Positions 1 through 64,000 of a stretch of 64,000 bases of DNA are shown here, piece by piece (position 1 is the stretch's first letter; every line of letters begins with the position of its first letter). The DNA comes from an uncultured Prevotellaceae bacterium (lineage in GTDB: Bacteria; Bacteroidota; Bacteroidia; Bacteroidales; Bacteroidaceae). The notes under the pieces are model-generated. The model did no database searches, was not told where the DNA came from, and saw nothing but the letters and a program-made list of their open reading frames with translations. The translations under genes were made by a program, and so were the position numbers. Location of the stretch: NCBI GenBank assembly GCA_947167935.1, contig CAMVJU010000008.1, forward strand, positions 1 through 64,000. Direction: 5' to 3'.

Positions 1-831
1 TATCCCAAGGGACGCATCATCGAGATCTATGGCCCGGAGTCGAGTGGTAAGACCACGCTGGCTATCCACGCCATTGCCGAGTGTCAGAAAATGGGAGGCG
101 TGGCCGCCTTCATCGATGCCGAGCACGCCTTCGACCGCTTCTATGCCCAGAATCTGGGTGTGGACATTGACAACCTCTACATCTCGCAGCCCGACAATGG
201 TGAGCAGGCATTGGAGATAGCCGACCAGCTTATCCGCTCTGCCGCTGTCGACATCATCGTAATCGACTCGGTGGCTGCCTTGACGCCGAAGAAGGAGATT
301 GAGGGCGATATGGGCGACTCCGTCGTCGGCCTGCAAGCCCGTCTGATGAGTCAGGCCCTGCGCAAGGTGACCTCCACTATTGCCAAGACCAACACCACCT
401 GCATCTTCATCAACCAGTTGCGCGAGAAGATCGGCGTGATGTTCGGTAGCCCTGAAACCACCACCGGCGGCAATGCCCTGAAGTTCTATGCATCGGTACG
501 CCTCGACATCCGCAAGATCTCGACGCTGAAGGACGGCGAACAGCCCATTGGCAGCATGGTACGTGTGAAGGTGGTAAAGAACAAGGTGGCCCCTCCCTTC
601 CGCAAGGCTGAGTTCGAGATTGGCTACGGCGATGGTATCTCGAAGGTAGGTGAGATCCTTGACCTCGGCGTGGAACACGAAATCATCGAGAAGAAAGGTG
701 CATGGTTCAGCTATGCAGGCTCGAAGCTAGGTCAGGGTCGCGACGCCACGAAGCAGATGCTGAAGGATAATCCCGAGTTGTGCGAGGAGTTGCAGGCCAA
801 GATTATGGAGGCTTTGGCCAATAACCAATAA
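1..831 (+). CDS. recA: Recombinase RecA, 5' end truncated by window edge
   Basis: Frame open from base 1: [27 protein letters not shown] (Walker A), [50 protein letters not shown]. Confidence 0.98.
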
Positions 832-834
832 CCG

Positions 835-1290
835 TTACGTAAACAGTCGGAATCCGTAGATCAGGATGATATAGCGGAAGAGCTTACCCAGCGTGATGCT
901 GATAAACGTGATGACTGGGTTGGCTCGCATCAGGCCCAAGAGTATAGTGATAGCGCTGCCAAGCAGGGGGATGAAGGCGAAGAAACCCATCCAGGCGCCG
1001 TGTCCCCGCATGAAACGACGCGCTTTCTCCATACTCTCGGGCTTTACATGTAGGTATTTCTCAAACCATTCCGTCTTGCCCATTCGTCCGATGCAGTAGT
1101 TCAACACCGAGCCCAGCACGTTGCCGCTGGTGCCGTAGATCATCAGCACCCAGGGGTCGAGGTCTGCCGCCATCAGTCCCACCATCACGGCCTCGCTGCT
1201 GAAGGGGAAGAAACTGCCCGCCAGGAACGCCGCCAGGAACATGCCCCAGTAGCCGTAGCTTGTCAGAAGCTCGATGAATCCGTCAAACAT
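835..1290 (-). CDS. YqaA/DedA-like (SNARE-associated family) membrane protein
   Basis: MFDGFIELLTSYGYWGMFLAAFLAGSFFPFSSEAVMVGLMAAD; small multi-TM protein; internal Met preferred over the 1341 start. Confidence 0.75.
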   Translation of the reverse strand: MFDGFIELLTSYGYWGMFLAAFLAGSFFPFSSEAVMVGLMAADLDPWVLMIYGTSGNVLGSVLNYCIGRMGKTEWFEKYLHVKPESMEKARRFMRGHGAWMGFFAFIPLLGSAITILLGLMRANPVITFISITLGKLFRYIILIYGFRLFT

Positions 1291-2236
1291 TTCCGATAAG
1301 GTTGAAGACCGTGAGGGCAAGGGCAAGGCCGAGCGCCACAAAGAAGAGGATATTGCTGAGGCGCGAACTCGTGAACGTCAGCACATGGGCAATCAGCGGA
1401 CAGGCGCATAGCGTCAACAGGCGCATCAGCACATCGAAATGCTGCGGCTGCACCAGGATGAGGAACACGGTGAAGGCCGTCATCGCGGTGAAGAAGCCGT
1501 AGAGCAGGCGGATGCGTATCTTGTCCTCGAAGCTGTACTGCCAGAAATGGGTGATGCCGATAGCGCCCAGGATGAGTGTCAGTACAAGGGCGAGGATGCT
1601 GCCCAGCAGGTAGGGTGGGGTAGGAATCGAGGGACGCGAGATATCGGCCAGCAGGGCGAAATGGTCGGCCAAAGGCGACAGGTCGGCGGTCCAGTCGGCC
1701 GAGAGATTAAATGGCAGCAGAAACCACACCAGCGCAAACCAGTAGGGCATGGCAAGGCCCAGCATCGACGCCAACCATGTGCGCCAGTTCATCGACTGCA
1801 GCTGCGTGGCCATCAATAACCACAGCACGGGCACATACCATAGCATCTGCACGAAGGCCAGGCTGCCCAGGCCGATGGCGGCAAAGGCATAGAATATGCG
1901 TCCCATGCAGCGGCTCGTCTGGTAAGTCTGGAAGAGCATCAGAAACGCCGCCACCATACACAGCTGCGCTACACCGCCTGTCATCTGTGGAAAAAGGAAA
2001 CAGGAGGCACACGACAGCACAATGAACGTGCTTGACACCATGCGGCTTCTTATTCGCAGCAGCGCGTTCTGGTTGGTCATCTCCACAACCATGTAGATGG
2101 TGGCAATGAAACAGGCCAGCTGTGGCCATAGCTGCAGGCGCACAAGGCCTACGAGCAGCCACACCACCACGCTGAACAGCGCCGCCACAGGCAGCGTCAG
2201 TCCGCTTTCCGCTATGATGTTCTGCGGTCTCTTCAT
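1283..2236 (-). CDS. Hypothetical multi-pass membrane protein
   Basis: 317 aa hydrophobic ORF, overlaps the downstream YqaA-like gene by a few nt. Confidence 0.7.
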   Translation of the reverse strand: MKRPQNIIAESGLTLPVAALFSVVVWLLVGLVRLQLWPQLACFIATIYMVVEMTNQNALLRIRSRMVSSTFIVLSCASCFLFPQMTGGVAQLCMVAAFLMLFQTYQTSRCMGRIFYAFAAIGLGSLAFVQMLWYVPVLWLLMATQLQSMNWRTWLASMLGLAMPYWFALVWFLLPFNLSADWTADLSPLADHFALLADISRPSIPTPPYLLGSILALVLTLILGAIGITHFWQYSFEDKIRIRLLYGFFTAMTAFTVFLILVQPQHFDVLMRLLTLCACPLIAHVLTFTSSRLSNILFFVALGLALALTVFNLIGNV

Positions 2237-2281
2237 TTAATCCGTAAAAGTCGGTGCAAGTCCGTGGCGTCTCTTCTGCAA

Positions 2282-3601
2282 TCAGAGGTCAAAACCGATG
2301 TCGCGACGGAAGTACCTGTCGGTGAACTGTATCTTCTCAGCCTCGGTAAACGACTTGCGCAGGGCCTCCTCCTTATCCTTTCCGTAGCTGCTGACGGCAA
2401 TGACTCGGCCGCCATTGGTCACAAGCTGAGCCTCCCCCTGCCCCTCCGAAAGAGGGGTGAGCGTTGTGCCAGCGTGAAAGACAATGCTGCCTTCCACTTG
2501 GTCAATTCCACTTATTTCGTACCCCTTCTTATAGGCCTGCGGATAGCCGCCCGAGACGAGCATCACGCAGACGGCAGAGCGCTCGTCGAACTCAATCGTG
2601 CGCTGGTCGAGGTTGCCCTCAGCCACACCTTCCATCAGGTCCACCAGGTCGCTCTTCAGGCGCAGCATCACCGTCTCCGTCTCAGGGTCGCCCATACGGC
2701 AGTTGTATTCAATGACGTAGGGTTCAGGCTCGCCGGTTGGTGTATTGACGCGGTTGATCAAACCGAAGAAAATGAATCCCTTGTAGTCGATGCCCTCTTC
2801 CTTCAGGCCCTCCACGGTGGGACGGATGATGCGGTCTTCCACCTTCTGCATCCATTCCTTCGTGGCGAATGGCACGGGGCTGACGCTGCCCATGCCGCCG
2901 GTGTTCAGGCCTTTGTCGCCCTCGCCGATACGCTTATAGTCCTTGGCCTCGGGCAGGATCTTGTAGTGCTCGCCGTCGGTCAGCACGAAGACGCTGCACT
3001 CGATGCCGCTCATGAATTCCTCGATGACGACACGGCTTGAAGCATCGCCGAACATCGGCTTGGTGTCCTCTCCCAGCATCTCCTTCAGCTCCTTCTTCGC
3101 CTCTTCCAGCGTGGGCAGGATAAGCACACCCTTGCCGGCGCAGAGACCGTCGGCCTTCAGCACGTAGGGTGGCTGGAGGGTTTCCAGGAAGGCGAAACCT
3201 TCCTGCACGGTGGCGGTGGTGAAGGTCTGATAGCGGGCCGTGGGAATGTGGTGGCGCTGCATAAAGCCCTTGGCGAAGTCCTTCGAGCCCTCCAGCACGG
3301 CGCCGGCCTTCGACGGGCCGATCACAGGCACGCTGCTGGTTCGCGGGTCGGCCTTCAGCTCGTCGTAGATGCCCTTCACCAGCGGGTCTTCAGGGCCTAC
3401 CACCACCATATTGATATCGTTGTCGACAACAAACTGCTTGATGGCCTTGAAGTCGTCAGCCTTCATGTTCACGTTTTCTCCAACGTTGCCCGTGCCTCCG
3501 TTGCCAGGGGCGATAAACAGTTTGTCACACTTCTCGCTCTGCGCGATTTTCCATGCCAAGGCGTGCTCACGGCCGCCGCTGCCTAAGAGTAGAATCTTCA
3601 T
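2282..3601 (-). CDS. purD: Phosphoribosylamine--glycine ligase
   Basis: [61 protein letters not shown]. Confidence 0.97.
2431..2463. repeat. GC-rich palindromic element, in frame in purD
   Basis: cctccccctgcccctccgaaagaggggtgagcg; encodes [13 protein letters not shown]. Confidence 0.8.
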
Positions 3602-3775
3602 CGTGTTTGTTCTTTAGTCAATTTGGCTGCAAAATTACGAAAAGTCGAGAGCATAACAAAGAAACTCGTTTCTTTTTTTGCCGAGACGGAGTAATTTCGC
3701 CGTTGCAGACGGCAAAAAAGACGAAAATCTTTCCAAGCTCTCTTTCTTTCCTGATGGGGCACGCGGAATTAGCCG

Positions 3776-3986
3776 AATCTGACATCTTACAGTCTGACAG
3801 TTTTAAATTGCATAGGGGTAGAGGCAGAAGGAGAGAACAATAAGAGAAATAAAGAAAGAAAATTAACAATAATTATATTTAATTTTAATTATTTCTTATT
3901 CTTCTTCTTTGTCTTCCTGCCATTCTCTTCTCACTCTCAGTATCAGGGGTGCAAAATCTAACTGTCAGACTGTAAGATGTCAGATT
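3776..3986. repeat. Long inverted-repeat element: perfect 27-bp arms (3776-3802 / 3960-3986) around a purine-rich/pyrimidine-rich centre
   Basis: Left arm aatctgacatcttacagtctgacagtt; right arm aactgtcagactgtaagatgtcagatt is its exact reverse complement; loop 157 nt. Confidence 0.9.
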
Positions 3987-4020
3987 TCGCAATAACAAGC
4001 TCCCTTCTAGGATTTCATAA

Positions 4021-4152
4021 GGAGGCTCCTCAGGAAATTTTAGAGGCTCCTGAGCAAAATAAGGGAGCTCCTGAGCAAAATAAGGGAGCTCCTCAGCAAA
4101 ATAAGGGAGCTCCTCAGCAAAATAAGGAGGCTCCTCAGCAAAATTTGGAGGC
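4021..4152. repeat. 21-nt tandem repeat array, ~6 units (unit like gagctcctgagcaaaataagg)
   Basis: Repeats of ggctcctcaggaaatttta/gagctcctgagcaaaataagg; translates as (G/E)AP(E/Q)QNK on + and (L/P)PYFA(E/Q)E on -. Confidence 0.93.
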
Positions 4153-4154
4153 AC

Positions 4155-4180
4155 TTTTTTTGCTTTTTGCTTTTTGCTAT
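4155..4180 (+). repeat. Heptamer tandem repeat (ttttgct)n upstream of the pulA-like gene
   Basis: ctttttttgctttttgctttttgctat, period exactly 7. Confidence 0.8.
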
Positions 4181-4193
4181 TGAAAAAAAACAC

Positions 4194-4201
4194 TAACTTT
4201 G
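4194..4201 (+). promoter_or_regulatory. Bacteroidetes-type -7 box TAACTTTG for the pulA-like gene
   Basis: Matches TAnnTTTG; a TTTG lies at 4173-4176, 17 nt upstream, within the heptamer repeat; ATG at 4237. Confidence 0.6.
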
Positions 4202-4236
4202 CAGCCAGTGAAACAACTTAATGATCTGTATAACCT

Positions 4237-6240
4237 ATGAAAAAATTTTTGATAGCAGGAATGGTACTGACAATGATGGCCTGTGACCCCAAGAAAGACG
4301 ATCCGTACAGGTTCGACGAGATGACCTATTCGCCCACGGAGACGGTGTTCAAGGTGTTTGCTCCCGACAACGCCAAATGCCTCGTCGTGGTGGATGGTGA
4401 CAGCATCAAGATGGAAGCCTACCCCCAGCCCCTCCCGAAAGGAGGGGAGACAGAAGAGGGCTGCATCTACAAGGCCATTGTGCAGGGTGACCTGAAGGGC
4501 AAGACGTATGAGTTTGTGGTGAATGGCGTGTCCTCGCCAGGTGTCTTTGCCAAGGCCGTAACGGTGAACGGACAGAAAGGCGTGGTGGTAGACCTGCGCG
4601 ATACTGACCCCGAGGGCTGGGCCAATGACCGCGGGCCGCGTCCTGAGCGCTACGCCGACTGGTGCATCTATGAGCTGCACCACCGCGACTTCTCCATCGC
4701 CCGCAGCGATGCACAGCATCCGGGCAAGTTCCTCGCCCTGACGGAGCCGTGGGCCATCGAGCATCTGAAGGAGCTGGGCATCAACGCCGTGCATATCCTG
4801 CCCAGCTACGACTATGGCTCTGTGGACGAGACGAAGCCCGACGTGCCGCAGTATAACTGGGGCTACGACCCCGTGAACTACAATGTGCCCGAGGGCTCCT
4901 ATTCGACCGATGCCAGCGACCCGCTCTGCCGCATCCGCGAGTTCAAGCAGATGGTGCAGGCCCTGCACAAGGCCGGCATCTGCGTCGTCCTCGACGTGGT
5001 GTATAACCATACCTACGACATCGACCACTCGAATTTCCAGCGTACCTATCCGGACTATTATTATAGGAAGACCCACCCCCAACCCCTCCCGAGCGGGAGA
5101 GGAGATGAAAATGTCTCTCAGGATGACAATGTTCAATATTCCAACGGCAGCGGCTGCGGCAACGAGACGGCCAGCGATAAGCCGATGATGCGCCGCTTCA
5201 TGGTGGAGAGCGTGAAACACTGGATTAACGAGTATCACATTGACGGCTTCCGTTTCGACCTGATGGGCTGTCACGACATTGAGACGATGAACACCATCCG
5301 CCAGGCTGTGGACAGCATCGACCCGCACATCTTTATCTATGGCGAGGGATGGAGCGCTGGACAATGCGCCCTGCCCAACGAGCAGCTGGCTATGAAGGCC
5401 AACATCTCGAAGGTGCCCCGCGTGGCCGCCTTCAGCGACGAGATTCGCGATGCCCTGCGCGGCCCCTTCAGCGACGACACGAAAGGCGCCTTCTTGGCTG
5501 GCATCGCTGGTGAGGAAGAGAGCCTGAAGGCTGGCATCGCCGGTATGGTGGAGCATCCGCAGGTGGACTACACGAAGGTGAACTACAGCGATGAGCCTTG
5601 GGCCAAAGAGCCTACGCAGATGATGAGCTACGTGAGCTGCCACGATGATATGTGCTTGGTAGACAGGCTTATGGCCAGCGTTAAGGGCTTGCAAGGTAAT
5701 AACACCCCTCCCTCGCAGGGAGGGGACAGGGGTGGGTCACTCATCAAGCTTGACCTTCTGGCCCAGACTGCCGTCTTTACCTCGCAGGGTGTGCCCTTCA
5801 TGCTCAGCGGTGAGGAGTTGCTGCGCACCAAGCTGGGCGTGCACAACAGCTTCGAGTCGCCCGATAGTATCAACCAGCTCGAATGGACGAACAAGGAGCG
5901 CTACGCCGAGGTCTTTGAATACTACAAGCGCCTGATAGCCTTGCGCAGCCATCACCCCGCCTTCCGCTTAGGCACGGCCGAGCTGGTGAGGAAGCATCTC
6001 TCGTTCTTGCCTGTGCAGGACTGCCTCGTGGCTTTCCGCCTTAAAGATGCACCCAACGACGAGTGGCCGGACATTATTGTCATCCTCAATGCCAATACAA
6101 AGGCCGTGAAGGTCAGCGTGCCTGAGGGTGACTATACTGTTGTGTGTCGTGACGGCCGCATCGACGAGCAGGGCCTTGGCAACGTCAGCGGTCCCACCGT
6201 CACCGTTCCCGCCCGGTCAGCGCTTATCATGCATTTATAA
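4237..6240 (+). CDS. pulA: Type I pullulanase (GH13), putative surface lipoprotein
   Basis: MKKFLIAGMVLTMMACDPKKDD lipobox; YNWGYDPVNYNVPEGSYSTDA, CVVLDVVYNHT, DGFRFDLMGCHD, MLSGEELLRTK; three in-frame repeat insertions. Confidence 0.93.
   Translation: MKKFLIAGMVLTMMACDPKKDDPYRFDEMTYSPTETVFKVFAPDNAKCLVVVDGDSIKMEAYPQPLPKGGETEEGCIYKAIVQGDLKGKTYEFVVNGVSSPGVFAKAVTVNGQKGVVVDLRDTDPEGWANDRGPRPERYADWCIYELHHRDFSIARSDAQHPGKFLALTEPWAIEHLKELGINAVHILPSYDYGSVDETKPDVPQYNWGYDPVNYNVPEGSYSTDASDPLCRIREFKQMVQALHKAGICVVLDVVYNHTYDIDHSNFQRTYPDYYYRKTHPQPLPSGRGDENVSQDDNVQYSNGSGCGNETASDKPMMRRFMVESVKHWINEYHIDGFRFDLMGCHDIETMNTIRQAVDSIDPHIFIYGEGWSAGQCALPNEQLAMKANISKVPRVAAFSDEIRDALRGPFSDDTKGAFLAGIAGEEESLKAGIAGMVEHPQVDYTKVNYSDEPWAKEPTQMMSYVSCHDDMCLVDRLMASVKGLQGNNTPPSQGGDRGGSLIKLDLLAQTAVFTSQGVPFMLSGEELLRTKLGVHNSFESPDSINQLEWTNKERYAEVFEYYKRLIALRSHHPAFRLGTAELVRKHLSFLPVQDCLVAFRLKDAPNDEWPDIIVILNANTKAVKVSVPEGDYTVVCRDGRIDEQGLGNVSGPTVTVPARSALIMHL
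4420..4450. repeat. GC-rich palindromic element, in frame in pulA (copy 1 of 3)
   Basis: tacccccagcccctcccgaaaggaggggaga; encodes YPQPLPKGGE. Confidence 0.88.
5071..5102. repeat. GC-rich palindromic element, in frame in pulA (copy 2 of 3)
   Basis: acccacccccaacccctcccgagcgggagagg; encodes THPQPLPSGRG. Confidence 0.9.
5702..5738. repeat. GC-rich palindromic element, in frame in pulA (copy 3 of 3, opposite orientation)
   Basis: acacccctccctcgcagggaggggacaggggtgggtc; encodes NTPPSQGGDRGGS. Confidence 0.9.
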
Positions 6241-6257
6241 ACGAACTACATAAACAA

Positions 6258-8576
6258 ATGAAAACGAAAACGATTCTACTGACATTTCTCTCATCTCTCA
6301 TCTTTCCTCTCTCCTCTGTTGCTCAGGTGACGCCCTACAGCCAGATGGAGAAGCTGGACCGCGGCCTTGTGGCCTTGCCTACGAACACGGCAGGCACGAA
6401 CAACTTCGTTAGTTGGCGCCTCCTTGGCACCGACCAGAAGAGCATTACCACCTTCGACCTGCTGCGCGACGGTGAGGTGGTGGCCAGCGACCTGACGAAG
6501 ACTAACTATCAGGACACGCAGGCATCGCCATCGTCTGTCTATCAGGTGGTGACACGTGTGAATGGTGAGGCTGTCGATACCTCTGACGGCGTAACGCCCT
6601 GGGCAAAGAAATACCTTACCCTGCAACTGCAGCGCCCTGAGGGAGGCGTCCATGCCTCGTGGGACGGCAAGCAGAATGTTCCCTACGCCTACTGCCCTAA
6701 CGATATGTCGGCAGGCGATGTGGATGGCGACGGCCAGTACGAGCTCATCCTGAAATGGGAGTCGACGCACGACCAGGACAATTCACAGAGCTATGGCTAC
6801 ACGGGCAACACCTTTATCGACTGCTACAAGGTCAATCCCGCGAAGGATGAGAACTGTGAGCTACTGTGGCGCATCGACCTAGGACAGAACATCCGTGGCG
6901 GAGCGCATTACACGCCGTTCATGGTCTACGACTTCGATGGCGACGGCCGTGCCGAGATGATGTGCAAGACGGCCATTGGCTCGAAGGATGGCTTGGGCAA
7001 CTATGTCAATCAGGCAGCTACCGATGCTACCATCAAGGGTCATCCCAATGACAGGAACTACCGCAACTCAGGCGGTCATGTGCTGCAAGGCCCTGAATAC
7101 CTGACCGTGTTCGATGGTCAGACGGGTAAGGCGCTCCACACCACGTGGTATCTGCCTGGCCGCACGGGCACGGGCAGCAAGCTTCCCTCTGGATCGTCTG
7201 CCACTGAGGGCGGCTCAGATTTGGGCAAACAGGTGGCCTACCCAGAGAAGGCTTTCTGGGGCGACAACTATGGCAACCGCTCGGAGCGTTACCTCGCCAG
7301 CGTAGCCTATCTCAATGGGGCCGACCAGCCGGCCAGCGCCGTCTTCTGCCGAGGCTATTACACCAGGGCTTACGTCTGGGCCGTGAGCTTCGATGGCGAG
7401 CGCCTGCACACCGAGTGGCTGCACGCCTCGCCCAACGCCACGCAGTCGCTGGTGTTTACTTCGAAGGTTGACGATACGAAGTCGTGGCCCAAGGTTACCG
7501 TCGACGGCGACGTGCTCCAGCGCACGCCCTTGAAGACTGCTCCGCTCAACACGGCAGGCATCACAGGCGCCACCAACGGCAGTGGCAGCAACACCCTCTA
7601 TGGCAACGGCAACCACAATATGAGTGTGGCCGATGTCGATGGCGACGGCAGTGACGAGATTATCTGGGGTGCTGCGGCCCTCGACAACGACGGCTTCCTG
7701 CTCTATGCCACAGGTTATGGCCACGGCGACGCGATGCATGTAGGCAAGATGATTCCTGACAGCACCGACCTCTACGTCTTCGAGGTGCATGAGGACAAAC
7801 TGCCTGCCGAGCACGGCTCATGGGACTTGCACAATGCCCGCACGGGCCGCATCATCTGGCACGGTGGCTCAGCCGACAAGGATAACGGTCGCGGTATGGC
7901 TGCCGACCTGACAGGGAAGAACGGCTATGAGTTCTGGTCGGGTGATGAGCGCAATCCTCGCAACGCCTCGACTGGCAAGACTGTCATCAGCAAAAGCTGT
8001 TCTGTCAACTTCCGCATCTATTGGGACGGCTCCTGTGCCGACCAGCTATTCGACGGCTCTCACGGCTCTGGTGCCGACCATTCCGAGCCTTATATCCAGA
8101 AATGGAACGGCTCGTCGTTCACCAATGTGCTTTCGTTCTACAGCTCCACCTACAACTATGCGCAGAGCTGCAACTACACCAAGGCCACGCCCTGCCTGCA
8201 GGCCGACATCATCGGCGACTGGCGCGAGGAACTGGTGATGTGGAACAAGAAAGACTCATCGCAGGTGATGCTCTATACCACTTGGACGCCTACTAACTAT
8301 GCCGTGCCCACGCTGATGCATGACCACGTCTATCGTATGGGTATCAGCTGGCAGAACACGGCCTACAACCAGCCGCCGCACCTCGGCTATTACCTGCCCG
8401 ACTACATCGAGGGCAAGCTGCCTGAGTATGTGGACGGCATTGCCGACGTGGACCGTGAAACAATAGCCGTTAAACGTTATTATGATTTGCAGGGGCGTCA
8501 GCTCACTACTGACGACAAACGCCACGGCCTTGTCATTGAGCGAAAAGGTGGCTTCACACGTAAGGTGATAAAATAA
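6258..8576 (+). CDS. Rhamnogalacturonan lyase, PL11-like
   Basis: Signal peptide; MEKLDRGLVALPTNTAGTNNFVSWRLLGTD; FG-GAP-like DVDGDGQYELILKWE; C-terminal YYDLQGRQL... tail. Confidence 0.9.
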   Translation: MKTKTILLTFLSSLIFPLSSVAQVTPYSQMEKLDRGLVALPTNTAGTNNFVSWRLLGTDQKSITTFDLLRDGEVVASDLTKTNYQDTQASPSSVYQVVTRVNGEAVDTSDGVTPWAKKYLTLQLQRPEGGVHASWDGKQNVPYAYCPNDMSAGDVDGDGQYELILKWESTHDQDNSQSYGYTGNTFIDCYKVNPAKDENCELLWRIDLGQNIRGGAHYTPFMVYDFDGDGRAEMMCKTAIGSKDGLGNYVNQAATDATIKGHPNDRNYRNSGGHVLQGPEYLTVFDGQTGKALHTTWYLPGRTGTGSKLPSGSSATEGGSDLGKQVAYPEKAFWGDNYGNRSERYLASVAYLNGADQPASAVFCRGYYTRAYVWAVSFDGERLHTEWLHASPNATQSLVFTSKVDDTKSWPKVTVDGDVLQRTPLKTAPLNTAGITGATNGSGSNTLYGNGNHNMSVADVDGDGSDEIIWGAAALDNDGFLLYATGYGHGDAMHVGKMIPDSTDLYVFEVHEDKLPAEHGSWDLHNARTGRIIWHGGSADKDNGRGMAADLTGKNGYEFWSGDERNPRNASTGKTVISKSCSVNFRIYWDGSCADQLFDGSHGSGADHSEPYIQKWNGSSFTNVLSFYSSTYNYAQSCNYTKATPCLQADIIGDWREELVMWNKKDSSQVMLYTTWTPTNYAVPTLMHDHVYRMGISWQNTAYNQPPHLGYYLPDYIEGKLPEYVDGIADVDRETIAVKRYYDLQGRQLTTDDKRHGLVIERKGGFTRKVIK
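6287..6321. repeat. Heptamer tandem repeat, 5 units, in the PL11-like signal-peptide region
   Basis: tctctca|tctctca|tctttcc|tctctcc|tctgttg; encodes FLSSLIFPLSSV. Confidence 0.8.
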
Positions 8577-8585
8577 CAATCCTTT

Positions 8586-11420
8586 TTAGGGGGAGTGCAG
8601 CAGATGGCCGTCGAGGGTAACGCCTGCGGCGGTCATACTGATACGTGTCTCCTTGCTGTTGTTGTAGAAGGTGGCGGTGAAGCGTCCTTCAGAGTCGGAA
8701 ACGGCGTTGGGATTCCAATAGAGTGTACGGCGGTAGTCGGCGGGCAGACTGTCGACTGCGCGATGGCTGTAGTCGGGCTGATAGAAATCCTCTGCCATAT
8801 TGACACCACGCAACAGAATATGACGGTCGCGGAAGGTAGGCTGTACGCCATCGTCGGGAATGAGCTCCAGGTCGACGGTGGCATCGGCGGTGTGAGAGTC
8901 GTAGACCATCAGCGAGTCCTCAGTACGCGGCTCGTAGTCGGTGTATACACGGATGTTCTGCAGGCGTTTCAGCTTCAGGAGGCGGTAGAGGTGCGTGGAT
9001 GTGCGGTTGGCCACAAAAAGACCGGCACGCTCTGCCTCGTCGCCACTGGTGAAGGGAGAGTAGCTGCGATAGTAGGTATGACCCTCGATGCGCCCGTCGA
9101 CATTGTAGTTCAACGGACGGTTCATATTGCCGAAGAGTAGTTTGCACACCTGCACGGGGAACTGGCGCATGTCGAGCTTGCCGAAGCTGAGGCCGCGGTC
9201 GGTGAGGTCGTTGTACAGGTCGTAGGCATCGACCACATAGGCCGGCTTCTTCCAGTCGATGGCGCGACGTCCGCGACGCTTGCCTTTCACGTTGACCTCG
9301 CCCAGCTCGTGCACGTCGTTCTCCATCGAGTATTCCGAGAGGGTGTCGACGAGCTGCGAATAGTCAACGTCGGGCTGATGCTTCTCGTAGTAGTTGTAGT
9401 CATGGGTGAAGACGGGGAAGAAAAGGTCGCGCTTGACGTAGTAGTCGGGGAAGGCATCCTCGTCATACACCTTGGCGTCCTTCCTCGAGGCCATGTTCTT
9501 CTTCAGGGAGTCCTTTTCGTTGTAGGCCTTCAGGTTGAGATAGGCCAGCCCGTAGAACGGCGGCACCTCGAAGATGAAGCGTCCGCCCTTCGTCTCCTGC
9601 ACGGCGCCAACGAAGTGGTCGTCGAAGGAAACCTCGGCCTCCACCATCACCTCATGCTTGAGATTGCCGTGATTGATGCCGATATTGTCGTTGGCCGATG
9701 CCAGGTCGCTGTAGATAATAGTGGGCTCAGTTGTGGTACTTGTCATCTCCGTCTCGTCGCCAGAGGCATCGCTTTCGCTGTTGTAGGAAATGTTGTCTCC
9801 CAGGCTTTCGTCTTCCTCGGTGTCGCTGGGAAAGACGCCGTACTGCCAGTCGGTGATTTCGTCATAGCCAGCCTTGAAATCGCCTACGGGGATGATATTC
9901 AGCATCTTATAGACAGCACCTTCGATGGTCAGCGTCGTCTCTGGCTGGTAACGCATAGGACGGTCGGCCTCGGCTAGCTCCTGCCACTTGTATTTCCGCC
10001 AGCCCTGTACCATCATCAGCAGGTCGAGGTGGTGACGGTGCACGTCGTCGTCGGCCTCGAAGTAATAGGCTGGATGGGCGATGAAGCCGCGCAGCTCGCT
10101 CGAAAGCAGCAGGTCGGTCATCAGGTTGCCGTCGTCGTAAGAGGGCTCGTCGGTGTACCTGTCGCGAATGGCGAGCGAAAAGGTTGTGGGCTGGCTGACA
10201 CCATGCAGCTGTATGGGCAGGTCGACGCGCTCATAGGGGGTGTAGGTATGTGTGCGCTCGATGGGAGCCGTGATGAGGAGCGAGTCGTGCTCGTGGTTGT
10301 TAACGAAACAGAGGCGGTCGGCCAGAATCTGCCCGTCGCTGTCGAAGAGGGTGATGTCGGCCACACCTGAAGGCAGCTTGTCGAAGGGGAGGGTGAGTTG
10401 AGAGTTAAGAGATAAGAGTTGAGAGTTAAGAGTTAACTGCACCTGCTCGAAGTGTTTCAGGGCCCCTCGGCAGAGGATGCTCACAGCATATTCCTTGTCC
10501 TCTGGCAGTCCAAATGCCTTGATATTGAGTTGGTTGCCGTTGAGCAGGAAGGCGGCACCACGCACCTCAGCCTTCGGCAGGTCGATGGTCCAGTCCTTGT
10601 TGCGCCAATGGAAGGTGGCATGCAGACGTTTGCCGTTAGGGGTAATGGTGAAGACTCCGCGCCCCATGTGCTCAGTCCTCAGGGTAAGGGTCTGCCCGTT
10701 GTCCAGGTCGATAGTGCCCTTGATGTTGATGGCCTCGCCGTGCTGGTCGTTGACCTCGAAGGCCACGCGGTTTTCGATACCGTCGATGAGGTGTCCGCCT
10801 TCAGGGTAGAATTTCACCACCAGATCGTCTTTCTTCTTGCGGGGAAGGCGTGTCTTTGGTCGCTGGTACATGTAGCGGGCATCGTAGTCGCCAGCTTTTT
10901 CGGGCTTGCTGTAGATGGGCAGCACACGGCTATAGAGCCCGTCCCACACACGGTAGTAGTCGGCGGCCATCTGCTTGTTGTAGAACCACCACGTCTCTTC
11001 CCTGCGGTAATAATGCTTCCTGACGTTGAAGTTCAGGTTCCAGCGGGTGTAGGCACGCAGCTCATAGTAGCCGCTATAGAGCGAGTCCGTCAGCTCAAAC
11101 TGGCCGCAGGTGTAGCCGGCAGGGCTGATGATGACGGTCTGACGCTCTACGAGCATGCCGTCGGGCGACAGCAACTCCACGTAGAGCAGGCGACTCATAT
11201 TGGTTGGCTTGAGGTTGTCGGCACGCACCACGTATGCCTTGTACCATAGGGTGTCGCCCACGAAATAGCATTGGTTGTCGGTATGAACGAAGACCTTTTC
11301 CTGCGCTTGCTGCTGTGACGACGCCTGCAAAGTCTGCTTGATGTCGTCAAGACTGCCGGCGCGAATGGAAAGGCAGAATAGCGTCAGCAGCAAGAAGAGT
11401 GTTCTGAAAGGTCTGGTCAA
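8586..11420 (-). CDS. Large exported protein with MG2 (alpha-2-macroglobulin-like) N-terminal region
   Basis: QEKVFVHTDNQCYFVGDTLWYKAYVVRADNLKPTNMSRLLYVELLSPDGMLVERQ; signal peptide. Confidence 0.7.
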   Translation of the reverse strand: MTRPFRTLFLLLTLFCLSIRAGSLDDIKQTLQASSQQQAQEKVFVHTDNQCYFVGDTLWYKAYVVRADNLKPTNMSRLLYVELLSPDGMLVERQTVIISPAGYTCGQFELTDSLYSGYYELRAYTRWNLNFNVRKHYYRREETWWFYNKQMAADYYRVWDGLYSRVLPIYSKPEKAGDYDARYMYQRPKTRLPRKKKDDLVVKFYPEGGHLIDGIENRVAFEVNDQHGEAINIKGTIDLDNGQTLTLRTEHMGRGVFTITPNGKRLHATFHWRNKDWTIDLPKAEVRGAAFLLNGNQLNIKAFGLPEDKEYAVSILCRGALKHFEQVQLTLNSQLLSLNSQLTLPFDKLPSGVADITLFDSDGQILADRLCFVNNHEHDSLLITAPIERTHTYTPYERVDLPIQLHGVSQPTTFSLAIRDRYTDEPSYDDGNLMTDLLLSSELRGFIAHPAYYFEADDDVHRHHLDLLMMVQGWRKYKWQELAEADRPMRYQPETTLTIEGAVYKMLNIIPVGDFKAGYDEITDWQYGVFPSDTEEDESLGDNISYNSESDASGDETEMTSTTTEPTIIYSDLASANDNIGINHGNLKHEVMVEAEVSFDDHFVGAVQETKGGRFIFEVPPFYGLAYLNLKAYNEKDSLKKNMASRKDAKVYDEDAFPDYYVKRDLFFPVFTHDYNYYEKHQPDVDYSQLVDTLSEYSMENDVHELGEVNVKGKRRGRRAIDWKKPAYVVDAYDLYNDLTDRGLSFGKLDMRQFPVQVCKLLFGNMNRPLNYNVDGRIEGHTYYRSYSPFTSGDEAERAGLFVANRTSTHLYRLLKLKRLQNIRVYTDYEPRTEDSLMVYDSHTADATVDLELIPDDGVQPTFRDRHILLRGVNMAEDFYQPDYSHRAVDSLPADYRRTLYWNPNAVSDSEGRFTATFYNNSKETRISMTAAGVTLDGHLLHSP
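10394..10435. repeat. Heptamer tandem repeat, 6 units, inside the MG2-like CDS
   Basis: tgagttg|agagtta|agagata|agagttg|agagtta|agagtta; encodes LTLNSQLLSLNSQL. Confidence 0.9.
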
Positions 11421-11432
11421 TCTGTGTGGCTT

Positions 11433-12842
11433 CTATTGCTTAAGCTTGAATGAGTTTTCGATGCTGTTGATGTCCTCCTTGAAGGCTTGGTCCACTTTGA
11501 GGCGCTGCTGAACGGCCGTGCAGCTGTGCAATACGGTGCTGTGGTCGCGTCCGCCGATGAGGTGGCCGATGCGCGAGGCGGGCATCTTCGTATATTTCTG
11601 TGCCAGGTACATCGATATCTGTCTGACCTGTACGTATTCACGCTTACGGCTCTTGCTGAACACCTCCTGCTGCTTCACGCCAAAGTGGCGGCATACGGCC
11701 TCGAGGATATCATCGACGGTGAGCGGATGGTTGTCGGTCTTCACGGCACGCTTGATGATGCGCTCGGCCAGATGCATGTCGACGGCAGAATTATAGACGA
11801 TGGAGTAGGCCATCAGCGAGTTCACCACACCTTCCAAGTCGCGCACGCTGTCGTTGGCCGTCTGTGCGATGTACTGAATGACGTCGGCAGGAATCTTCAG
11901 GCCGTCGTGGCGGCACTTGGAGTTGAGGATGTCGATGCAGAGCTGCATGTTGGGTTTCTCAAGCTCAGCGATGAGGCCACAGGCGAAGCGCGTCAGCAGA
12001 CGGTCCTTCACACCCTCGAGATCTACGGGTGGCCTGTCGCTGGCCAGCACAATCTGCTTGCCCAGACGGAACAGGTGGTCGAAGATATGGAAGAAGGTGT
12101 CGAGCGTCTTTGGCGAGTTCACCCACTCCTGAATGTCGTCGACGATGAGCACGTCGAGGCTCTGATAGAAGTTGATGAAGTCGTTGGTGGTGTTGCGACG
12201 CACGGAGTCGGTGAATTGCACCTGGAAGAGGCGGGCCGACACGTAGAGCACGCGGCGACGCGGATCGAGGCGCTTACATTCTACGCCGATGGCGTTGATG
12301 AGGTGCGTCTTGCCACAGCCGGAAGGACCGAAGACGAAGAAGGGGTTGAACATTGACTTGCCAGGATGCTGGGCAATGTTCAGGCCAACGGTACGTGGCA
12401 GCTTGTTGGAGTCGCCTTCGATGAAACTCTCAAAGGTGTTTCTGGGATCAAGCTGCGGATTCAGTTCCTGAGGCACGGCGGCATCAAGGATATTCGGCGA
12501 CTGGTTGGCGCGAGTGGTGGGTGCAGGAGCTTCGATAGCTGCAGGGCGTTCACCCTCCATGTCCACCTTCTTGCCGTTCTCGCGGTCTACCACAAGGCGG
12601 TAGGTGAGCTTGACGTTTGCCTTGAAGCTGTTGTTGAGGGCCCAGGCCATCAGGCGTACGTAGTACTGCTCCAAGTACTCGTAGATATACGGGCTTGGAA
12701 CCTGCACCAGTACCGTCGAGAGCTGCTCGTCGTAGCTCTCGAAGACAATGGGCTCGAACCACGTCTTATATATTTGCTCTGTGACGTTTTGCCTGATGAG
12801 ATGCAGGCAGCGGTCCCAGAGTTCCTGATGACTCTTCTGCAT
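11433..12842 (-). CDS. dnaA: Chromosomal replication initiator DnaA
   Basis: FGPSGCGKTHLINAIG, VLIVDDIQEW, C-terminal ISMYLAQKYTKMPASRIGHLIGGRDHSTVLHSC. Confidence 0.97.
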   Translation of the reverse strand: MQKSHQELWDRCLHLIRQNVTEQIYKTWFEPIVFESYDEQLSTVLVQVPSPYIYEYLEQYYVRLMAWALNNSFKANVKLTYRLVVDRENGKKVDMEGERPAAIEAPAPTTRANQSPNILDAAVPQELNPQLDPRNTFESFIEGDSNKLPRTVGLNIAQHPGKSMFNPFFVFGPSGCGKTHLINAIGVECKRLDPRRRVLYVSARLFQVQFTDSVRRNTTNDFINFYQSLDVLIVDDIQEWVNSPKTLDTFFHIFDHLFRLGKQIVLASDRPPVDLEGVKDRLLTRFACGLIAELEKPNMQLCIDILNSKCRHDGLKIPADVIQYIAQTANDSVRDLEGVVNSLMAYSIVYNSAVDMHLAERIIKRAVKTDNHPLTVDDILEAVCRHFGVKQQEVFSKSRKREYVQVRQISMYLAQKYTKMPASRIGHLIGGRDHSTVLHSCTAVQQRLKVDQAFKEDINSIENSFKLKQ

Positions 12843-13160
12843 TAGTTTTAGATTAATGACCTGTCGAAAGCTGGCTTTGTCAAACCTTGTCTGCTCGTCC
12901 TTTTAGGGGAAGCTGGCTTTTGTCGGCTTTCGTCGGCTTTCGAGTGCAAAGTTCGCAAAAAAAAATGAACCGTGCAAATTGTCGATTTTTTCCCTGCGTG
13001 TTTACAATCTTTGTAACCTCCTCTTTCTACGTCATTTATGTTGTTTCACGGGTTTTCGCCTAATTTTGCTCTTGCAAGATTAAAAGTCTTTGTTTTTCAA
13101 TAGCTTGTGAATCGCGAAATCGTGCTTTGCATGCACTTTGTTATTTAGACAAAATTGAAA

Positions 13161-14063
13161 TTACTTATCTTTTTTACCAAAAACGGAGAAGTTGATGTAG
13201 CGTCTCGGATGCTGCTTGAAGTCGACGAGCAACGAGTCGACATCGCGCATCGTATTGGTGATGTTCTCGTAAAGTTGGGCATCGTTGAGCAGCATGCCGG
13301 CCGTGCCGTGAGGGTTGTTCAGCGCAGCGGTGAGCTGCTGCACGTTGGCCAGCGTCTGGTCTACACGCTGCATCGTGGCCTGCAGGTCAAGTTGCGCGAG
13401 ATTGCCCGTCAGCGTCTGGGTGTTGTCGAGTACGCCTTCAGCCTTTGTCATCATCTGGGGTACCTCGCGGTTCAGCTGTGCCGTGAGCTGGTTCAGCTGG
13501 CGGGCTGTGGTGTTGAGGCTGGCCGTCAGCTCTTCCGTGTTGTGCAGGGTGGCAGCAATTGCTGGGTCGGACACAAGTGTCTGCAGGCTGACCAGGATGG
13601 AGTCCAACTTGGGTAACAGCTGCTCTATCTGCGGCATCATCTGCGCAGCCTTGTCCATCAGTCCCAGCTGCTGAATGCCTTCAATAGTGTCGCCCTTAGC
13701 CAGCAGACGGCCTGTGGCAGGACCGAGGCGCAGCTCCAGCTTCGTGTTGCCTAGGAAATCGCTCACAATCTCAGCGTGTGTACCCTCATGCAGTTGCAGC
13801 TTGGGGTCGAGGTCGACGATGGCGACGACACAATCAGGCTTCGAGTAGTCGAAGTCGATATTCGTCACCACACCCACGCGATAGCCGTTGGCATAGATGG
13901 GGCTGGAGGCTGTCAGGCCGCTGATGTTGTTGAATCGGATGTAGTAGGAATCATTCGATGAGAACAATGGCGTGCCCTTGAGAAAATGCATGCCTATGAA
14001 CAGCACGATGATGGCCAGGATGGCCACAAGCGCTATCTTTACTTCTTTGGTGAAAAATCTCAT
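13161..14063 (-). CDS. MlaD/MCE family lipid-transport protein
   Basis: TKEVKIALVAILAIIVLFIGMHFLKGTPLFSSNDSYYIRFNNISGLTASSPIYANGYRVGVV. Confidence 0.88.
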   Translation of the reverse strand: MRFFTKEVKIALVAILAIIVLFIGMHFLKGTPLFSSNDSYYIRFNNISGLTASSPIYANGYRVGVVTNIDFDYSKPDCVVAIVDLDPKLQLHEGTHAEIVSDFLGNTKLELRLGPATGRLLAKGDTIEGIQQLGLMDKAAQMMPQIEQLLPKLDSILVSLQTLVSDPAIAATLHNTEELTASLNTTARQLNQLTAQLNREVPQMMTKAEGVLDNTQTLTGNLAQLDLQATMQRVDQTLANVQQLTAALNNPHGTAGMLLNDAQLYENITNTMRDVDSLLVDFKQHPRRYINFSVFGKKDK

Positions 14064-14066
14064 ATC

Positions 14067-15287
14067 TTATCTGTTGTTGCGTCGGAATTCCTCGATGGCG
14101 CCGTTGACGTCGACGCGCTCGCCGTTCTTGAAGGCCACGATGAAGGCTTGCGGGAATTTGTCGAGAATATCCTTGCGCAGTTTCTTGATGTCGTTATAGT
14201 TCTCAGAAGCACCTACGGTGTATTTCCACATGTTGCCGTCTTGATAGCTCTCCACTCCTTGCAAGCCCTTGAACTGGCGATCAGTAGGTGCTAACTGACG
14301 GTCGAGAGCCATAATCTGCACCTTGAAGACGGGAGCAGAGGACTCACCCCCAGCCCCTCCCTGTGAGGGAGGGGTGGTATTACCTTGTACCCCCGGATTA
14401 TCTGTGGCAGGAGTATCTTCTCCCCTCCCTGTAGGGAGGGGTTGGGGTTGAGTCTGCTGCGTGGGCTGTGTGGGAGCCGTCTGCGTGCGCTTGTTCTTAT
14501 ACGCCACGAAGGCCTGATAGATGCCCTTTCCCATCTTGTCAACATTGGCCTGATTTGTCAGATAGGTGGCTTCCGAGGCGGTGGTGATATATCCCAGCTC
14601 GATGAGGCAGGCGGGCATCGACGTCTCGCGCAGCACGAGGAAGGCATCCTGTTTCACGCCCTTGTTGGGACGTCCGGCTGTGCTGCACACGTTTTTCTGG
14701 ATGAGCTGAGCCAGCTCGACGCTTTCGGCCATGTTCGTCTCGTTCACGATGTCGAAGATGATATAGCTCTCAGGCACACGGGGATCGAAGCCTGCGTAGT
14801 GCTCGCGATAGTCGCTCTCAATGGTGATGACCTCATTCTCACGCATAGCGGCGCTGCGTTTCTCATCCGAGCGGCGCATACCCATCGTGTAGGTCTCCAT
14901 GCCTGTGACGGGCTTGCGACTCTCCACAGAGTTGGTGTGGATAGAGATGAATACGTCGGCCTTGTTCCTGTTGGCGATGGCGGCACGTTCGTGCAGGGGA
15001 ATGAAGACGTCGGTCTTGCGGGTGTAGATCACCTTCACGTCAGGACAGTTCTGCTCCACCAGCTTGCCGAAGGCCAAAGCCACGCTGAGGTTGATGTTCT
15101 TCTCCTTGGCGCGGTTGGCGCAGGCGCCGCCGTCCTTGCCGCCGTGTCCTGCGTCGATGACGAGTACGAATTTGTCCTTGTCGGCAGCCATTGAAGTGAT
15201 GAGTGATAGATGACAAGTGACAAGCACCAGCAGCACTTTCACTATCAGCATCGTCCTCCATCGTGTGGTCTTATTCATATCGCTCAT
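14067..15287 (-). CDS. N-acetylmuramoyl-L-alanine amidase with C-terminal SPOR-like region
   Basis: FVLVIDAGHGGKDGGA, FISIHTNSV, VLRETSMPACLIELGYITTASEA; two palindromic repeat copies in the linker. Confidence 0.93.
   Translation of the reverse strand: MSDMNKTTRWRTMLIVKVLLVLVTCHLSLITSMAADKDKFVLVIDAGHGGKDGGACANRAKEKNINLSVALAFGKLVEQNCPDVKVIYTRKTDVFIPLHERAAIANRNKADVFISIHTNSVESRKPVTGMETYTMGMRRSDEKRSAAMRENEVITIESDYREHYAGFDPRVPESYIIFDIVNETNMAESVELAQLIQKNVCSTAGRPNKGVKQDAFLVLRETSMPACLIELGYITTASEATYLTNQANVDKMGKGIYQAFVAYKNKRTQTAPTQPTQQTQPQPLPTGRGEDTPATDNPGVQGNTTPPSQGGAGGESSAPVFKVQIMALDRQLAPTDRQFKGLQGVESYQDGNMWKYTVGASENYNDIKKLRKDILDKFPQAFIVAFKNGERVDVNGAIEEFRRNNR
14343..14379. repeat. GC-rich palindromic element, in frame in the amidase
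   Basis: ctcacccccagcccctccctgtgagggaggggtggta; encodes NTTPPSQGGAGGES. Confidence 0.92.
14419..14451. repeat. GC-rich palindromic element, in frame in the amidase (opposite orientation)
   Basis: tctcccctccctgtagggaggggttggggttga; encodes TQPQPLPTGRGE. Confidence 0.92.
15190..15224. repeat. Heptamer tandem repeat, 5 units, inside the amidase signal-peptide region
   Basis: attgaag|tgatgag|tgataga|tgacaag|tgacaag; encodes LVTCHLSLITS. Confidence 0.82.
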
Positions 15288-15299
15288 TCTTTTTCAGTT

Positions 15300-15701
15300 T
15301 CAGTCTTCATTATTCATAGAGTCGGGGCCCGCATCTCTCTTACAGCGGATATCCACGCCGGCTCCACTGCAGTCGACACCCATAGGCGGATTTTCCTTCG
15401 TCAGTTTCAAATCAACGGAAAGGGCACGGGGAAAACGCTCGAAGATGGCATCGACAATACGTGCGGCCACATGCTCCAGCAGGCGAGAGGGCTTGTCCAT
15501 CTCTTCCTTCACCACCTCGACAACGTCGGCATACGACAAAGCGTACTTGATGTTGTCGGTCTTCATGGCCATGTGTATATTATAATGTACGCGAAGGGTA
15601 ATGAGGAACCACGCACCTACGCGCTGCTCCTGCTCCATCACGCCGTGATGGGCGTAGAGGCGCAGGTTGTCAATAAAGATGATACTACTCTTCAGTCTCA
15701 T
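15300..15701 (-). CDS. folB: Dihydroneopterin aldolase
   Basis: IIFIDNLRLYAHHGVMEQEQRVGAWFLI, LSYADVVEVVKEEM, LLEHVAARIVDAIF. Confidence 0.9.
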   Translation of the reverse strand: MRLKSSIIFIDNLRLYAHHGVMEQEQRVGAWFLITLRVHYNIHMAMKTDNIKYALSYADVVEVVKEEMDKPSRLLEHVAARIVDAIFERFPRALSVDLKLTKENPPMGVDCSGAGVDIRCKRDAGPDSMNNED

Positions 15702-16356
15702 AGGCTCCTCCAGGCAGGTACTTCTTCAGCGCACGCTCCACGCCGTTCTTCCATGTGTTGATGCTCTCGTCCTTCAGCTGTAGTGAGGCCACCAGGCGGA
15801 TGACGTGCTCGATGGGCATACGGTAGCGCAGCACACCTGAGATGAGCTTGGCGTAGTTCCAATACTCAGGGTTGAACTTCTCCGACAGACCTTCGACGGT
15901 GATCTTGTAGCCGCGTGTGTTCTCGAACTGGAAGTCGTAGCGTTTCGTGCCGTCGAGTCCCACCTGCTTCACAATCTTGCCCTTGCTCACCGACTTGGGT
16001 AGCATGATGCCCTCGTCGTCGTCCTGCAGACCGGTGAAGATCTCATAGGGATAGCCGTCGAGCAGACCTACCAGCGCCACCCATTTCTCCTTGTTGTTCT
16101 GGAAGCGCACCACGTCACACTCCAGCACCTGCGGTCTGATCTCAGTCACTTGCGGCCTGGGTTCTAAGGGCAGCGGCGTCTCAGCGGCTATGGTGTGCAG
16201 ATGTGCCAACACGCGTATGGCTTGTGCAGTGCTGACGGGCTTTTTGTTACTTTTGTCCATCTCGGCCAGCATCTCGGCCAGATGCTGTTCGCCACCCAAT
16301 GTGCTTATCCACGTCGTCAAGACATCCTGACAAGTATTCAGTTGCTGTTTATCCAT
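15685..16356 (-). CDS. Stand-alone protein resembling the C-terminal region of Bacteroidetes class II (B12-dependent) ribonucleotide reductases
   Basis: LECDVVRFQNNKEKWVALVGLLDGYPYEIFTGLQDDDEGIMLPKSVSKGKIVKQ...YDFQFENTRGYKITVEGLSEKFNPEYWNYAKLISGVLRYRMPIEHVIRLVASLQ; no RNR catalytic domain adjacent. Confidence 0.7.
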   Translation of the reverse strand: MDKQQLNTCQDVLTTWISTLGGEQHLAEMLAEMDKSNKKPVSTAQAIRVLAHLHTIAAETPLPLEPRPQVTEIRPQVLECDVVRFQNNKEKWVALVGLLDGYPYEIFTGLQDDDEGIMLPKSVSKGKIVKQVGLDGTKRYDFQFENTRGYKITVEGLSEKFNPEYWNYAKLISGVLRYRMPIEHVIRLVASLQLKDESINTWKNGVERALKKYLPGGAYETEE

Positions 16357-16474
16357 CGTCGTTTTCGTTTTTCGTTTTCTGCTGCAAAATTAGTAAAAAA
16401 GTGGAATTTATGGGTTTGGAATGAGATTTTTTTTATAATTTTGCACGCAATTAAGGAAAAAAGGGAAATTACTT

Positions 16475-17212
16475 ATGAAAAACCTTCGCACACGGCGCAC
16501 CATCCGCCGATACAGCGACCGACCTGTGGACGACGGTCTGCTGGGCCGTCTCATCGACGAGGCTACACGCACCCAGACGATGGGCAACCTGCAGCTCTAC
16601 AGCGTCGTCATCACCCGTTCGCAGGAGATGAAGGAGCAGCTGGCACCAGCCCACTTTAATCAGCCGATGGTGACGCAGGCCCCTGTGGTGCTTACCGTTT
16701 GTGCCGACTTCAACCGTACCTCGCAATGGGCACGATGCCGTCAGGCCGAGCCGGGTTACGACAATTTTCTCTCGTTCCTCAATGCCGCCACCGATGCGCT
16801 GCTCTACACGCAGACGCTCTGCTGCCGCCTTGACGAGAAGGGCCTGGGCTATTGCTTTTTGGGCACTACGCTCTATCAGCCGATGCGTATCATTGAGATT
16901 CTCGGCCTGCCCAAGCTGGTGATGCCTGTCGCCACCCTCACCATCGGATGGCCCGACGAGAATCCGCCGCAGTCAGACCGTCTGCCGCTGAAGGCCTTTA
17001 TCCACAACGAGACCTACCAGGACTACACGCCGCAGAATATCGACCAGTTCTATTCCTACAAGGAGAGCCTGCCCGAGAACCGGCATTTCGTTGAAATCAA
17101 CAACAAGCAGACGCTGGCGCAGGTCTTTACCGATATCCGCTACACCCGTAGCGACAACGAGGCTATGAGCCAGGGCCTGCTCGACGCCCTGCGCCATCAG
17201 GGATTCCTGTAA
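16475..17212 (+). CDS. Nitroreductase family protein
   Basis: MKNLRTRRTIRRYSDRPVDDGLLGRLIDEATRTQTMGNLQLYSVVITR; LGYCFLGTT. Confidence 0.9.
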   Translation: MKNLRTRRTIRRYSDRPVDDGLLGRLIDEATRTQTMGNLQLYSVVITRSQEMKEQLAPAHFNQPMVTQAPVVLTVCADFNRTSQWARCRQAEPGYDNFLSFLNAATDALLYTQTLCCRLDEKGLGYCFLGTTLYQPMRIIEILGLPKLVMPVATLTIGWPDENPPQSDRLPLKAFIHNETYQDYTPQNIDQFYSYKESLPENRHFVEINNKQTLAQVFTDIRYTRSDNEAMSQGLLDALRHQGFL

Positions 17213-18585
17213 ACCTTCCTTACCGTTCCGTCTGCCTCAAGGATGATGTTCAATCCACCCTGTGGGGCTGTGATTCTGTGTCCTGAAAGGTCATAGTAGG
17301 CAACAGGCTGCGAGGGGCTGTTTTCCACATAGCTGATGCCCTGATAGCCCTCGTCGCCGTAGTAGCCCTTGATGATGGCATCCTTCAGGTCGGCCTCGTT
17401 GAACTCAGGCACGGAGCGATGCTCGCCGTCAGAAAGGCCCATCCAGTAGAAGGTTCCCATATTGTTGGCCTTCGCCTGTTCCACGAAATAGCGGGCAAAG
17501 GCAAGCATATTGCTGCGATAGTTTTCGTAACCTTTATCAGTCGAGGTGCCCCACTCGCCGAAGATGACGGGTGCGCCTTTCGACACGAGGTTGCTCTTTA
17601 CCGTACTGATAATCTGGTTCACCTCGCTTTTGGCATTGGAAAGGTTTGTTACGCCAATATAGGTATGCACCTCGAAAATGAGATGATTGCTGACATTGTC
17701 TGTGGGCAGTTTCATTTGTTTCAGCGGGTCTTGCAGGTGCTGGTTCCACGTGCCACTGCCGTTGCAGGCGCCGTAGGTGTTGACGATGAGGTTGCGCTGT
17801 GCGTTGTTGCCGCCTGTCGAGCGGACAGCGTTCACAAAGCTCTGGGAATAGCAGTTGATAGCGTTGTAGGCCGAGGTGGCCACGCTGCTGTTGTAGTTGT
17901 TAGGGGCAGAAAACGAAGCGAAGCACCACGAGTCATACGTGTCGAGCATCTCGTTGTAGCCCTCGAAGAGCAGGTGTTCGTCATAGTCCTTGAACTCCTC
18001 CGCAATCTGTCTCCACACCTCCTCGAAGCGCTCCTTCTGCTTGGCATAGTCGGCCTCGCTGGCCACGAGCCATGCCGTGCTGCCGGCCCCTGTGTCGTGA
18101 TGGATGTTGAGGATGCAGTACATGCCCTGACTGATGACGTAGTCCACCACCTCATGCACGCGCTTCATCCAGGCTGCCTGAATCTTCGTGCCGATGGGGT
18201 CGGCCGCTGTGTCCCATGCAGTCAGGCTGTTCGTGGCGTTGTCCCACTTCACCCCGTTGAACGTGGCCTCCATGTGAGGATACCACGTCACAGGCACGCG
18301 GATGGCGTTGAAGCCTGCCGCCTTGAACATCTTCATCAGCTCGGGCTTCGTCATGGGCTGCCCCCAAGCCGTCTCATAGTCTGTCGGCCTGCGTTGTGTC
18401 CAGGCTTCGATCCACATGTTATTCACGTCGCCCGAGTTGCTGTCGAGTGTATTGCCCAGATTCCAGCCCACCCGCATGTTGGCAACGGCCTCTGCCGCCG
18501 TCTCGAAATCATCGGCCAGCATCGTCTGGCAGCCCATCACCATCAGGGCCACGAGTATCATCTTCTTCAAAAATGATTTGTGCAT
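17197..18585 (-). CDS. GH5 endoglucanase/cellulase
   Basis: NMRVGWNLGNTLDSN, FNAIRVPVTWYPH, YCILNIHHDTG, LLFEGYNEMLDT, PVIFGEWGTS. Confidence 0.92.
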   Translation of the reverse strand: MHKSFLKKMILVALMVMGCQTMLADDFETAAEAVANMRVGWNLGNTLDSNSGDVNNMWIEAWTQRRPTDYETAWGQPMTKPELMKMFKAAGFNAIRVPVTWYPHMEATFNGVKWDNATNSLTAWDTAADPIGTKIQAAWMKRVHEVVDYVISQGMYCILNIHHDTGAGSTAWLVASEADYAKQKERFEEVWRQIAEEFKDYDEHLLFEGYNEMLDTYDSWCFASFSAPNNYNSSVATSAYNAINCYSQSFVNAVRSTGGNNAQRNLIVNTYGACNGSGTWNQHLQDPLKQMKLPTDNVSNHLIFEVHTYIGVTNLSNAKSEVNQIISTVKSNLVSKGAPVIFGEWGTSTDKGYENYRSNMLAFARYFVEQAKANNMGTFYWMGLSDGEHRSVPEFNEADLKDAIIKGYYGDEGYQGISYVENSPSQPVAYYDLSGHRITAPQGGLNIILEADGTVRKVYRNP

Positions 18586-18625
18586 ATGATAATAGTTCGT
18601 TTTTCGGATTCATCCGTCGTCACCT

Positions 18626-19315
18626 TCATGCGCTTTCTTTGGTTTTAAACATCCGGCCCATGCTGCTTATAAAGTCAGTAGGGGTGATGCCGAAGGCGAA
18701 TTTGAAGGCAGTAAGATATGCTGCAGTATTCTTGAAGCCACACTTGCGGGCAATGTCTTCTGCCGAGCAGTCCGAGAGATCTATGAGTATCTTTGCAGCG
18801 TATTCTGCCCGCAGGGAGTTGATGTAGTCAAGTGTTCTGGCGGGATCCGTATAGCGCGGCACCAGTTTGCAGAACGCCTCATGGCTCACTCCCATAAACT
18901 TTATCAGCGCATCTTGGTCGAAATCAGGATCCGTAAAAGGTTTCTCCTTATTGATGCGGGCATCCATCATCACGAAGAAGCTCTGCACCTCATCCTTCTG
19001 AACCACCTTCGTTTCCTTCGGTTTCGACTGTTCCTCCTTCCAAATCTCTTCAAGTGCATCCTGCGAATGAACCTTGTCGCCCACTATGGACCGATATTCG
19101 TCCAGCGCCGTGAGAATGCGTCGAAGTTGCTCGTTTCGCTGTCTGACGATTTTATTATTATGCAAACTGTAGCATCCCAAACCGATGAGGGCTATCACAA
19201 GAATGATCAGTATCACAATGATATGGTTGGCGTCAGCCAACGTATATCCTTGGGCGTAGCAGAACGGGGATGCCAATAATAATATAGAGGCGGTTGAAAC
19301 GATTCTTTTCTTCAT
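18626..19315 (-). CDS. AraC-family HTH regulator with N-terminal signal/TM segment
   Basis: N-terminal TM (IIVILIILVIALIGLGCY) then C-terminal HTH AKILIDLSDCSAEDIARKCGFKNTAAYLTAFKFAFGITPTDF. Confidence 0.8.
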   Translation of the reverse strand: MKKRIVSTASILLLASPFCYAQGYTLADANHIIVILIILVIALIGLGCYSLHNNKIVRQRNEQLRRILTALDEYRSIVGDKVHSQDALEEIWKEEQSKPKETKVVQKDEVQSFFVMMDARINKEKPFTDPDFDQDALIKFMGVSHEAFCKLVPRYTDPARTLDYINSLRAEYAAKILIDLSDCSAEDIARKCGFKNTAAYLTAFKFAFGITPTDFISSMGRMFKTKESA

Positions 19316-19537
19316 TTAATAACTGTATTGGTTGCCATTACAACTTAAAGTGCAAAGTTACGACATTTTTTTCAGATATGCAAGAAAAACACCGCCAACG
19401 CTGCAGATTTTTACGATTTTGAGACTAAAATTGTAAATTTTGAAACTTGCAAGCCCAAAAAGACACCAGTTCGTCGTCCTGTTGAATGTTTATCTGGTTC
19501 AATCCCGTGTCGCGGTCACCAGTTCCTAGAGAGCTTC

Positions 19538-20104
19538 TTACCAAATCATGTGCTTCATGGGATGTCCTCCCCACTGGTTGTCATTAGCATAGCGGAAACC
19601 GACGGAAGAATAGAGGGCTTCGGCGGTGGGATTGTCCTTGTCTACCAAGAGTCCCACGAGAGGCAAGCTCATGGCATCAGCCTTTTCCTTGGTAGCTCTC
19701 AGCAACTGCGTAGCTATTCCCTTGTGGCGGTATTCCGGGTATACGGCTAAGGAGTCAAGATAGAGTTCACCAGCTTGGCTCTCATCTGCCATGCCTGAAT
19801 GATCCTTTCCAATACATTCCCTTGCATGTTCAATGAAGGCCTGCCGCAGTTCATGCAGCCGGCCTCCGTCATAGCTGACGGCCACACCGACAACCTTACC
19901 GTCGGCCAAAGCCACCAGTGTATTGCTGTAACTGTATTGCGACTGCTCGAGCTCCACCAGCTGGGTCATCATCTTGCGGAAGTCTGCCAGACCATAGCCT
20001 TCGCCGCAGAAATGCAGGCAGCACTCATCGGTCATGGCCATCATAATCAGTCGGGCAATCTCTGCCGACTGTGCTTTCGTAGCTTTCTGAATATCAATGA
20101 TCAT
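19538..20104 (-). CDS. GNAT family N-acetyltransferase
   Basis: LYLDSLAVYPEYRHKGIATQLLRATKEKADAMSLPLVGLLVDKDNPTAEALYSSVGF. Confidence 0.88.
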   Translation of the reverse strand: MIIDIQKATKAQSAEIARLIMMAMTDECCLHFCGEGYGLADFRKMMTQLVELEQSQYSYSNTLVALADGKVVGVAVSYDGGRLHELRQAFIEHARECIGKDHSGMADESQAGELYLDSLAVYPEYRHKGIATQLLRATKEKADAMSLPLVGLLVDKDNPTAEALYSSVGFRYANDNQWGGHPMKHMIW

Positions 20105-20559
20105 CTTATCTATTGTTTAGTCTTCTCAAAAGGAACAGCATAGTAGCAACTCCCACGAGTATGTCGGTGATGGGTTGTGCCTAAAACACAGTGGCATCGG
20201 CATGATGTCAGCTACCAATCCCAAGACATCATATTCCTGTGAAGACCCATATTTATTGCCTTGTTAAAACACAAAAAGTCCTTTTCAGCGAAACTTCCAT
20301 TTTTTTATACAAACAATCCTGCAAACGGCCACAGATGACATCACAGCCAAGCGGGCAGATGCTGCCGCAAAGATACATAATTATTCGTAATTCGCCTCCA
20401 TGTTTTTAAAAAAAGCGAATAGAGGTGCAGATTTTTACCTTTTTTTCGAGAAAACGGCATAAGTTTGGAAGATTTCGGTTACTTACACAAACGAAATCCG
20501 CCGGAACTACGTATGTGGTCGCGGCGGATAATATTATGGGGAAATGTCGGACTTGGTTA

Positions 20560-20901
20560 TTAATCCAATCCGTTTTTCTTTATCAGTTTTTTCAGTTCCT
20601 TGTCAGTTATGTTGGCTTGGTCTGATTTGTCGTAGATGGTGACGAGTGTGATGTTGGCTCCGTCACTCTCTACAAGCACGGTATGGGTAATAACCCTTAC
20701 ACCACCACTCTTGCCCTTGGCTTTCGATGCAATGGGGAAGCGCACCTTGCGCAGGTGTTTGCCGAGGGGTTCGCCCTGAAGCGGCGACTTACGAAGGGTA
20801 TCGAGGAAATCGCGGTAGTCATCCTTCATCGAGGGATAACGCTTGGCAAGCTGCTTCAGCTCACGGGCAAAGTCTGGGGTGGTCTCAATCTTACAGTTCA
20901 T
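20560..20901 (-). CDS. Type II toxin, RelE/ParE-like superfamily
   Basis: MNCKIETTPDFARELKQLAKRYPSMKDDYRDFLDTL...KVRFPIASKAKGKSGGVRVITHTV...TLVTIYDKSDQANI; overlaps the upstream small antitoxin-like ORF. Confidence 0.8.
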   Translation of the reverse strand: MNCKIETTPDFARELKQLAKRYPSMKDDYRDFLDTLRKSPLQGEPLGKHLRKVRFPIASKAKGKSGGVRVITHTVLVESDGANITLVTIYDKSDQANITDKELKKLIKKNGLD

Positions 20902-21115
20902 TGAGCAGCTCCTCCGCATTGATGCCCTGCAGCTGGCCGTCCTTCATCTGGCGCAGCTGACCTAAGGCGTGGTCAACCTTGGCAAGTGCCTGTTCCTTTG
21001 GCGTGGCTGCTGTACGCACCACATCGGCCTCGCTGTATGTCCAGCCCATCTTGGAAATCATCTTCTTGAAGAAGCTGACCTCATGGTTGGGGATGTTGAT
21101 AGTAATTGCCGTCAT
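20891..21115 (-). CDS. Antitoxin of the adjacent RelE/ParE-like toxin
   Basis: 74 aa ORF immediately upstream, overlapping the toxin start by 11 nt. Confidence 0.72.
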   Translation of the reverse strand: MTAITINIPNHEVSFFKKMISKMGWTYSEADVVRTAATPKEQALAKVDHALGQLRQMKDGQLQGINAEELLNEL

Positions 21116-21283
21116 AATGCTTTTTATTTAGTGTTCACGCTGCAAAGATACTGTAAATCGAGCGAAATACCAAATTTATTTGAGTTCAACAACAAAAATC
21201 TTCAAAAATCAACCAAAAATAGAGGTTTCACGGTAGGGTTAGACTCTTCCCATTTTTGTCATATTTTTGAAGATTTTCGTCCT

Positions 21284-21427
21284 TTAGATGGGGCCGTAGC
21301 CCATGCAGCTGGTGGTGGTTAGCGCGGTGATGGCGATGTACTCGCTCTTGACGCTGGAGAGGGTCAGCTCGCCAGTCTTGATCTTCTGAGCGAGAGAGGT
21401 GTAGTCCAGGCTGGTGTCCTCGGTCAT
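21284..21427 (-). CDS. Orphan 47-aa small ORF (or gene remnant)
   Basis: MTEDTSLDYTSLAQKIKTGELTLSSVKSEYIAITALTTTSCMGYGPI; third codon positions almost all G/C, as in neighbouring real genes. Confidence 0.45.
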   Translation of the reverse strand: MTEDTSLDYTSLAQKIKTGELTLSSVKSEYIAITALTTTSCMGYGPI

Positions 21428-21458
21428 GCGGGCCGGACATATTCCCCTGCCTTCATAC

Positions 21459-21567
21459 GGAGGCTCCTGAGCAAAATAAAGAGGCTCCTGAGCATAATAA
21501 AGAGGCTCCTCAGGAAATTTTGGAGGCTCCAGAGGGGAAAAAGGAGGCTCCGCAGCAGAAAAAGTAA
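21459..21567. repeat. Second copy of the 21-nt repeat array (related to 4021-4152)
   Basis: ggaggctcctgagcaaaataaagaggctcctgagcataataaagaggctcctcaggaaattttggaggctcc shares units with the 4021 locus. Confidence 0.92.
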
Positions 21568-21605
21568 GCTGTACGGTTGAAAGTCTGTTTAGCAGGGGCA
21601 CAGCC

Positions 21606-21637
21606 GCTCCCCTCCCATCAAGGGGAGGTGTGAGGGA
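21606..21637. repeat. GC-rich palindromic element, intergenic copy
   Basis: gctcccctcccatcaaggggaggtgtgaggga. Confidence 0.75.
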
Positions 21638-21821
21638 AAGCCCTATAAGGACGTGCTGAGAGCTATCCGAAACATGGAGCCAGCCTGGGAAAGTGAATGT
21701 GGGCGAAAATTTTCGCTCACATCGGAAAGGGTCGATATGCCGCAATGGCCTTCGAGAATGAGGTGAAGTAAGGGCGAAAGTAACGAAAATAACGAAAGTA
21801 ACTATTAACGATAACACGATT

Positions 21822-21847
21822 AGCCCCCAATTTCGGGGGCTTTTTTT
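21822..21847 (+). terminator. Rho-independent terminator oriented + with no known + strand CDS upstream
   Basis: agcccccaatttcgggggctttttttt-like hairpin plus T-run. Confidence 0.8.
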
Positions 21848-21857
21848 GTGACACAAA

Positions 21858-21890
21858 GAAAAAACGCTGGCTTTCGGATGAAAACCAGCG
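21858..21890 (-). terminator. Rho-independent terminator of the TPR gene
   Basis: On - strand cgctggttttcatccgaaagccagcg followed by TTTTTT. Confidence 0.82.
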
Positions 21891-21914
21891 CTGTATGAGG
21901 GAAACGAAATGTTG

Positions 21915-23408
21915 TTACTTCACGGCCTTGCTCAGGGTCTCGACGACCTGCTTGATGCCCTCGTCCTCGGGCTTGATCTCGAGAATCTTCTGGGCGCACT
22001 CGAGGGCGGCCTTGTTGTCCTTCTTCACCTGATAGTTGTAGGACATGAGGTAGCGATAGCTGGTCTCCAGATAGCGCTTGCCCTGGGCGTCGAGCTCCTC
22101 CTGCTCGTTGAGCAGGGTGATGACTTCCTCGAAGTAGGGCTTGGCAAGACCCTGGCTCATGTCGGCGTCGATATTGGAGTTGACCATGCCGCGCTGGTAG
22201 AGACCAAAGGCCTTGGCTGAGGGGAACTTCTCGATGAGGTCGACATAGATCTGGTCGGCGTTCTTGAAGGCTTCGACCTGGGCGGCCTTCTTGGCAGCCT
22301 TGTCGGCATCGGTGAGCTCGGTGTTGCTTTCGTCGACAGCCAGTGAGCGGGCATAGCGCATGGCCAGCGTGCCGAGGCCTGCATAGTCGTTGGCCGAGAC
22401 GTCCTTGCTCAGCTCGAGGAACTTCTTGTAGGTCTCAATGGCATTGGGATAGTCCTCGAGGCCCTTGTAGGCTTCGGACATGGCGGCATAGGTGTTGGCG
22501 TGGCCAGTAGGATCGTCGAGCTCAATCTTCAGACCTTCCTGATACTGCTTGATGGCCTCCTCAAACTGCTTGTTGCCGCTGAGGGCGTTGCCATAGTTGA
22601 GGTAGTCGAGCTCGGAGAGGTTGACGCTGTCCTTGGGGAGCTTGTTGAAGAGTGCATCAGCATAGCCGATGGCATCCTGGAACTTGCCCGTCTCGGTGCC
22701 GCAGAACAGGGCCAGACGTGTCAGCGTGGCATCGGTGGGGAACTTCTGCAGACCGGTGGTGACAACCTCGAGACCCTTCTCGTACTTCTTGGCCAGATAG
22801 CAGCAGAAGCCATACTCGATGTAGTCGTTCTTGCGGAGCTGGTTGAGGGGAATGCGTGAGAAGGCATCCATAGCGGTGGAGTAGCGCTGCGAGATGTAGC
22901 TGATGTGTCCGATGAGACCATCGACGGGATAGTCGGGACGCACCTGGCGCAGCTCCTCGAGCTTGGCGACTGCTCCCTCGGGGTCTATCTTACGATAGAT
23001 GGTGGCATACTTGCGATAGGCTTCCACGAGGTTGCGGTCGTTGAGGATGGCCATCTCATAGTTCTGGGCAGCCTTGCCGCCATTGTCGGCCAGCACGGCG
23101 ATGTCGCCAAGAAGCATGTAGGCCTGAGCGGACTTGCCCTTTGTTGCATCAATTGCCTTCTGAGCGGCAATGGCAGCATTGGCGGTGTCCTGTGCTTCCA
23201 GGAAGGCCTGTCCGAAAGCCACGAGGTTGTCGGCATTCTTCTTGTTCTTCTTGTAGAAGTTGTTCATCTGCTTGCTGAGGTCAGCAGGCTTACTCTTGAT
23301 AAGGTTCTTTACGGCATCGATGTCGGCAGCTGTGCCGTCCTGTGCCAGTGCAGCCGTGCTGAAACCCATCAGCAGGGCGCTTACGAATAAATATTTAATC
23401 TGTTTCAT
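21915..23408 (-). CDS. TPR-repeat exported protein
   Basis: Signal peptide; repeated TPR-like motifs (AQAYMLLGDIAVLADNGGKAAQNYEMAILND; YAAMSEAYKGLEDYPNAIETYKKFLEL). Confidence 0.88.
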   Translation of the reverse strand: MKQIKYLFVSALLMGFSTAALAQDGTAADIDAVKNLIKSKPADLSKQMNNFYKKNKKNADNLVAFGQAFLEAQDTANAAIAAQKAIDATKGKSAQAYMLLGDIAVLADNGGKAAQNYEMAILNDRNLVEAYRKYATIYRKIDPEGAVAKLEELRQVRPDYPVDGLIGHISYISQRYSTAMDAFSRIPLNQLRKNDYIEYGFCCYLAKKYEKGLEVVTTGLQKFPTDATLTRLALFCGTETGKFQDAIGYADALFNKLPKDSVNLSELDYLNYGNALSGNKQFEEAIKQYQEGLKIELDDPTGHANTYAAMSEAYKGLEDYPNAIETYKKFLELSKDVSANDYAGLGTLAMRYARSLAVDESNTELTDADKAAKKAAQVEAFKNADQIYVDLIEKFPSAKAFGLYQRGMVNSNIDADMSQGLAKPYFEEVITLLNEQEELDAQGKRYLETSYRYLMSYNYQVKKDNKAALECAQKILEIKPEDEGIKQVVETLSKAVK

Positions 23409-23519
23409 AGCTTTCTTTTTCTATGCGTTTGACAATGTGTTAATTTCTCTCTTTGTTTGTATGATGGTCCTGACGAGGTTGCCTGTCTGTTGTTTTGACT
23501 TCTGATCAGGAACAATGGT

Positions 23520-24485
23520 TTAATGGATGATGACATCTCTGACGGAATATTCTGCCCGGGCTGGGAACAGGCCGGCATGGAAGAACACCAGCTGGCCGTC
23601 GGGCAGGATGCAGAAATTGCCCAGTCCGCGTGCCTCGCCCTGCGACCTGGGGTCGGTGACGATGGCATAGATGGTGCGGATGAAGGGGTAGTTGTCGTAG
23701 GCGATGTTATACTGCGACGGGTCGTAGCTGTTGGTGGGTGTGGCGACGTCGCCCTTGCTCACCTTGAGCACCCTGATGTCGCGTCCATACACGGCATTGG
23801 TGGTGTCGCGCTGGTCGTTGAGCCACAGCGAACCGATGATGCCGATGGCGTCCTGGTGATTCTCCACATAATCGATGACCTCGCGGCTGGTTTGCACGGC
23901 ACGGATGTTGCCCGTGGTCTTCATCTCCTTGTTGCGGAGGATGGAATCGCTGCAGAAACGGTAGGTGGCCGACTTGGGATTGTCGAAGGCCACACGGATG
24001 GTGTCGGCGGGGAAGGAGGGGTCGATCTCGTTCCAGCAGCTAATCTCGCCACTGATGATGCGGGCGAAGTCGTTGGCTGCAATGATGCTGTCGGGATTAT
24101 TCTTGTTGACGATGAGCGCCATTCCGTCGTATGCCAGGGGCATCACATTGGGCTTGAGGCCTCTATCGCTAAGGATTTGCTTCTCATTGGGCGTCAGCTG
24201 ACGCGTGGTGAACGCGATCCATGTCTCACGCTTTACCAGCATGTCCACGGCATCGTATTCGTTGGTGTAGAGGGTGTCGATCTTCAGGTCTTTACGCCTC
24301 ATGCGATAGGCGTCGAGCTCTTCGTTGATGACAGGGCTGAGGCTCTCGTCAGCAACAAGGAACTTGGCGACCTCTTCATAGGGTTTCTTGTTAACGTCAG
24401 AATTAGACTTGCCCCCACATGATGGGAGCAAGCCTAATACGATTAAGAGTGTCAATCCAACAGTTACGTTGAATGATGTTTTCAT
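23520..24485 (-). CDS. PstS-like periplasmic substrate-binding lipoprotein
   Basis: LLPSCGGKSNSD lipobox; DMLVKRETWIAFTTRQLTPNEKQ, YDGMALIVNKNNPDSIIAANDFARIISGEISCWNEI. Confidence 0.87.
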   Translation of the reverse strand: MKTSFNVTVGLTLLIVLGLLPSCGGKSNSDVNKKPYEEVAKFLVADESLSPVINEELDAYRMRRKDLKIDTLYTNEYDAVDMLVKRETWIAFTTRQLTPNEKQILSDRGLKPNVMPLAYDGMALIVNKNNPDSIIAANDFARIISGEISCWNEIDPSFPADTIRVAFDNPKSATYRFCSDSILRNKEMKTTGNIRAVQTSREVIDYVENHQDAIGIIGSLWLNDQRDTTNAVYGRDIRVLKVSKGDVATPTNSYDPSQYNIAYDNYPFIRTIYAIVTDPRSQGEARGLGNFCILPDGQLVFFHAGLFPARAEYSVRDVIIH

Positions 24486-24494
24486 GTCTGTGCT

Positions 24495-25325
24495 TTACTG
24501 GAGTTGGAATTTCACGGGGATGGTGTACTTCACACGTACGGCACGACCGTTCTGCTTACCAGGCACCCACTTCGGCATCGACTTGATGACGCGAACGGCC
24601 TCCTTGTCGAGCGAGGGGTCGGCACCGCGAGCCACGGTGACATTACTGATGGAGCCGTCGGTCTCGACCACGAACTGGCAGACCACCGTTCCCTGCACGC
24701 CGTTTTCCTCAGCCACAGGAGGATAGTGGATGTTGTTGCCAATCCATACGCGGGGGTCACCGCCGGGGAATGTGGGCTGCTGCTCCACGACGTCGAAGAT
24801 CTTCTGCTCTTCAACGACCTCGGGCTTCTTGTCCACCACCTTCTCATCCAGCTGCAACACGTGTGTAGCCTCGTCGCTACCCTGATCGAAGTCGAGGGCA
24901 CCCACAGCCGTTGTACTCTCGGCCATTTCGTCCTGCGTCTTCGTCTGCTCTTCGGGCTTCACCTCATCGTCGGCCTCGTAGGCTGTGAACTTCTCAGAGT
25001 TCATCACCTCCTCCTGCTCGACGAGCTGCTCAAGCTCCTCTTCCTGGTAGACGACTTCAATCTCTTCCTCCTCAGGTACTTCCTCCTCGACTGCCTCGAG
25101 CTCGACTACGGTCTCATGCTCCTTTGAAGCAGCGATGGCCTCTGACACCTTGGAGATACCCATAGCACCACCCCAGATGACAGCAATACCGAGCAACATC
25201 AGCAAGAGTCCCATGAGGTTTCGCTTGCCTGTGTCGCGGCGAATCTGATAAGCACCGTAGGCCTCGTTCTTACCTTCGAAGACGAGGTCAATCCATTTCT
25301 GGTCAAGTAGATCTATCTTTGACAT
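24495..25325 (-). CDS. tonB: Energy transducer TonB
   Basis: TM near N-terminus, Glu-rich linker, C-terminal QQPTFPGGDPRVWIGNNIHYPPVAEENGVQGTVVCQFVVETDGSISNVTVARGADPSLDKEAVRVIKSMPKWVPGKQNGRAVRVKYTIPVKFQLQ. Confidence 0.95.
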   Translation of the reverse strand: MSKIDLLDQKWIDLVFEGKNEAYGAYQIRRDTGKRNLMGLLLMLLGIAVIWGGAMGISKVSEAIAASKEHETVVELEAVEEEVPEEEEIEVVYQEEELEQLVEQEEVMNSEKFTAYEADDEVKPEEQTKTQDEMAESTTAVGALDFDQGSDEATHVLQLDEKVVDKKPEVVEEQKIFDVVEQQPTFPGGDPRVWIGNNIHYPPVAEENGVQGTVVCQFVVETDGSISNVTVARGADPSLDKEAVRVIKSMPKWVPGKQNGRAVRVKYTIPVKFQLQ

Positions 25326-25361
25326 AGTTCTTTTCAGTGTTTAATTGTTCAACATTGACAG

Positions 25362-26099
25362 TTACTTGGACAGATCGACACCAGCGCCTTCCAGAATCTG
25401 GGTGTCCTTTTCGTTGATGTTGTCAATCACATACTTACCCACGCAGCAGATCTGCATCTCGTCGAGGATGGTGACGAGGTTGTCGTAGGTCGACTGGTCG
25501 GCGGGCTTGATGTTGATAGACAGCACCGGCTCCATTCTGTTGACATCTTCGTTCTTGTTCTTCATCTCAGCATCCACGCGATTGTACTCAGCCTTGTTCA
25601 GGTCGTTGTTGCTCACGACGCTGGTATGGCCTTTCTTAATCATGATCAATGCGCGGTCGTAGATGGAGTCGCTGAGCTCCTTCTGGGCCTTGGGCTGTTT
25701 GTCATACCAGGCTTGGAGTTGCTTCTTGGCATCCATCAGCACTCCCGTAGGAGCTACCTTATGCTTTCTGAGAACTTCGCGTATACCAGCCTTGCCGTAG
25801 GTGGTCTCCTTCAGGAACTGGGGGTCGCCGAACTGCTCTTTGCGGTCTACCATATAGTAGTAGATCTTGTCGTTGGCACCCAGGTAGATGGTCACCATCT
25901 GGTCGGTCTTGGCCTTATCCTTATCGTCAGCTGTCAGGTTCTGGTCCTTGGCAGGCATGGTAAGGTGCATAGCTTGGGGCTTTGCCAGTGAAGTACACAG
26001 CATGAAGAACGTAATAAGAAGCATCATCATATCCACCATCGGCGTGAAGTCGACGCGGACATTCATCTTTTTCTGCTTGCTTTCTTTTTTCTTAGCCAT
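25362..26099 (-). CDS. exbD: Biopolymer transporter ExbD (extended variant)
   Basis: MNVRVDFTPMVDMMMLLITFFMLCTSLAKPQAMHLTMPAKD. Confidence 0.93.
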   Translation of the reverse strand: MAKKKESKQKKMNVRVDFTPMVDMMMLLITFFMLCTSLAKPQAMHLTMPAKDQNLTADDKDKAKTDQMVTIYLGANDKIYYYMVDRKEQFGDPQFLKETTYGKAGIREVLRKHKVAPTGVLMDAKKQLQAWYDKQPKAQKELSDSIYDRALIMIKKGHTSVVSNNDLNKAEYNRVDAEMKNKNEDVNRMEPVLSINIKPADQSTYDNLVTILDEMQICCVGKYVIDNINEKDTQILEGAGVDLSK

Positions 26100-26101
26100 A
26101 G

Positions 26102-26773
26102 TTATTCGTCCGATTTTTTATACTGTGTAACCAATTTGTAACGGCTCTCAGTGATATCCTGCAGCTCGTTGATCACCTGCTTGAAGGTGATGTAGGGAGC
26201 TGAGGCATCGGCCTTGATGCAGATTTCGAGCTTGTCGGCTGCGGAAGCCTTCGTGGCATCGTCCTGCTCGTTGTACCAATCCTTGTATCCTTTCTTGAGA
26301 GCTTTCACCCAGAGCTGGAATTCACTCATCTGGTCTTCTCTGCTATCCTTGAGACTATCGGTAGGAATACCCGCAGCCTTCATCAGCTTGACCTGATCCT
26401 CATGATTCTTGGTCAGGAACTCAGGCAGCTGCTTGACGGGAATACCTATCTGCGTCTCCTGCAGGAAGGCCTCTTTCTGCTCTTTTGTGAGCGTGACGCC
26501 TCTCTCGGTCAACATCTGATCCAGGGCCTTTGACATCGTCACGGTCTTATCTGTGGCAAGGAACACCCTTCCCTCAGGGTCGATAGTGATGTCGAGGGTA
26601 GCCGTTGAAGGCACCTTGGCCATGGTCTCCGAATACGGGGTCGTGACTTTCACCACCTCATTCTTCACGAAGTTTGCACTCAGCATGAAGAAGGTCAGCA
26701 GCAGCACCATCACGTCCGACATAGGAGTCATGTCGATCCAGACGTCGCTTTTCTTAACTTTCAACTTAGCCAT
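26102..26773 (-). CDS. exbD: Biopolymer transporter ExbD
   Basis: DVWIDMTPMSDVMVLLLTFFMLSANFVKNEVVKVTTPYSE. Confidence 0.92.
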   Translation of the reverse strand: MAKLKVKKSDVWIDMTPMSDVMVLLLTFFMLSANFVKNEVVKVTTPYSETMAKVPSTATLDITIDPEGRVFLATDKTVTMSKALDQMLTERGVTLTKEQKEAFLQETQIGIPVKQLPEFLTKNHEDQVKLMKAAGIPTDSLKDSREDQMSEFQLWVKALKKGYKDWYNEQDDATKASAADKLEICIKADASAPYITFKQVINELQDITESRYKLVTQYKKSDE

Positions 26774-26810
26774 AGTCGTAAATGGTTTTTAGATTAGACT
26801 ATGCGGAAAA

Positions 26811-27665
26811 TTAAGCTTCGTCGGTGTGAGTAGCTGCGTAGGTCTGTGCGATTGAATAACCGATTTCGTCCAATGCGAAGGCAATCTTGTCGATGCGGTT
26901 GGTGAAGAAGTTGTAGGACACCACGGCGAGCCAAGAAGTACCGATACCGAAGGCCGTGTTAATCAGAGCCTCAGAGATACCAGCTGACAGCTCGACGGAG
27001 TCACCGCCACCGCCCTGTGCCAGAGCCTGGAACGACTTGATCATACCTACCACAGTACCGAGCAGACCAGTCAGCGTACCCAGTGTAACGATGGTAGCGA
27101 TGATGGGAAGGTTCATCGTGAGGGTAGGCATCTCAACGGCGATAGCCTCCTCGTGAGCCTGCTGGATGCGGGCCAGCTTCACTTCCTTCTTGATACCGGT
27201 AGCAGCGTCAGCCTCCTTGTAAGCCATAACGGCAGCACGGACGACGTTAGCCACAGAACCACCCTGATAGTCGCAGTTCTTCAGAACGGCGTCGAAATCC
27301 TTAGCCTTCAGGTTCTTCTTCACTTTGCCAACGAAGGTGGCGAGCTTCTCCTTACCGATGCACTTGCTCAGAGCGATGACACGCTCAACAGCCATGAACA
27401 GCACGGTGAGCAACAGGGTGTGGATCACAGGCACGATAACACCGCCCTTGAAGATGGTACCCCAGATGTTGGCGGGGCTTCCCTCTGTGTCGCCGTCAAC
27501 GAAGTTGCTGGGACTGCCCAGGTTGAAGAAGAAGTTGCAGAATGCGATGATAGCGCAGATGACAATCACCCAGATTGCATCCTTGATACCGATGCTGCTT
27601 GTACCTTTAGCCTTAGGGGCTTTCTTTTCTTGCTGCTTAGGAGCAGCCTTCTGTGTAGCTTCCAT
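26811..27665 (-). CDS. exbB: MotA/TolQ/ExbB proton channel family protein
   Basis: IATIVTLGTLTGLLGTVVGMIKSFQALAQGGGGDSVELSAGISEALINTAFGIGTSWLAVVSYNFFTNRID. Confidence 0.93.
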   Translation of the reverse strand: MEATQKAAPKQQEKKAPKAKGTSSIGIKDAIWVIVICAIIAFCNFFFNLGSPSNFVDGDTEGSPANIWGTIFKGGVIVPVIHTLLLTVLFMAVERVIALSKCIGKEKLATFVGKVKKNLKAKDFDAVLKNCDYQGGSVANVVRAAVMAYKEADAATGIKKEVKLARIQQAHEEAIAVEMPTLTMNLPIIATIVTLGTLTGLLGTVVGMIKSFQALAQGGGGDSVELSAGISEALINTAFGIGTSWLAVVSYNFFTNRIDKIAFALDEIGYSIAQTYAATHTDEA

Positions 27666-27733
27666 AAATCTTTTTGTTTTTTAAGTTATTAAATAGATTA
27701 ATTGTAAAGTTGCTTATTGTTGATAGTTACGTC

Positions 27734-27775
27734 GCGGCAAACTGCCGACAGGCTACTGCCTACGGCATATTGCGC
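27734..27775. repeat. Heptamer tandem repeat, intergenic (6 units)
   Basis: gcggcaa|actgccg|acaggct|actgcct|acggcat|attgcgc. Confidence 0.75.
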
Positions 27776-27841
27776 GACAAAGATAACACAAAAAAGTGTA
27801 CTTCGTAAGGATTTAACAACGTTTAACGTGTATTTTTTTCT

Positions 27842-29038
27842 TTATTTCAGTTTACCGAGGGCCTCGGCGATACGCCTGATGGCCTCACGGATGTTCTCAT
27901 CACTGGTGGCATAGCTCATGCGGAAGCAGTCGGGATCGCCGAAAGCATCGCCGCCGACGGTAGCCACATGGGCCTCCTTCAGAAGATACATGGCCAGGTC
28001 GGTGCTGTTCCCGACGGTAGAGCCATCGGGCGCAGTTTTGCCATAGAACGAGCTGCACTTGGGGAAGAGGTAGAAGGCGCCCTCGGGCACATTCACCTCC
28101 AAGCCGGGAATCTGACGGGCGAGGCTGACGATGAGGTCACGCCTCCGCTCAAAGGCCTGCCGCATCTCCTCGACACACAGCTGACTCTCGACATAGGCGG
28201 CCTCGGCAGCCTTCTGGCTTACTGAGCACGGACCGCTGGTGTACTGTCCCTGCAGTTTGTTGCAGCCCTTCACAATCCACTCAGGAGCAGCGATATAGCC
28301 GATACGCCAACCCGTCATGGCGTAGGCCTTGCTGACGCCGTTGACGATGATGGTGCGCTCCTTCATGCCGGGGAACTGGGCTATCGACTCGTGGTGTCCC
28401 ACATAGTTGATGTGCTCGTAGATCTCGTCAGCCAGAACGAAGATGTCGTCATGCTTTAATATAATGTTCGCGAGCGCGCGCAATTCCTCTTTATTATAGA
28501 CAGAGCCTGTAGGATTGCTGGGCGAGCAGAGGATGAGCAGGCGCGTCTTCGGTGTGATGGCGGCCTCGAGCTGCTCGGGTGTCATCTTGAAGTTCTGCTC
28601 GAAGGTGGCATTGACGAAGACGGGCGTTCCTCCTGCCAGCAGCGCCATCTGCGGATAGCTGACCCAGTAGGGAGCAGGAATGATCACCTCCTCGCCCGGG
28701 TTGACCAGCGCCATCACCGTATTGCACACGCTCTGCTTGGCACCATTGGAAACGAGTATCTCGCTCGTCTGATAGTCCAGCCCGTTCTCACGCTTCAGTT
28801 TCTCCACGATGGCCTTTCTCAGCTCAGGATAGCCGGGAACGGGTGAGTAGCGTGAGTAGTTCTGGTCTATAGCCTGCTTCGCTGCCTCCTTGATATGATC
28901 GGGTGTGTTGAAGTCGGGCTCTCCGACGCTCATGTTGATGACGTCGATGCCCTGCGCCTTCATCTCGGCGCTCTTCTGCGACATAGCCAGTGTGGCCGAA
29001 GGGGCCAGGCGCTGCAAGCGATTAGATAGTTGTGCCAT
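27842..29038 (-). CDS. Pyridoxal phosphate-dependent (aspartate-type) aminotransferase
   Basis: INMSVGEPDFNTPDHIKEAA, LILCSPSNPTGSVY, IIVNGVSKAYAMTGWRIGYIAAP. Confidence 0.95.
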   Translation of the reverse strand: MAQLSNRLQRLAPSATLAMSQKSAEMKAQGIDVINMSVGEPDFNTPDHIKEAAKQAIDQNYSRYSPVPGYPELRKAIVEKLKRENGLDYQTSEILVSNGAKQSVCNTVMALVNPGEEVIIPAPYWVSYPQMALLAGGTPVFVNATFEQNFKMTPEQLEAAITPKTRLLILCSPSNPTGSVYNKEELRALANIILKHDDIFVLADEIYEHINYVGHHESIAQFPGMKERTIIVNGVSKAYAMTGWRIGYIAAPEWIVKGCNKLQGQYTSGPCSVSQKAAEAAYVESQLCVEEMRQAFERRRDLIVSLARQIPGLEVNVPEGAFYLFPKCSSFYGKTAPDGSTVGNSTDLAMYLLKEAHVATVGGDAFGDPDCFRMSYATSDENIREAIRRIAEALGKLK

Positions 29039-29160
29039 TCTGTAATTTCGTTTTGTATAGTTTCAACGTGCAAAGGTACGCATTTATTTCTTCCCAGCGA
29101 AAGATTTTGTCTTTTTTTTCATTTTTTCCCGTCTTTGCTTGACAGTATGTCAACCTGCCA

Positions 29161-30120
29161 TCACTCAAAGACGGACGGGTCGGGCACATTGATGGGCACC
29201 GTCATGCTCCTTCCTGTGATGTTCAATGTGAAGTCCGACGTCCTCAGCTTTTCCTTATTCTTGGCCTTCATGGCAAAGGTGTGCATGCCTGGTGTCAGCT
29301 CGCCGCTCCAGGGAGCCCAGCCCACGTCCACGCCGTCGATGATGATCATAGCCCTCGGGATATTGGACGTGACAGTCACGTATGTCACTGTGGGCTGCGG
29401 CGGTGTGACAGGTGTCACATTCGTGCGTGGTGTAGGTGTTTGCTGTTGCACAGGCTGTGCCGGTGTTTGCTGCTGGACAGGCTGTGCAGGTGTCTCCTGA
29501 CGGGGTGTCGGCGTCTGTTGACGTGGAGCCGGTGTTTCCTGGCGAGGAGCAGGTGTCTCCTGACGAGGAGCCGGTGCGGCTGGTTCCTCTACCACAGGCT
29601 CATCGATGGAGACATTTTCAATGGCGGCCTCTTCCGTGTCGCTCACGTCTTCGTCACCATCATCTTCATACATATCCATATCGTCGTCATCGGAGTCTTC
29701 GTCCATGTCGTCTTCATCGTCTTCGTCATCCTCATCGTCCACAGCAGCCTTCTTCTGGTGTGTTCCCAGGATGTCGTCAAGCATGCCTTCGGAGTAGAGA
29801 TAGTAGCCGCCGCCACCCAGCGCACCCAGCAGGAGCAGGATGACCAGCGTCCAGATCAGGCCTTTCTTGCTGCCTTTCTTCTTGGCAGGCTTTTGCTGAT
29901 GGGCTCCCCCTGCCGCCATAGCAGATGAAGCGTCTTTTGAATCCTGCGACTCTGCCATCACAGTAGACGGAGAGTCGTCAACCTCCTGGACAGTCTCTGC
30001 TTCTTCACCTTCTTCATCCATCTGGATGACTCTTCCAAGGCCCGCCAGGGACGAGCCGCATTTCTCACAAAACAGTGCATCGTCTTCATAACTAGCACCA
30101 CATTTAGGACAGTTTTTCAT
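29161..30120 (-). CDS. Zinc-ribbon, single-TM protein with acidic stretch, Pro/Gln repeats and PEGA-like C-terminus
   Basis: MKNCPKCGASYEDDALFCEKCGSSL; DEDDEDDEDDMDED; APRQETPAPRQETPAPRQQ; VTSNIPRAMIIIDGVDVGWAPWSGELTPGMHTF. Confidence 0.78.
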   Translation of the reverse strand: MKNCPKCGASYEDDALFCEKCGSSLAGLGRVIQMDEEGEEAETVQEVDDSPSTVMAESQDSKDASSAMAAGGAHQQKPAKKKGSKKGLIWTLVILLLLGALGGGGYYLYSEGMLDDILGTHQKKAAVDDEDDEDDEDDMDEDSDDDDMDMYEDDGDEDVSDTEEAAIENVSIDEPVVEEPAAPAPRQETPAPRQETPAPRQQTPTPRQETPAQPVQQQTPAQPVQQQTPTPRTNVTPVTPPQPTVTYVTVTSNIPRAMIIIDGVDVGWAPWSGELTPGMHTFAMKAKNKEKLRTSDFTLNITGRSMTVPINVPDPSVFE

Positions 30121-30173
30121 GATTGGTCTGTTATTAAGGTAATTCGTTAAATTAGAAAATTCGTGGTCAGGAA

Positions 30174-31433
30174 TCAGAGATGCAGGGTGTGACCCATGCG
30201 CTGCTGCTTCGTCTTGAGGTATTTGATGTTGTACTCGTTGGGCGTGACCTCGATAGGCACGTTCTCCACAATCTCCAGCCCGTAGGCCTCCAATCCGACG
30301 CGCTTTACAGGGTTGTTGGTCATCAGACGCATCTTGTGCACACCCAGATAGCGCAGCATCTGTGCACCACAGCCATAGTCACGCTCGTCGGCCTTGAAGC
30401 CCAGACAAAGGTTGGCGTCGACGGTGTCATAGCCCTCTTCCTGCAACTTGTAGGCGGCCAGCTTGTTCATCAAACCAATACCCCTGCCTTCTTGCTGCAT
30501 ATAGACGATGACGCCCTTGCCCTCTTCCTCTATCTTCTGCATAGCACGATGCAGCTGTTCGCCACAGTCACAGCGCTTCGAGCCGAGGATGTCGCCCGTC
30601 ATACAAGAAGAATGTACGCGCACGAGGATGGGCTCATCCTCCTTCCACGTGCCCTTGATCAGAGCGAAATGCTCCTGTCCGCCCACCTTCTGGCGGAAGG
30701 GGATAATGCGGAAATGCCCGTACTGAGTGGGCATGTCGGCCTCCTCACCCACCTCGATGAGCGACTCCTGCTGTAGGCGGTAGGCGATGAGGTCCTTGAT
30801 GGTGATGATCTTCATGTCATGCTCACGGGCGAAGTCGATGAGCTGCGGCATACGTGCCATCGTGCCATCGTCGTTCATAATCTCCATCAATGCGCCGGCA
30901 GGATAAAGGCCGGCCAGCTTGCAAAGGTCGATGGCAGCCTCGGTGTGGCCTGAGCGGCGCAGCACGCCGTTGTCCTGGGCATAGAGGGGATTGACGTGAC
31001 CTGGTCGGCCGAAGGTCTGCGGCGTTGAGGCGGGATCGGCCAGCGCCCGGATAGTGGCGGCACGGTCGTGGGCTGACACACCCGTGGTGCAACCCTCAAT
31101 CTTGTCGACTGTGACGGTGAAGGGCGTGCCTAAGAGCGACGTGTTATCCTGCACTTGATGGGGCAGGTCCAGCTCGTTGCTGCGGCTGATAGTGATGGGA
31201 GCGCAGAGCAGGCCGCGGGCATACTTCAGCATGAAATTCACCATCTCTGGCGTAATCTTCTCTGCGGCACAGATGAGGTCACCCTCGTTCTCGCGGTCCT
31301 CGTCGTCGACCACGATGACAAACTTACCATTGCGGAAGTCGTCAAGGGCCGCATCTATTGTTGAGAGACCCACCCCCAACCCCTCCCTATGAGGGAGGGG
31401 AGTAGATAGTTCTGTTATTATTTTTTTCTGCAT
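30174..31433 (-). CDS. ribBA: Bifunctional 3,4-dihydroxy-2-butanone-4-phosphate synthase / GTP cyclohydrolase II
   Basis: [73 protein letters not shown]. Confidence 0.97.
31366..31404. repeat. GC-rich palindromic element, in frame near the ribBA N-terminus
   Basis: agacccacccccaacccctccctatgagggaggggagta; encodes [14 protein letters not shown]. Confidence 0.92.
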
Positions 31434-31468
31434 ATCTGGAAATGTCTTATTTGTTAGTCAAGCGTGAT

Positions 31469-33418
31469 TTAACTGTTGTCTTCTGAGAGTAGTTCTATTG
31501 GCTCCCCTCCCTCACAGGGAGGGGTAAGGGGGTGGGTCTCGATAATGGCGTTACTGGTCTTCTCGATGGTCTTCAAATCCTTGTAGAGACGAAGGCGGAA
31601 GCGCAGCATACGGATGTAGAAGAAGATGCCCAAAGGCAGGATGATGCCCGTCAAGGCGTTGAGCCAACGCTGGCGGAAAGGCCGCGTATGGGCGTGGGTG
31701 GCCAAGACGGGATATTGATTCAGCAGGTGCAGCGTCTGTTTTTCACGCGAGTTCGACAGGTCGTCGATGACGGTCTCTAAGCGTTCGCTAATGTCAATAA
31801 TCTGACGGTCGTCGCCTGGACGGAAGAACACCTTGATGGGATTGGGCCAACGCAGCAGGTGGTGTTCCTGGCTGTAGGTGTCAATCTCAGCATTGATGTC
31901 TAACAACAGAAGGCTGTCAGCACGATAGTCAGGATCGTTGATGATGACTTCCTTTGCCACAATGTTACGTTTCATCCGCAAGCCCAGCATACGACGGATG
32001 AGCAGACGGTAGGCATCCATGTTAAACACCGTCGAGTCGTTATTGGCCTTATAGGTAAAGAAGACAGCCAGCGGCGCCAGCACCATGGTCGAGATGCCCT
32101 TTCCGAACCACACTGTCCAGTTATCGTCGCGTGCCATGCGCATGCCGGAGTTCTCGAAAATGTAGTAGACAATGAACACCAGCACTGAGATAATGACAGG
32201 CAAACCCAGACCACCCTTGCGGATGATAGCACCAAGTGGTGCGCCGATAAAAAAGAAGATGATGCATGACAGGGCCAGCGTATACTTGCCAACCAGCTCA
32301 ATCTCGTGCATACGCTCCTGACGGAAATTATACTTGGCCATCTCAGCTTTCATCGCTACGTCACCCAACGTCGTTTGCGCCTGTCGGGCAGCGTTTTTCG
32401 TCACTTCACGCCGCATGTCGCCGTTCAGCGAGCTGAAAATGGAATCCACATTGGGCCGCTTGCCCTGATCCAGCGCCACAGCCATTCGCAATGAGTCATC
32501 GTGTGTAAGTCGGGGCTCCGCCATACAGTATTGCCGTGCCTCCCAATAGAAGCGGTGCCCCACGCTGTCGTTGGCTATACGGATAGAGTCGAGGTCGTGC
32601 AGGATCTGCTTCGAACTCTTTGCCTTCGCGTTACCCGACAGTGTCGAAGCATCGGCCAAGTTGAACTCGCCGTCGAAGTCGAGCAGGATCTGCTTATAGG
32701 CAAAGGTCTCACGGCGATAGGGCACCTCTGCAGAGGTTACCATATCCTGCTGTTTGATATTCTCAAACCACTCACCGCTCCACAGCGTCAGCAGCAGGTG
32801 TTTCTTTTCTGCCGTCGACTGTATCATGCCCGAGTCGGCCAGAATGATGGCCTGGTCTTCATACGAGCCACTCTGTCGGTAGATCATCATACCATAGAGT
32901 TTGCCCGTCGTCAGGTCTTTCTTCTGCACGTAGAGGTTGGTGTTGGGGATGCCGTCGTAGAACACGCCCTCAGGAATCTCCAGCTCAGGACTCTTCTGCT
33001 TCATCGAAATGAGCAGCTGCGCCAGGTTCTTGTTGGCATCAGGGCCTATCTTCTCTTGGAAATAGATGGAAACACCGGTAATGAGGATGACGATGATGAT
33101 GATGCTACGCATCGACTGTAGCAGCGAGATGCCCGCCGCCTTGATAGCTGTCAGCTCTGATGACTCACCCAGATTGCCATAGGTGATGAGCGAGCTCAGC
33201 AGAATGGCCAATGGGAAGGCCTGCGGCACCAGCATCAGCGCCATATACCAGAAGAACTGCGCCAACACGTCCATCGTCAGTCCCTTGCCGATCAGGTCGT
33301 CGATATAACGCCACAAAAACTGCATCATCAGCACAAACTGGCAGATGAAGAAGGTGGCCACGAACAGCAGTCCGAACTGTTTGGCGATGAATATGTCGAG
33401 TCTCTTTATTCCGAGCAT
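31469..33418 (-). CDS. LptF/LptG (YjgP/YjgQ) family permease
   Basis: MLGIKRLDIFIAKQFGLLFVATFFICQFVLMMQFLWRYIDDLIGKG; FFFIGAPLGAIIRKGGLGLPVIISVLVFIVYYIFE. Confidence 0.93.
   Translation of the reverse strand: MLGIKRLDIFIAKQFGLLFVATFFICQFVLMMQFLWRYIDDLIGKGLTMDVLAQFFWYMALMLVPQAFPLAILLSSLITYGNLGESSELTAIKAAGISLLQSMRSIIIIVILITGVSIYFQEKIGPDANKNLAQLLISMKQKSPELEIPEGVFYDGIPNTNLYVQKKDLTTGKLYGMMIYRQSGSYEDQAIILADSGMIQSTAEKKHLLLTLWSGEWFENIKQQDMVTSAEVPYRRETFAYKQILLDFDGEFNLADASTLSGNAKAKSSKQILHDLDSIRIANDSVGHRFYWEARQYCMAEPRLTHDDSLRMAVALDQGKRPNVDSIFSSLNGDMRREVTKNAARQAQTTLGDVAMKAEMAKYNFRQERMHEIELVGKYTLALSCIIFFFIGAPLGAIIRKGGLGLPVIISVLVFIVYYIFENSGMRMARDDNWTVWFGKGISTMVLAPLAVFFTYKANNDSTVFNMDAYRLLIRRMLGLRMKRNIVAKEVIINDPDYRADSLLLLDINAEIDTYSQEHHLLRWPNPIKVFFRPGDDRQIIDISERLETVIDDLSNSREKQTLHLLNQYPVLATHAHTRPFRQRWLNALTGIILPLGIFFYIRMLRFRLRLYKDLKTIEKTSNAIIETHPLTPPCEGGEPIELLSEDNS
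31501..31538. repeat. GC-rich palindromic element, in frame at the LptF/G-like C-terminus
   Basis: gctcccctccctcacagggaggggtaagggggtgggtc; encodes THPLTPPCEGGE. Confidence 0.9.
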
Positions 33419-33492
33419 TTCTTTCGAGGTGCAAAGTTACACATTTTTGAAATATTTTTCGCTAAAAACTACTGATTATTTGATTTTTTTTG

Positions 33493-33500
33493 TATCTTTG
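33493..33500 (+). promoter_or_regulatory. Bacteroidetes-type -7 box TATCTTTG
   Basis: tgtatctttgccgc, 30 nt upstream of ATG 33530. Confidence 0.6.
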
Positions 33501-33529
33501 CCGCACTTTCAATTAACCCAACAACAAAT

Positions 33530-34288
33530 ATGGCAACACAATTAATGAAAAAGAAGCTTTTTCTGTTTCTCGTCGCACTGCTTGCTGCAACGGGAGTGAA
33601 AGCCGATGAATGGGGCTTTGAAAACGGCTTAGACGGCTGGATCGTCATTGACGGCAATAACGACGGATACACATGGACGCTGACCAGTGCCATTCCCTCT
33701 ACATGGCCTTCCTATGCCAATATCACGCTTGACTGGTATCATTCAGGCAGCAACGCTGTGTGCAGCGGTTCATACATCAACGGCGTCGGTGCACTGACGC
33801 CCAACGAATATCTTGTCTCACCACAGTTCAAGGTTTCGACAGGTTGCCAAATCAGCTTCTGGGCCGCTGCTGTCGATGCCACCTATGCTGCTGATCATTT
33901 CGGTGTTTTCGTCTCTACAGGGACTCCCGTTACCAGCAACTTCAAGTTGATAAAAGAATGGACGCTGACGGGATCGCGTGAATTTGTTGGTGGCAGACAG
34001 GAAGCACCAAGGCGTGTTGGCACCTGGCATTACTACACAGCCGACTTAAGCGCCTACACCAACCAAAAGATTTATGTAGCCATCCGTCATTTCAACTGCA
34101 ACAACCAATATATCCTCATCATCGACGACGTCAGCATAGTCGATGATGGCATGACGGTAGGCATTGACAACGTTAACGTTAAACTTAACGATAACAACAA
34201 CTTTTATTACGACATACAAGGCCGCCACGTGGTTCATCCCACGAAAGGGCTCTACATCCAAAACGGCAAAAAAATCGTAGTAAAGTAA
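33530..34288 (+). CDS. Secreted choice-of-anchor J / cleaved-adhesin-like domain protein
   Basis: EWGFENGLDGWIVIDGNNDGYTWTL...YLVSPQFKVSTGCQISFWAAAVDATYAADHFGVFVSTG; C-terminal YYDIQGRHVVHPTKGLYIQNGKKIVVK. Confidence 0.85.
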   Translation: MATQLMKKKLFLFLVALLAATGVKADEWGFENGLDGWIVIDGNNDGYTWTLTSAIPSTWPSYANITLDWYHSGSNAVCSGSYINGVGALTPNEYLVSPQFKVSTGCQISFWAAAVDATYAADHFGVFVSTGTPVTSNFKLIKEWTLTGSREFVGGRQEAPRRVGTWHYYTADLSAYTNQKIYVAIRHFNCNNQYILIIDDVSIVDDGMTVGIDNVNVKLNDNNNFYYDIQGRHVVHPTKGLYIQNGKKIVVK

Positions 34289-34312
34289 TTGTCCTTGATG
34301 TCCTTACTTAAA

Positions 34313-34717
34313 TCAAAGACCACTAGACTGGTGAAGACGCTCCAAATTGCCGTCCCATAGGTCGTGCAGGTCGTCGATGTCATCGGGCAGAGAAAAGTCG
34401 GTGACACAGAGGCACACCTCCTCAGTCAGCTCGCTGCGGCCTATGCGCATCTCCCAGTATGCATCAGGGTCGGTGTCGTCTAACCATTTCAACTTGATAT
34501 GGCTGTTTTTCTCACGTTCCATGATGCGTGCGCACATCGTGTGATGCTCGCCCCACAAATCTCCCCACGTCAGCTCCATCACGCCATTGGCCTCGTTCAC
34601 ACGGTCGGCTATCCACCGCTCCAACCCGTGATCGGTGCTCATCAATGTCCACAGGATGTCCGGCTTGCGGGCGTTCAGCGGATATTCCAGCTCCAGTCTC
34701 TGTTTCTTTGTATTCAT
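34313..34717 (-). CDS. START-like/SRPBCC-fold domain protein
   Basis: LEYPLNARKPDILWTLMSTDHGLERWIADRVN...FTWGDLWGEHH-type pattern. Confidence 0.7.
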   Translation of the reverse strand: MNTKKQRLELEYPLNARKPDILWTLMSTDHGLERWIADRVNEANGVMELTWGDLWGEHHTMCARIMEREKNSHIKLKWLDDTDPDAYWEMRIGRSELTEEVCLCVTDFSLPDDIDDLHDLWDGNLERLHQSSGL

Positions 34718-34865
34718 CAGGTCAGGTATTTATTATGGCGCAAAATTACAAAAAATAATGAGAACACATGCCAAGAAAAGAAAATATTTTGCAGGGTAAA
34801 TCCTAAATAAAGTTAACAGCAAGCATTTTCTCTTGCCTACATTTTTGCGTTTAGGCGAAAAACCG

Positions 34866-34873
34866 TACCTTTG
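34866..34873 (+). promoter_or_regulatory. -7 box TACCTTTG of the tRNA gene, with TTTG at 34844-34847
   Basis: TTTG-N18-TACCTTTG, 26 nt before the tRNA. Confidence 0.65.
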
Positions 34874-34899
34874 CACCCGCTTAACCGATAAAGGTTGTT

Positions 34900-34976
34900 G
34901 GCGGGATAGCTCAGCTGGTTAGAGCGCATGATTCATAATCATGAGGTCGCCGGTTCAATCCCGGCTCCCGCTACCA
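34900..34976 (+). tRNA. tRNA-Met(CAU) (elongator; Ile-CAU not excluded)
   Basis: GGCGGGATAGCTCAGCTGGTTAGAGCGCATGATTCATAATCATGAGGTCGCCGGTTCAATCCCGGCTCCCGCTACCA; anticodon loop TTCATAA; encoded CCA. Confidence 0.95.
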
Positions 34977-34982
34977 CCAACG

Positions 34983-35017
34983 AGGCAGTCAGGCCATCAA
35001 GACCTGGCTGCCTTTTT
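34983..35017 (+). terminator. Rho-independent terminator of the tRNA gene
   Basis: aggcagtcagg-ccatcaaga-cctggctgcct-ttttt. Confidence 0.85.
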
Positions 35018-35022
35018 AAGTT

Positions 35023-35057
35023 TTTAGCAATTAGCTTTTGGCAATAGGCATTTAGCA
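35023..35057. repeat. Heptamer tandem repeat, intergenic (5 units)
   Basis: tttagca|attagct|tttggca|ataggca|tttagca. Confidence 0.78.
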
Positions 35058-35073
35058 TAATCATTCATAAAAA

Positions 35074-35874
35074 ATGGAACGTCCGCTGATTCTCATTTCC
35101 AACGACGACGGCTATCAGGCCAAAGGAATCCGCAGCCTCGTCGATATGGTCAAACATATGGGCTACGTCATTGTGTGTGCCCCCGACGGGCCCCGCTCAG
35201 GATATGCCTGCGCCTTCTCTGCCACGACGCCGCTGGTGCTTACCCTTCGCGAGAAGAGCGACGGTGTAGAGATTTGGTCGTGCAACGGCACTCCCGTCGA
35301 CTGCGTGAAGATGGCATTGCACGAGATTGTTCCCCGTCGGCCCGACATCGTTATCGGTGGCATCAATCATGGCGACAATGCCTCAGTGAACACCCATTAC
35401 AGCGGTACGATGGGCGTAGTGATGGAGGGCTGCATGAAGCACATCCCCTCAGTGGCTTACTCCATTTGCGACTACAGCGCCGATGCCGACTTCGAACCCA
35501 TGCGTCCCTATGTGGAGCGTTTCACGGCACAGATATTAGAGGAGGGTTTGCCCAAGGGTGTCTGCCTGAACATCAATTTCCCTTTATTAGAGGAAAGAGG
35601 AGAGAGGAGAGAGGAGAGAGATTACCAAGGCGTGAAGGTTTGCCGCATGGGCTTCGGTTCTTGGCAGAACGAAGTAACGAAATGCCATCATCCACGTGGC
35701 TACGACTACTGGTGGATGGTGGGACACTATCACGACGACGAGCCGGAAGCTACTGACACCGACCGCTGGGCTCTGGATCACGGCTACGTAGCCATCACTC
35801 CCACCCGCATGGATGTCACCGCCTACGAAGCAATGGAATTTCTTAATTCCGAGTTCGTAATTCGTAATTCGTAA
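35074..35874 (+). CDS. surE: 5'/3'-nucleotidase SurE
   Basis: PLILISNDDGYQAKGIRSLVDMV, APDGPRSGYACAFSATTPL, VIGGINHGDNASVNTHYSGTMGVVMEG. Confidence 0.96.
   Translation: MERPLILISNDDGYQAKGIRSLVDMVKHMGYVIVCAPDGPRSGYACAFSATTPLVLTLREKSDGVEIWSCNGTPVDCVKMALHEIVPRRPDIVIGGINHGDNASVNTHYSGTMGVVMEGCMKHIPSVAYSICDYSADADFEPMRPYVERFTAQILEEGLPKGVCLNINFPLLEERGERREERDYQGVKVCRMGFGSWQNEVTKCHHPRGYDYWWMVGHYHDDEPEATDTDRWALDHGYVAITPTRMDVTAYEAMEFLNSEFVIRNS
35589..35623. repeat. Heptamer tandem repeat, 5 units, inside surE
   Basis: agaggaa|agaggag|agaggag|agaggag|agagatt; encodes LEERGERREERD. Confidence 0.88.
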
Positions 35875-35893
35875 TTCGAAATTCGTAATTCCC
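35845..35893. repeat. Heptamer tandem repeat (aattcgt)n, 7 units, spanning the surE stop and abutting the lpxB ATG
   Basis: aattccg|agttcgt|aattcgt|aattcgt|aattcga|aattcgt|aattccc|ATG. Confidence 0.95.
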
Positions 35894-37021
35894 ATGAAAT
35901 ACTACTTGATAGCCGGTGAGGCATCGGGCGACCTGCACGCATCGCGCCTGATGCAGGAACTGAAGAAACAGGACGCCGAGGCGGAATTCCGTTTCTACGG
36001 AGGCGACCAGATGGCCGCTGTAGAGGGCAGCACGATGGTGAAGCACTACCGCGACTTGGCCTACATGGGCTTCATCCCTGTCTTCCTCCACCTGCCCACC
36101 ATCCTGATGAACATGCGGCGCGCCAAAAAGGACATCAAGGCGTGGCAGCCCGACGTCGTTATCCTCGTCGACTATCCCGGCTTCAATCTCAAGATTGCCA
36201 AATACGTCAGGAAGAACGCCATTGCGCCTGTCTATTATTACATCGCGCCAAAAATCTGGGCGTGGAAGGAATATCGCATCAAGAGTATCAAGCGCGACGT
36301 GGACGAGCTATTCTCTATCTTGCCCTTCGAGGTGAACTTCTTTGAAGGCAAGCATCACTACCCTATCCACTATGTGGGCAACCCGACAGCGGATGAGGTG
36401 AGGGAGTTTCTGAAAAGTGAAAAGTCAAGAGAGGATTCTTCACATAAAACAATTGCCATTCTTTGTGGCTCGCGTCGTCAGGAGATTAAGGCCAATCTGC
36501 CGGCTATGCTGCAGGTGACCGACAAATACAGCGATGATTGTCAGATTGTCATTGCAGGCGCACCGAGCATCGATGCCGACTACTATAAGCCATTCATGGA
36601 AGGACACAAAGTCAGCATCGTCTTTAATCAGACCTACAAGTTGCTCTCACAGGCTCACGTCGCTCTTGTCACCAGTGGCACCGCCACCTTGGAGACGGCC
36701 CTTTTCGGCGTGCCGCAGGTGGTATGCTACGAGACGAAGCTCCATTGGTTTTTCAAATGGCTGCGCAAAAAGCTGCTGAAGGTAAAATATGTGTCGTTAG
36801 TCAACCTCATTGCTGACCGCGAGGTGGTGAAGGAACTGGTGGTCGACACTTTCTCAGCTGAGAATATCGAGAAAGAATTGTCCGTCCTTCTGCCCGATGA
36901 CAGTCCGCAGCGCCGCCAGATGTTGGAAGACTACAACGATGTGTGGCAGCGCTTGGGCGACAAGCAGGCACCAAAAGAAGCAGCCCGCATCATCTGCAGG
37001 CTGCTACATAATCATCGTTAA
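35894..37021 (+). CDS. lpxB: Lipid-A-disaccharide synthase
   Basis: MKYYLIAGEASGDLHASRLMQEL, YGGDQMAA, IAPKIWAWKEYRIKSIKR, VTSGTATLETALFGVPQVV. Confidence 0.96.
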   Translation: MKYYLIAGEASGDLHASRLMQELKKQDAEAEFRFYGGDQMAAVEGSTMVKHYRDLAYMGFIPVFLHLPTILMNMRRAKKDIKAWQPDVVILVDYPGFNLKIAKYVRKNAIAPVYYYIAPKIWAWKEYRIKSIKRDVDELFSILPFEVNFFEGKHHYPIHYVGNPTADEVREFLKSEKSREDSSHKTIAILCGSRRQEIKANLPAMLQVTDKYSDDCQIVIAGAPSIDADYYKPFMEGHKVSIVFNQTYKLLSQAHVALVTSGTATLETALFGVPQVVCYETKLHWFFKWLRKKLLKVKYVSLVNLIADREVVKELVVDTFSAENIEKELSVLLPDDSPQRRQMLEDYNDVWQRLGDKQAPKEAARIICRLLHNHR

Positions 37022-37036
37022 TCAATAGACTCTTTT

Positions 37037-39313
<2,277 letters not shown>

Positions 39314-39374
39314 TCAGTGTTTTTCCGTGTTCTTTGCGGAGCAAAACGGCAGAGCCGAGCGCATCCGTTGCTTA

Positions 39375-41069
39375 TTATGGTCTCAGGGCATCGAGCCAGC
39401 AGAGGAAGGCAACGAGTGAGGCATTCCAGTTGATGGCTATCTCGTTGGAGGCGTAGCTCTGCATCACATCCATGTAGGACTCGTCGGGCTCATTTGACGT
39501 GTAGGGCATGGGCATGTCTTTCTTGTCCTGCTGACCGGGATTCGGACCGCCAACAAGCATACCTGGGAAGGGTTTCTCTACGTTGTCGGCCTCCGAGATG
39601 CGGTGGTGGGGATGCATCGGACTCTTGTCGCCGAAGCCCGTCACATAGCAGTAGCCCGTGGCGTTGCGGCCCAGCAGGTAGTCGGCACTCTCAAAGGCAT
39701 AGACACGGTAGGGCTTGCCCGTCAGCTGGTCGGCATAGAGCAAGGCCACAGCCTGGCAACAGCAGAACTCAGCCAGACAGCCCCAGCCGAAGTCGCTCTT
39801 CTTATTGCCATAAGGCGACTGGAAGCACGACTTGTCCACATCCTTCACAGCATCGTCGCAATAGGCCACCAACTGCTGCAACATCGGCTCATACAACGCC
39901 GACTTGTCGCCAGCGGCCAGCCACTCGAAAGCGCCCAGCGAGGCCACATTGCCCCATGTGGGCGTGGTAAAGGCCGCAGGCTGATACTGACGCACGTCGT
40001 CGAGATACTGCTGCTTGCCCGTCAAGCGATACAAGGCCGTAGCAGCCCAAAAGAACTCATCGCGGGCACTGCCGTCGCCGTAAGCACCCGTAGTGACAGC
40101 GGGGGCTTTCAGCTGTTCCTGACGATAGAATGCCGTAGGATTGGCCTTGGCCCATGCGTAGGCACGCTCAGCCATAGCGGCAGCCTGTGCCGAGAAGCCC
40201 GGATAGTCCTGGCCAAAAGGCTCGTAGAGGCGTGCTGCATCGGCCATCACGGCGGCGAAGTCGAGCGTGGCCGTCACGGTCTTCTGCACCACGAAGCGCG
40301 GCTGTTTGCAATCCTTGGGCATGATGAACGCCTCAAAGTTAGGCGTTGTCAGCTTATGGTAGACACCGCCGTCATAGGGATCCTGCATCGTGAGAAACCA
40401 CTGCAGGTTGAACATCATCTCATCCAACAGGTCGGGCGTATGGTTGTTGCTCTCAGGGATGTTGGTGTTCAGACCAGCAAAATAGTCGGGCAACTGCTCA
40501 TAGGCGGCCAGCATCAAGCCGATGCTGAATGCTGAGTTCACCACATATTTATTATAGTCGCCAGCATCGTACCAGCCGTAGGGCGAGCTGATGATCGTGC
40601 CAGCAGGACGCAGCGGCGAGGCGGCCGACGGATGCACCAGCACGTGGGTGTCGGGATGACCCGCAGGACGGTTATATTCGCCCCCCATCGTGATGGGCAC
40701 GCCAGTGCGGATGAGATAAAAGAGGCGCAGCGAGGCCTTGGCGATGTCACTGTAGGGACGCTCGTCCACCAAAAGGCTACACGACTCCTTACCCACGCTG
40801 ACCTGATAGCAACCAACGTCTGCCAGGCTACTTAGGTCAACGACGTAGCGGGTCTTTCCCGACCAAGGCGACACGGCCTTGCGCACCTTCTTCGGCTTCA
40901 CCACCTTGCCCGAGGGCGTCGTCACACGCACCTTGCCCAAGGGATTTGTGCCCTCTACGACAATCATTTTCTCCTGACCGGGATAGCAGCCCACCTGGTT
41001 GTAGCGTATCTGGGCCTGGACACACACTGCGGCACATGCCACGGCCATTGTCAATAATAATCTTTTCAT
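39375..41069 (-). CDS. GH9 family endoglucanase
   Basis: RYNQVGCYPGQEKMIVVEG; GWYDAGDYNKYVVNSAFSIGLMLAAYE; YLLGRNATGYCYVTGFGDKSPMHPHHRIS. Confidence 0.93.
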   Translation of the reverse strand: MKRLLLTMAVACAAVCVQAQIRYNQVGCYPGQEKMIVVEGTNPLGKVRVTTPSGKVVKPKKVRKAVSPWSGKTRYVVDLSSLADVGCYQVSVGKESCSLLVDERPYSDIAKASLRLFYLIRTGVPITMGGEYNRPAGHPDTHVLVHPSAASPLRPAGTIISSPYGWYDAGDYNKYVVNSAFSIGLMLAAYEQLPDYFAGLNTNIPESNNHTPDLLDEMMFNLQWFLTMQDPYDGGVYHKLTTPNFEAFIMPKDCKQPRFVVQKTVTATLDFAAVMADAARLYEPFGQDYPGFSAQAAAMAERAYAWAKANPTAFYRQEQLKAPAVTTGAYGDGSARDEFFWAATALYRLTGKQQYLDDVRQYQPAAFTTPTWGNVASLGAFEWLAAGDKSALYEPMLQQLVAYCDDAVKDVDKSCFQSPYGNKKSDFGWGCLAEFCCCQAVALLYADQLTGKPYRVYAFESADYLLGRNATGYCYVTGFGDKSPMHPHHRISEADNVEKPFPGMLVGGPNPGQQDKKDMPMPYTSNEPDESYMDVMQSYASNEIAINWNASLVAFLCWLDALRP

Positions 41070-41111
41070 AGGTAAGCTTTTGTCATTCTGTTTCTACGTG
41101 CAGACGCCCTG

Positions 41112-41723
41112 TTAGTTCTTTTTCATAAAGAAACCATCGACCGACCAGCTGATAGTACATTTTCCATCGCTGTATACACCAGATTCAACTTCTCTGAAGC
41201 CGCGCGACCGAGCCACTTTAAAGAATTCGTCCTCAGATACCTCACCGGCATAATAGCGTACATGGAGGTCGGGTAATTCATTGCTTGCTCCCACATAAAA
41301 TTCACCGTAATCAGGATGTGAGAACATCATATAAGCTTCCAAGCCCTCAACTTGCTTGTCGCCATCATACGTGAGGCCCTTAATCACCAGCTGTTCGGCG
41401 CAGTATTCCAGGTCTTCATTGACAACGGTCTTGTAGAACACATCGAACAGGGAAGAAACGCTCAGTTCGCTGCTGCCAGCCACGTCCTCGTCCTCATCGA
41501 TGTCTTCCACGTCGAAGTCTTCCTCGTCCATGTCGTCCACGTCGAAGTCTTCTTCGTCGAAGTCGCTGTCATCCTCTATTTCTGCCCTAACCTCTGTTTC
41601 GTCTTCATCGTCGTCGGCAGATTTTTTGTCCTTACCATTGCCGCAAGCCACCAATAGCACCATGGCCAACAGCATGAGAAGAAGCTGTAGCCTACTTGTT
41701 GAAAAAAGATTGTTACGTTTCAT
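41112..41723 (-). CDS. Hypothetical lipoprotein with acidic repeat region
   Basis: LLVACGNGKDKK lipobox; DEEDFDVDDMDEEDFDVEDIDEDEDV. Confidence 0.65.
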   Translation of the reverse strand: MKRNNLFSTSRLQLLLMLLAMVLLVACGNGKDKKSADDDEDETEVRAEIEDDSDFDEEDFDVDDMDEEDFDVEDIDEDEDVAGSSELSVSSLFDVFYKTVVNEDLEYCAEQLVIKGLTYDGDKQVEGLEAYMMFSHPDYGEFYVGASNELPDLHVRYYAGEVSEDEFFKVARSRGFREVESGVYSDGKCTISWSVDGFFMKKN

Positions 41724-41756
41724 TTAAATGATTATTTTTTTGTTAATATTGAGTTG

Positions 41757-42701
41757 CTATTCGACATAGTCTTTCACTATCTTCACCAGCTCTGCAGAGG
41801 GTTGCGTAGCATCGGCGACTGGAACCAAATACCAGCTGACGCTCCACTTGAGCTCCTCGCCGGGCTGCAGCAAGGTGTAGGCGCCCTGACTCTCCAGCTC
41901 GATGTAGGTTTTGCCACGGTTGACGTAGACCTGCACCTCGGCCTCACCAGGAGCGGACTGACCTGCCTGCAAATCATCGAACTCCTTGATCAGCAGCAAT
42001 CCGTCGGCAAAATAGGCCAGCCAGCCCGTACCGTCGGCATTCACCTTGCGATTCTGCGGTGCCTCGTCGGTTTTATACCAGGCAGCGCCGTGAGTACCCT
42101 CGAAGGTCATCACGCCGGCAGGCCAGATGCTGTCGACGGGAGCCTCGAAGAAGATGAGTCCGTCGCCGTTTGGCACACGCGTAATCTCCCACGGAGCCAC
42201 GCTGCGCGGCTCGCTGCCCTCATTCTTAATGGAATAGGTGATGGTGAAAGCCGGCTCATTCCCTTTTCCGCCCATACGAGGATATTCCACCTGAATGTCC
42301 TTGCCCACGCTGAGTCCTAAGCGTTCACACACAGGGCTGGTGATGACCAAGCGGTCGTTGCTCTGTCGCACCACCTTGTAGGCCTGCTTGTCAAACTCAG
42401 GCACGGGAGGCCAGTTCCATTCCTTCTGCGGACTGGTCCAGAACGTGCTGCCGAAGGACTCCGGCCAGCGGCTTTGCGACAGCACTTCCTTGTCCTGATA
42501 CTTCAGCGACAGAATCTTGCCGCCCTTAGAAGCGTTGACGACCATGCTGACACGGCCATTTGAAAGGGTGAACACCTCGTCTCCCTCCCCGATAGGGCTT
42601 GCGTTGAAGTTTGCGGGGAAGTTTCCTTGTGCCAGTGCCTTTTGTTGCGGCAAAATCGCAACACACCCGACCAGCAGGGTGAATAATAAGAATCGTTTCA
42701 T
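41757..42701 (-). CDS. DUF4380-like secreted protein
   Basis: SNGRVSMVVNASKGGKILSLKYQDKEVLSQSRWPESFGSTFWTSPQKEWNWPP. Confidence 0.6.
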   Translation of the reverse strand: MKRFLLFTLLVGCVAILPQQKALAQGNFPANFNASPIGEGDEVFTLSNGRVSMVVNASKGGKILSLKYQDKEVLSQSRWPESFGSTFWTSPQKEWNWPPVPEFDKQAYKVVRQSNDRLVITSPVCERLGLSVGKDIQVEYPRMGGKGNEPAFTITYSIKNEGSEPRSVAPWEITRVPNGDGLIFFEAPVDSIWPAGVMTFEGTHGAAWYKTDEAPQNRKVNADGTGWLAYFADGLLLIKEFDDLQAGQSAPGEAEVQVYVNRGKTYIELESQGAYTLLQPGEELKWSVSWYLVPVADATQPSAELVKIVKDYVE

Positions 42702-42707
42702 AGCTGA

Positions 42708-43889
42708 TTATTTTGCCATATGATAAATTCTTTCCATATCCTCTGCCTTCAGCACCTTCAAGCAGCCGATGCTACGGCGGCCGTCCTGGCAGCACTTGCG
42801 TGTCATCTCCTTGATTTCCTCATCGGTGATGTCGCGGCCAATGAGTTCATGGATGTTGATTGGCATACCAATGGCGTGGTAGAAGCGCTCCATTGCCTCG
42901 ATGCCCTTCAGCGCCGTGCCTTCGGGGTCGGTAAAATCGTTGGGTACATCCATCACGTTGACGGCGAAGCGCACAAAGCGGCGAAGGTTCTCATGCATGG
43001 TATAGCGTGCCCAGCTAGGCCAGATGGCGGCGAGGCCTGCGCCGTGAGTGGCGTCGAACATGGCACTCAATTCGTGCTCCAGCTGGTGCGTGGCCCAGTC
43101 GTCGGCAACGCCACAGCCCGTCAAGCCGTTGTGCATCAGCGAGCCGCCCCACATGATCTGTGCCCTGTAGCGGTAGTCCTCGGGATTCTTCAGCACGGCG
43201 AACACGGCATTCTTGATGTTGCGTAGCATGGCCTCGGCAATGTCCGTAGTAAAGTCCATATCGTCGTCCTTAGTGAAGTAGCGCTCCATCGTGTGCATCA
43301 TCATATCGGTCACTCCAGCAGCCGTCTGATAGGGAGGCAGCGTGAAGGTGCGCTTCGGGTTCATGATAGCGAACTTCGGGCGCGAGAGGTTGTTGCTATA
43401 TCCAAGTTTGATGTCGCCATCCTCGTTAGTGATGACGCTGGCCTCACTCATCTCGCTACCTGCAGCGGGAATGGTGAGCACACAGGCCACGGGCAGCATC
43501 TTCTTCGCCTGGTCCTTGCCCAAATAAAAGTCCCAAACATCACCCTCGTAGGGTACACCGTAGGCGATGCACTTGGCCGAGTCGATGACCGAACCGCCAC
43601 CCACAGCCAGGATGAAGTCGATACCTTCCTTACGGCACAGCTCGATGCCCTGCCTGGCCAGCGATAGCCTCGGGTTGGGCACCACGCCACCAAGGGTAAG
43701 GAACTCTACCCCACCCTCCTTGAGCAGTCTGCACATCTTGTCGAGCAGCCCCGACTTGATGGCGCTTTTGCCACCATAGTGCACCAACACCTTTGTGCCG
43801 CCATATTTCTTCACTAACTGAGCCACCTGCTCCTCTGAGTTCTCGCCGAACACCACTTCCGTCGGTGCATAGAAATTAAAGTCCTTCAT
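42708..43889 (-). CDS. Iron-containing (YqhD/butanol dehydrogenase-like) alcohol dehydrogenase
   Basis: NFYAPTEVVFGENSEEQVAQLVKKYGGTKVLVHYGG; FILAVGGGSVIDSAKCIAYGV; THGAGLAAIWPSWARY. Confidence 0.93.
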   Translation of the reverse strand: MKDFNFYAPTEVVFGENSEEQVAQLVKKYGGTKVLVHYGGKSAIKSGLLDKMCRLLKEGGVEFLTLGGVVPNPRLSLARQGIELCRKEGIDFILAVGGGSVIDSAKCIAYGVPYEGDVWDFYLGKDQAKKMLPVACVLTIPAAGSEMSEASVITNEDGDIKLGYSNNLSRPKFAIMNPKRTFTLPPYQTAAGVTDMMMHTMERYFTKDDDMDFTTDIAEAMLRNIKNAVFAVLKNPEDYRYRAQIMWGGSLMHNGLTGCGVADDWATHQLEHELSAMFDATHGAGLAAIWPSWARYTMHENLRRFVRFAVNVMDVPNDFTDPEGTALKGIEAMERFYHAIGMPINIHELIGRDITDEEIKEMTRKCCQDGRRSIGCLKVLKAEDMERIYHMAK

Positions 43890-44049
43890 TTTCGTTTTGG
43901 TTTTATTGTGTCGTTGGTTTTAGATTCAGTTGTCATTCGACTGCAAAGATACAAATTTTCTTCGAAATCCAATGAAAAGGGGAACTTTTTTTCGTTCCCC
44001 CCTTTATTTTCGTTTGCATGCCAGTTCCAAGCCGTGGATGCCCCTCGAG

Positions 44050-45822
44050 CTATTTCAGGTTCTTGCTCGCTATCATTCCTGCCAAACGGCCATTGACCAC
44101 AATGTCGGCCACACCATTGCCCCCCAGCCGATTGGCACCATGCAGACCACCTGTCACCTCGCCTGCGGCATAGAGGCCAGGGATCGGCGAGCCATCAGCC
44201 CGTAGCACCTGCGTCTCGGCATTCACGCTCAAGCCGCCCATGGTGTGGTGGATGGCAGGTGTGACGCGCACGGCATAGAAAGGTGGTGTCTCCAAAGGTA
44301 CCGTCATCTCCGTGGCACTACGTCCGAAGTCATCGTCGCGTCCCGCCTTCTGCTGGGCATTGTAGCGGCTAATGGTCTCGGAAAGGCTTTCGGCAGGGAT
44401 ACCCACGCGGCTTGCCAGCTCCTCGACGGTGGCTCCCTCGCTGAGCAGATGCTGGTTGGCATAGGTCTCGATGGACGCCAGCGACTGTCGCACAGCTTGG
44501 TCGAAGACGAGGAACACCTCGCCTGCCTCCTGTTTCAGAATGGCTGCCGACACCACATCGCGTGTATCCATCTCGTTGCAGAAACGCTGTCCGCCCAGAT
44601 TCACCAAGATGGCCCCATTGCCCCTCACCGCCTCGGTGATGAGGATATGGTTGGTGGCTTCTGCCGTAGGATGAATCTGGATATTCGCCATTTGGATGGT
44701 TACGCCGCCAATGGCCGTCACCCAGTTGAAGGCATCGCCCGTGGCACCCGGATGGTTCAGTGTGGCAAATCCGCTCAGCGAGGGCTGAAGACTTGTCACC
44801 ATAGCCAAATTGGCCCCAAAGCCTCCTGTGGCAATGATGACAGCCTTTGCGGTGAGCCTGTAACTGCTGCCGTCGGCATTCTGCACCCTTACGCCCGTTA
44901 CGGCATCGCCTGCGGTCAACAGTCCTATGACCTTGTTCGACGTACGTATCTCGATGTTGTCCTTCTCACTGGCCATCTTGAGCATTTTCATCAGATGCGG
45001 GCCGATGGCCGTACCTCCTTTGGGACGATGTGTACGCTTCATGCTGCTTCCGCCCATCAGACCCACGTCGCTCAGGTCGGCTCCAAGTCCTATCAGCCAA
45101 GAGATAGTGATGGGGGCATGCTCCACCAGACTTCTCACTAGCGACGGAATGTTCTGCTGCTTGCCGCCTCGCATGATGTCGTCATAGAACAGTTGCTTGC
45201 TATCCTCGATGCCGAGTGCCCGCTGTACGTCTGTCTCTGCCGCATTGATGCCGCCTGTGGAATAGTTGGTGTTGCCGCCGATGATGCCCTGCTTTTCCAG
45301 CACGACAATCTTCAGGTTTTTATCGGTTTCGGCTGCTGCCACCGCTGCCGATAGCCCTGCTCCACCAGCTCCTACGACAACGATGTCGCAGGTGCCGTCC
45401 CTGTAGGTCTGAGACATTTCCACCTGACTGCCCATTGCTATCAGCAAGGCCATGTTGATGGCATCAATCACGCCCGTTGAAGTCAGTGTGGCACCAGTGA
45501 CACCATCTACCTCGACACTCATCGGTTCCTGCCTGCCTACCGCACTTGCCACAATGCTGTTGATGGCATCTTGAGCGAAGACCGATTCCGACTGGCTGAC
45601 GATGGTGACCTGCTCCACCTGATGGTTCTTCACCACCACCTTGGCAATGATTGTGCCACTGCGCCCCTCGCCGCTACCCGTCCACTCTCCGTCCTGAAGC
45701 AGTTGTTCTGTGGGGGCCGTCGTATTGTCGTCGTCGTTCGAGCATGAAGCCAGCATAACGCCCCATATAATCAGGACGTGCAACGCAAGCAATGGTCTCA
45801 TCAATCTTATCGTTTTTTTCAT
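44050..45822 (-). CDS. Lipoprotein flavocytochrome c/fumarate-reductase-like FAD protein with N-terminal FMN-binding domain
   Basis: LASCSNDDDN lipobox; DGVTGATLTSTGV; CDIVVVGAGGAGLSAAVAAAE; VTPAIHHTMGGLSVNAETQVL...GLYAAGEVTGGLHGANRLGGN. Confidence 0.88.
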   Translation of the reverse strand: MKKTIRLMRPLLALHVLIIWGVMLASCSNDDDNTTAPTEQLLQDGEWTGSGEGRSGTIIAKVVVKNHQVEQVTIVSQSESVFAQDAINSIVASAVGRQEPMSVEVDGVTGATLTSTGVIDAINMALLIAMGSQVEMSQTYRDGTCDIVVVGAGGAGLSAAVAAAETDKNLKIVVLEKQGIIGGNTNYSTGGINAAETDVQRALGIEDSKQLFYDDIMRGGKQQNIPSLVRSLVEHAPITISWLIGLGADLSDVGLMGGSSMKRTHRPKGGTAIGPHLMKMLKMASEKDNIEIRTSNKVIGLLTAGDAVTGVRVQNADGSSYRLTAKAVIIATGGFGANLAMVTSLQPSLSGFATLNHPGATGDAFNWVTAIGGVTIQMANIQIHPTAEATNHILITEAVRGNGAILVNLGGQRFCNEMDTRDVVSAAILKQEAGEVFLVFDQAVRQSLASIETYANQHLLSEGATVEELASRVGIPAESLSETISRYNAQQKAGRDDDFGRSATEMTVPLETPPFYAVRVTPAIHHTMGGLSVNAETQVLRADGSPIPGLYAAGEVTGGLHGANRLGGNGVADIVVNGRLAGMIASKNLK

Positions 45823-45916
45823 ATTTCACTTGTTTTGCTTTCGGATGCAAAGTTACGGTTTTTCTGCGAACTATTGCTAAAAAAGGAACTTTTTTGGCTG
45901 AATGTGGTGAAATACC

Positions 45917-46134
45917 CCCGAAAATGGGGTCTTAACGTTCAAACGTTCAAAGTTCAAAAGTTCAAAACGACACGAATAGGCGCGAATCCTACACAAAACA
46001 CCTATGTTCAGAAAATTAAACAGGCTATTTAGAAAAATCAATAGGCCATTCAGAAAAACAAACAGGCTGTTCAGCTGACATAGAATTGAACTTTTGAACT
46101 TTGAACGTTTGAACGTTAAGGCCCCAATTTCGGG
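45917..46134. repeat. Long inverted-repeat element: 49-bp arms (45917-45965 / 46086-46134), 47/49 identical, 120-nt centre with 21-nt repeats
   Basis: cccgaaaatggggtcttaacgttcaaacgttcaaagttcaaaagttcaa vs reverse complement of right arm cccgaaattggggccttaacgttcaaacgttcaaagttcaaaagttcaa. Confidence 0.95.
46005..46074. repeat. 21-nt tandem repeat, 3 units plus a partial unit, inside the inverted-repeat element
   Basis: tgttcagaaaattaaacaggc|tatttagaaaaatcaataggc|cattcagaaaaacaaacaggc|tgttcag. Confidence 0.85.
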
Positions 46135-46181
46135 CACTTTTCTTGTTTTTTCGTCAGCCTGTTTCAGTCGATGGCTTATCC

Positions 46182-49067
46182 TTACCTGCGGCGGCGATCA
46201 TTATTTCCCCATTTCTTATCGTAGCGGCCCTCGGTGTCGACCTTGCCGCCAAACATGTTCAGGCGGTAGCGCACGTGCAGCATGGCGTAGGAGTTGATGC
46301 TGTTGTAGCGGGTGTCGCTGCGCCCGTTGGCATTGACCCACCGCTCGTAGTTCGACTGCTGACCCAGCAGGTCGTAGAAGTTGAGGGCCACGACGAGCGT
46401 CTTCGACTTGAGGAAAGTCTTCGATATCTGACCGTTCCAGATGAGCTCGTTGGTGTTCGACGAGGGGTCGTTGTAGCCTCGGCGGCTGTTCTCATGCAGG
46501 TTGGTGGAGATCTCGAAGCCGCTGGGCAGTCGGAACATCACCTGTCCGCCATAGCTGAAGCGCCACGTGTCGAGGTCGGCGCTGGGCTGCAGCTCGTTGC
46601 GCGAGTGCTGGTAGTTGACGTTGCCGTCGATGGTCACCTCGAGCCAGTCGTTGCGGAAGCTGGCATTGAGGCGCTGGTTGAGGTTGGTGGTCTTCGTGGT
46701 GTTCTTTGCAGCATCAGCCATGTTCTGCGACACATAGCTCACATAGTGGTTGTAGCGCAGGCGAGTGTCGGAGCCTACGTTCCAGTGGGCTGTCGAGTCG
46801 ATGGCGGTGTTGAACGTGAAGCCTCCGTCGGCATTCCAGTTGCCATTGATGTTCTCAGGACGCGACTCGCTGCCGCCAGTCGCGGCGTTGTAGCGCACGA
46901 GGTTGGAGATGCTGTTGCGGATGTGGCGGTAGTTGGCATAGACCACGATGCTGCGCTTGTACTTCTGGATGTAGTTGTTGTAGTAGACATTCAGCGAGTT
47001 GGTGAACTGCGGCTTCAGACCCGGGTTACCCGACGTGATGTAGAGCGGGTTGGAGTCGTCGCGAATGTCGAGCAGCTGTGTGATGTCAGGCTGACGGGTG
47101 TCGCCGCGATAGTGCAGCCAAATGCTCTCCTGGTCGCTGAACTTGTAGTGGAAGTCAATCGTCGGGGTGAGGTTGACTACGTTGCGGATGGTGTCAACGT
47201 AGACGCCGCGATAGTCCTGAATGAAGTTCGAGTGCTGCGGCTGCACGAGGAAGCCCACGTTGTAGTCGTACTCCTCCTGATAGTGGCGCAGGGTGAGACG
47301 GATGTTGTGGGTGTAGTTCTTATACTCGGAATAGCGGCTGAGGTTCTTGTCGAGGTAGCCGTCAAGCGGATAGAGCGCGCCAAGCCAGGGATCCCACTCG
47401 CGATAGATAGGTGTGATGCCTGTGAAAGGATTCAAATCCATGTGGCTGAAGTCGTAGGTCTGGCGGTCACTCTTGTTCTGATTGTAGCGCATCTCGTAGT
47501 TGAACTGCAGGTGGGCGCCCTTCCATAGCGGCTCGCTGTAGAGGGCAGAGAGCACGTAGCCCTGATTGTCGCTGGGCGTAGTGTTGTAGCGCGAGGTGAA
47601 ATAGGTAGAGTCCTGTCCTGCGGCGTTCTTCACGCGGTGCAGCCACACCTCGTTGTTCGATGCATTGCGGTTGTCGTTGTCGCCCAGCGAGCCCTCAACG
47701 CGCAGGGTGACGTTGCGGCCACGCTGGTTGAGCTTGCGGTAGAACTGCAGCATGGCCCAGGCGTTCTTGCTTTCGCCGTAGCTGAGGCTGGCGCTACGGC
47801 TGTTGTTGACGAGATAGGGTGCCAAGGAGCCCAACGAGGCCAACGGGTCTTCAACGTAGAGGTAGGGGTCGTCGTCGAAGGTGGCGTTGGCCGAGGTAGA
47901 GGTACCGTCGTTGCTGCCGATGCTTCCGTTGGCACGCATGAGGATGTTGGTCAGCGTGTCGGGCTTCCACTCGAAGCGGATGTTGCCGTTCCAGTTGTCG
48001 CTGCGGGAATAGCTGTTAGAGCGGCTGTTCGAGAAGGTGCGCGAGGTCTGCGAGTAGAAATTCTCGCTGGCGTTCTCGTTGGCATTGTCGCCGTCGCGGT
48101 GGTTCCAGCGCACCGAGGCGTCCACCTTCAGCTTCTTTCCGTCGTCGTAGTTGAGGTTGGTGCCCAGCATCTTGCGGGCATTCAGTCCGCGGCGGTTCCA
48201 CCAACCGGCATTCTCCTCCTTGTTGTTCAGGTTGCCCATCAGCACGAAGCGCATCTTGTCGGTAAAGCTCGAACCCATACCACGTGAGGCATAGCGGTGC
48301 TTGGTACCTCCGGCGATGTCGAGGTTCGTCATGTAGCCGCGGTTCATGCCCTTCTTGATGGTAAAGTCAAGCACAGCCTGCTTGTTGCCGTCTTCGATGC
48401 CGGTGATGCGGGCCTGGTCGCTCTGCTGGTCGTAGAACTTCACGTTCTGGATAATCGAGACGGGCAGGTTCTTCAGCGCCGTCTCCACATCGCCCAGCAT
48501 AAACTCCTTGCCGTCGAGCAGAATCTTCTCAATTTTCTTGCCGTTGACGGTGATGTTGCCGTCCTCATCCACCTCGGCGCCAGGCATTCGCTTGATGAGT
48601 TCCTCAATGGGCGAACCCTCAGGCGTGCGGTAGGCATCAGGGTTGTAGACCAGCGTGTCCTTGCGCACGACAATCTGTGCCGCACGGCCTGTCACCACAG
48701 CCTCCTTCAGCGTGATGGCATCAGGCGAGAACATCAGGTCACCCAGATCCTGACTCTGGTTGCGCCGCAGCGTTACCTCGCGCTGCATCGTCTGATAGCC
48801 TACAAAGGAAAACTTCAAGCGGTAGGTGCCATTCGACGGGGCTTGCAGGCTGAAATTACCCTTCTCGTCAGAGATAGTACCACCTACGAAGGTGCTGTCA
48901 GGAGCAGCGAACAACTGTACGGTAACCAGCTGCACGGGCTCCTTGGTGTCTGCGTCCAGCAGCTGGCCGCTGATTGAGAGGGGTCTGTTCACCTCCTGGT
49001 CATCCATCTGCGCCTTGACAGAGAGCACCGAGACAAGGAAGAACAACAAGAAAAGAAGTCTGTTCAT
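46182..49067 (-). CDS. TonB-dependent-receptor-like outer membrane beta-barrel protein with carboxypeptidase-regulatory-like N-terminus
   Basis: SISGQLLDADTKEPVQLVTVQLFAAPDSTFVGGTISDEKGNFSLQAPSNGTYRLKFSFVGYQT; 961 aa, beta-barrel-type C-terminus. Confidence 0.87.
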   Translation of the reverse strand: MNRLLFLLFFLVSVLSVKAQMDDQEVNRPLSISGQLLDADTKEPVQLVTVQLFAAPDSTFVGGTISDEKGNFSLQAPSNGTYRLKFSFVGYQTMQREVTLRRNQSQDLGDLMFSPDAITLKEAVVTGRAAQIVVRKDTLVYNPDAYRTPEGSPIEELIKRMPGAEVDEDGNITVNGKKIEKILLDGKEFMLGDVETALKNLPVSIIQNVKFYDQQSDQARITGIEDGNKQAVLDFTIKKGMNRGYMTNLDIAGGTKHRYASRGMGSSFTDKMRFVLMGNLNNKEENAGWWNRRGLNARKMLGTNLNYDDGKKLKVDASVRWNHRDGDNANENASENFYSQTSRTFSNSRSNSYSRSDNWNGNIRFEWKPDTLTNILMRANGSIGSNDGTSTSANATFDDDPYLYVEDPLASLGSLAPYLVNNSRSASLSYGESKNAWAMLQFYRKLNQRGRNVTLRVEGSLGDNDNRNASNNEVWLHRVKNAAGQDSTYFTSRYNTTPSDNQGYVLSALYSEPLWKGAHLQFNYEMRYNQNKSDRQTYDFSHMDLNPFTGITPIYREWDPWLGALYPLDGYLDKNLSRYSEYKNYTHNIRLTLRHYQEEYDYNVGFLVQPQHSNFIQDYRGVYVDTIRNVVNLTPTIDFHYKFSDQESIWLHYRGDTRQPDITQLLDIRDDSNPLYITSGNPGLKPQFTNSLNVYYNNYIQKYKRSIVVYANYRHIRNSISNLVRYNAATGGSESRPENINGNWNADGGFTFNTAIDSTAHWNVGSDTRLRYNHYVSYVSQNMADAAKNTTKTTNLNQRLNASFRNDWLEVTIDGNVNYQHSRNELQPSADLDTWRFSYGGQVMFRLPSGFEISTNLHENSRRGYNDPSSNTNELIWNGQISKTFLKSKTLVVALNFYDLLGQQSNYERWVNANGRSDTRYNSINSYAMLHVRYRLNMFGGKVDTEGRYDKKWGNNDRRRR

Positions 49068-49107
49068 AGAAATCTAATCGTCCAATTTTATTTGCTTGAT
49101 TGGTGGG

Positions 49108-49611
49108 TTAGTGCACGAATTTCAAGATGAGCCAGGCTCCGATGACCTGAAGCAGCAGGCCAGGCCAGCCAATGGTAAAGTCGGCAATGGTGGCTTCAAT
49201 ACCGCCGGTAAGGGCGAACTCGCCCAGACAACCGATGGCCTTGCTCACAAGGATGACGCCGATGAGCAGCGGCAGGCTGACGGTCTTGAAGTGTTGTGCA
49301 GCCAGTCCGGCAACCATTGCGAGGATGACGAGCTTCAGCGTCATCACCTGCAGCACGTCCCAAGCGGGCAAACCCGTAATCAGATGATTCACTAACGGCG
49401 AGAGCACGGCGGCCAGCAGGCCCGTCTTCCAGCCGAACTTATACGCTCCAGCGAGGATGACCAGCGACAGCGGCGAGAAGATGACGCCGCCCTGCGGGAT
49501 GAGGTGGAACAATTGAGGCAGCACCAGGTTGCAGGCCACGAATATCGTTGCCCAGAGGTAGGTCTTCACCTCGTCATAATTCAATGTGTACAGTCTTACA
49601 GTTGTTTCCAT
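49108..49611 (-). CDS. ECF transporter S component-like membrane protein
   Basis: 167 aa, ~5-6 TM; LSLVILAGAYKFGWKTGLLAAVLSPLVNHLITGLPAWDVLQVMTLKL. Confidence 0.65.
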   Translation of the reverse strand: METTVRLYTLNYDEVKTYLWATIFVACNLVLPQLFHLIPQGGVIFSPLSLVILAGAYKFGWKTGLLAAVLSPLVNHLITGLPAWDVLQVMTLKLVILAMVAGLAAQHFKTVSLPLLIGVILVSKAIGCLGEFALTGGIEATIADFTIGWPGLLLQVIGAWLILKFVH

Positions 49612-49649
49612 TTTTGTTGATATTTTTTACGTTTTCGTTTTCGTCTTCG

Positions 49650-51509
49650 TTAGAAACTTAGGCTAATGCCGCCCATAAATGTGGCGCGGGGCATAGGATA
49701 GCCAAGGTTTATTTCGTACTTCTGTGCCAAGAGATTCTCACCACGTGCCCAGAGGCTGAGGTAGCGGGTAGCAGCGTAAGTGATGGAGGCGCTCAGCAGG
49801 CTGAAGTCTTCGGTGGTCGCGTTCTCACCTACGGAGGTATAAAGATTCTTGACATACTGCAGGCCCAGGGTGGCGAGCCACTTGCCGTTATGGTAGTTGA
49901 TACCAAGATAGTCCATCTGCTCAGGCGCGGCAATTACCTTGTTCTTCATGTGAAGGAACGAGTAGTTGTAGGTGGCGCTGAAATGACGGCTGAGGGGATA
50001 TTTCATCTCCAGCTCGATGCCGTAGTTCTCAATCTCGCCCGTATTCACGTTCTTGCGGTTGACGGTCTGAATCATGTTGTCGCCCTTGATGTAGAAGAGG
50101 TTGACGCCATAGGTCAGATTATACTTGCGATGGCGCCACGAAAGCTCATAGTTCCACAAACGCTCAGGCTCCAGCTCAGTATTCGAGGGCGGATAGAGGT
50201 ACATCTCACGCATCGTGGGATTGCGGAAGCCCTTGCTGGCCATCGCCTTGATCTCGCCCGTCTTGACAGGTCGCACAACGACGCCACCCTGCGGAACGAA
50301 CTCCGTACCCGTGATGCTGTGGTGGTCTACACGAGCACCGACATCAACGGTCAGCCAGTCAAAGAGATTCTGACGGAAATCCACATAGCCGGCAATCTCG
50401 TTGCGATAGGACTTGCCGCTCTGCTTGTTCGGTGTGTCCAGCACGGCGCCAGTCTCCTTCGAGGTGTAGTAGGCATTGCCGTAGATGTGCATATAATCCA
50501 CGCCGACGGTCAGGCGATTGCCCTCAAAGAGCTGTGCACTCTGATACCAGCTGACACCCGTCAAGGCATCCTTCGAGCGGAAATAGCGGGCAGTAGGCTT
50601 TGTTGGGTCGTTGGTGCCGTCATCAATCTTATGGCGGCCGAAGTTCGAATAGACGCTCAGCGCACCGTTGGTCTTGCCGTAATGATTCTCAACGGCGGCA
50701 GAGACGACACCACGGGTAATCCACTGGTCGGCATCGTAGAGTGGCGACGTCACGGCTCCAGGATAAGAAGCATTGAAGTGGGTGATATCGGCATCGACGT
50801 AGGTATTCCAGTGGTCGTTGAGATCGTAGCCCAGCTTCACATAACCGCCATATTGCTCAAAGCCCATACGCGGGCGGTGGTTGTCGGTGCGGTTGTACTG
50901 CGCCGAAACGGTACTGCTAAACTTGCCGCTGCGCACCTGGTTCGTGGCCTCCGTCTGCACGGTGCCGTAGCTGCCTGCGCCCAGCGTCACGTTTGTCGTG
51001 ATGCCATCATGACCTACCGGATGGCGGGTTACGATATTCATCACGCCGCCCATAGCATTGCTGCCGTAGAGCACACTTGCAGGACCACGCAGTACCTCTA
51101 CACGCTCGGCCATCAACGTCTGATAGCTGTCGCTGATAGGATGGCCATAGATGCCCTGATACTGCGGATGGCCGTCGATGAGCACCATCAGCTGGCCGGC
51201 GCCACCTGTGATGCCACGTAGATTGATGCCGCCTGCAGCACCCGTCGACACGCCGTAGCCCATCATCGAGCGAGAGGTAACAAACAATCCAGGCACCTCT
51301 TGCATCACGGTAGGCAGAATACTTGCCTGATGTTGCTCGGTCAGTTTCTCACGATTGATGACTGTTACCGTCATCGGCAGGTGGCGCACGTCTACCGCAT
51401 TGCGTGTACCCGTTACTACTACTTCATCCAGCGAAAGCGTGTCTGCTGTCTGGGCCTGTGCAAACATTGCCGACAGTCCCATGAATGACAAGCATAGAAT
51501 CTTTCTCAT
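49650..51509 (-). CDS. TonB-dependent receptor (BtuB/FepA-like size)
   Basis: TLSLDEVVVTGTRNAVDVRHLPMTVTVINREKL; INLRGITGGAGQLMVLIDGHPQYQGIYG; RVEVLRGPASVLYGSNAMGGVMNIVTR. Confidence 0.93.
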   Translation of the reverse strand: MRKILCLSFMGLSAMFAQAQTADTLSLDEVVVTGTRNAVDVRHLPMTVTVINREKLTEQHQASILPTVMQEVPGLFVTSRSMMGYGVSTGAAGGINLRGITGGAGQLMVLIDGHPQYQGIYGHPISDSYQTLMAERVEVLRGPASVLYGSNAMGGVMNIVTRHPVGHDGITTNVTLGAGSYGTVQTEATNQVRSGKFSSTVSAQYNRTDNHRPRMGFEQYGGYVKLGYDLNDHWNTYVDADITHFNASYPGAVTSPLYDADQWITRGVVSAAVENHYGKTNGALSVYSNFGRHKIDDGTNDPTKPTARYFRSKDALTGVSWYQSAQLFEGNRLTVGVDYMHIYGNAYYTSKETGAVLDTPNKQSGKSYRNEIAGYVDFRQNLFDWLTVDVGARVDHHSITGTEFVPQGGVVVRPVKTGEIKAMASKGFRNPTMREMYLYPPSNTELEPERLWNYELSWRHRKYNLTYGVNLFYIKGDNMIQTVNRKNVNTGEIENYGIELEMKYPLSRHFSATYNYSFLHMKNKVIAAPEQMDYLGINYHNGKWLATLGLQYVKNLYTSVGENATTEDFSLLSASITYAATRYLSLWARGENLLAQKYEINLGYPMPRATFMGGISLSF

Positions 51510-51523
51510 ATTTCAATTTATAA

Positions 51524-52552
51524 TTAGTCCATTGGATAATGCACGCCCCACTTCTGACGTAGACCGTCCATCAGCTGCATGATGTAAAGCGTCTCGGCGT
51601 GGGGCATCTCGCGGGGTTCAAGCAGACCGTCGATGAGCGCCTGTCGGCAGGCGAGGAACTGGTATTCGTAGCCCGTGATCTGCTGCGGCACGCGGATGGT
51701 CTCGATGTAGGTGCGGTCGGGGCCGTTCACAGTTATCGTCTGCGGATTGTTGATATTGTCTATGATGAGGTTACCCTCCGTTCCTGCGATGACACCGATA
51801 TTGTCGCCCACGCAAGCCGCACTCGACTGTAGGTTACAAAGCATTCCATCGGCGAGCACAAGGGTCATCGCGTTTGTCAAGTCCATACCTGTAGCCGACT
51901 TCACACACGTGCCGTCAATGCTGACGATATCGGCAGGGAAGAACATCCTTGCGAAATTGAGCGCATAGACGCCGAGGTCGAGCAATGCGCCACCACAGAG
52001 GTCGGGCCGCATGATGCGCGGCTTGTCGCCCATCGAGTAGCCCAAAGTGGCGGTGACAAGTCGCGGCTGACCGATGCGTCCCTCAGCAATTAGATTGCGG
52101 ACGATGCCGACGGCTGGCTGGTAGCGCGTCCAAATGGCCTCAGCAATAAAGACCTTCTGCTCATGTGCCAAGTCAAGAATCTCCTTCGTCTGTCGGGCGT
52201 TGGCCATAAAAGCTTTCTCAACGAGACAAGGCTTTCCTGCCAATATGGCCTCCTTCGTCACGTCGTAGTGATGAGAGTGCGGTGTGCCGATATATACAAG
52301 GTCGACATCGGGGTCGGCAATCAGCTTGCTGTATGAGCCGTATGCCTTCTTGATGCCCCATTTCGCAGCGAAAGCATCCGCCGTATCTTGCGAGCGGGAG
52401 CCCACAGCGTAGGCCTCGCAGTTGGAGGGGATTTGTTCACAGTTGGAGGGGATTTGCAATCCCCGACTCAATCCATTCAATGTGATGGTCGCCTTCTCAG
52501 CTATCCATCCTGTACCGATAATACCGACACGCATCGTTCCGTCCTGTTTCAT
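51524..52552 (-). CDS. Gfo/Idh/MocA family oxidoreductase
   Basis: MRVGIIGTGWIAEKATITLNGL; VDLVYIGTPHSHHYDVTKEAILAGKPCLVEKAF. Confidence 0.93.
   Translation of the reverse strand: MKQDGTMRVGIIGTGWIAEKATITLNGLSRGLQIPSNCEQIPSNCEAYAVGSRSQDTADAFAAKWGIKKAYGSYSKLIADPDVDLVYIGTPHSHHYDVTKEAILAGKPCLVEKAFMANARQTKEILDLAHEQKVFIAEAIWTRYQPAVGIVRNLIAEGRIGQPRLVTATLGYSMGDKPRIMRPDLCGGALLDLGVYALNFARMFFPADIVSIDGTCVKSATGMDLTNAMTLVLADGMLCNLQSSAACVGDNIGVIAGTEGNLIIDNINNPQTITVNGPDRTYIETIRVPQQITGYEYQFLACRQALIDGLLEPREMPHAETLYIMQLMDGLRQKWGVHYPMD
52419..52464. repeat. 21-nt-period direct repeat plus palindrome, in frame in the oxidoreductase gene
   Basis: cagttggaggggatttg at 52419-52435 and 52440-52456; ggggatttgcaatcccc at 52448-52464; encodes QIPSNCEQIPSNCE. 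Confidence 0.85.
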
Positions 52553-52561
52553 CGTCTCGTT

Positions 52562-54661
52562 TTATTTGTTGGTTTCTAATGTCCATTCGTCACGCCAACG
52601 CACGACGGGCTTGCCGTCCTCGAACTCAACGGGGAGCCAGATGTAGCGGGCGTCGATGGGATGATTGGGACGCCAGATGTCAGCCATAAAGATGTATCCC
52701 ACCTCTTGCTTCTCACCTCTCACCACTAAGACAAACGTGCTCTGCCCCTCAAAAGTTTTATCAGCCTTCGGACCGCGGCACGGATTCGGATGCTGCGTCC
52801 AAGGTCCCCAGATGCTCGGTGCAGAGAACATGCGGGCCTCGTTGGGTGCCCAGCCGGTGCAGCCTGAGGTGATCATCCAGTAGGTGCCGTCGTGCTTGAA
52901 GATGGCGGGTGCCTCGTTCTGACCGCCAGGAGCCACGCGAGTGTAACGGCCGGTATGATGCAGGTAGTCGCCTGTCAGCTCGGCAATATGCAGCGTGTAA
53001 TTCTCTTCCGACGAGAAGATGTGATAGGCTTTGCCGTCATCATCGACGAAGAGTGTCATATCTCGCGACATTTGGCCAGGATTGAAGTCACGCTTCAGAT
53101 ATTCATCGAAATCCAAAGGTGAGCCTTCTTCAGGCCATGTGCCGGCATTAGCCCGCTGCGAGTAAAGGAATTTGTACGGTCCCTCAGGACGGTCGGCCAC
53201 AGCCACGCCATAGCGGGCGGCATTATAGCCCTGCCCCTTCAGTTCGAGGTGGAACCACATGCAGAACTTTTTCGTCACAGGATTATAGATGACCTTTGGG
53301 CGCTCCAGGATGCAGCCGCGCTCAATGTCGGAGTCCGTAGTCGCGCCTCGTCTCCCCCATCTGCGCTGCCCGTCCTGTCCAGGTGCCGGATCGGTGACGC
53401 TCAACGCCACACCGCAGTTGCGCCAGTTTACCAGGTCTTTCGACGAATAGCACATCACGCCAACCAGCGCATCGCTGGTGCGTTCGTCTTTGTGCTCGCC
53501 AAACCAATAATAGGTGTCGTTGTATTTTAGGATGCCGCCTCCGTGAGCGTTGATGTGGCGTCCGTCAGTATCATACCACAGCTCGCCACTACGGATAGTC
53601 TTCGGCTTCTTCTGCTGTGACTCCCAATAGTTCTCCAAGCGCTTCGCCTCAGCCTTCGTGATGTGGATGACTGAACCATGCTTGGGTGACTCAAAATTGG
53701 TCAGCTTCATTTTTCCTTCATTAAAATGGCCCAGCGGCGTAAACGTCTTGAAATCTGAGGTCTCTACGAAGCCGAAGTTGTTGGGACGGATGCTGTAAAT
53801 ATCATACATGATGACCCACTTATTCTGGCCGATACGCTTCCACACATTGGGAGCCTCGCAGGCGCCGTTTTCCGCATCAATCTGTTCCGGATGGAAGTCG
53901 TCGAAATGGTTGATGCGGTCTGAGATCATGTACTTAATGCCCGCAGGATTGTCCTGCGACACGTAGGTCATGAAGTAGCGTCCGTCGGGCATCGGACAGA
54001 TGTCAGCATCAAGCACCTGCGTGGTCTCGTCGGGATACTCAAAGAGTAACTGCGGCTCGGTCTCCAGCGTGGTGAAGTCCTCGTCGGCATAGCTGTAATA
54101 GAGCTTCGTACGACCGCCGGCCTGCTGACGGATGGTGAAATACACCATCGGCTTACCCGTCTGCGGGTCCCAAATGGTCTGCGGTGCCCAGGCGCAACCT
54201 ATCTCGCCGAACCGCTCGGGAAACAGTTTGTCAATGCGGGCAACGTGGTGTGTCCAATGTATCAGGTCGTCTGACGCCATCAGCACCAGCCCTCGGTTGT
54301 TACCCCAGCCGAACTCGTCGGGACGCTCCCACTGTGTGGTGCGGATTCCCTTCTGTTTTCCCATGATGTGCAGGTCGGTCATCGCGATGTAGAACTTCCC
54401 GTTGGGTGCGCGATAGATGTGCGGATCGCGGATGCCGTGCTGCTCGGCGATGCTGTCGCCACTAATTATTGGCTCGCCGTTGTTCACTGCCGTAAAGGTG
54501 TAGCCATCGTAGCTGATGGCCATGAACAGACCGTGTGTCGGGTCGCTGAAAAACGTGAACAGATAGGCGCCCATATCCTTCTCAGTAAGGGTGCGCTTGG
54601 GTTTTGCAACCATCGGAAAAGCCAGCAGGGCAGCAAGGATGATGAATAACAGTCGTTTCAT
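52562..54661 (-). CDS. Large GH43-family glycoside hydrolase (tandem five-bladed-propeller-like halves)
   Basis: IRDPHIYRAPNGKFYIAMTDLHIMG; second half YDTDGRHINAHGGGILKYNDTYYWFGEHKDE; NEAPAIFKHDGTYWMITSGCTGW. Confidence 0.85.
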   Translation of the reverse strand: MKRLLFIILAALLAFPMVAKPKRTLTEKDMGAYLFTFFSDPTHGLFMAISYDGYTFTAVNNGEPIISGDSIAEQHGIRDPHIYRAPNGKFYIAMTDLHIMGKQKGIRTTQWERPDEFGWGNNRGLVLMASDDLIHWTHHVARIDKLFPERFGEIGCAWAPQTIWDPQTGKPMVYFTIRQQAGGRTKLYYSYADEDFTTLETEPQLLFEYPDETTQVLDADICPMPDGRYFMTYVSQDNPAGIKYMISDRINHFDDFHPEQIDAENGACEAPNVWKRIGQNKWVIMYDIYSIRPNNFGFVETSDFKTFTPLGHFNEGKMKLTNFESPKHGSVIHITKAEAKRLENYWESQQKKPKTIRSGELWYDTDGRHINAHGGGILKYNDTYYWFGEHKDERTSDALVGVMCYSSKDLVNWRNCGVALSVTDPAPGQDGQRRWGRRGATTDSDIERGCILERPKVIYNPVTKKFCMWFHLELKGQGYNAARYGVAVADRPEGPYKFLYSQRANAGTWPEEGSPLDFDEYLKRDFNPGQMSRDMTLFVDDDGKAYHIFSSEENYTLHIAELTGDYLHHTGRYTRVAPGGQNEAPAIFKHDGTYWMITSGCTGWAPNEARMFSAPSIWGPWTQHPNPCRGPKADKTFEGQSTFVLVVRGEKQEVGYIFMADIWRPNHPIDARYIWLPVEFEDGKPVVRWRDEWTLETNK

Positions 54662-54668
54662 TGTATTG

Positions 54669-55658
54669 TCATTGTTTGATTTTCAGTTTGTCGCCGCTCA
54701 GGTCTACCTCAAACAGGTGCGGGATGCGGACGGTTCGCCCTCGGGCATCCTTCGAGTGATGGTGTACCGACATCATCCACTGGCCGTCGAAGCGCTGGAA
54801 GAGCATCGAGTGGCCGTAGCCCGGCGGTGTGATGGGCTCAGGCTCCTGCGTCCAAGGGCCGTCGAGGGTGCCGCTCTCGCTATAGGCCACCCCCTGCGTG
54901 TAAACGTCAAACACCCACGATGTCCAAAGCATACCCAGACGGCCAGTCACCGTACGGAAGAGATAGGGACCGTCGGTCACCTTGTTCCAAGTGATTTCGC
55001 CCTGATCATTCTTCTCGCGGCTCCAAGGCGAATCGCTGGCGCGGAAAAGGACTTTCGGCTCACCTACGGTACCGCTGAGGTCGGGCTTCAGCTCAATTTT
55101 CTCTATCGTGCCGTTCCAGTTCTGCAGCCACTCGCCGCAGAACACCATGTACGACTTGCCGTCTTTGTCTTTCCAGTAGGTGCCGTCAAGCGTCGGTCGG
55201 TCGGCGGGCAGATAGGCAGCATCGCCAAAAGCACGATAAGGCCCCATCGGATTGTCGGCACGTAATACTTGAGAGGCGCGACGTTCGATGACGTTGCCGC
55301 GTACTGTATCTATTTTGACTGCCTGGTTCGTAAACGTGCCAAAATAGTAGTACCATTCGTCGCCCGTCTGGTGTAACTCGGCTGCCCAAATCATCGGACG
55401 TGGGCCCATCCATGAATCGGCCTCAAATTCCGTCACACGGAAGGGACCCTCCCAAAGATTCAGGTCGGTGCTACGCCACATCATCCCGCCCGTGCCCGTC
55501 ATATAGTACATCTGTGTCTTCTGGTCAGCCAGAATTGCTGGGTCACTCAGCCGGATGGAGTCGAGCGGCACGTCCTTCCGCATACGCAAACCTCGTTGCG
55601 CAGAGGTCGTCAACGACCCCAGCACCGCCAATAGGCAGATTATCAGCAGTCTCTTCAT
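54669..55658 (-). CDS. GH43-family glycoside hydrolase
   Basis: RLSDPAILADQKTQMYYMTGTGGMMWRSTDLNLWEGP; WAAELHQTGDEWYYYFGTF; internal MKRLLIICLLAVLG start chosen. Confidence 0.82.
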   Translation of the reverse strand: MKRLLIICLLAVLGSLTTSAQRGLRMRKDVPLDSIRLSDPAILADQKTQMYYMTGTGGMMWRSTDLNLWEGPFRVTEFEADSWMGPRPMIWAAELHQTGDEWYYYFGTFTNQAVKIDTVRGNVIERRASQVLRADNPMGPYRAFGDAAYLPADRPTLDGTYWKDKDGKSYMVFCGEWLQNWNGTIEKIELKPDLSGTVGEPKVLFRASDSPWSREKNDQGEITWNKVTDGPYLFRTVTGRLGMLWTSWVFDVYTQGVAYSESGTLDGPWTQEPEPITPPGYGHSMLFQRFDGQWMMSVHHHSKDARGRTVRIPHLFEVDLSGDKLKIKQ

Positions 55659-55760
55659 CACAATAAAAGTTAAGTCTGTTCTCAAATGGTTTGCAAATTT
55701 ACGCATTTATTTGGAATTACTACCATATTCCGTTGGAAATTAACTATTATTTGATTCTCA

Positions 55761-57248
55761 TCACGATTCAACAGCACTTGACGACGCCGATGAGCGGCTG
55801 TCGGTAGCCGCCTCCTCCAGCTGACGGGAAAGACGACTGATGGCGCTCGCGCTCTCCTTCATGCGGGCAGTAATGTCAGATACTTCATCGGCAGGAAGGC
55901 CGTGAGGGCTAGCGGCAAGGACCTGAGTGAAACCACCAATGATATTGAGGGGCGTGCGAATCTGATGGTACATATCTTGTATGAACGCTGCCTTGCGGTG
56001 GTTGGTTTCGAGCTTAAGCTGATAGGCACTAGCCAGCTCGTCGTTGTGCTGCTCAAGCTCTTCGTTGGCGAGGCGGATGTTACTAACGGTTTGTGCAAGC
56101 GACTTCTGCATACTGATGAAACTGTTCTGCAGACGGCCCACACTATCATGGCGGGGACTCTTGGGCAGCGGCTCGTCGAAATGGCCTTCAGCGATGCGAT
56201 TGGCCTGTTCGTCAAGCTGTCGCAGAGGTTGCACGGCGCGACGCACAGTCTGATAGCAGAAGAGCATAAGCAGGGCAATGCCAAGTCCGATCACAATCCA
56301 AGCAATGATGAGCAGACGGTTGTAGCGGGCGAAGATATCGCTCTCAGGACAAACAATGGCGATACTCCAACCTGTTCGTTCGAGGGGACGGTAGAAGATA
56401 AAGGCGGAACGGCCATCAACGATGGTCTCCGTCATACCGCTGTTGCCAGAGAGCATCTCGTGCCCCATGACTTCAATATCACGACGGGATTCGGGTGCGG
56501 CGTCGCTGAAGATTGTATGGCGGAAGAGCTTGGCCGTATCAGGATGAACAAGATAAGAGCCGTCACGCCCAATCATAATGGCCGACGAGTTGGGATAAGG
56601 TTTCAAGACAGTCACAGCCTGACTGAGCCACTTCAAGGTGAGGCTGGCGGTAATACTGCCGACATAGTGGCCTTCAGCGTCGCGCATCGGACAACAGTAG
56701 GACGTCAGGATGTCAGGCGAAGAGAGGGTTCCCTCGTTGTAGTCATCGAAGGCGTCCACCCAGCATGATGTTCCAAGTGTGTGTGGTGTCTTGTACCATA
56801 TCGCATCAAAGTATTCGAAGGGTCCCTCACGCACGGTTGTGATACTGTCGGCAATGTCACGATGCCGTAGGGAGTAGGCTGAGAAATAGCGACCCATCTC
56901 AGGGAAGAAGTTGGGCTCCATTGAAATGGCAAAACCCGTAAGGAAGGAGTTATCCTGCACCGTCTGGCGAGTAAAGGCCAGCAGCGAATCAGGATAGAGG
57001 CTATGAGGGACTGTCACAGCCATATAGTTGGTTACGAGCTCGGTCTCGTCCATAATGCCGTTGATGCGCTCGGCGGTATTGTCGAGCAGCTGGGTGGCGC
57101 GGTCGATAGCGGCGTGCTGTATGTAACGTTTACAACGATAGAAGAGGAAGTCGAAAAGCAATGTGAAGACCACCGATACGATGAGCACGATGAGCAGGCC
57201 GAGACGGAGTGAGAGGCGTTGCCGGATGTAGGTGAAGAGTCGTTTCAT
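55761..57248 (-). CDS. Cache-HAMP membrane sensor ending after the DHp (HisKA) region, no ATPase domain
   Basis: N-terminal TM, periplasmic sensor domain, second TM, HAMP-like PLRQLDEQANRIAEGHFDEPL, then KAAFIQDMYHQIRTPLNIIGGFTQVL and stop. Confidence 0.8.
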   Translation of the reverse strand: MKRLFTYIRQRLSLRLGLLIVLIVSVVFTLLFDFLFYRCKRYIQHAAIDRATQLLDNTAERINGIMDETELVTNYMAVTVPHSLYPDSLLAFTRQTVQDNSFLTGFAISMEPNFFPEMGRYFSAYSLRHRDIADSITTVREGPFEYFDAIWYKTPHTLGTSCWVDAFDDYNEGTLSSPDILTSYCCPMRDAEGHYVGSITASLTLKWLSQAVTVLKPYPNSSAIMIGRDGSYLVHPDTAKLFRHTIFSDAAPESRRDIEVMGHEMLSGNSGMTETIVDGRSAFIFYRPLERTGWSIAIVCPESDIFARYNRLLIIAWIVIGLGIALLMLFCYQTVRRAVQPLRQLDEQANRIAEGHFDEPLPKSPRHDSVGRLQNSFISMQKSLAQTVSNIRLANEELEQHNDELASAYQLKLETNHRKAAFIQDMYHQIRTPLNIIGGFTQVLAASPHGLPADEVSDITARMKESASAISRLSRQLEEAATDSRSSASSSAVES

Positions 57249-58270
57249 GAGCCGGCAGGGTTTTTAATGAGACGGTCCAGCAATTCGGTAATCGTCTTGC
57301 TTCCTTGCATGATATCAGCCTGCAGGGCAGCCATATCTTCCTTCGAGAGGTTCGAATAGTTGCGGCAGATGGTGTCGGTACTGCTACAGAGCAGCTCTAC
57401 TGGCGCAGCCATTCGGTCGGTCATCTTATGCAGGAACTTTGCTTTTTTCTCTTCGTAGGCCTGCGCCTCATCGTAGGCGGCCTGTAGCTCGGCGTGCTGG
57501 CGGTTCAGCGTGTCCTGCTTCTGTTGCATCTCGACCATATAGGCGGCAAGTTTGCGCTGCATCATCGACAAGCTGTTCTGCAGACGGCCTGTCTCATCGC
57601 TATGTTGTGTGACAGCAATCGGTGTATCCAAGTTGCCTCGGGCAATAGCCTGCGCCGAATCAGCCAGACGATGCAGCGGACGCAGATGACGGCCGATAAC
57701 GACATAGAGGATGTAAAGCAGCGCGAGCACAGAAATCAAACCACAGCACAGCAGGAGCCACTGCATACGTCCATACTTACTATAGATATCCTCAGCCGGA
57801 CAGACCGCAGCAAGACAATATTGGTGGTCGCCAAGAGGCTGTGAGAAGATATAAATCTCCTTGTCGTCGTACACCAACTGACGATAGCCGCTCGCACCAC
57901 CTGTGATGAAGGTGTCGAAATGACTACTGTCGCGACGTGTGACATAAAGCTGCGCATGGGGCAACGACAATCGCAGCGCAGCCAGCGAATTGCTCTCTTC
58001 GATAAGCTGCTCAACACGCGAACGGTTCACACGCAGCTGCTGATGCTCCAGACGCGCCTTCATCTCCCTCTGACACAAAGTATTGTCGATGCGCAGCGCC
58101 GTATTTTCCAGTGCTTGCATCGTCGTGTCGATGGTCTCATCGCGGATTACTTCCTCCGAGAAGCTGGCAAGCAGGAAGATGACCACGCCCGATATCATCA
58201 CCACGAAACCGGCCACCCAGAGCGACAGCTGGGTAGTAAACGATGTACGTATCTTCCGCAACAGAGTCAT
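57245..58270 (-). CDS. HAMP membrane sensor with degenerate DHp-like region, no ATPase domain
   Basis: LRPLHRLADSAQAIARGNLDTPI; KKAKFLHKMTDRMAAPVELLCSSTDTI; overlaps the downstream sensor by 4 nt. Confidence 0.77.
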   Translation of the reverse strand: MTLLRKIRTSFTTQLSLWVAGFVVMISGVVIFLLASFSEEVIRDETIDTTMQALENTALRIDNTLCQREMKARLEHQQLRVNRSRVEQLIEESNSLAALRLSLPHAQLYVTRRDSSHFDTFITGGASGYRQLVYDDKEIYIFSQPLGDHQYCLAAVCPAEDIYSKYGRMQWLLLCCGLISVLALLYILYVVIGRHLRPLHRLADSAQAIARGNLDTPIAVTQHSDETGRLQNSLSMMQRKLAAYMVEMQQKQDTLNRQHAELQAAYDEAQAYEEKKAKFLHKMTDRMAAPVELLCSSTDTICRNYSNLSKEDMAALQADIMQGSKTITELLDRLIKNPAGS

Positions 58271-58298
58271 CCTCTTCTCTCTTTATATCTCCGCTAAT

Positions 58299-59318
58299 TC
58301 AAAGCACAGATTCTTTTGCCCGTTCCTGTGCCTCAATCACCTTATCGCACCAAGCATCGAATTCGGGATCAGGAACTTGCAGCTCAGGATGAGCGAGGAT
58401 ATGCTCGACACAGCGACGGACGCCCTCGTCGAAACGGGTGGTAGCCTGGAAACCAGGAACGGCGCGCTTCAGCTTGGTGCAGTCGAAGCAGACGGTCACA
58501 CTTTTGTCGCCCAGCAGGTTGCCCTCAAAGTCCCACTCCTTCGGAGCTACGGCAGCGAGGAAGTCGGAGGCTACATAATAGGGGTTCACAGTTACATTGA
58601 GGGCTTTGCCAACACACTTGTATATCTGTGTCCAGGTGAGCTGTTCGTCGCTCATAATCTGGAACACCTCACCGATGGCCTTCGGATTGCCCAAAAGACC
58701 GATAAAGCCACGTGCGAAGTCCTCGTTCCACGTTAGCGTCCAAAGCGATGAGCCGTCGCCGTGAATGATAACAGGCTTACCCTCCATCATACGCTTCAGA
58801 ACCTGCCACGAGCCCTTCAGCCCGTGAACGCTCAGAGGTACACCACGCTCGCAGTAGGTATGGCTGGGGCGCACGATGGTCACGGGGAAGGCATTCTCGC
58901 GATATTCCTTCATGAGCAGCTCCTCGCAGGCAATCTTGTTGCGCGAATACTGCCAATGCGGATTGGCAAGCGTCGTACCCTCTGTGATGACATAATTAGC
59001 TGCAGGCTTGTTGTAGGCTGAGGCCGACGATATGTAGACGTACTGATGCGTGCGTCCGCGGAAAAGCCGTACATCGCGCTCCACCTGCTGCGGCACAAAG
59101 CCGATAAACTCGCAGACGGCATCGAAGGGTTCGACGGGCAAAGCGTCGAGCACGCCAGCTTCGTCGTCAATGTCACAGATAATCTGTTTGACGTTTGCTG
59201 GCACTTCTGAGCGCCGATTGCCGCGATTCAGGAGCCATAATTCGTGGCCGCCTGCTGCCAACTGTCGTGTGATGGCACTACTGATGGTGCCTGTTCCACC
59301 GATAAGAAGTATCTTCAT
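58299..59318 (-). CDS. NAD-dependent epimerase/dehydratase family protein
   Basis: MKILLIGGTGTISSAITRQLAAGGHELWLLNRGN; VYISSASAYNKPA. Confidence 0.92.
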   Translation of the reverse strand: MKILLIGGTGTISSAITRQLAAGGHELWLLNRGNRRSEVPANVKQIICDIDDEAGVLDALPVEPFDAVCEFIGFVPQQVERDVRLFRGRTHQYVYISSASAYNKPAANYVITEGTTLANPHWQYSRNKIACEELLMKEYRENAFPVTIVRPSHTYCERGVPLSVHGLKGSWQVLKRMMEGKPVIIHGDGSSLWTLTWNEDFARGFIGLLGNPKAIGEVFQIMSDEQLTWTQIYKCVGKALNVTVNPYYVASDFLAAVAPKEWDFEGNLLGDKSVTVCFDCTKLKRAVPGFQATTRFDEGVRRCVEHILAHPELQVPDPEFDAWCDKVIEAQERAKESVL

Positions 59319-59327
59319 AGTTGTTTT

Positions 59328-61796
59328 TTATTTGTTAGCCCCAACGATGTTTTTCAGCGCTGAGCCAAAGATGATGTACTGTGTATTGCCTGCGATAGTT
59401 CCCTCGTTTTGTCCCCAAAGGAAAGGCCAGTCGTCGTAGTTCTCGAAGTGGTCGGGCTTACGGAAGAGGAGGCCAGGAGCCACGTTGCCCGGGATGGCTG
59501 AAAAGTCTGCACGGTTGTTACCGTAGAACACCTGCTTGGGACGAGTGGCCCCCACCACCGCCACAAAGGAATAATTGTGGTAGGGATGGCAGCCGTAAAG
59601 CCAGTTGGGTACACGATATACCTCATCCTTACTGACGATGTCGGGGAAGTAGATATGGGCGTAGTTGACGGTGATGCCGAAGTTGAGCACGGCGTTGACA
59701 CCAGCCCAGTTGCCTAGTCCGATAGGCACACCATAGGGATTCTGCGTATCGAAAGATTTGATGTATTCGGCGTATTGCTGAACGGCAGGACGCAATTTCT
59801 GTTTGTAAGCCTCATCTTTCATCGGGATAGAATCAAGCATAGTCTGTAGGTTGCGGGCCACATTGTGGTAGTTTCCGTCGCCCGTACCTGTAAGCCAGTC
59901 GTTGTCGGTCTCGGCCTGGGCATCGCGTCGACCCCTGCGTTTGGCCAGCAGCTCTTCAGCTTTCTTGCGCAAGCGGTCGGCCTGTATCTGCGCCCTGTCT
60001 GCAAGGGCATCGTTATAGCCTCTCAGCACGCGAGCCGCAGAAGTAAACACGCCTGCTGCCTGTAGGTCGAGACTTGGATTGCGGGTTGTAAAGGCCCACA
60101 TATCGTCAGGAGTGCCGCTGCGTTTGCCGTCGGCCGACACTTCGTAGGGTTTCAGCGAGGGGTCGTAGTGCAGACCGTCAGTAATCGAGGCTGCATCTCC
60201 TAAGTGGTGATAGTTGTCAAGCACACTATTTGACAGCGTCTGCGCCATATGGCCAATCTGCTCAGCCTGAGCCACGAGATTCAGGGTGCCGTGCTCGATG
60301 AACTGCAGGATATCAGGCACTCCATCAGGACGGTGCAGGTCTACGTAGCGCTGCTCCTGACTGACGAAGGTCTCGTCGCGCTGGGGCCTAAACAATTCCC
60401 AAGCACGGATGAGGTTCTGCACAACGTTGATGTTCGAACTCGTCTCGATGTCGAAATCGCCGGCATCGAAGAAACCACCCACGTTCAAGCCGGGAATAAG
60501 CTCAAAGGGCTTGTATTTCGTATCGGTCGTTGCACCCTGACGATGCAGGTCGAAGTGGTCGCTCTCTGGCGCCTGCAGATAGCCCTCCTTGAAGGGTTCA
60601 CCGTGCCACGTGCGATAGCCCTCAGTCACATACATATGGTTCATGTGGATAGGCACCCAGACATCAGTCGTGGCATCCGTTATCTTGTCGTAGACATGCT
60701 CGTCGATGAGGAAGTCATTCGTCCGCACGTCGCCATACTGGATGTAATACACACCTGGCTGACGGACTGAAGAGAAGTCGAACTTCACATAATTGTATTT
60801 GTAGTAGGGGCCCCAGTTGACGAGGGCACCTGTGTATGCCTGAGTCGCCGTGCCGTCCTCCTGAATACGCATCAGCTTTGCGGAAGCCTGCGGCGTATCT
60901 TTCTTGTCGAGCTCGATGACGGCCACCTTGGGTTGCTCGGGTGTATAGCCGATTTGTGAGAAGCCTATGTTGGGCTGGCGTATCCAATTAGGGATAGCAT
61001 GCGGCTCCACCATCCAGATAACGACCTTACCCGTCTTTCCTGCAGGCAGCACGCTGCGCAGCACGAACCAGCCGTTCTGCGCCAGCATCCTTCCGTCGTA
61101 GAGCTTCAGTTCAGCATCGTCGCTGCTGATGGTTATCATACGTTCCGGATCGTCAGTAGCCATCACGATGCGATGGCCCGTTTCCAATGGTAGCGGATCG
61201 ACAAAGCGGTTTGTGCCACGATCGTCGTAGGTCTTGAAACCCTTGAACTGACGGGGTTTCTCGCTATTCGGACGGGTGATGGTCTGACTGGTGGCATAGC
61301 GTGGGAAACGGTTCAGCCTTCCATCCATGATGAAGGTTTTCAGCCAGTATTGCGAAGGCAGGAACTCCAGGTTGAAGCCAGCCTCGCCAGCCAGCTTTTC
61401 GGGTACGGGTTTGTCCAGCCAGACGGCAATCTCCACGGCCTTTCCCTTCGCCGTCACCACAGCGCGGCTTTCAAAGTCGTAGTCGTTGTATCGCATCGTC
61501 ACCTCGATGCTGCCGTTCTCCTTATCCACTTTGCGGCTGGTCATCGTAGGCACGAGATCCCATTGCTCAGGGGTGTTGTTCAGGCGGACGGCGCCTCCCT
61601 GTATGGTTCGCACGCCATGATGAATGATCTCGATGCCCGAGTTCTTCTCATCGTTGAAGCCGCCGTTGAAGCTGTTACTGAAGACCAGCACGTTGACACC
61701 CTGCCGTTCGAAGTATTCCAGTTCGTTAAGTCGCAAGTCCTGTGCACTCCCTGTGGACGAAGCCATCAGCACAGCAAAAAACAATAGTTTTCTCAT
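59328..61796 (-). CDS. GH9-like multi-domain glycoside hydrolase
   Basis: FSQIGYTPEQPKVAVIELDKKD; VGGFFDAGDFDIETSSNINVVQNLIRAWELF; VPNWLYGCHPYHNYSFVAVVGATRPKQVFYGNNRAD. Confidence 0.83.
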   Translation of the reverse strand: MRKLLFFAVLMASSTGSAQDLRLNELEYFERQGVNVLVFSNSFNGGFNDEKNSGIEIIHHGVRTIQGGAVRLNNTPEQWDLVPTMTSRKVDKENGSIEVTMRYNDYDFESRAVVTAKGKAVEIAVWLDKPVPEKLAGEAGFNLEFLPSQYWLKTFIMDGRLNRFPRYATSQTITRPNSEKPRQFKGFKTYDDRGTNRFVDPLPLETGHRIVMATDDPERMITISSDDAELKLYDGRMLAQNGWFVLRSVLPAGKTGKVVIWMVEPHAIPNWIRQPNIGFSQIGYTPEQPKVAVIELDKKDTPQASAKLMRIQEDGTATQAYTGALVNWGPYYKYNYVKFDFSSVRQPGVYYIQYGDVRTNDFLIDEHVYDKITDATTDVWVPIHMNHMYVTEGYRTWHGEPFKEGYLQAPESDHFDLHRQGATTDTKYKPFELIPGLNVGGFFDAGDFDIETSSNINVVQNLIRAWELFRPQRDETFVSQEQRYVDLHRPDGVPDILQFIEHGTLNLVAQAEQIGHMAQTLSNSVLDNYHHLGDAASITDGLHYDPSLKPYEVSADGKRSGTPDDMWAFTTRNPSLDLQAAGVFTSAARVLRGYNDALADRAQIQADRLRKKAEELLAKRRGRRDAQAETDNDWLTGTGDGNYHNVARNLQTMLDSIPMKDEAYKQKLRPAVQQYAEYIKSFDTQNPYGVPIGLGNWAGVNAVLNFGITVNYAHIYFPDIVSKDEVYRVPNWLYGCHPYHNYSFVAVVGATRPKQVFYGNNRADFSAIPGNVAPGLLFRKPDHFENYDDWPFLWGQNEGTIAGNTQYIIFGSALKNIVGANK

Positions 61797-61815
61797 CTTT
61801 GTATATGTGATTGTG

Positions 61816-62838
61816 TTAGTCGTATTTTCTCAGAGTTTTTTTCTTCGTACTGTCGCGCAGCTCCAGACGGGCGCTGACGACCACATGCTGCACGCTGTCG
61901 TCGCCTTTCATCTGGTCGAGGAGCAGGCGGAAGGCCTTGATGCCGATTTCCTTGAGATTCTGTTTCACAAACGAGACGCGTGGATGCGACATCTCTGATA
62001 CCCAGTCAGTCATATAGGCGATAATGGAGACATCGTCAGGGATGCGGAAGCCGCGACTCTCAATAGCCTGCAGGGCTGAGATGCCCAGCAGACCGTGCGA
62101 GGCGAGGATGGCATCGGGCGGCTCAGGCAGGCTGAGCAGTTCGAGCGTATCAGTAAGGCCTGAGTTGAAGCTGATGCGGTGGCATTTCACCAGCTCTGTA
62201 CGAATAGGGATATTGTGCTGGCGCAAAGCCTCCAAGTAGCCGTGCTTGCGATCCGTGTTCTGTTTCATCTGGTTAGGGCCGCCGAGGAAGGCGATGCGTC
62301 TGGACCCTCCCTCGATGAGACTGTTGGTGGCTTCGCGGGCAGAGGCAACATCGTTGATAATGACTGACGAGAGGCCGATGTCTGCCGCACGGTCGAAAAG
62401 TACCACAGGGATATGTGCCCGCTTCAGACGCTCTAAGTGCGAGAAGTCGGCTGTGTCCTGCGCTAGGCAGATGATAATGCCCTCCACATGCATATTCAGC
62501 AACAGTTCCACACAGTTCTTCTCGTTCTCGCTCTGGTCGTTGGAGTCGGTGATGATGCACATATAGCCTGCCTTGCGGGCCTCTGCCTCAATACTCTTCA
62601 CGATGTGGGCATTATGGTTGTAGGCCACATCCGGCACCACGATGCCAATGGTGCGCGTCGTATCGTAGCGCAGGCTGACGGCGAAAGGATTCGGCCTGTA
62701 GCCGCCCTCCTCAGCCAACTGCTCTATCTGCTGCTTCAGCTCCAGGCTGACACCGTCGAGTCCTCTCAGTGCCCTCGACACCGTACTCACGTTGACGCCC
62801 AGCTGCCGGGCTATGTCGCGTTGCGATATTCGTTTCAT
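61816..62838 (-). CDS. LacI family transcriptional regulator
   Basis: MKRISQRDIARQLGVNVSTVSRALRGLDGVSLELKQQIEQLAEEGGYRPNPFAVSLR. Confidence 0.95.
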   Translation of the reverse strand: MKRISQRDIARQLGVNVSTVSRALRGLDGVSLELKQQIEQLAEEGGYRPNPFAVSLRYDTTRTIGIVVPDVAYNHNAHIVKSIEAEARKAGYMCIITDSNDQSENEKNCVELLLNMHVEGIIICLAQDTADFSHLERLKRAHIPVVLFDRAADIGLSSVIINDVASAREATNSLIEGGSRRIAFLGGPNQMKQNTDRKHGYLEALRQHNIPIRTELVKCHRISFNSGLTDTLELLSLPEPPDAILASHGLLGISALQAIESRGFRIPDDVSIIAYMTDWVSEMSHPRVSFVKQNLKEIGIKAFRLLLDQMKGDDSVQHVVVSARLELRDSTKKKTLRKYD

Positions 62839-62896
62839 AGTTCTTTGCAAAGATAAGCAATTCTGACAATACATTAACGCAACAAGTCAATGTTTT

Positions 62897-62913
62897 GTTG
62901 CGCAACGCGTTGC
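62897..62913. promoter_or_regulatory. Candidate LacI-family operator: overlapping palindromes gttgcgcaac and gcaacgcgttgc
   Basis: Perfect palindromes at 62897-62906 and 62902-62913 upstream of the lacI-type gene. Confidence 0.55.
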
Positions 62914-63062
62914 TTTCCTTTTACGACAAAGCCACCCGCCTTCACAGGCAGATGGCTCCACAATGTAATGCTATGCTATATTGTCTTCTTGTGTTGGAAT
63001 CAGACTGTGCAAAATTACGCACTTCTTTGGATTATTGCAATATAAAGATGTGAAAAAGACAC

Positions 63063-63074
63063 GCAAAGCGTTGC
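63063..63074. promoter_or_regulatory. Second operator-like site gcaaagcgttgc (11/12 to the first)
   Basis: In acgcaaagcgttgcgc, ~20 nt upstream of the -7 box TACCTTTG at 63094-63101. Confidence 0.5.
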
Positions 63075-63093
63075 GCATACCAATAATTTATGC

Positions 63094-63101
63094 TACCTTT
63101 G
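63094..63101 (+). promoter_or_regulatory. -7 box TACCTTTG for the symporter gene
   Basis: TAnnTTTG consensus 23 nt before ATG 63125. Confidence 0.6.
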
Positions 63102-63124
63102 CAGCCGTTTTCGAAGATAATGGG

Positions 63125-64000
63125 ATGAAAGAAAAACTACTGCGCTTCGTAAAGGACTGGACGCTGCCTGTGGCTATGGGTTTGGGCACCGTCATCTATC
63201 TGGTGTTCGCCCTCGTGCCGGCACTCGACGGCGCTGCCCAGTTCTTTTCTCCCCTGATGGACGACCTGCTGCCTGTATTTATGTTTTTGGTGCTGTTCGT
63301 TACGTTCTGCAAGGTCGACTTCCACCGCATGCGTCCTGTTTGGTGGCATTTCTGGGTGTTGCTCTTCAATCTGCTATTCGTAGGTCTCATTATGGCCATC
63401 GCCCTCTATTTCTCTCCCTCCACCATCAACCCTCCACCCTCCACCAAAATACTCTTAGAAGCCCTGCTGATGTGCATCATCGCACCCTGCGCCACAGCAG
63501 CGGCTGTGGTAACGCAGAAGCTGGGAGGCTCGCTGGAGCAGATGACCACCTACACATTTTTCTCTAATTTCCTCACCGTGCTGTTGGTACCCGTCTGTTT
63601 CCCCATGCTGGAGAAAGGCGTCGACGTGTCGTTTATGGAGGCGTTTTGGAAGATTTTCTCGCAGGTGGTGCTCCTATTGGTGTTGCCCATGCTGCTGGCC
63701 TACATCGTGAAACATTACCTTCACCTCCTGCACCAGCGCATCATCAGCATCCGTGACCTTTCTTTCTACTTGTGGGCGTGCTCGCTGATGATAGTAACGG
63801 GTACAACTGTTAAGAATATCGTACACGCGGAGGCGTCGCTCTTGCTGCTGCTGACCATTGCCTTCTTAGGACTGGCCATCTGCATTGTGCAGTTTGCCGT
63901 AGGCCGTTTCATCGGACATTTCTTCGGCCATACCCAGGAGGCCGGACAGGGGCTGGGTCAGAAGAACACGGCCTTCGCCATCTGGCTGAGCTACACCTAT
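63125..64000 (+). CDS. Bile acid:sodium symporter (BASS) family protein, 3' truncated by window edge
   Basis: Open frame to window end: MKEKLLRFVKDWTLPVAMGLGTVIYLVFALVPAL...CIIAPCATAAAVVTQKLGGSLEQMTTYTFFSNFLTVLLVP. Confidence 0.85.
   Translation, partial: MKEKLLRFVKDWTLPVAMGLGTVIYLVFALVPALDGAAQFFSPLMDDLLPVFMFLVLFVTFCKVDFHRMRPVWWHFWVLLFNLLFVGLIMAIALYFSPSTINPPPSTKILLEALLMCIIAPCATAAAVVTQKLGGSLEQMTTYTFFSNFLTVLLVPVCFPMLEKGVDVSFMEAFWKIFSQVVLLLVLPMLLAYIVKHYLHLLHQRIISIRDLSFYLWACSLMIVTGTTVKNIVHAEASLLLLLTIAFLGLAICIVQFAVGRFIGHFFGHTQEAGQGLGQKNTAFAIWLSYTY
63414..63448. repeat. Heptamer tandem repeat, 5 units, inside the BASS-family CDS
   Basis: ctccctc|caccatc|aaccctc|caccctc|caccaaa; encodes SPSTINPPPSTK. 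Confidence 0.85.

Follow-up and report, generated by a model that had tools for sequence, protein, structure and literature searches.

A locus-private long inverted repeat with stepped arms in a Prevotella-like genome and its possible formation in place by replication template switching

The REP/BIME sequences and the Rickettsia palindromic elements are palindromic, intergenic and dispersed families of conserved sequence, the latter also entering open reading frames in frame. The inverted repeat described here differs from both in that its arms are private to a single locus. It resembles the quasipalindromes and other template-switch hairpins, such as the QP hotspots of Escherichia coli (PMC7202029), the RNA stems created or mended by template switching (PMC8794818) and the homogenised arms of inverted repeats in yeast (PMC8604942). 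Matching of the arms and inversion of the spacer have been reported as footprints of such template switches (PMC8794818 and PMC8604942). Near-perfect local inverted arms, locus-private sequence, concerted arm matching and an inverted spacer in a sister pair are common to these hairpins and our case; however, the arms found here are longer, consist of 7-9-nt steps and stand 120 nt apart, and dozens of such structures are expected per genome. Among the Bacteroidales, the BrickBuilt MITE of Porphyromonas gingivalis is also intergenic and combines inverted ends with short tandem units (23 nt in BrickBuilt, 21 nt here), but it is a single sequence present 19 times and has IS5-type ends of 12 nt (PMC4596501), whereas the present element has one copy, 49-nt arms and no recognised IS-like ends. 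The TAACTGA heptamer repeats of Beggiatoaceae, Cyanobacteria and some Bacteroidetes are intergenic direct repeats of 7 nt as well. They are made of one fixed heptamer, which in the Beggiatoaceae strain mostly precedes start codons at a short distance (PMC4679880), while many different 7-9-nt units exist in our case, often as local inverted pairs and also within genes. A description of stepped private inverted repeats in Prevotella was not found in the openly licensed literature searched, which is no proof of novelty.

The element comprises 218 bp (45917-46134) of the window, i.e. the whole analysed stretch of 64,000 nucleotides, which forms part of contig C8 from a Prevotella-like metagenome bin (89 contigs of 2.1 Mb in total, 58% complete). 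Its left arm (45917-45965, plus strand) and the inverted copy forming the right arm (46086-46134, minus strand) have 49 nt each, match at 47 of 49 positions and are separated by 120 nt; our re-measurement thereby reproduced the values of an earlier sequence-only reading of this DNA. The left arm starts with the outer GC hairpin CCCGAAAATGGGG, followed by the link TCTTAACG and the steps of 7/8 nt. The small GC-rich outer hairpins occupy 45917-45930 and 46120-46134, the latter being followed by T-rich CACTTTTCTTGTTTTTT on the plus strand, and the arrays of 8-nt steps extend over 45934-45966 (4.2 copies) and 46086-46117 (4.1 copies; both given for the plus strand). Both mismatches fall into the outer GC-hairpin part, and the inner 35 nt are identical, down to the irregular order of the steps (AACGTTC-AAACGTTC-AAAGTTC-AAAAGTTC). 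The arms are therefore copies of each other rather than two arrays that arose independently. The core contains 3.2 copies of the 21-nt unit TTCAGAAAAATAAACAGGCTA with 76% matches between copies (46007-46074, plus strand); the about three units noted before are thus present, in a slightly wider extent than the 46005-46067 given at that time. Our hexamer-trained gene caller placed no gene inside the element, in line with the former statement that no ORF of note is found there. In the '<<' context of this caller the neighbours are 95 and 48 nt away, namely a flavoenzyme (FMN_bind + FAD_binding_2; 44050-45822, minus strand) on the left and an outer-membrane protein (CarboxypepD_reg + OMP beta-barrel; 46182-49067, minus strand) on the right, with 48 nt between the stop codon of the outer-membrane gene and the element. 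Named relatives of the latter gene come from rumen and gut Prevotella.

A MITE-like nature had been suggested from the sequence, and the terminal inverted repeats with internal tandem units do recall BrickBuilt of Porphyromonas (PMC4596501). However, neither BLAST nor a search allowing up to 3 mismatches found arms other than the element's own in its genome, which makes it a single copy in 2.1 Mb with about 40% of the genome missing. Among 60 relatives none has the arms beyond short heptad matches, and they are absent from the phages, plasmids and viral contigs searched. The flanks ...GTGAAATACC and CACTTTTCTT contain no common direct repeat, and the outer ends have no matching bases; the proposed check by BLASTN and target-site duplication yielded neither further copies nor a duplication. 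The two outer ends differ in their distribution. That of the right arm, TAAGGCCCCAATTTCGGG, is identical at 18 of 18 positions to C6:35094-35111, and five further sites of its 13-mer CCCCAATTTCGGG exist in the 812 kb sampled, often as a terminator-like GCCCCCAATTTCGGGGGC hairpin with T-run; several of these sites have their own short-step array and TAAG link before them. The outer 12-mer of the left arm (CCCATTTTCGGG on the minus strand) is private, with no other site in the sampled genome. In the comparison with IS ends, which refers to a genome that is 58% complete, the only other matches of the outer end were terminator-like hairpins. Core-like 21-nt units are also present at C6:3752, C1:154108, C2:65090 and C61:4585.

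The element is by far no isolated case with regard to its build. With a score of 43 it is the top of all inverted repeats within 500 nt in 812,282 sampled bases of its own genome, and four first-order Markov resamplings of these bases gave a maximum score of 16 as random background. The scan of the 812 kb detected 39 inverted repeats with a score of at least 18, of which 28 were left after dropping the dispersed CCCTCCC family and 19 have a spacer of at least 40 nt; the thresholds for repeats and arrays were our own choice, and the gene calls came from a home-made hexamer caller. Many arms of this class are built of 7-9-nt steps, for example at C5:46148 (42/42 arms, TTTCCCAC steps), C3:71603 (39/39 arms, GTGACGTT steps) and C1:154290 (GTTTATTC steps), and each time the arm pair is private to its locus. 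The element is a member of a class that is set by architecture and not by sequence. The sequence-only reading had named unique occurrence as an argument against mobility, which holds for this particular sequence, but the same build recurs genome-wide with other sequences. The spacer of the window element carries the 21-nt units, where several other stepped repeats enclose an A+T-only palindrome; long palindromes of this kind, giving a nested hairpin, were seen at C1:154290, C5:46148, C3:118513, C1:459 and C7:49829.

The same build was found in other Prevotella assemblies (L170, L115, L174, L125, L144, G083, G275 and G321), it is rarer in the lower-GC genus members G016 and G289, and in the small samples taken from four further families of Bacteroidales (0.31 Mb in total) only one array of period 7-8 was found, without inverted partner. 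An assembly artefact of the metagenome bin could be suspected from its 58% completeness and 89 contigs, but genes on both flanks are intact and many independent assemblies show the same build, including the two-contig G290; hence, this explanation is hardly credible. Loss of the hairpin nuclease SbcCD was considered as permissive cause and rejected, because genomes without it do not have a higher density of inverted repeats: strong relatives of SbcC/SbcD were limited to 3 of the 18 genus genomes tested (G083, G248 and G275), and the SbcCD-containing G083 and G275 have 105 and 80 inverted repeats per Mb versus 10-40 per Mb in four genomes without it.

Comparisons with sister species, with one genome per species, which limits dating, indicate how such arms appear. 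In L187 a GTPase gene, which we take to be RsgA-like from its motifs, has the left arm ahead of its start codon and the right arm 269 nt further on, in frame within the gene; the sisters L166 and L167 have kept the spacer and lack both arms. At L115 one arm is situated between two genes and the other in frame within a kinase-like ORF, while its sister L118, which has kept the spacer, shows a different repeat at this site of the gene. The inverted repeat of L168 is missing from the 92%-identical L169. Where sisters can be compared, the arms were thus added around older resident sequence. The hairpin stems of L153/L156 and of L161/L163 differ by paired changes, and the hairpin loops of L143 and of L140/L142 are nearly reverse complements of each other, although this single case with a 7-nt loop could be due to chance. 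In most relatives, the two flanks of the repeat at C5:46148 were located apart, on different contigs or at different sites. Arms that flank resident sequence do not fit an insertion element arriving in one piece, and together with the single copy and the ends lacking a duplication this brings the MITE reading close to refuted.

The element might alternatively be an invertible segment turned by a site-specific recombinase. Invertible promoters are established for Bacteroidales (PMC8748976), and inverted repeats of 25-50 nt spaced by 80-200 nt are common in this genome, but the arms differ between loci, so that a common recombination site does not exist, and flipping at L187 and L115 would disrupt an ORF. 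Moreover, the spacer between the arms contains neither a TAnnTTTG box nor a sigma-70-like site, which leaves an inverton very unlikely. The sole TAnnTTTG box of the 3.2-kb locus is TAACTTTG (45848-45855, minus strand), the Bacteroidetes -7-like box of the flavoenzyme gene. It lies outside the element, between it and the flavoenzyme start, hence the element is not part of the flavoenzyme leader and the attenuation structure considered earlier is unlikely. An intrinsic terminator was not found in 45700-46300, where the outer hairpin of the right arm is followed by only interrupted T-rich sequence, and the minus-strand exit from the element, GUAUUUCACC, is not U-rich. Because a standard terminator or a Bacteroidetes promoter box is missing from the element, the terminator, attenuator and invertible-promoter readings are all weak.

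The origin of the arms can be addressed by the partners of short-step arrays, which were counted for periods of 6-10 with partners sought within 400 nt and the flank of another array serving as swap control. Intergenic arrays of the own genome (n=99) have an inverted partner in 25 cases, a direct one in 1 and none in the swap control (0/99); for those of relatives (n=149) the numbers are 29, 6 and 0, respectively. Among arrays in predicted CDS, 10/99 have an inverted and 3/99 a direct partner. Both arms of one inverted repeat may count as two arrays, hence independent loci are fewer than these numbers. The excess of inverted partners suggests copying with the opposite strand as template, since plain slippage would yield direct copies, and its presence in CDS favours a copying process over selection in untranslated regions.

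Collectively, we lean towards the view that the element is a locus-private, non-mobile inverted repeat that formed in place, most likely by template switching in DNA replication. Slippage would make and stretch the arrays with 7-8-nt period; then the right arm, an array beside a GC hairpin, would have been copied as reverse complement across the intergenic core to give the left arm, and later template switches would keep the arms matched. The right arm probably served as donor, given that its outer end recurs at five further loci while the left version is private. Template-switch tracts are mostly short and local, so that about 49 nt copied across 120 nt would be at the long end. For the window locus such an event is inferred from the other loci. 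It is rather improbable that, beyond slippage, an active process writes lineage-specific arrays of 7-9-nt steps into genes and intergenic DNA, with inverted partners within approximately 300 nt.

Alternatively, selection on RNA structure could maintain the near-perfect match of the arms. The outer-membrane mRNA would then read through the element and its long stem would protect the 3' end or end transcription. Predicted RNA folds of 281 nt are very stable on the plus (-102.6 kcal/mol, z -10.1 against shuffles) and on the minus strand (-108.6 kcal/mol, z -9.6), hence on structural grounds a very long hairpin RNA, as had been suggested before, is possible from either strand. Rfam gave no family above the gathering score; plant miRNA, snoRNA and sRNA models far below the cut-off were the only hits, which are chance matches due to the bare hairpin. 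As 3' tail of the outer-membrane gene, past whose stop codon the element begins by 48 nt, the transcript would form an approximately 45-bp stem that could stop 3' exonucleases or slow down the polymerase. Some short-loop hairpins with stepped arms are indeed located 10-25 nt past stop codons, for example the one of L110 between convergent genes. However, besides the missing terminator-like site and U-rich exit mentioned above, no such structure follows the same outer-membrane gene in the relatives examined, and arrays within CDS have inverted partners, too. Long-spacer repeats are found within 20 nt of gene 3' ends in 3 of 16 cases versus 1.8 expected, and a second count near gene 3' ends gave 5/16 versus 3.7; neither excess is significant, hence selection for gene 3' ends across the class was rejected. 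The location of arrays just upstream of terminators (5 versus 1.4 expected) was too weak to build on. A selected RNA hairpin is accordingly given a minor though appreciable chance, and any role at the RNA 3' end would probably be secondary to the formation of the element by template switching.

The window locus itself is arranged differently in the relatives. The outer-membrane gene is followed, and the flavoenzyme preceded, by other neighbours in the relatives that have these genes, hence the junction is lineage-specific among the genomes examined; none of these is syntenic or displays an intermediate state. Unrelated stepped arrays occupy these places in some relatives, namely (AACTCCTTT)n in G121/L170, a pair of inverted nonamers in L125 and, upstream of the flavoenzyme of G083, a stepped pair. 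Hence, such positions may be permissive for stepped arrays while the sequence is not conserved.

With regard to how long perfect hairpins arise without transposons, about 20 private long-spacer hairpins per 0.8 Mb, missing from sisters where compared, offer a natural series of the birth, mending and loss of inverted repeats. In such genomes a perfect inverted repeat should not by itself be taken to indicate a mobile element or a regulatory RNA. If an active array-writing process were true, new hairpins and new in-frame peptides would arise continually in this Prevotella group.

Some further repeats were noted on the way. A dispersed palindromic family of the type CCCACCCCC...CCCTCCC is present in the window at 31379-31525 and at C7:1541, C2:47393, C1:67544 and other places, with one copy in frame within a kinase-like ORF of L118. 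Hairpins with stepped outer arms and a common inner AATTTGCTACCGC recur across species (L146, L111, G275 and G321), the one of L111 being 10 and 21 nt away from convergent gene ends. The heptad (GAGGTGA/TCACCTC)n has 168 matches in the own genome, 0 in most of 200 sampled family members and 72 in G461, which belongs to another genus. It is found in frame as (T)SHLSPLTSHL in conserved-looking proteins, even in the G3 region of an RsgA-like GTPase; examples from the own genome are C3:86847, C2:21636, C1:49713 and C3:43188. At C2:25557 and C2:67899, arrays of the TTTATCA heptad encode the hydrophobic portion (FIICHLSF, FIIFHLSF) of predicted signal peptides. Finally, the 812 kb contain 33 intergenic tandem arrays with units of 21-22 nt, including 4017-4152, 21455-21564 and 46007-46074 of the window. 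Many of them are palindromic, with stems that vary by locus (GTTTC/GAAAC, TTCCCA/TGGGAA, GGAG/CTCC or AAACA/TGTTT), and stems of at least 5 were found in 11 of the 33 arrays versus 2.5 expected.
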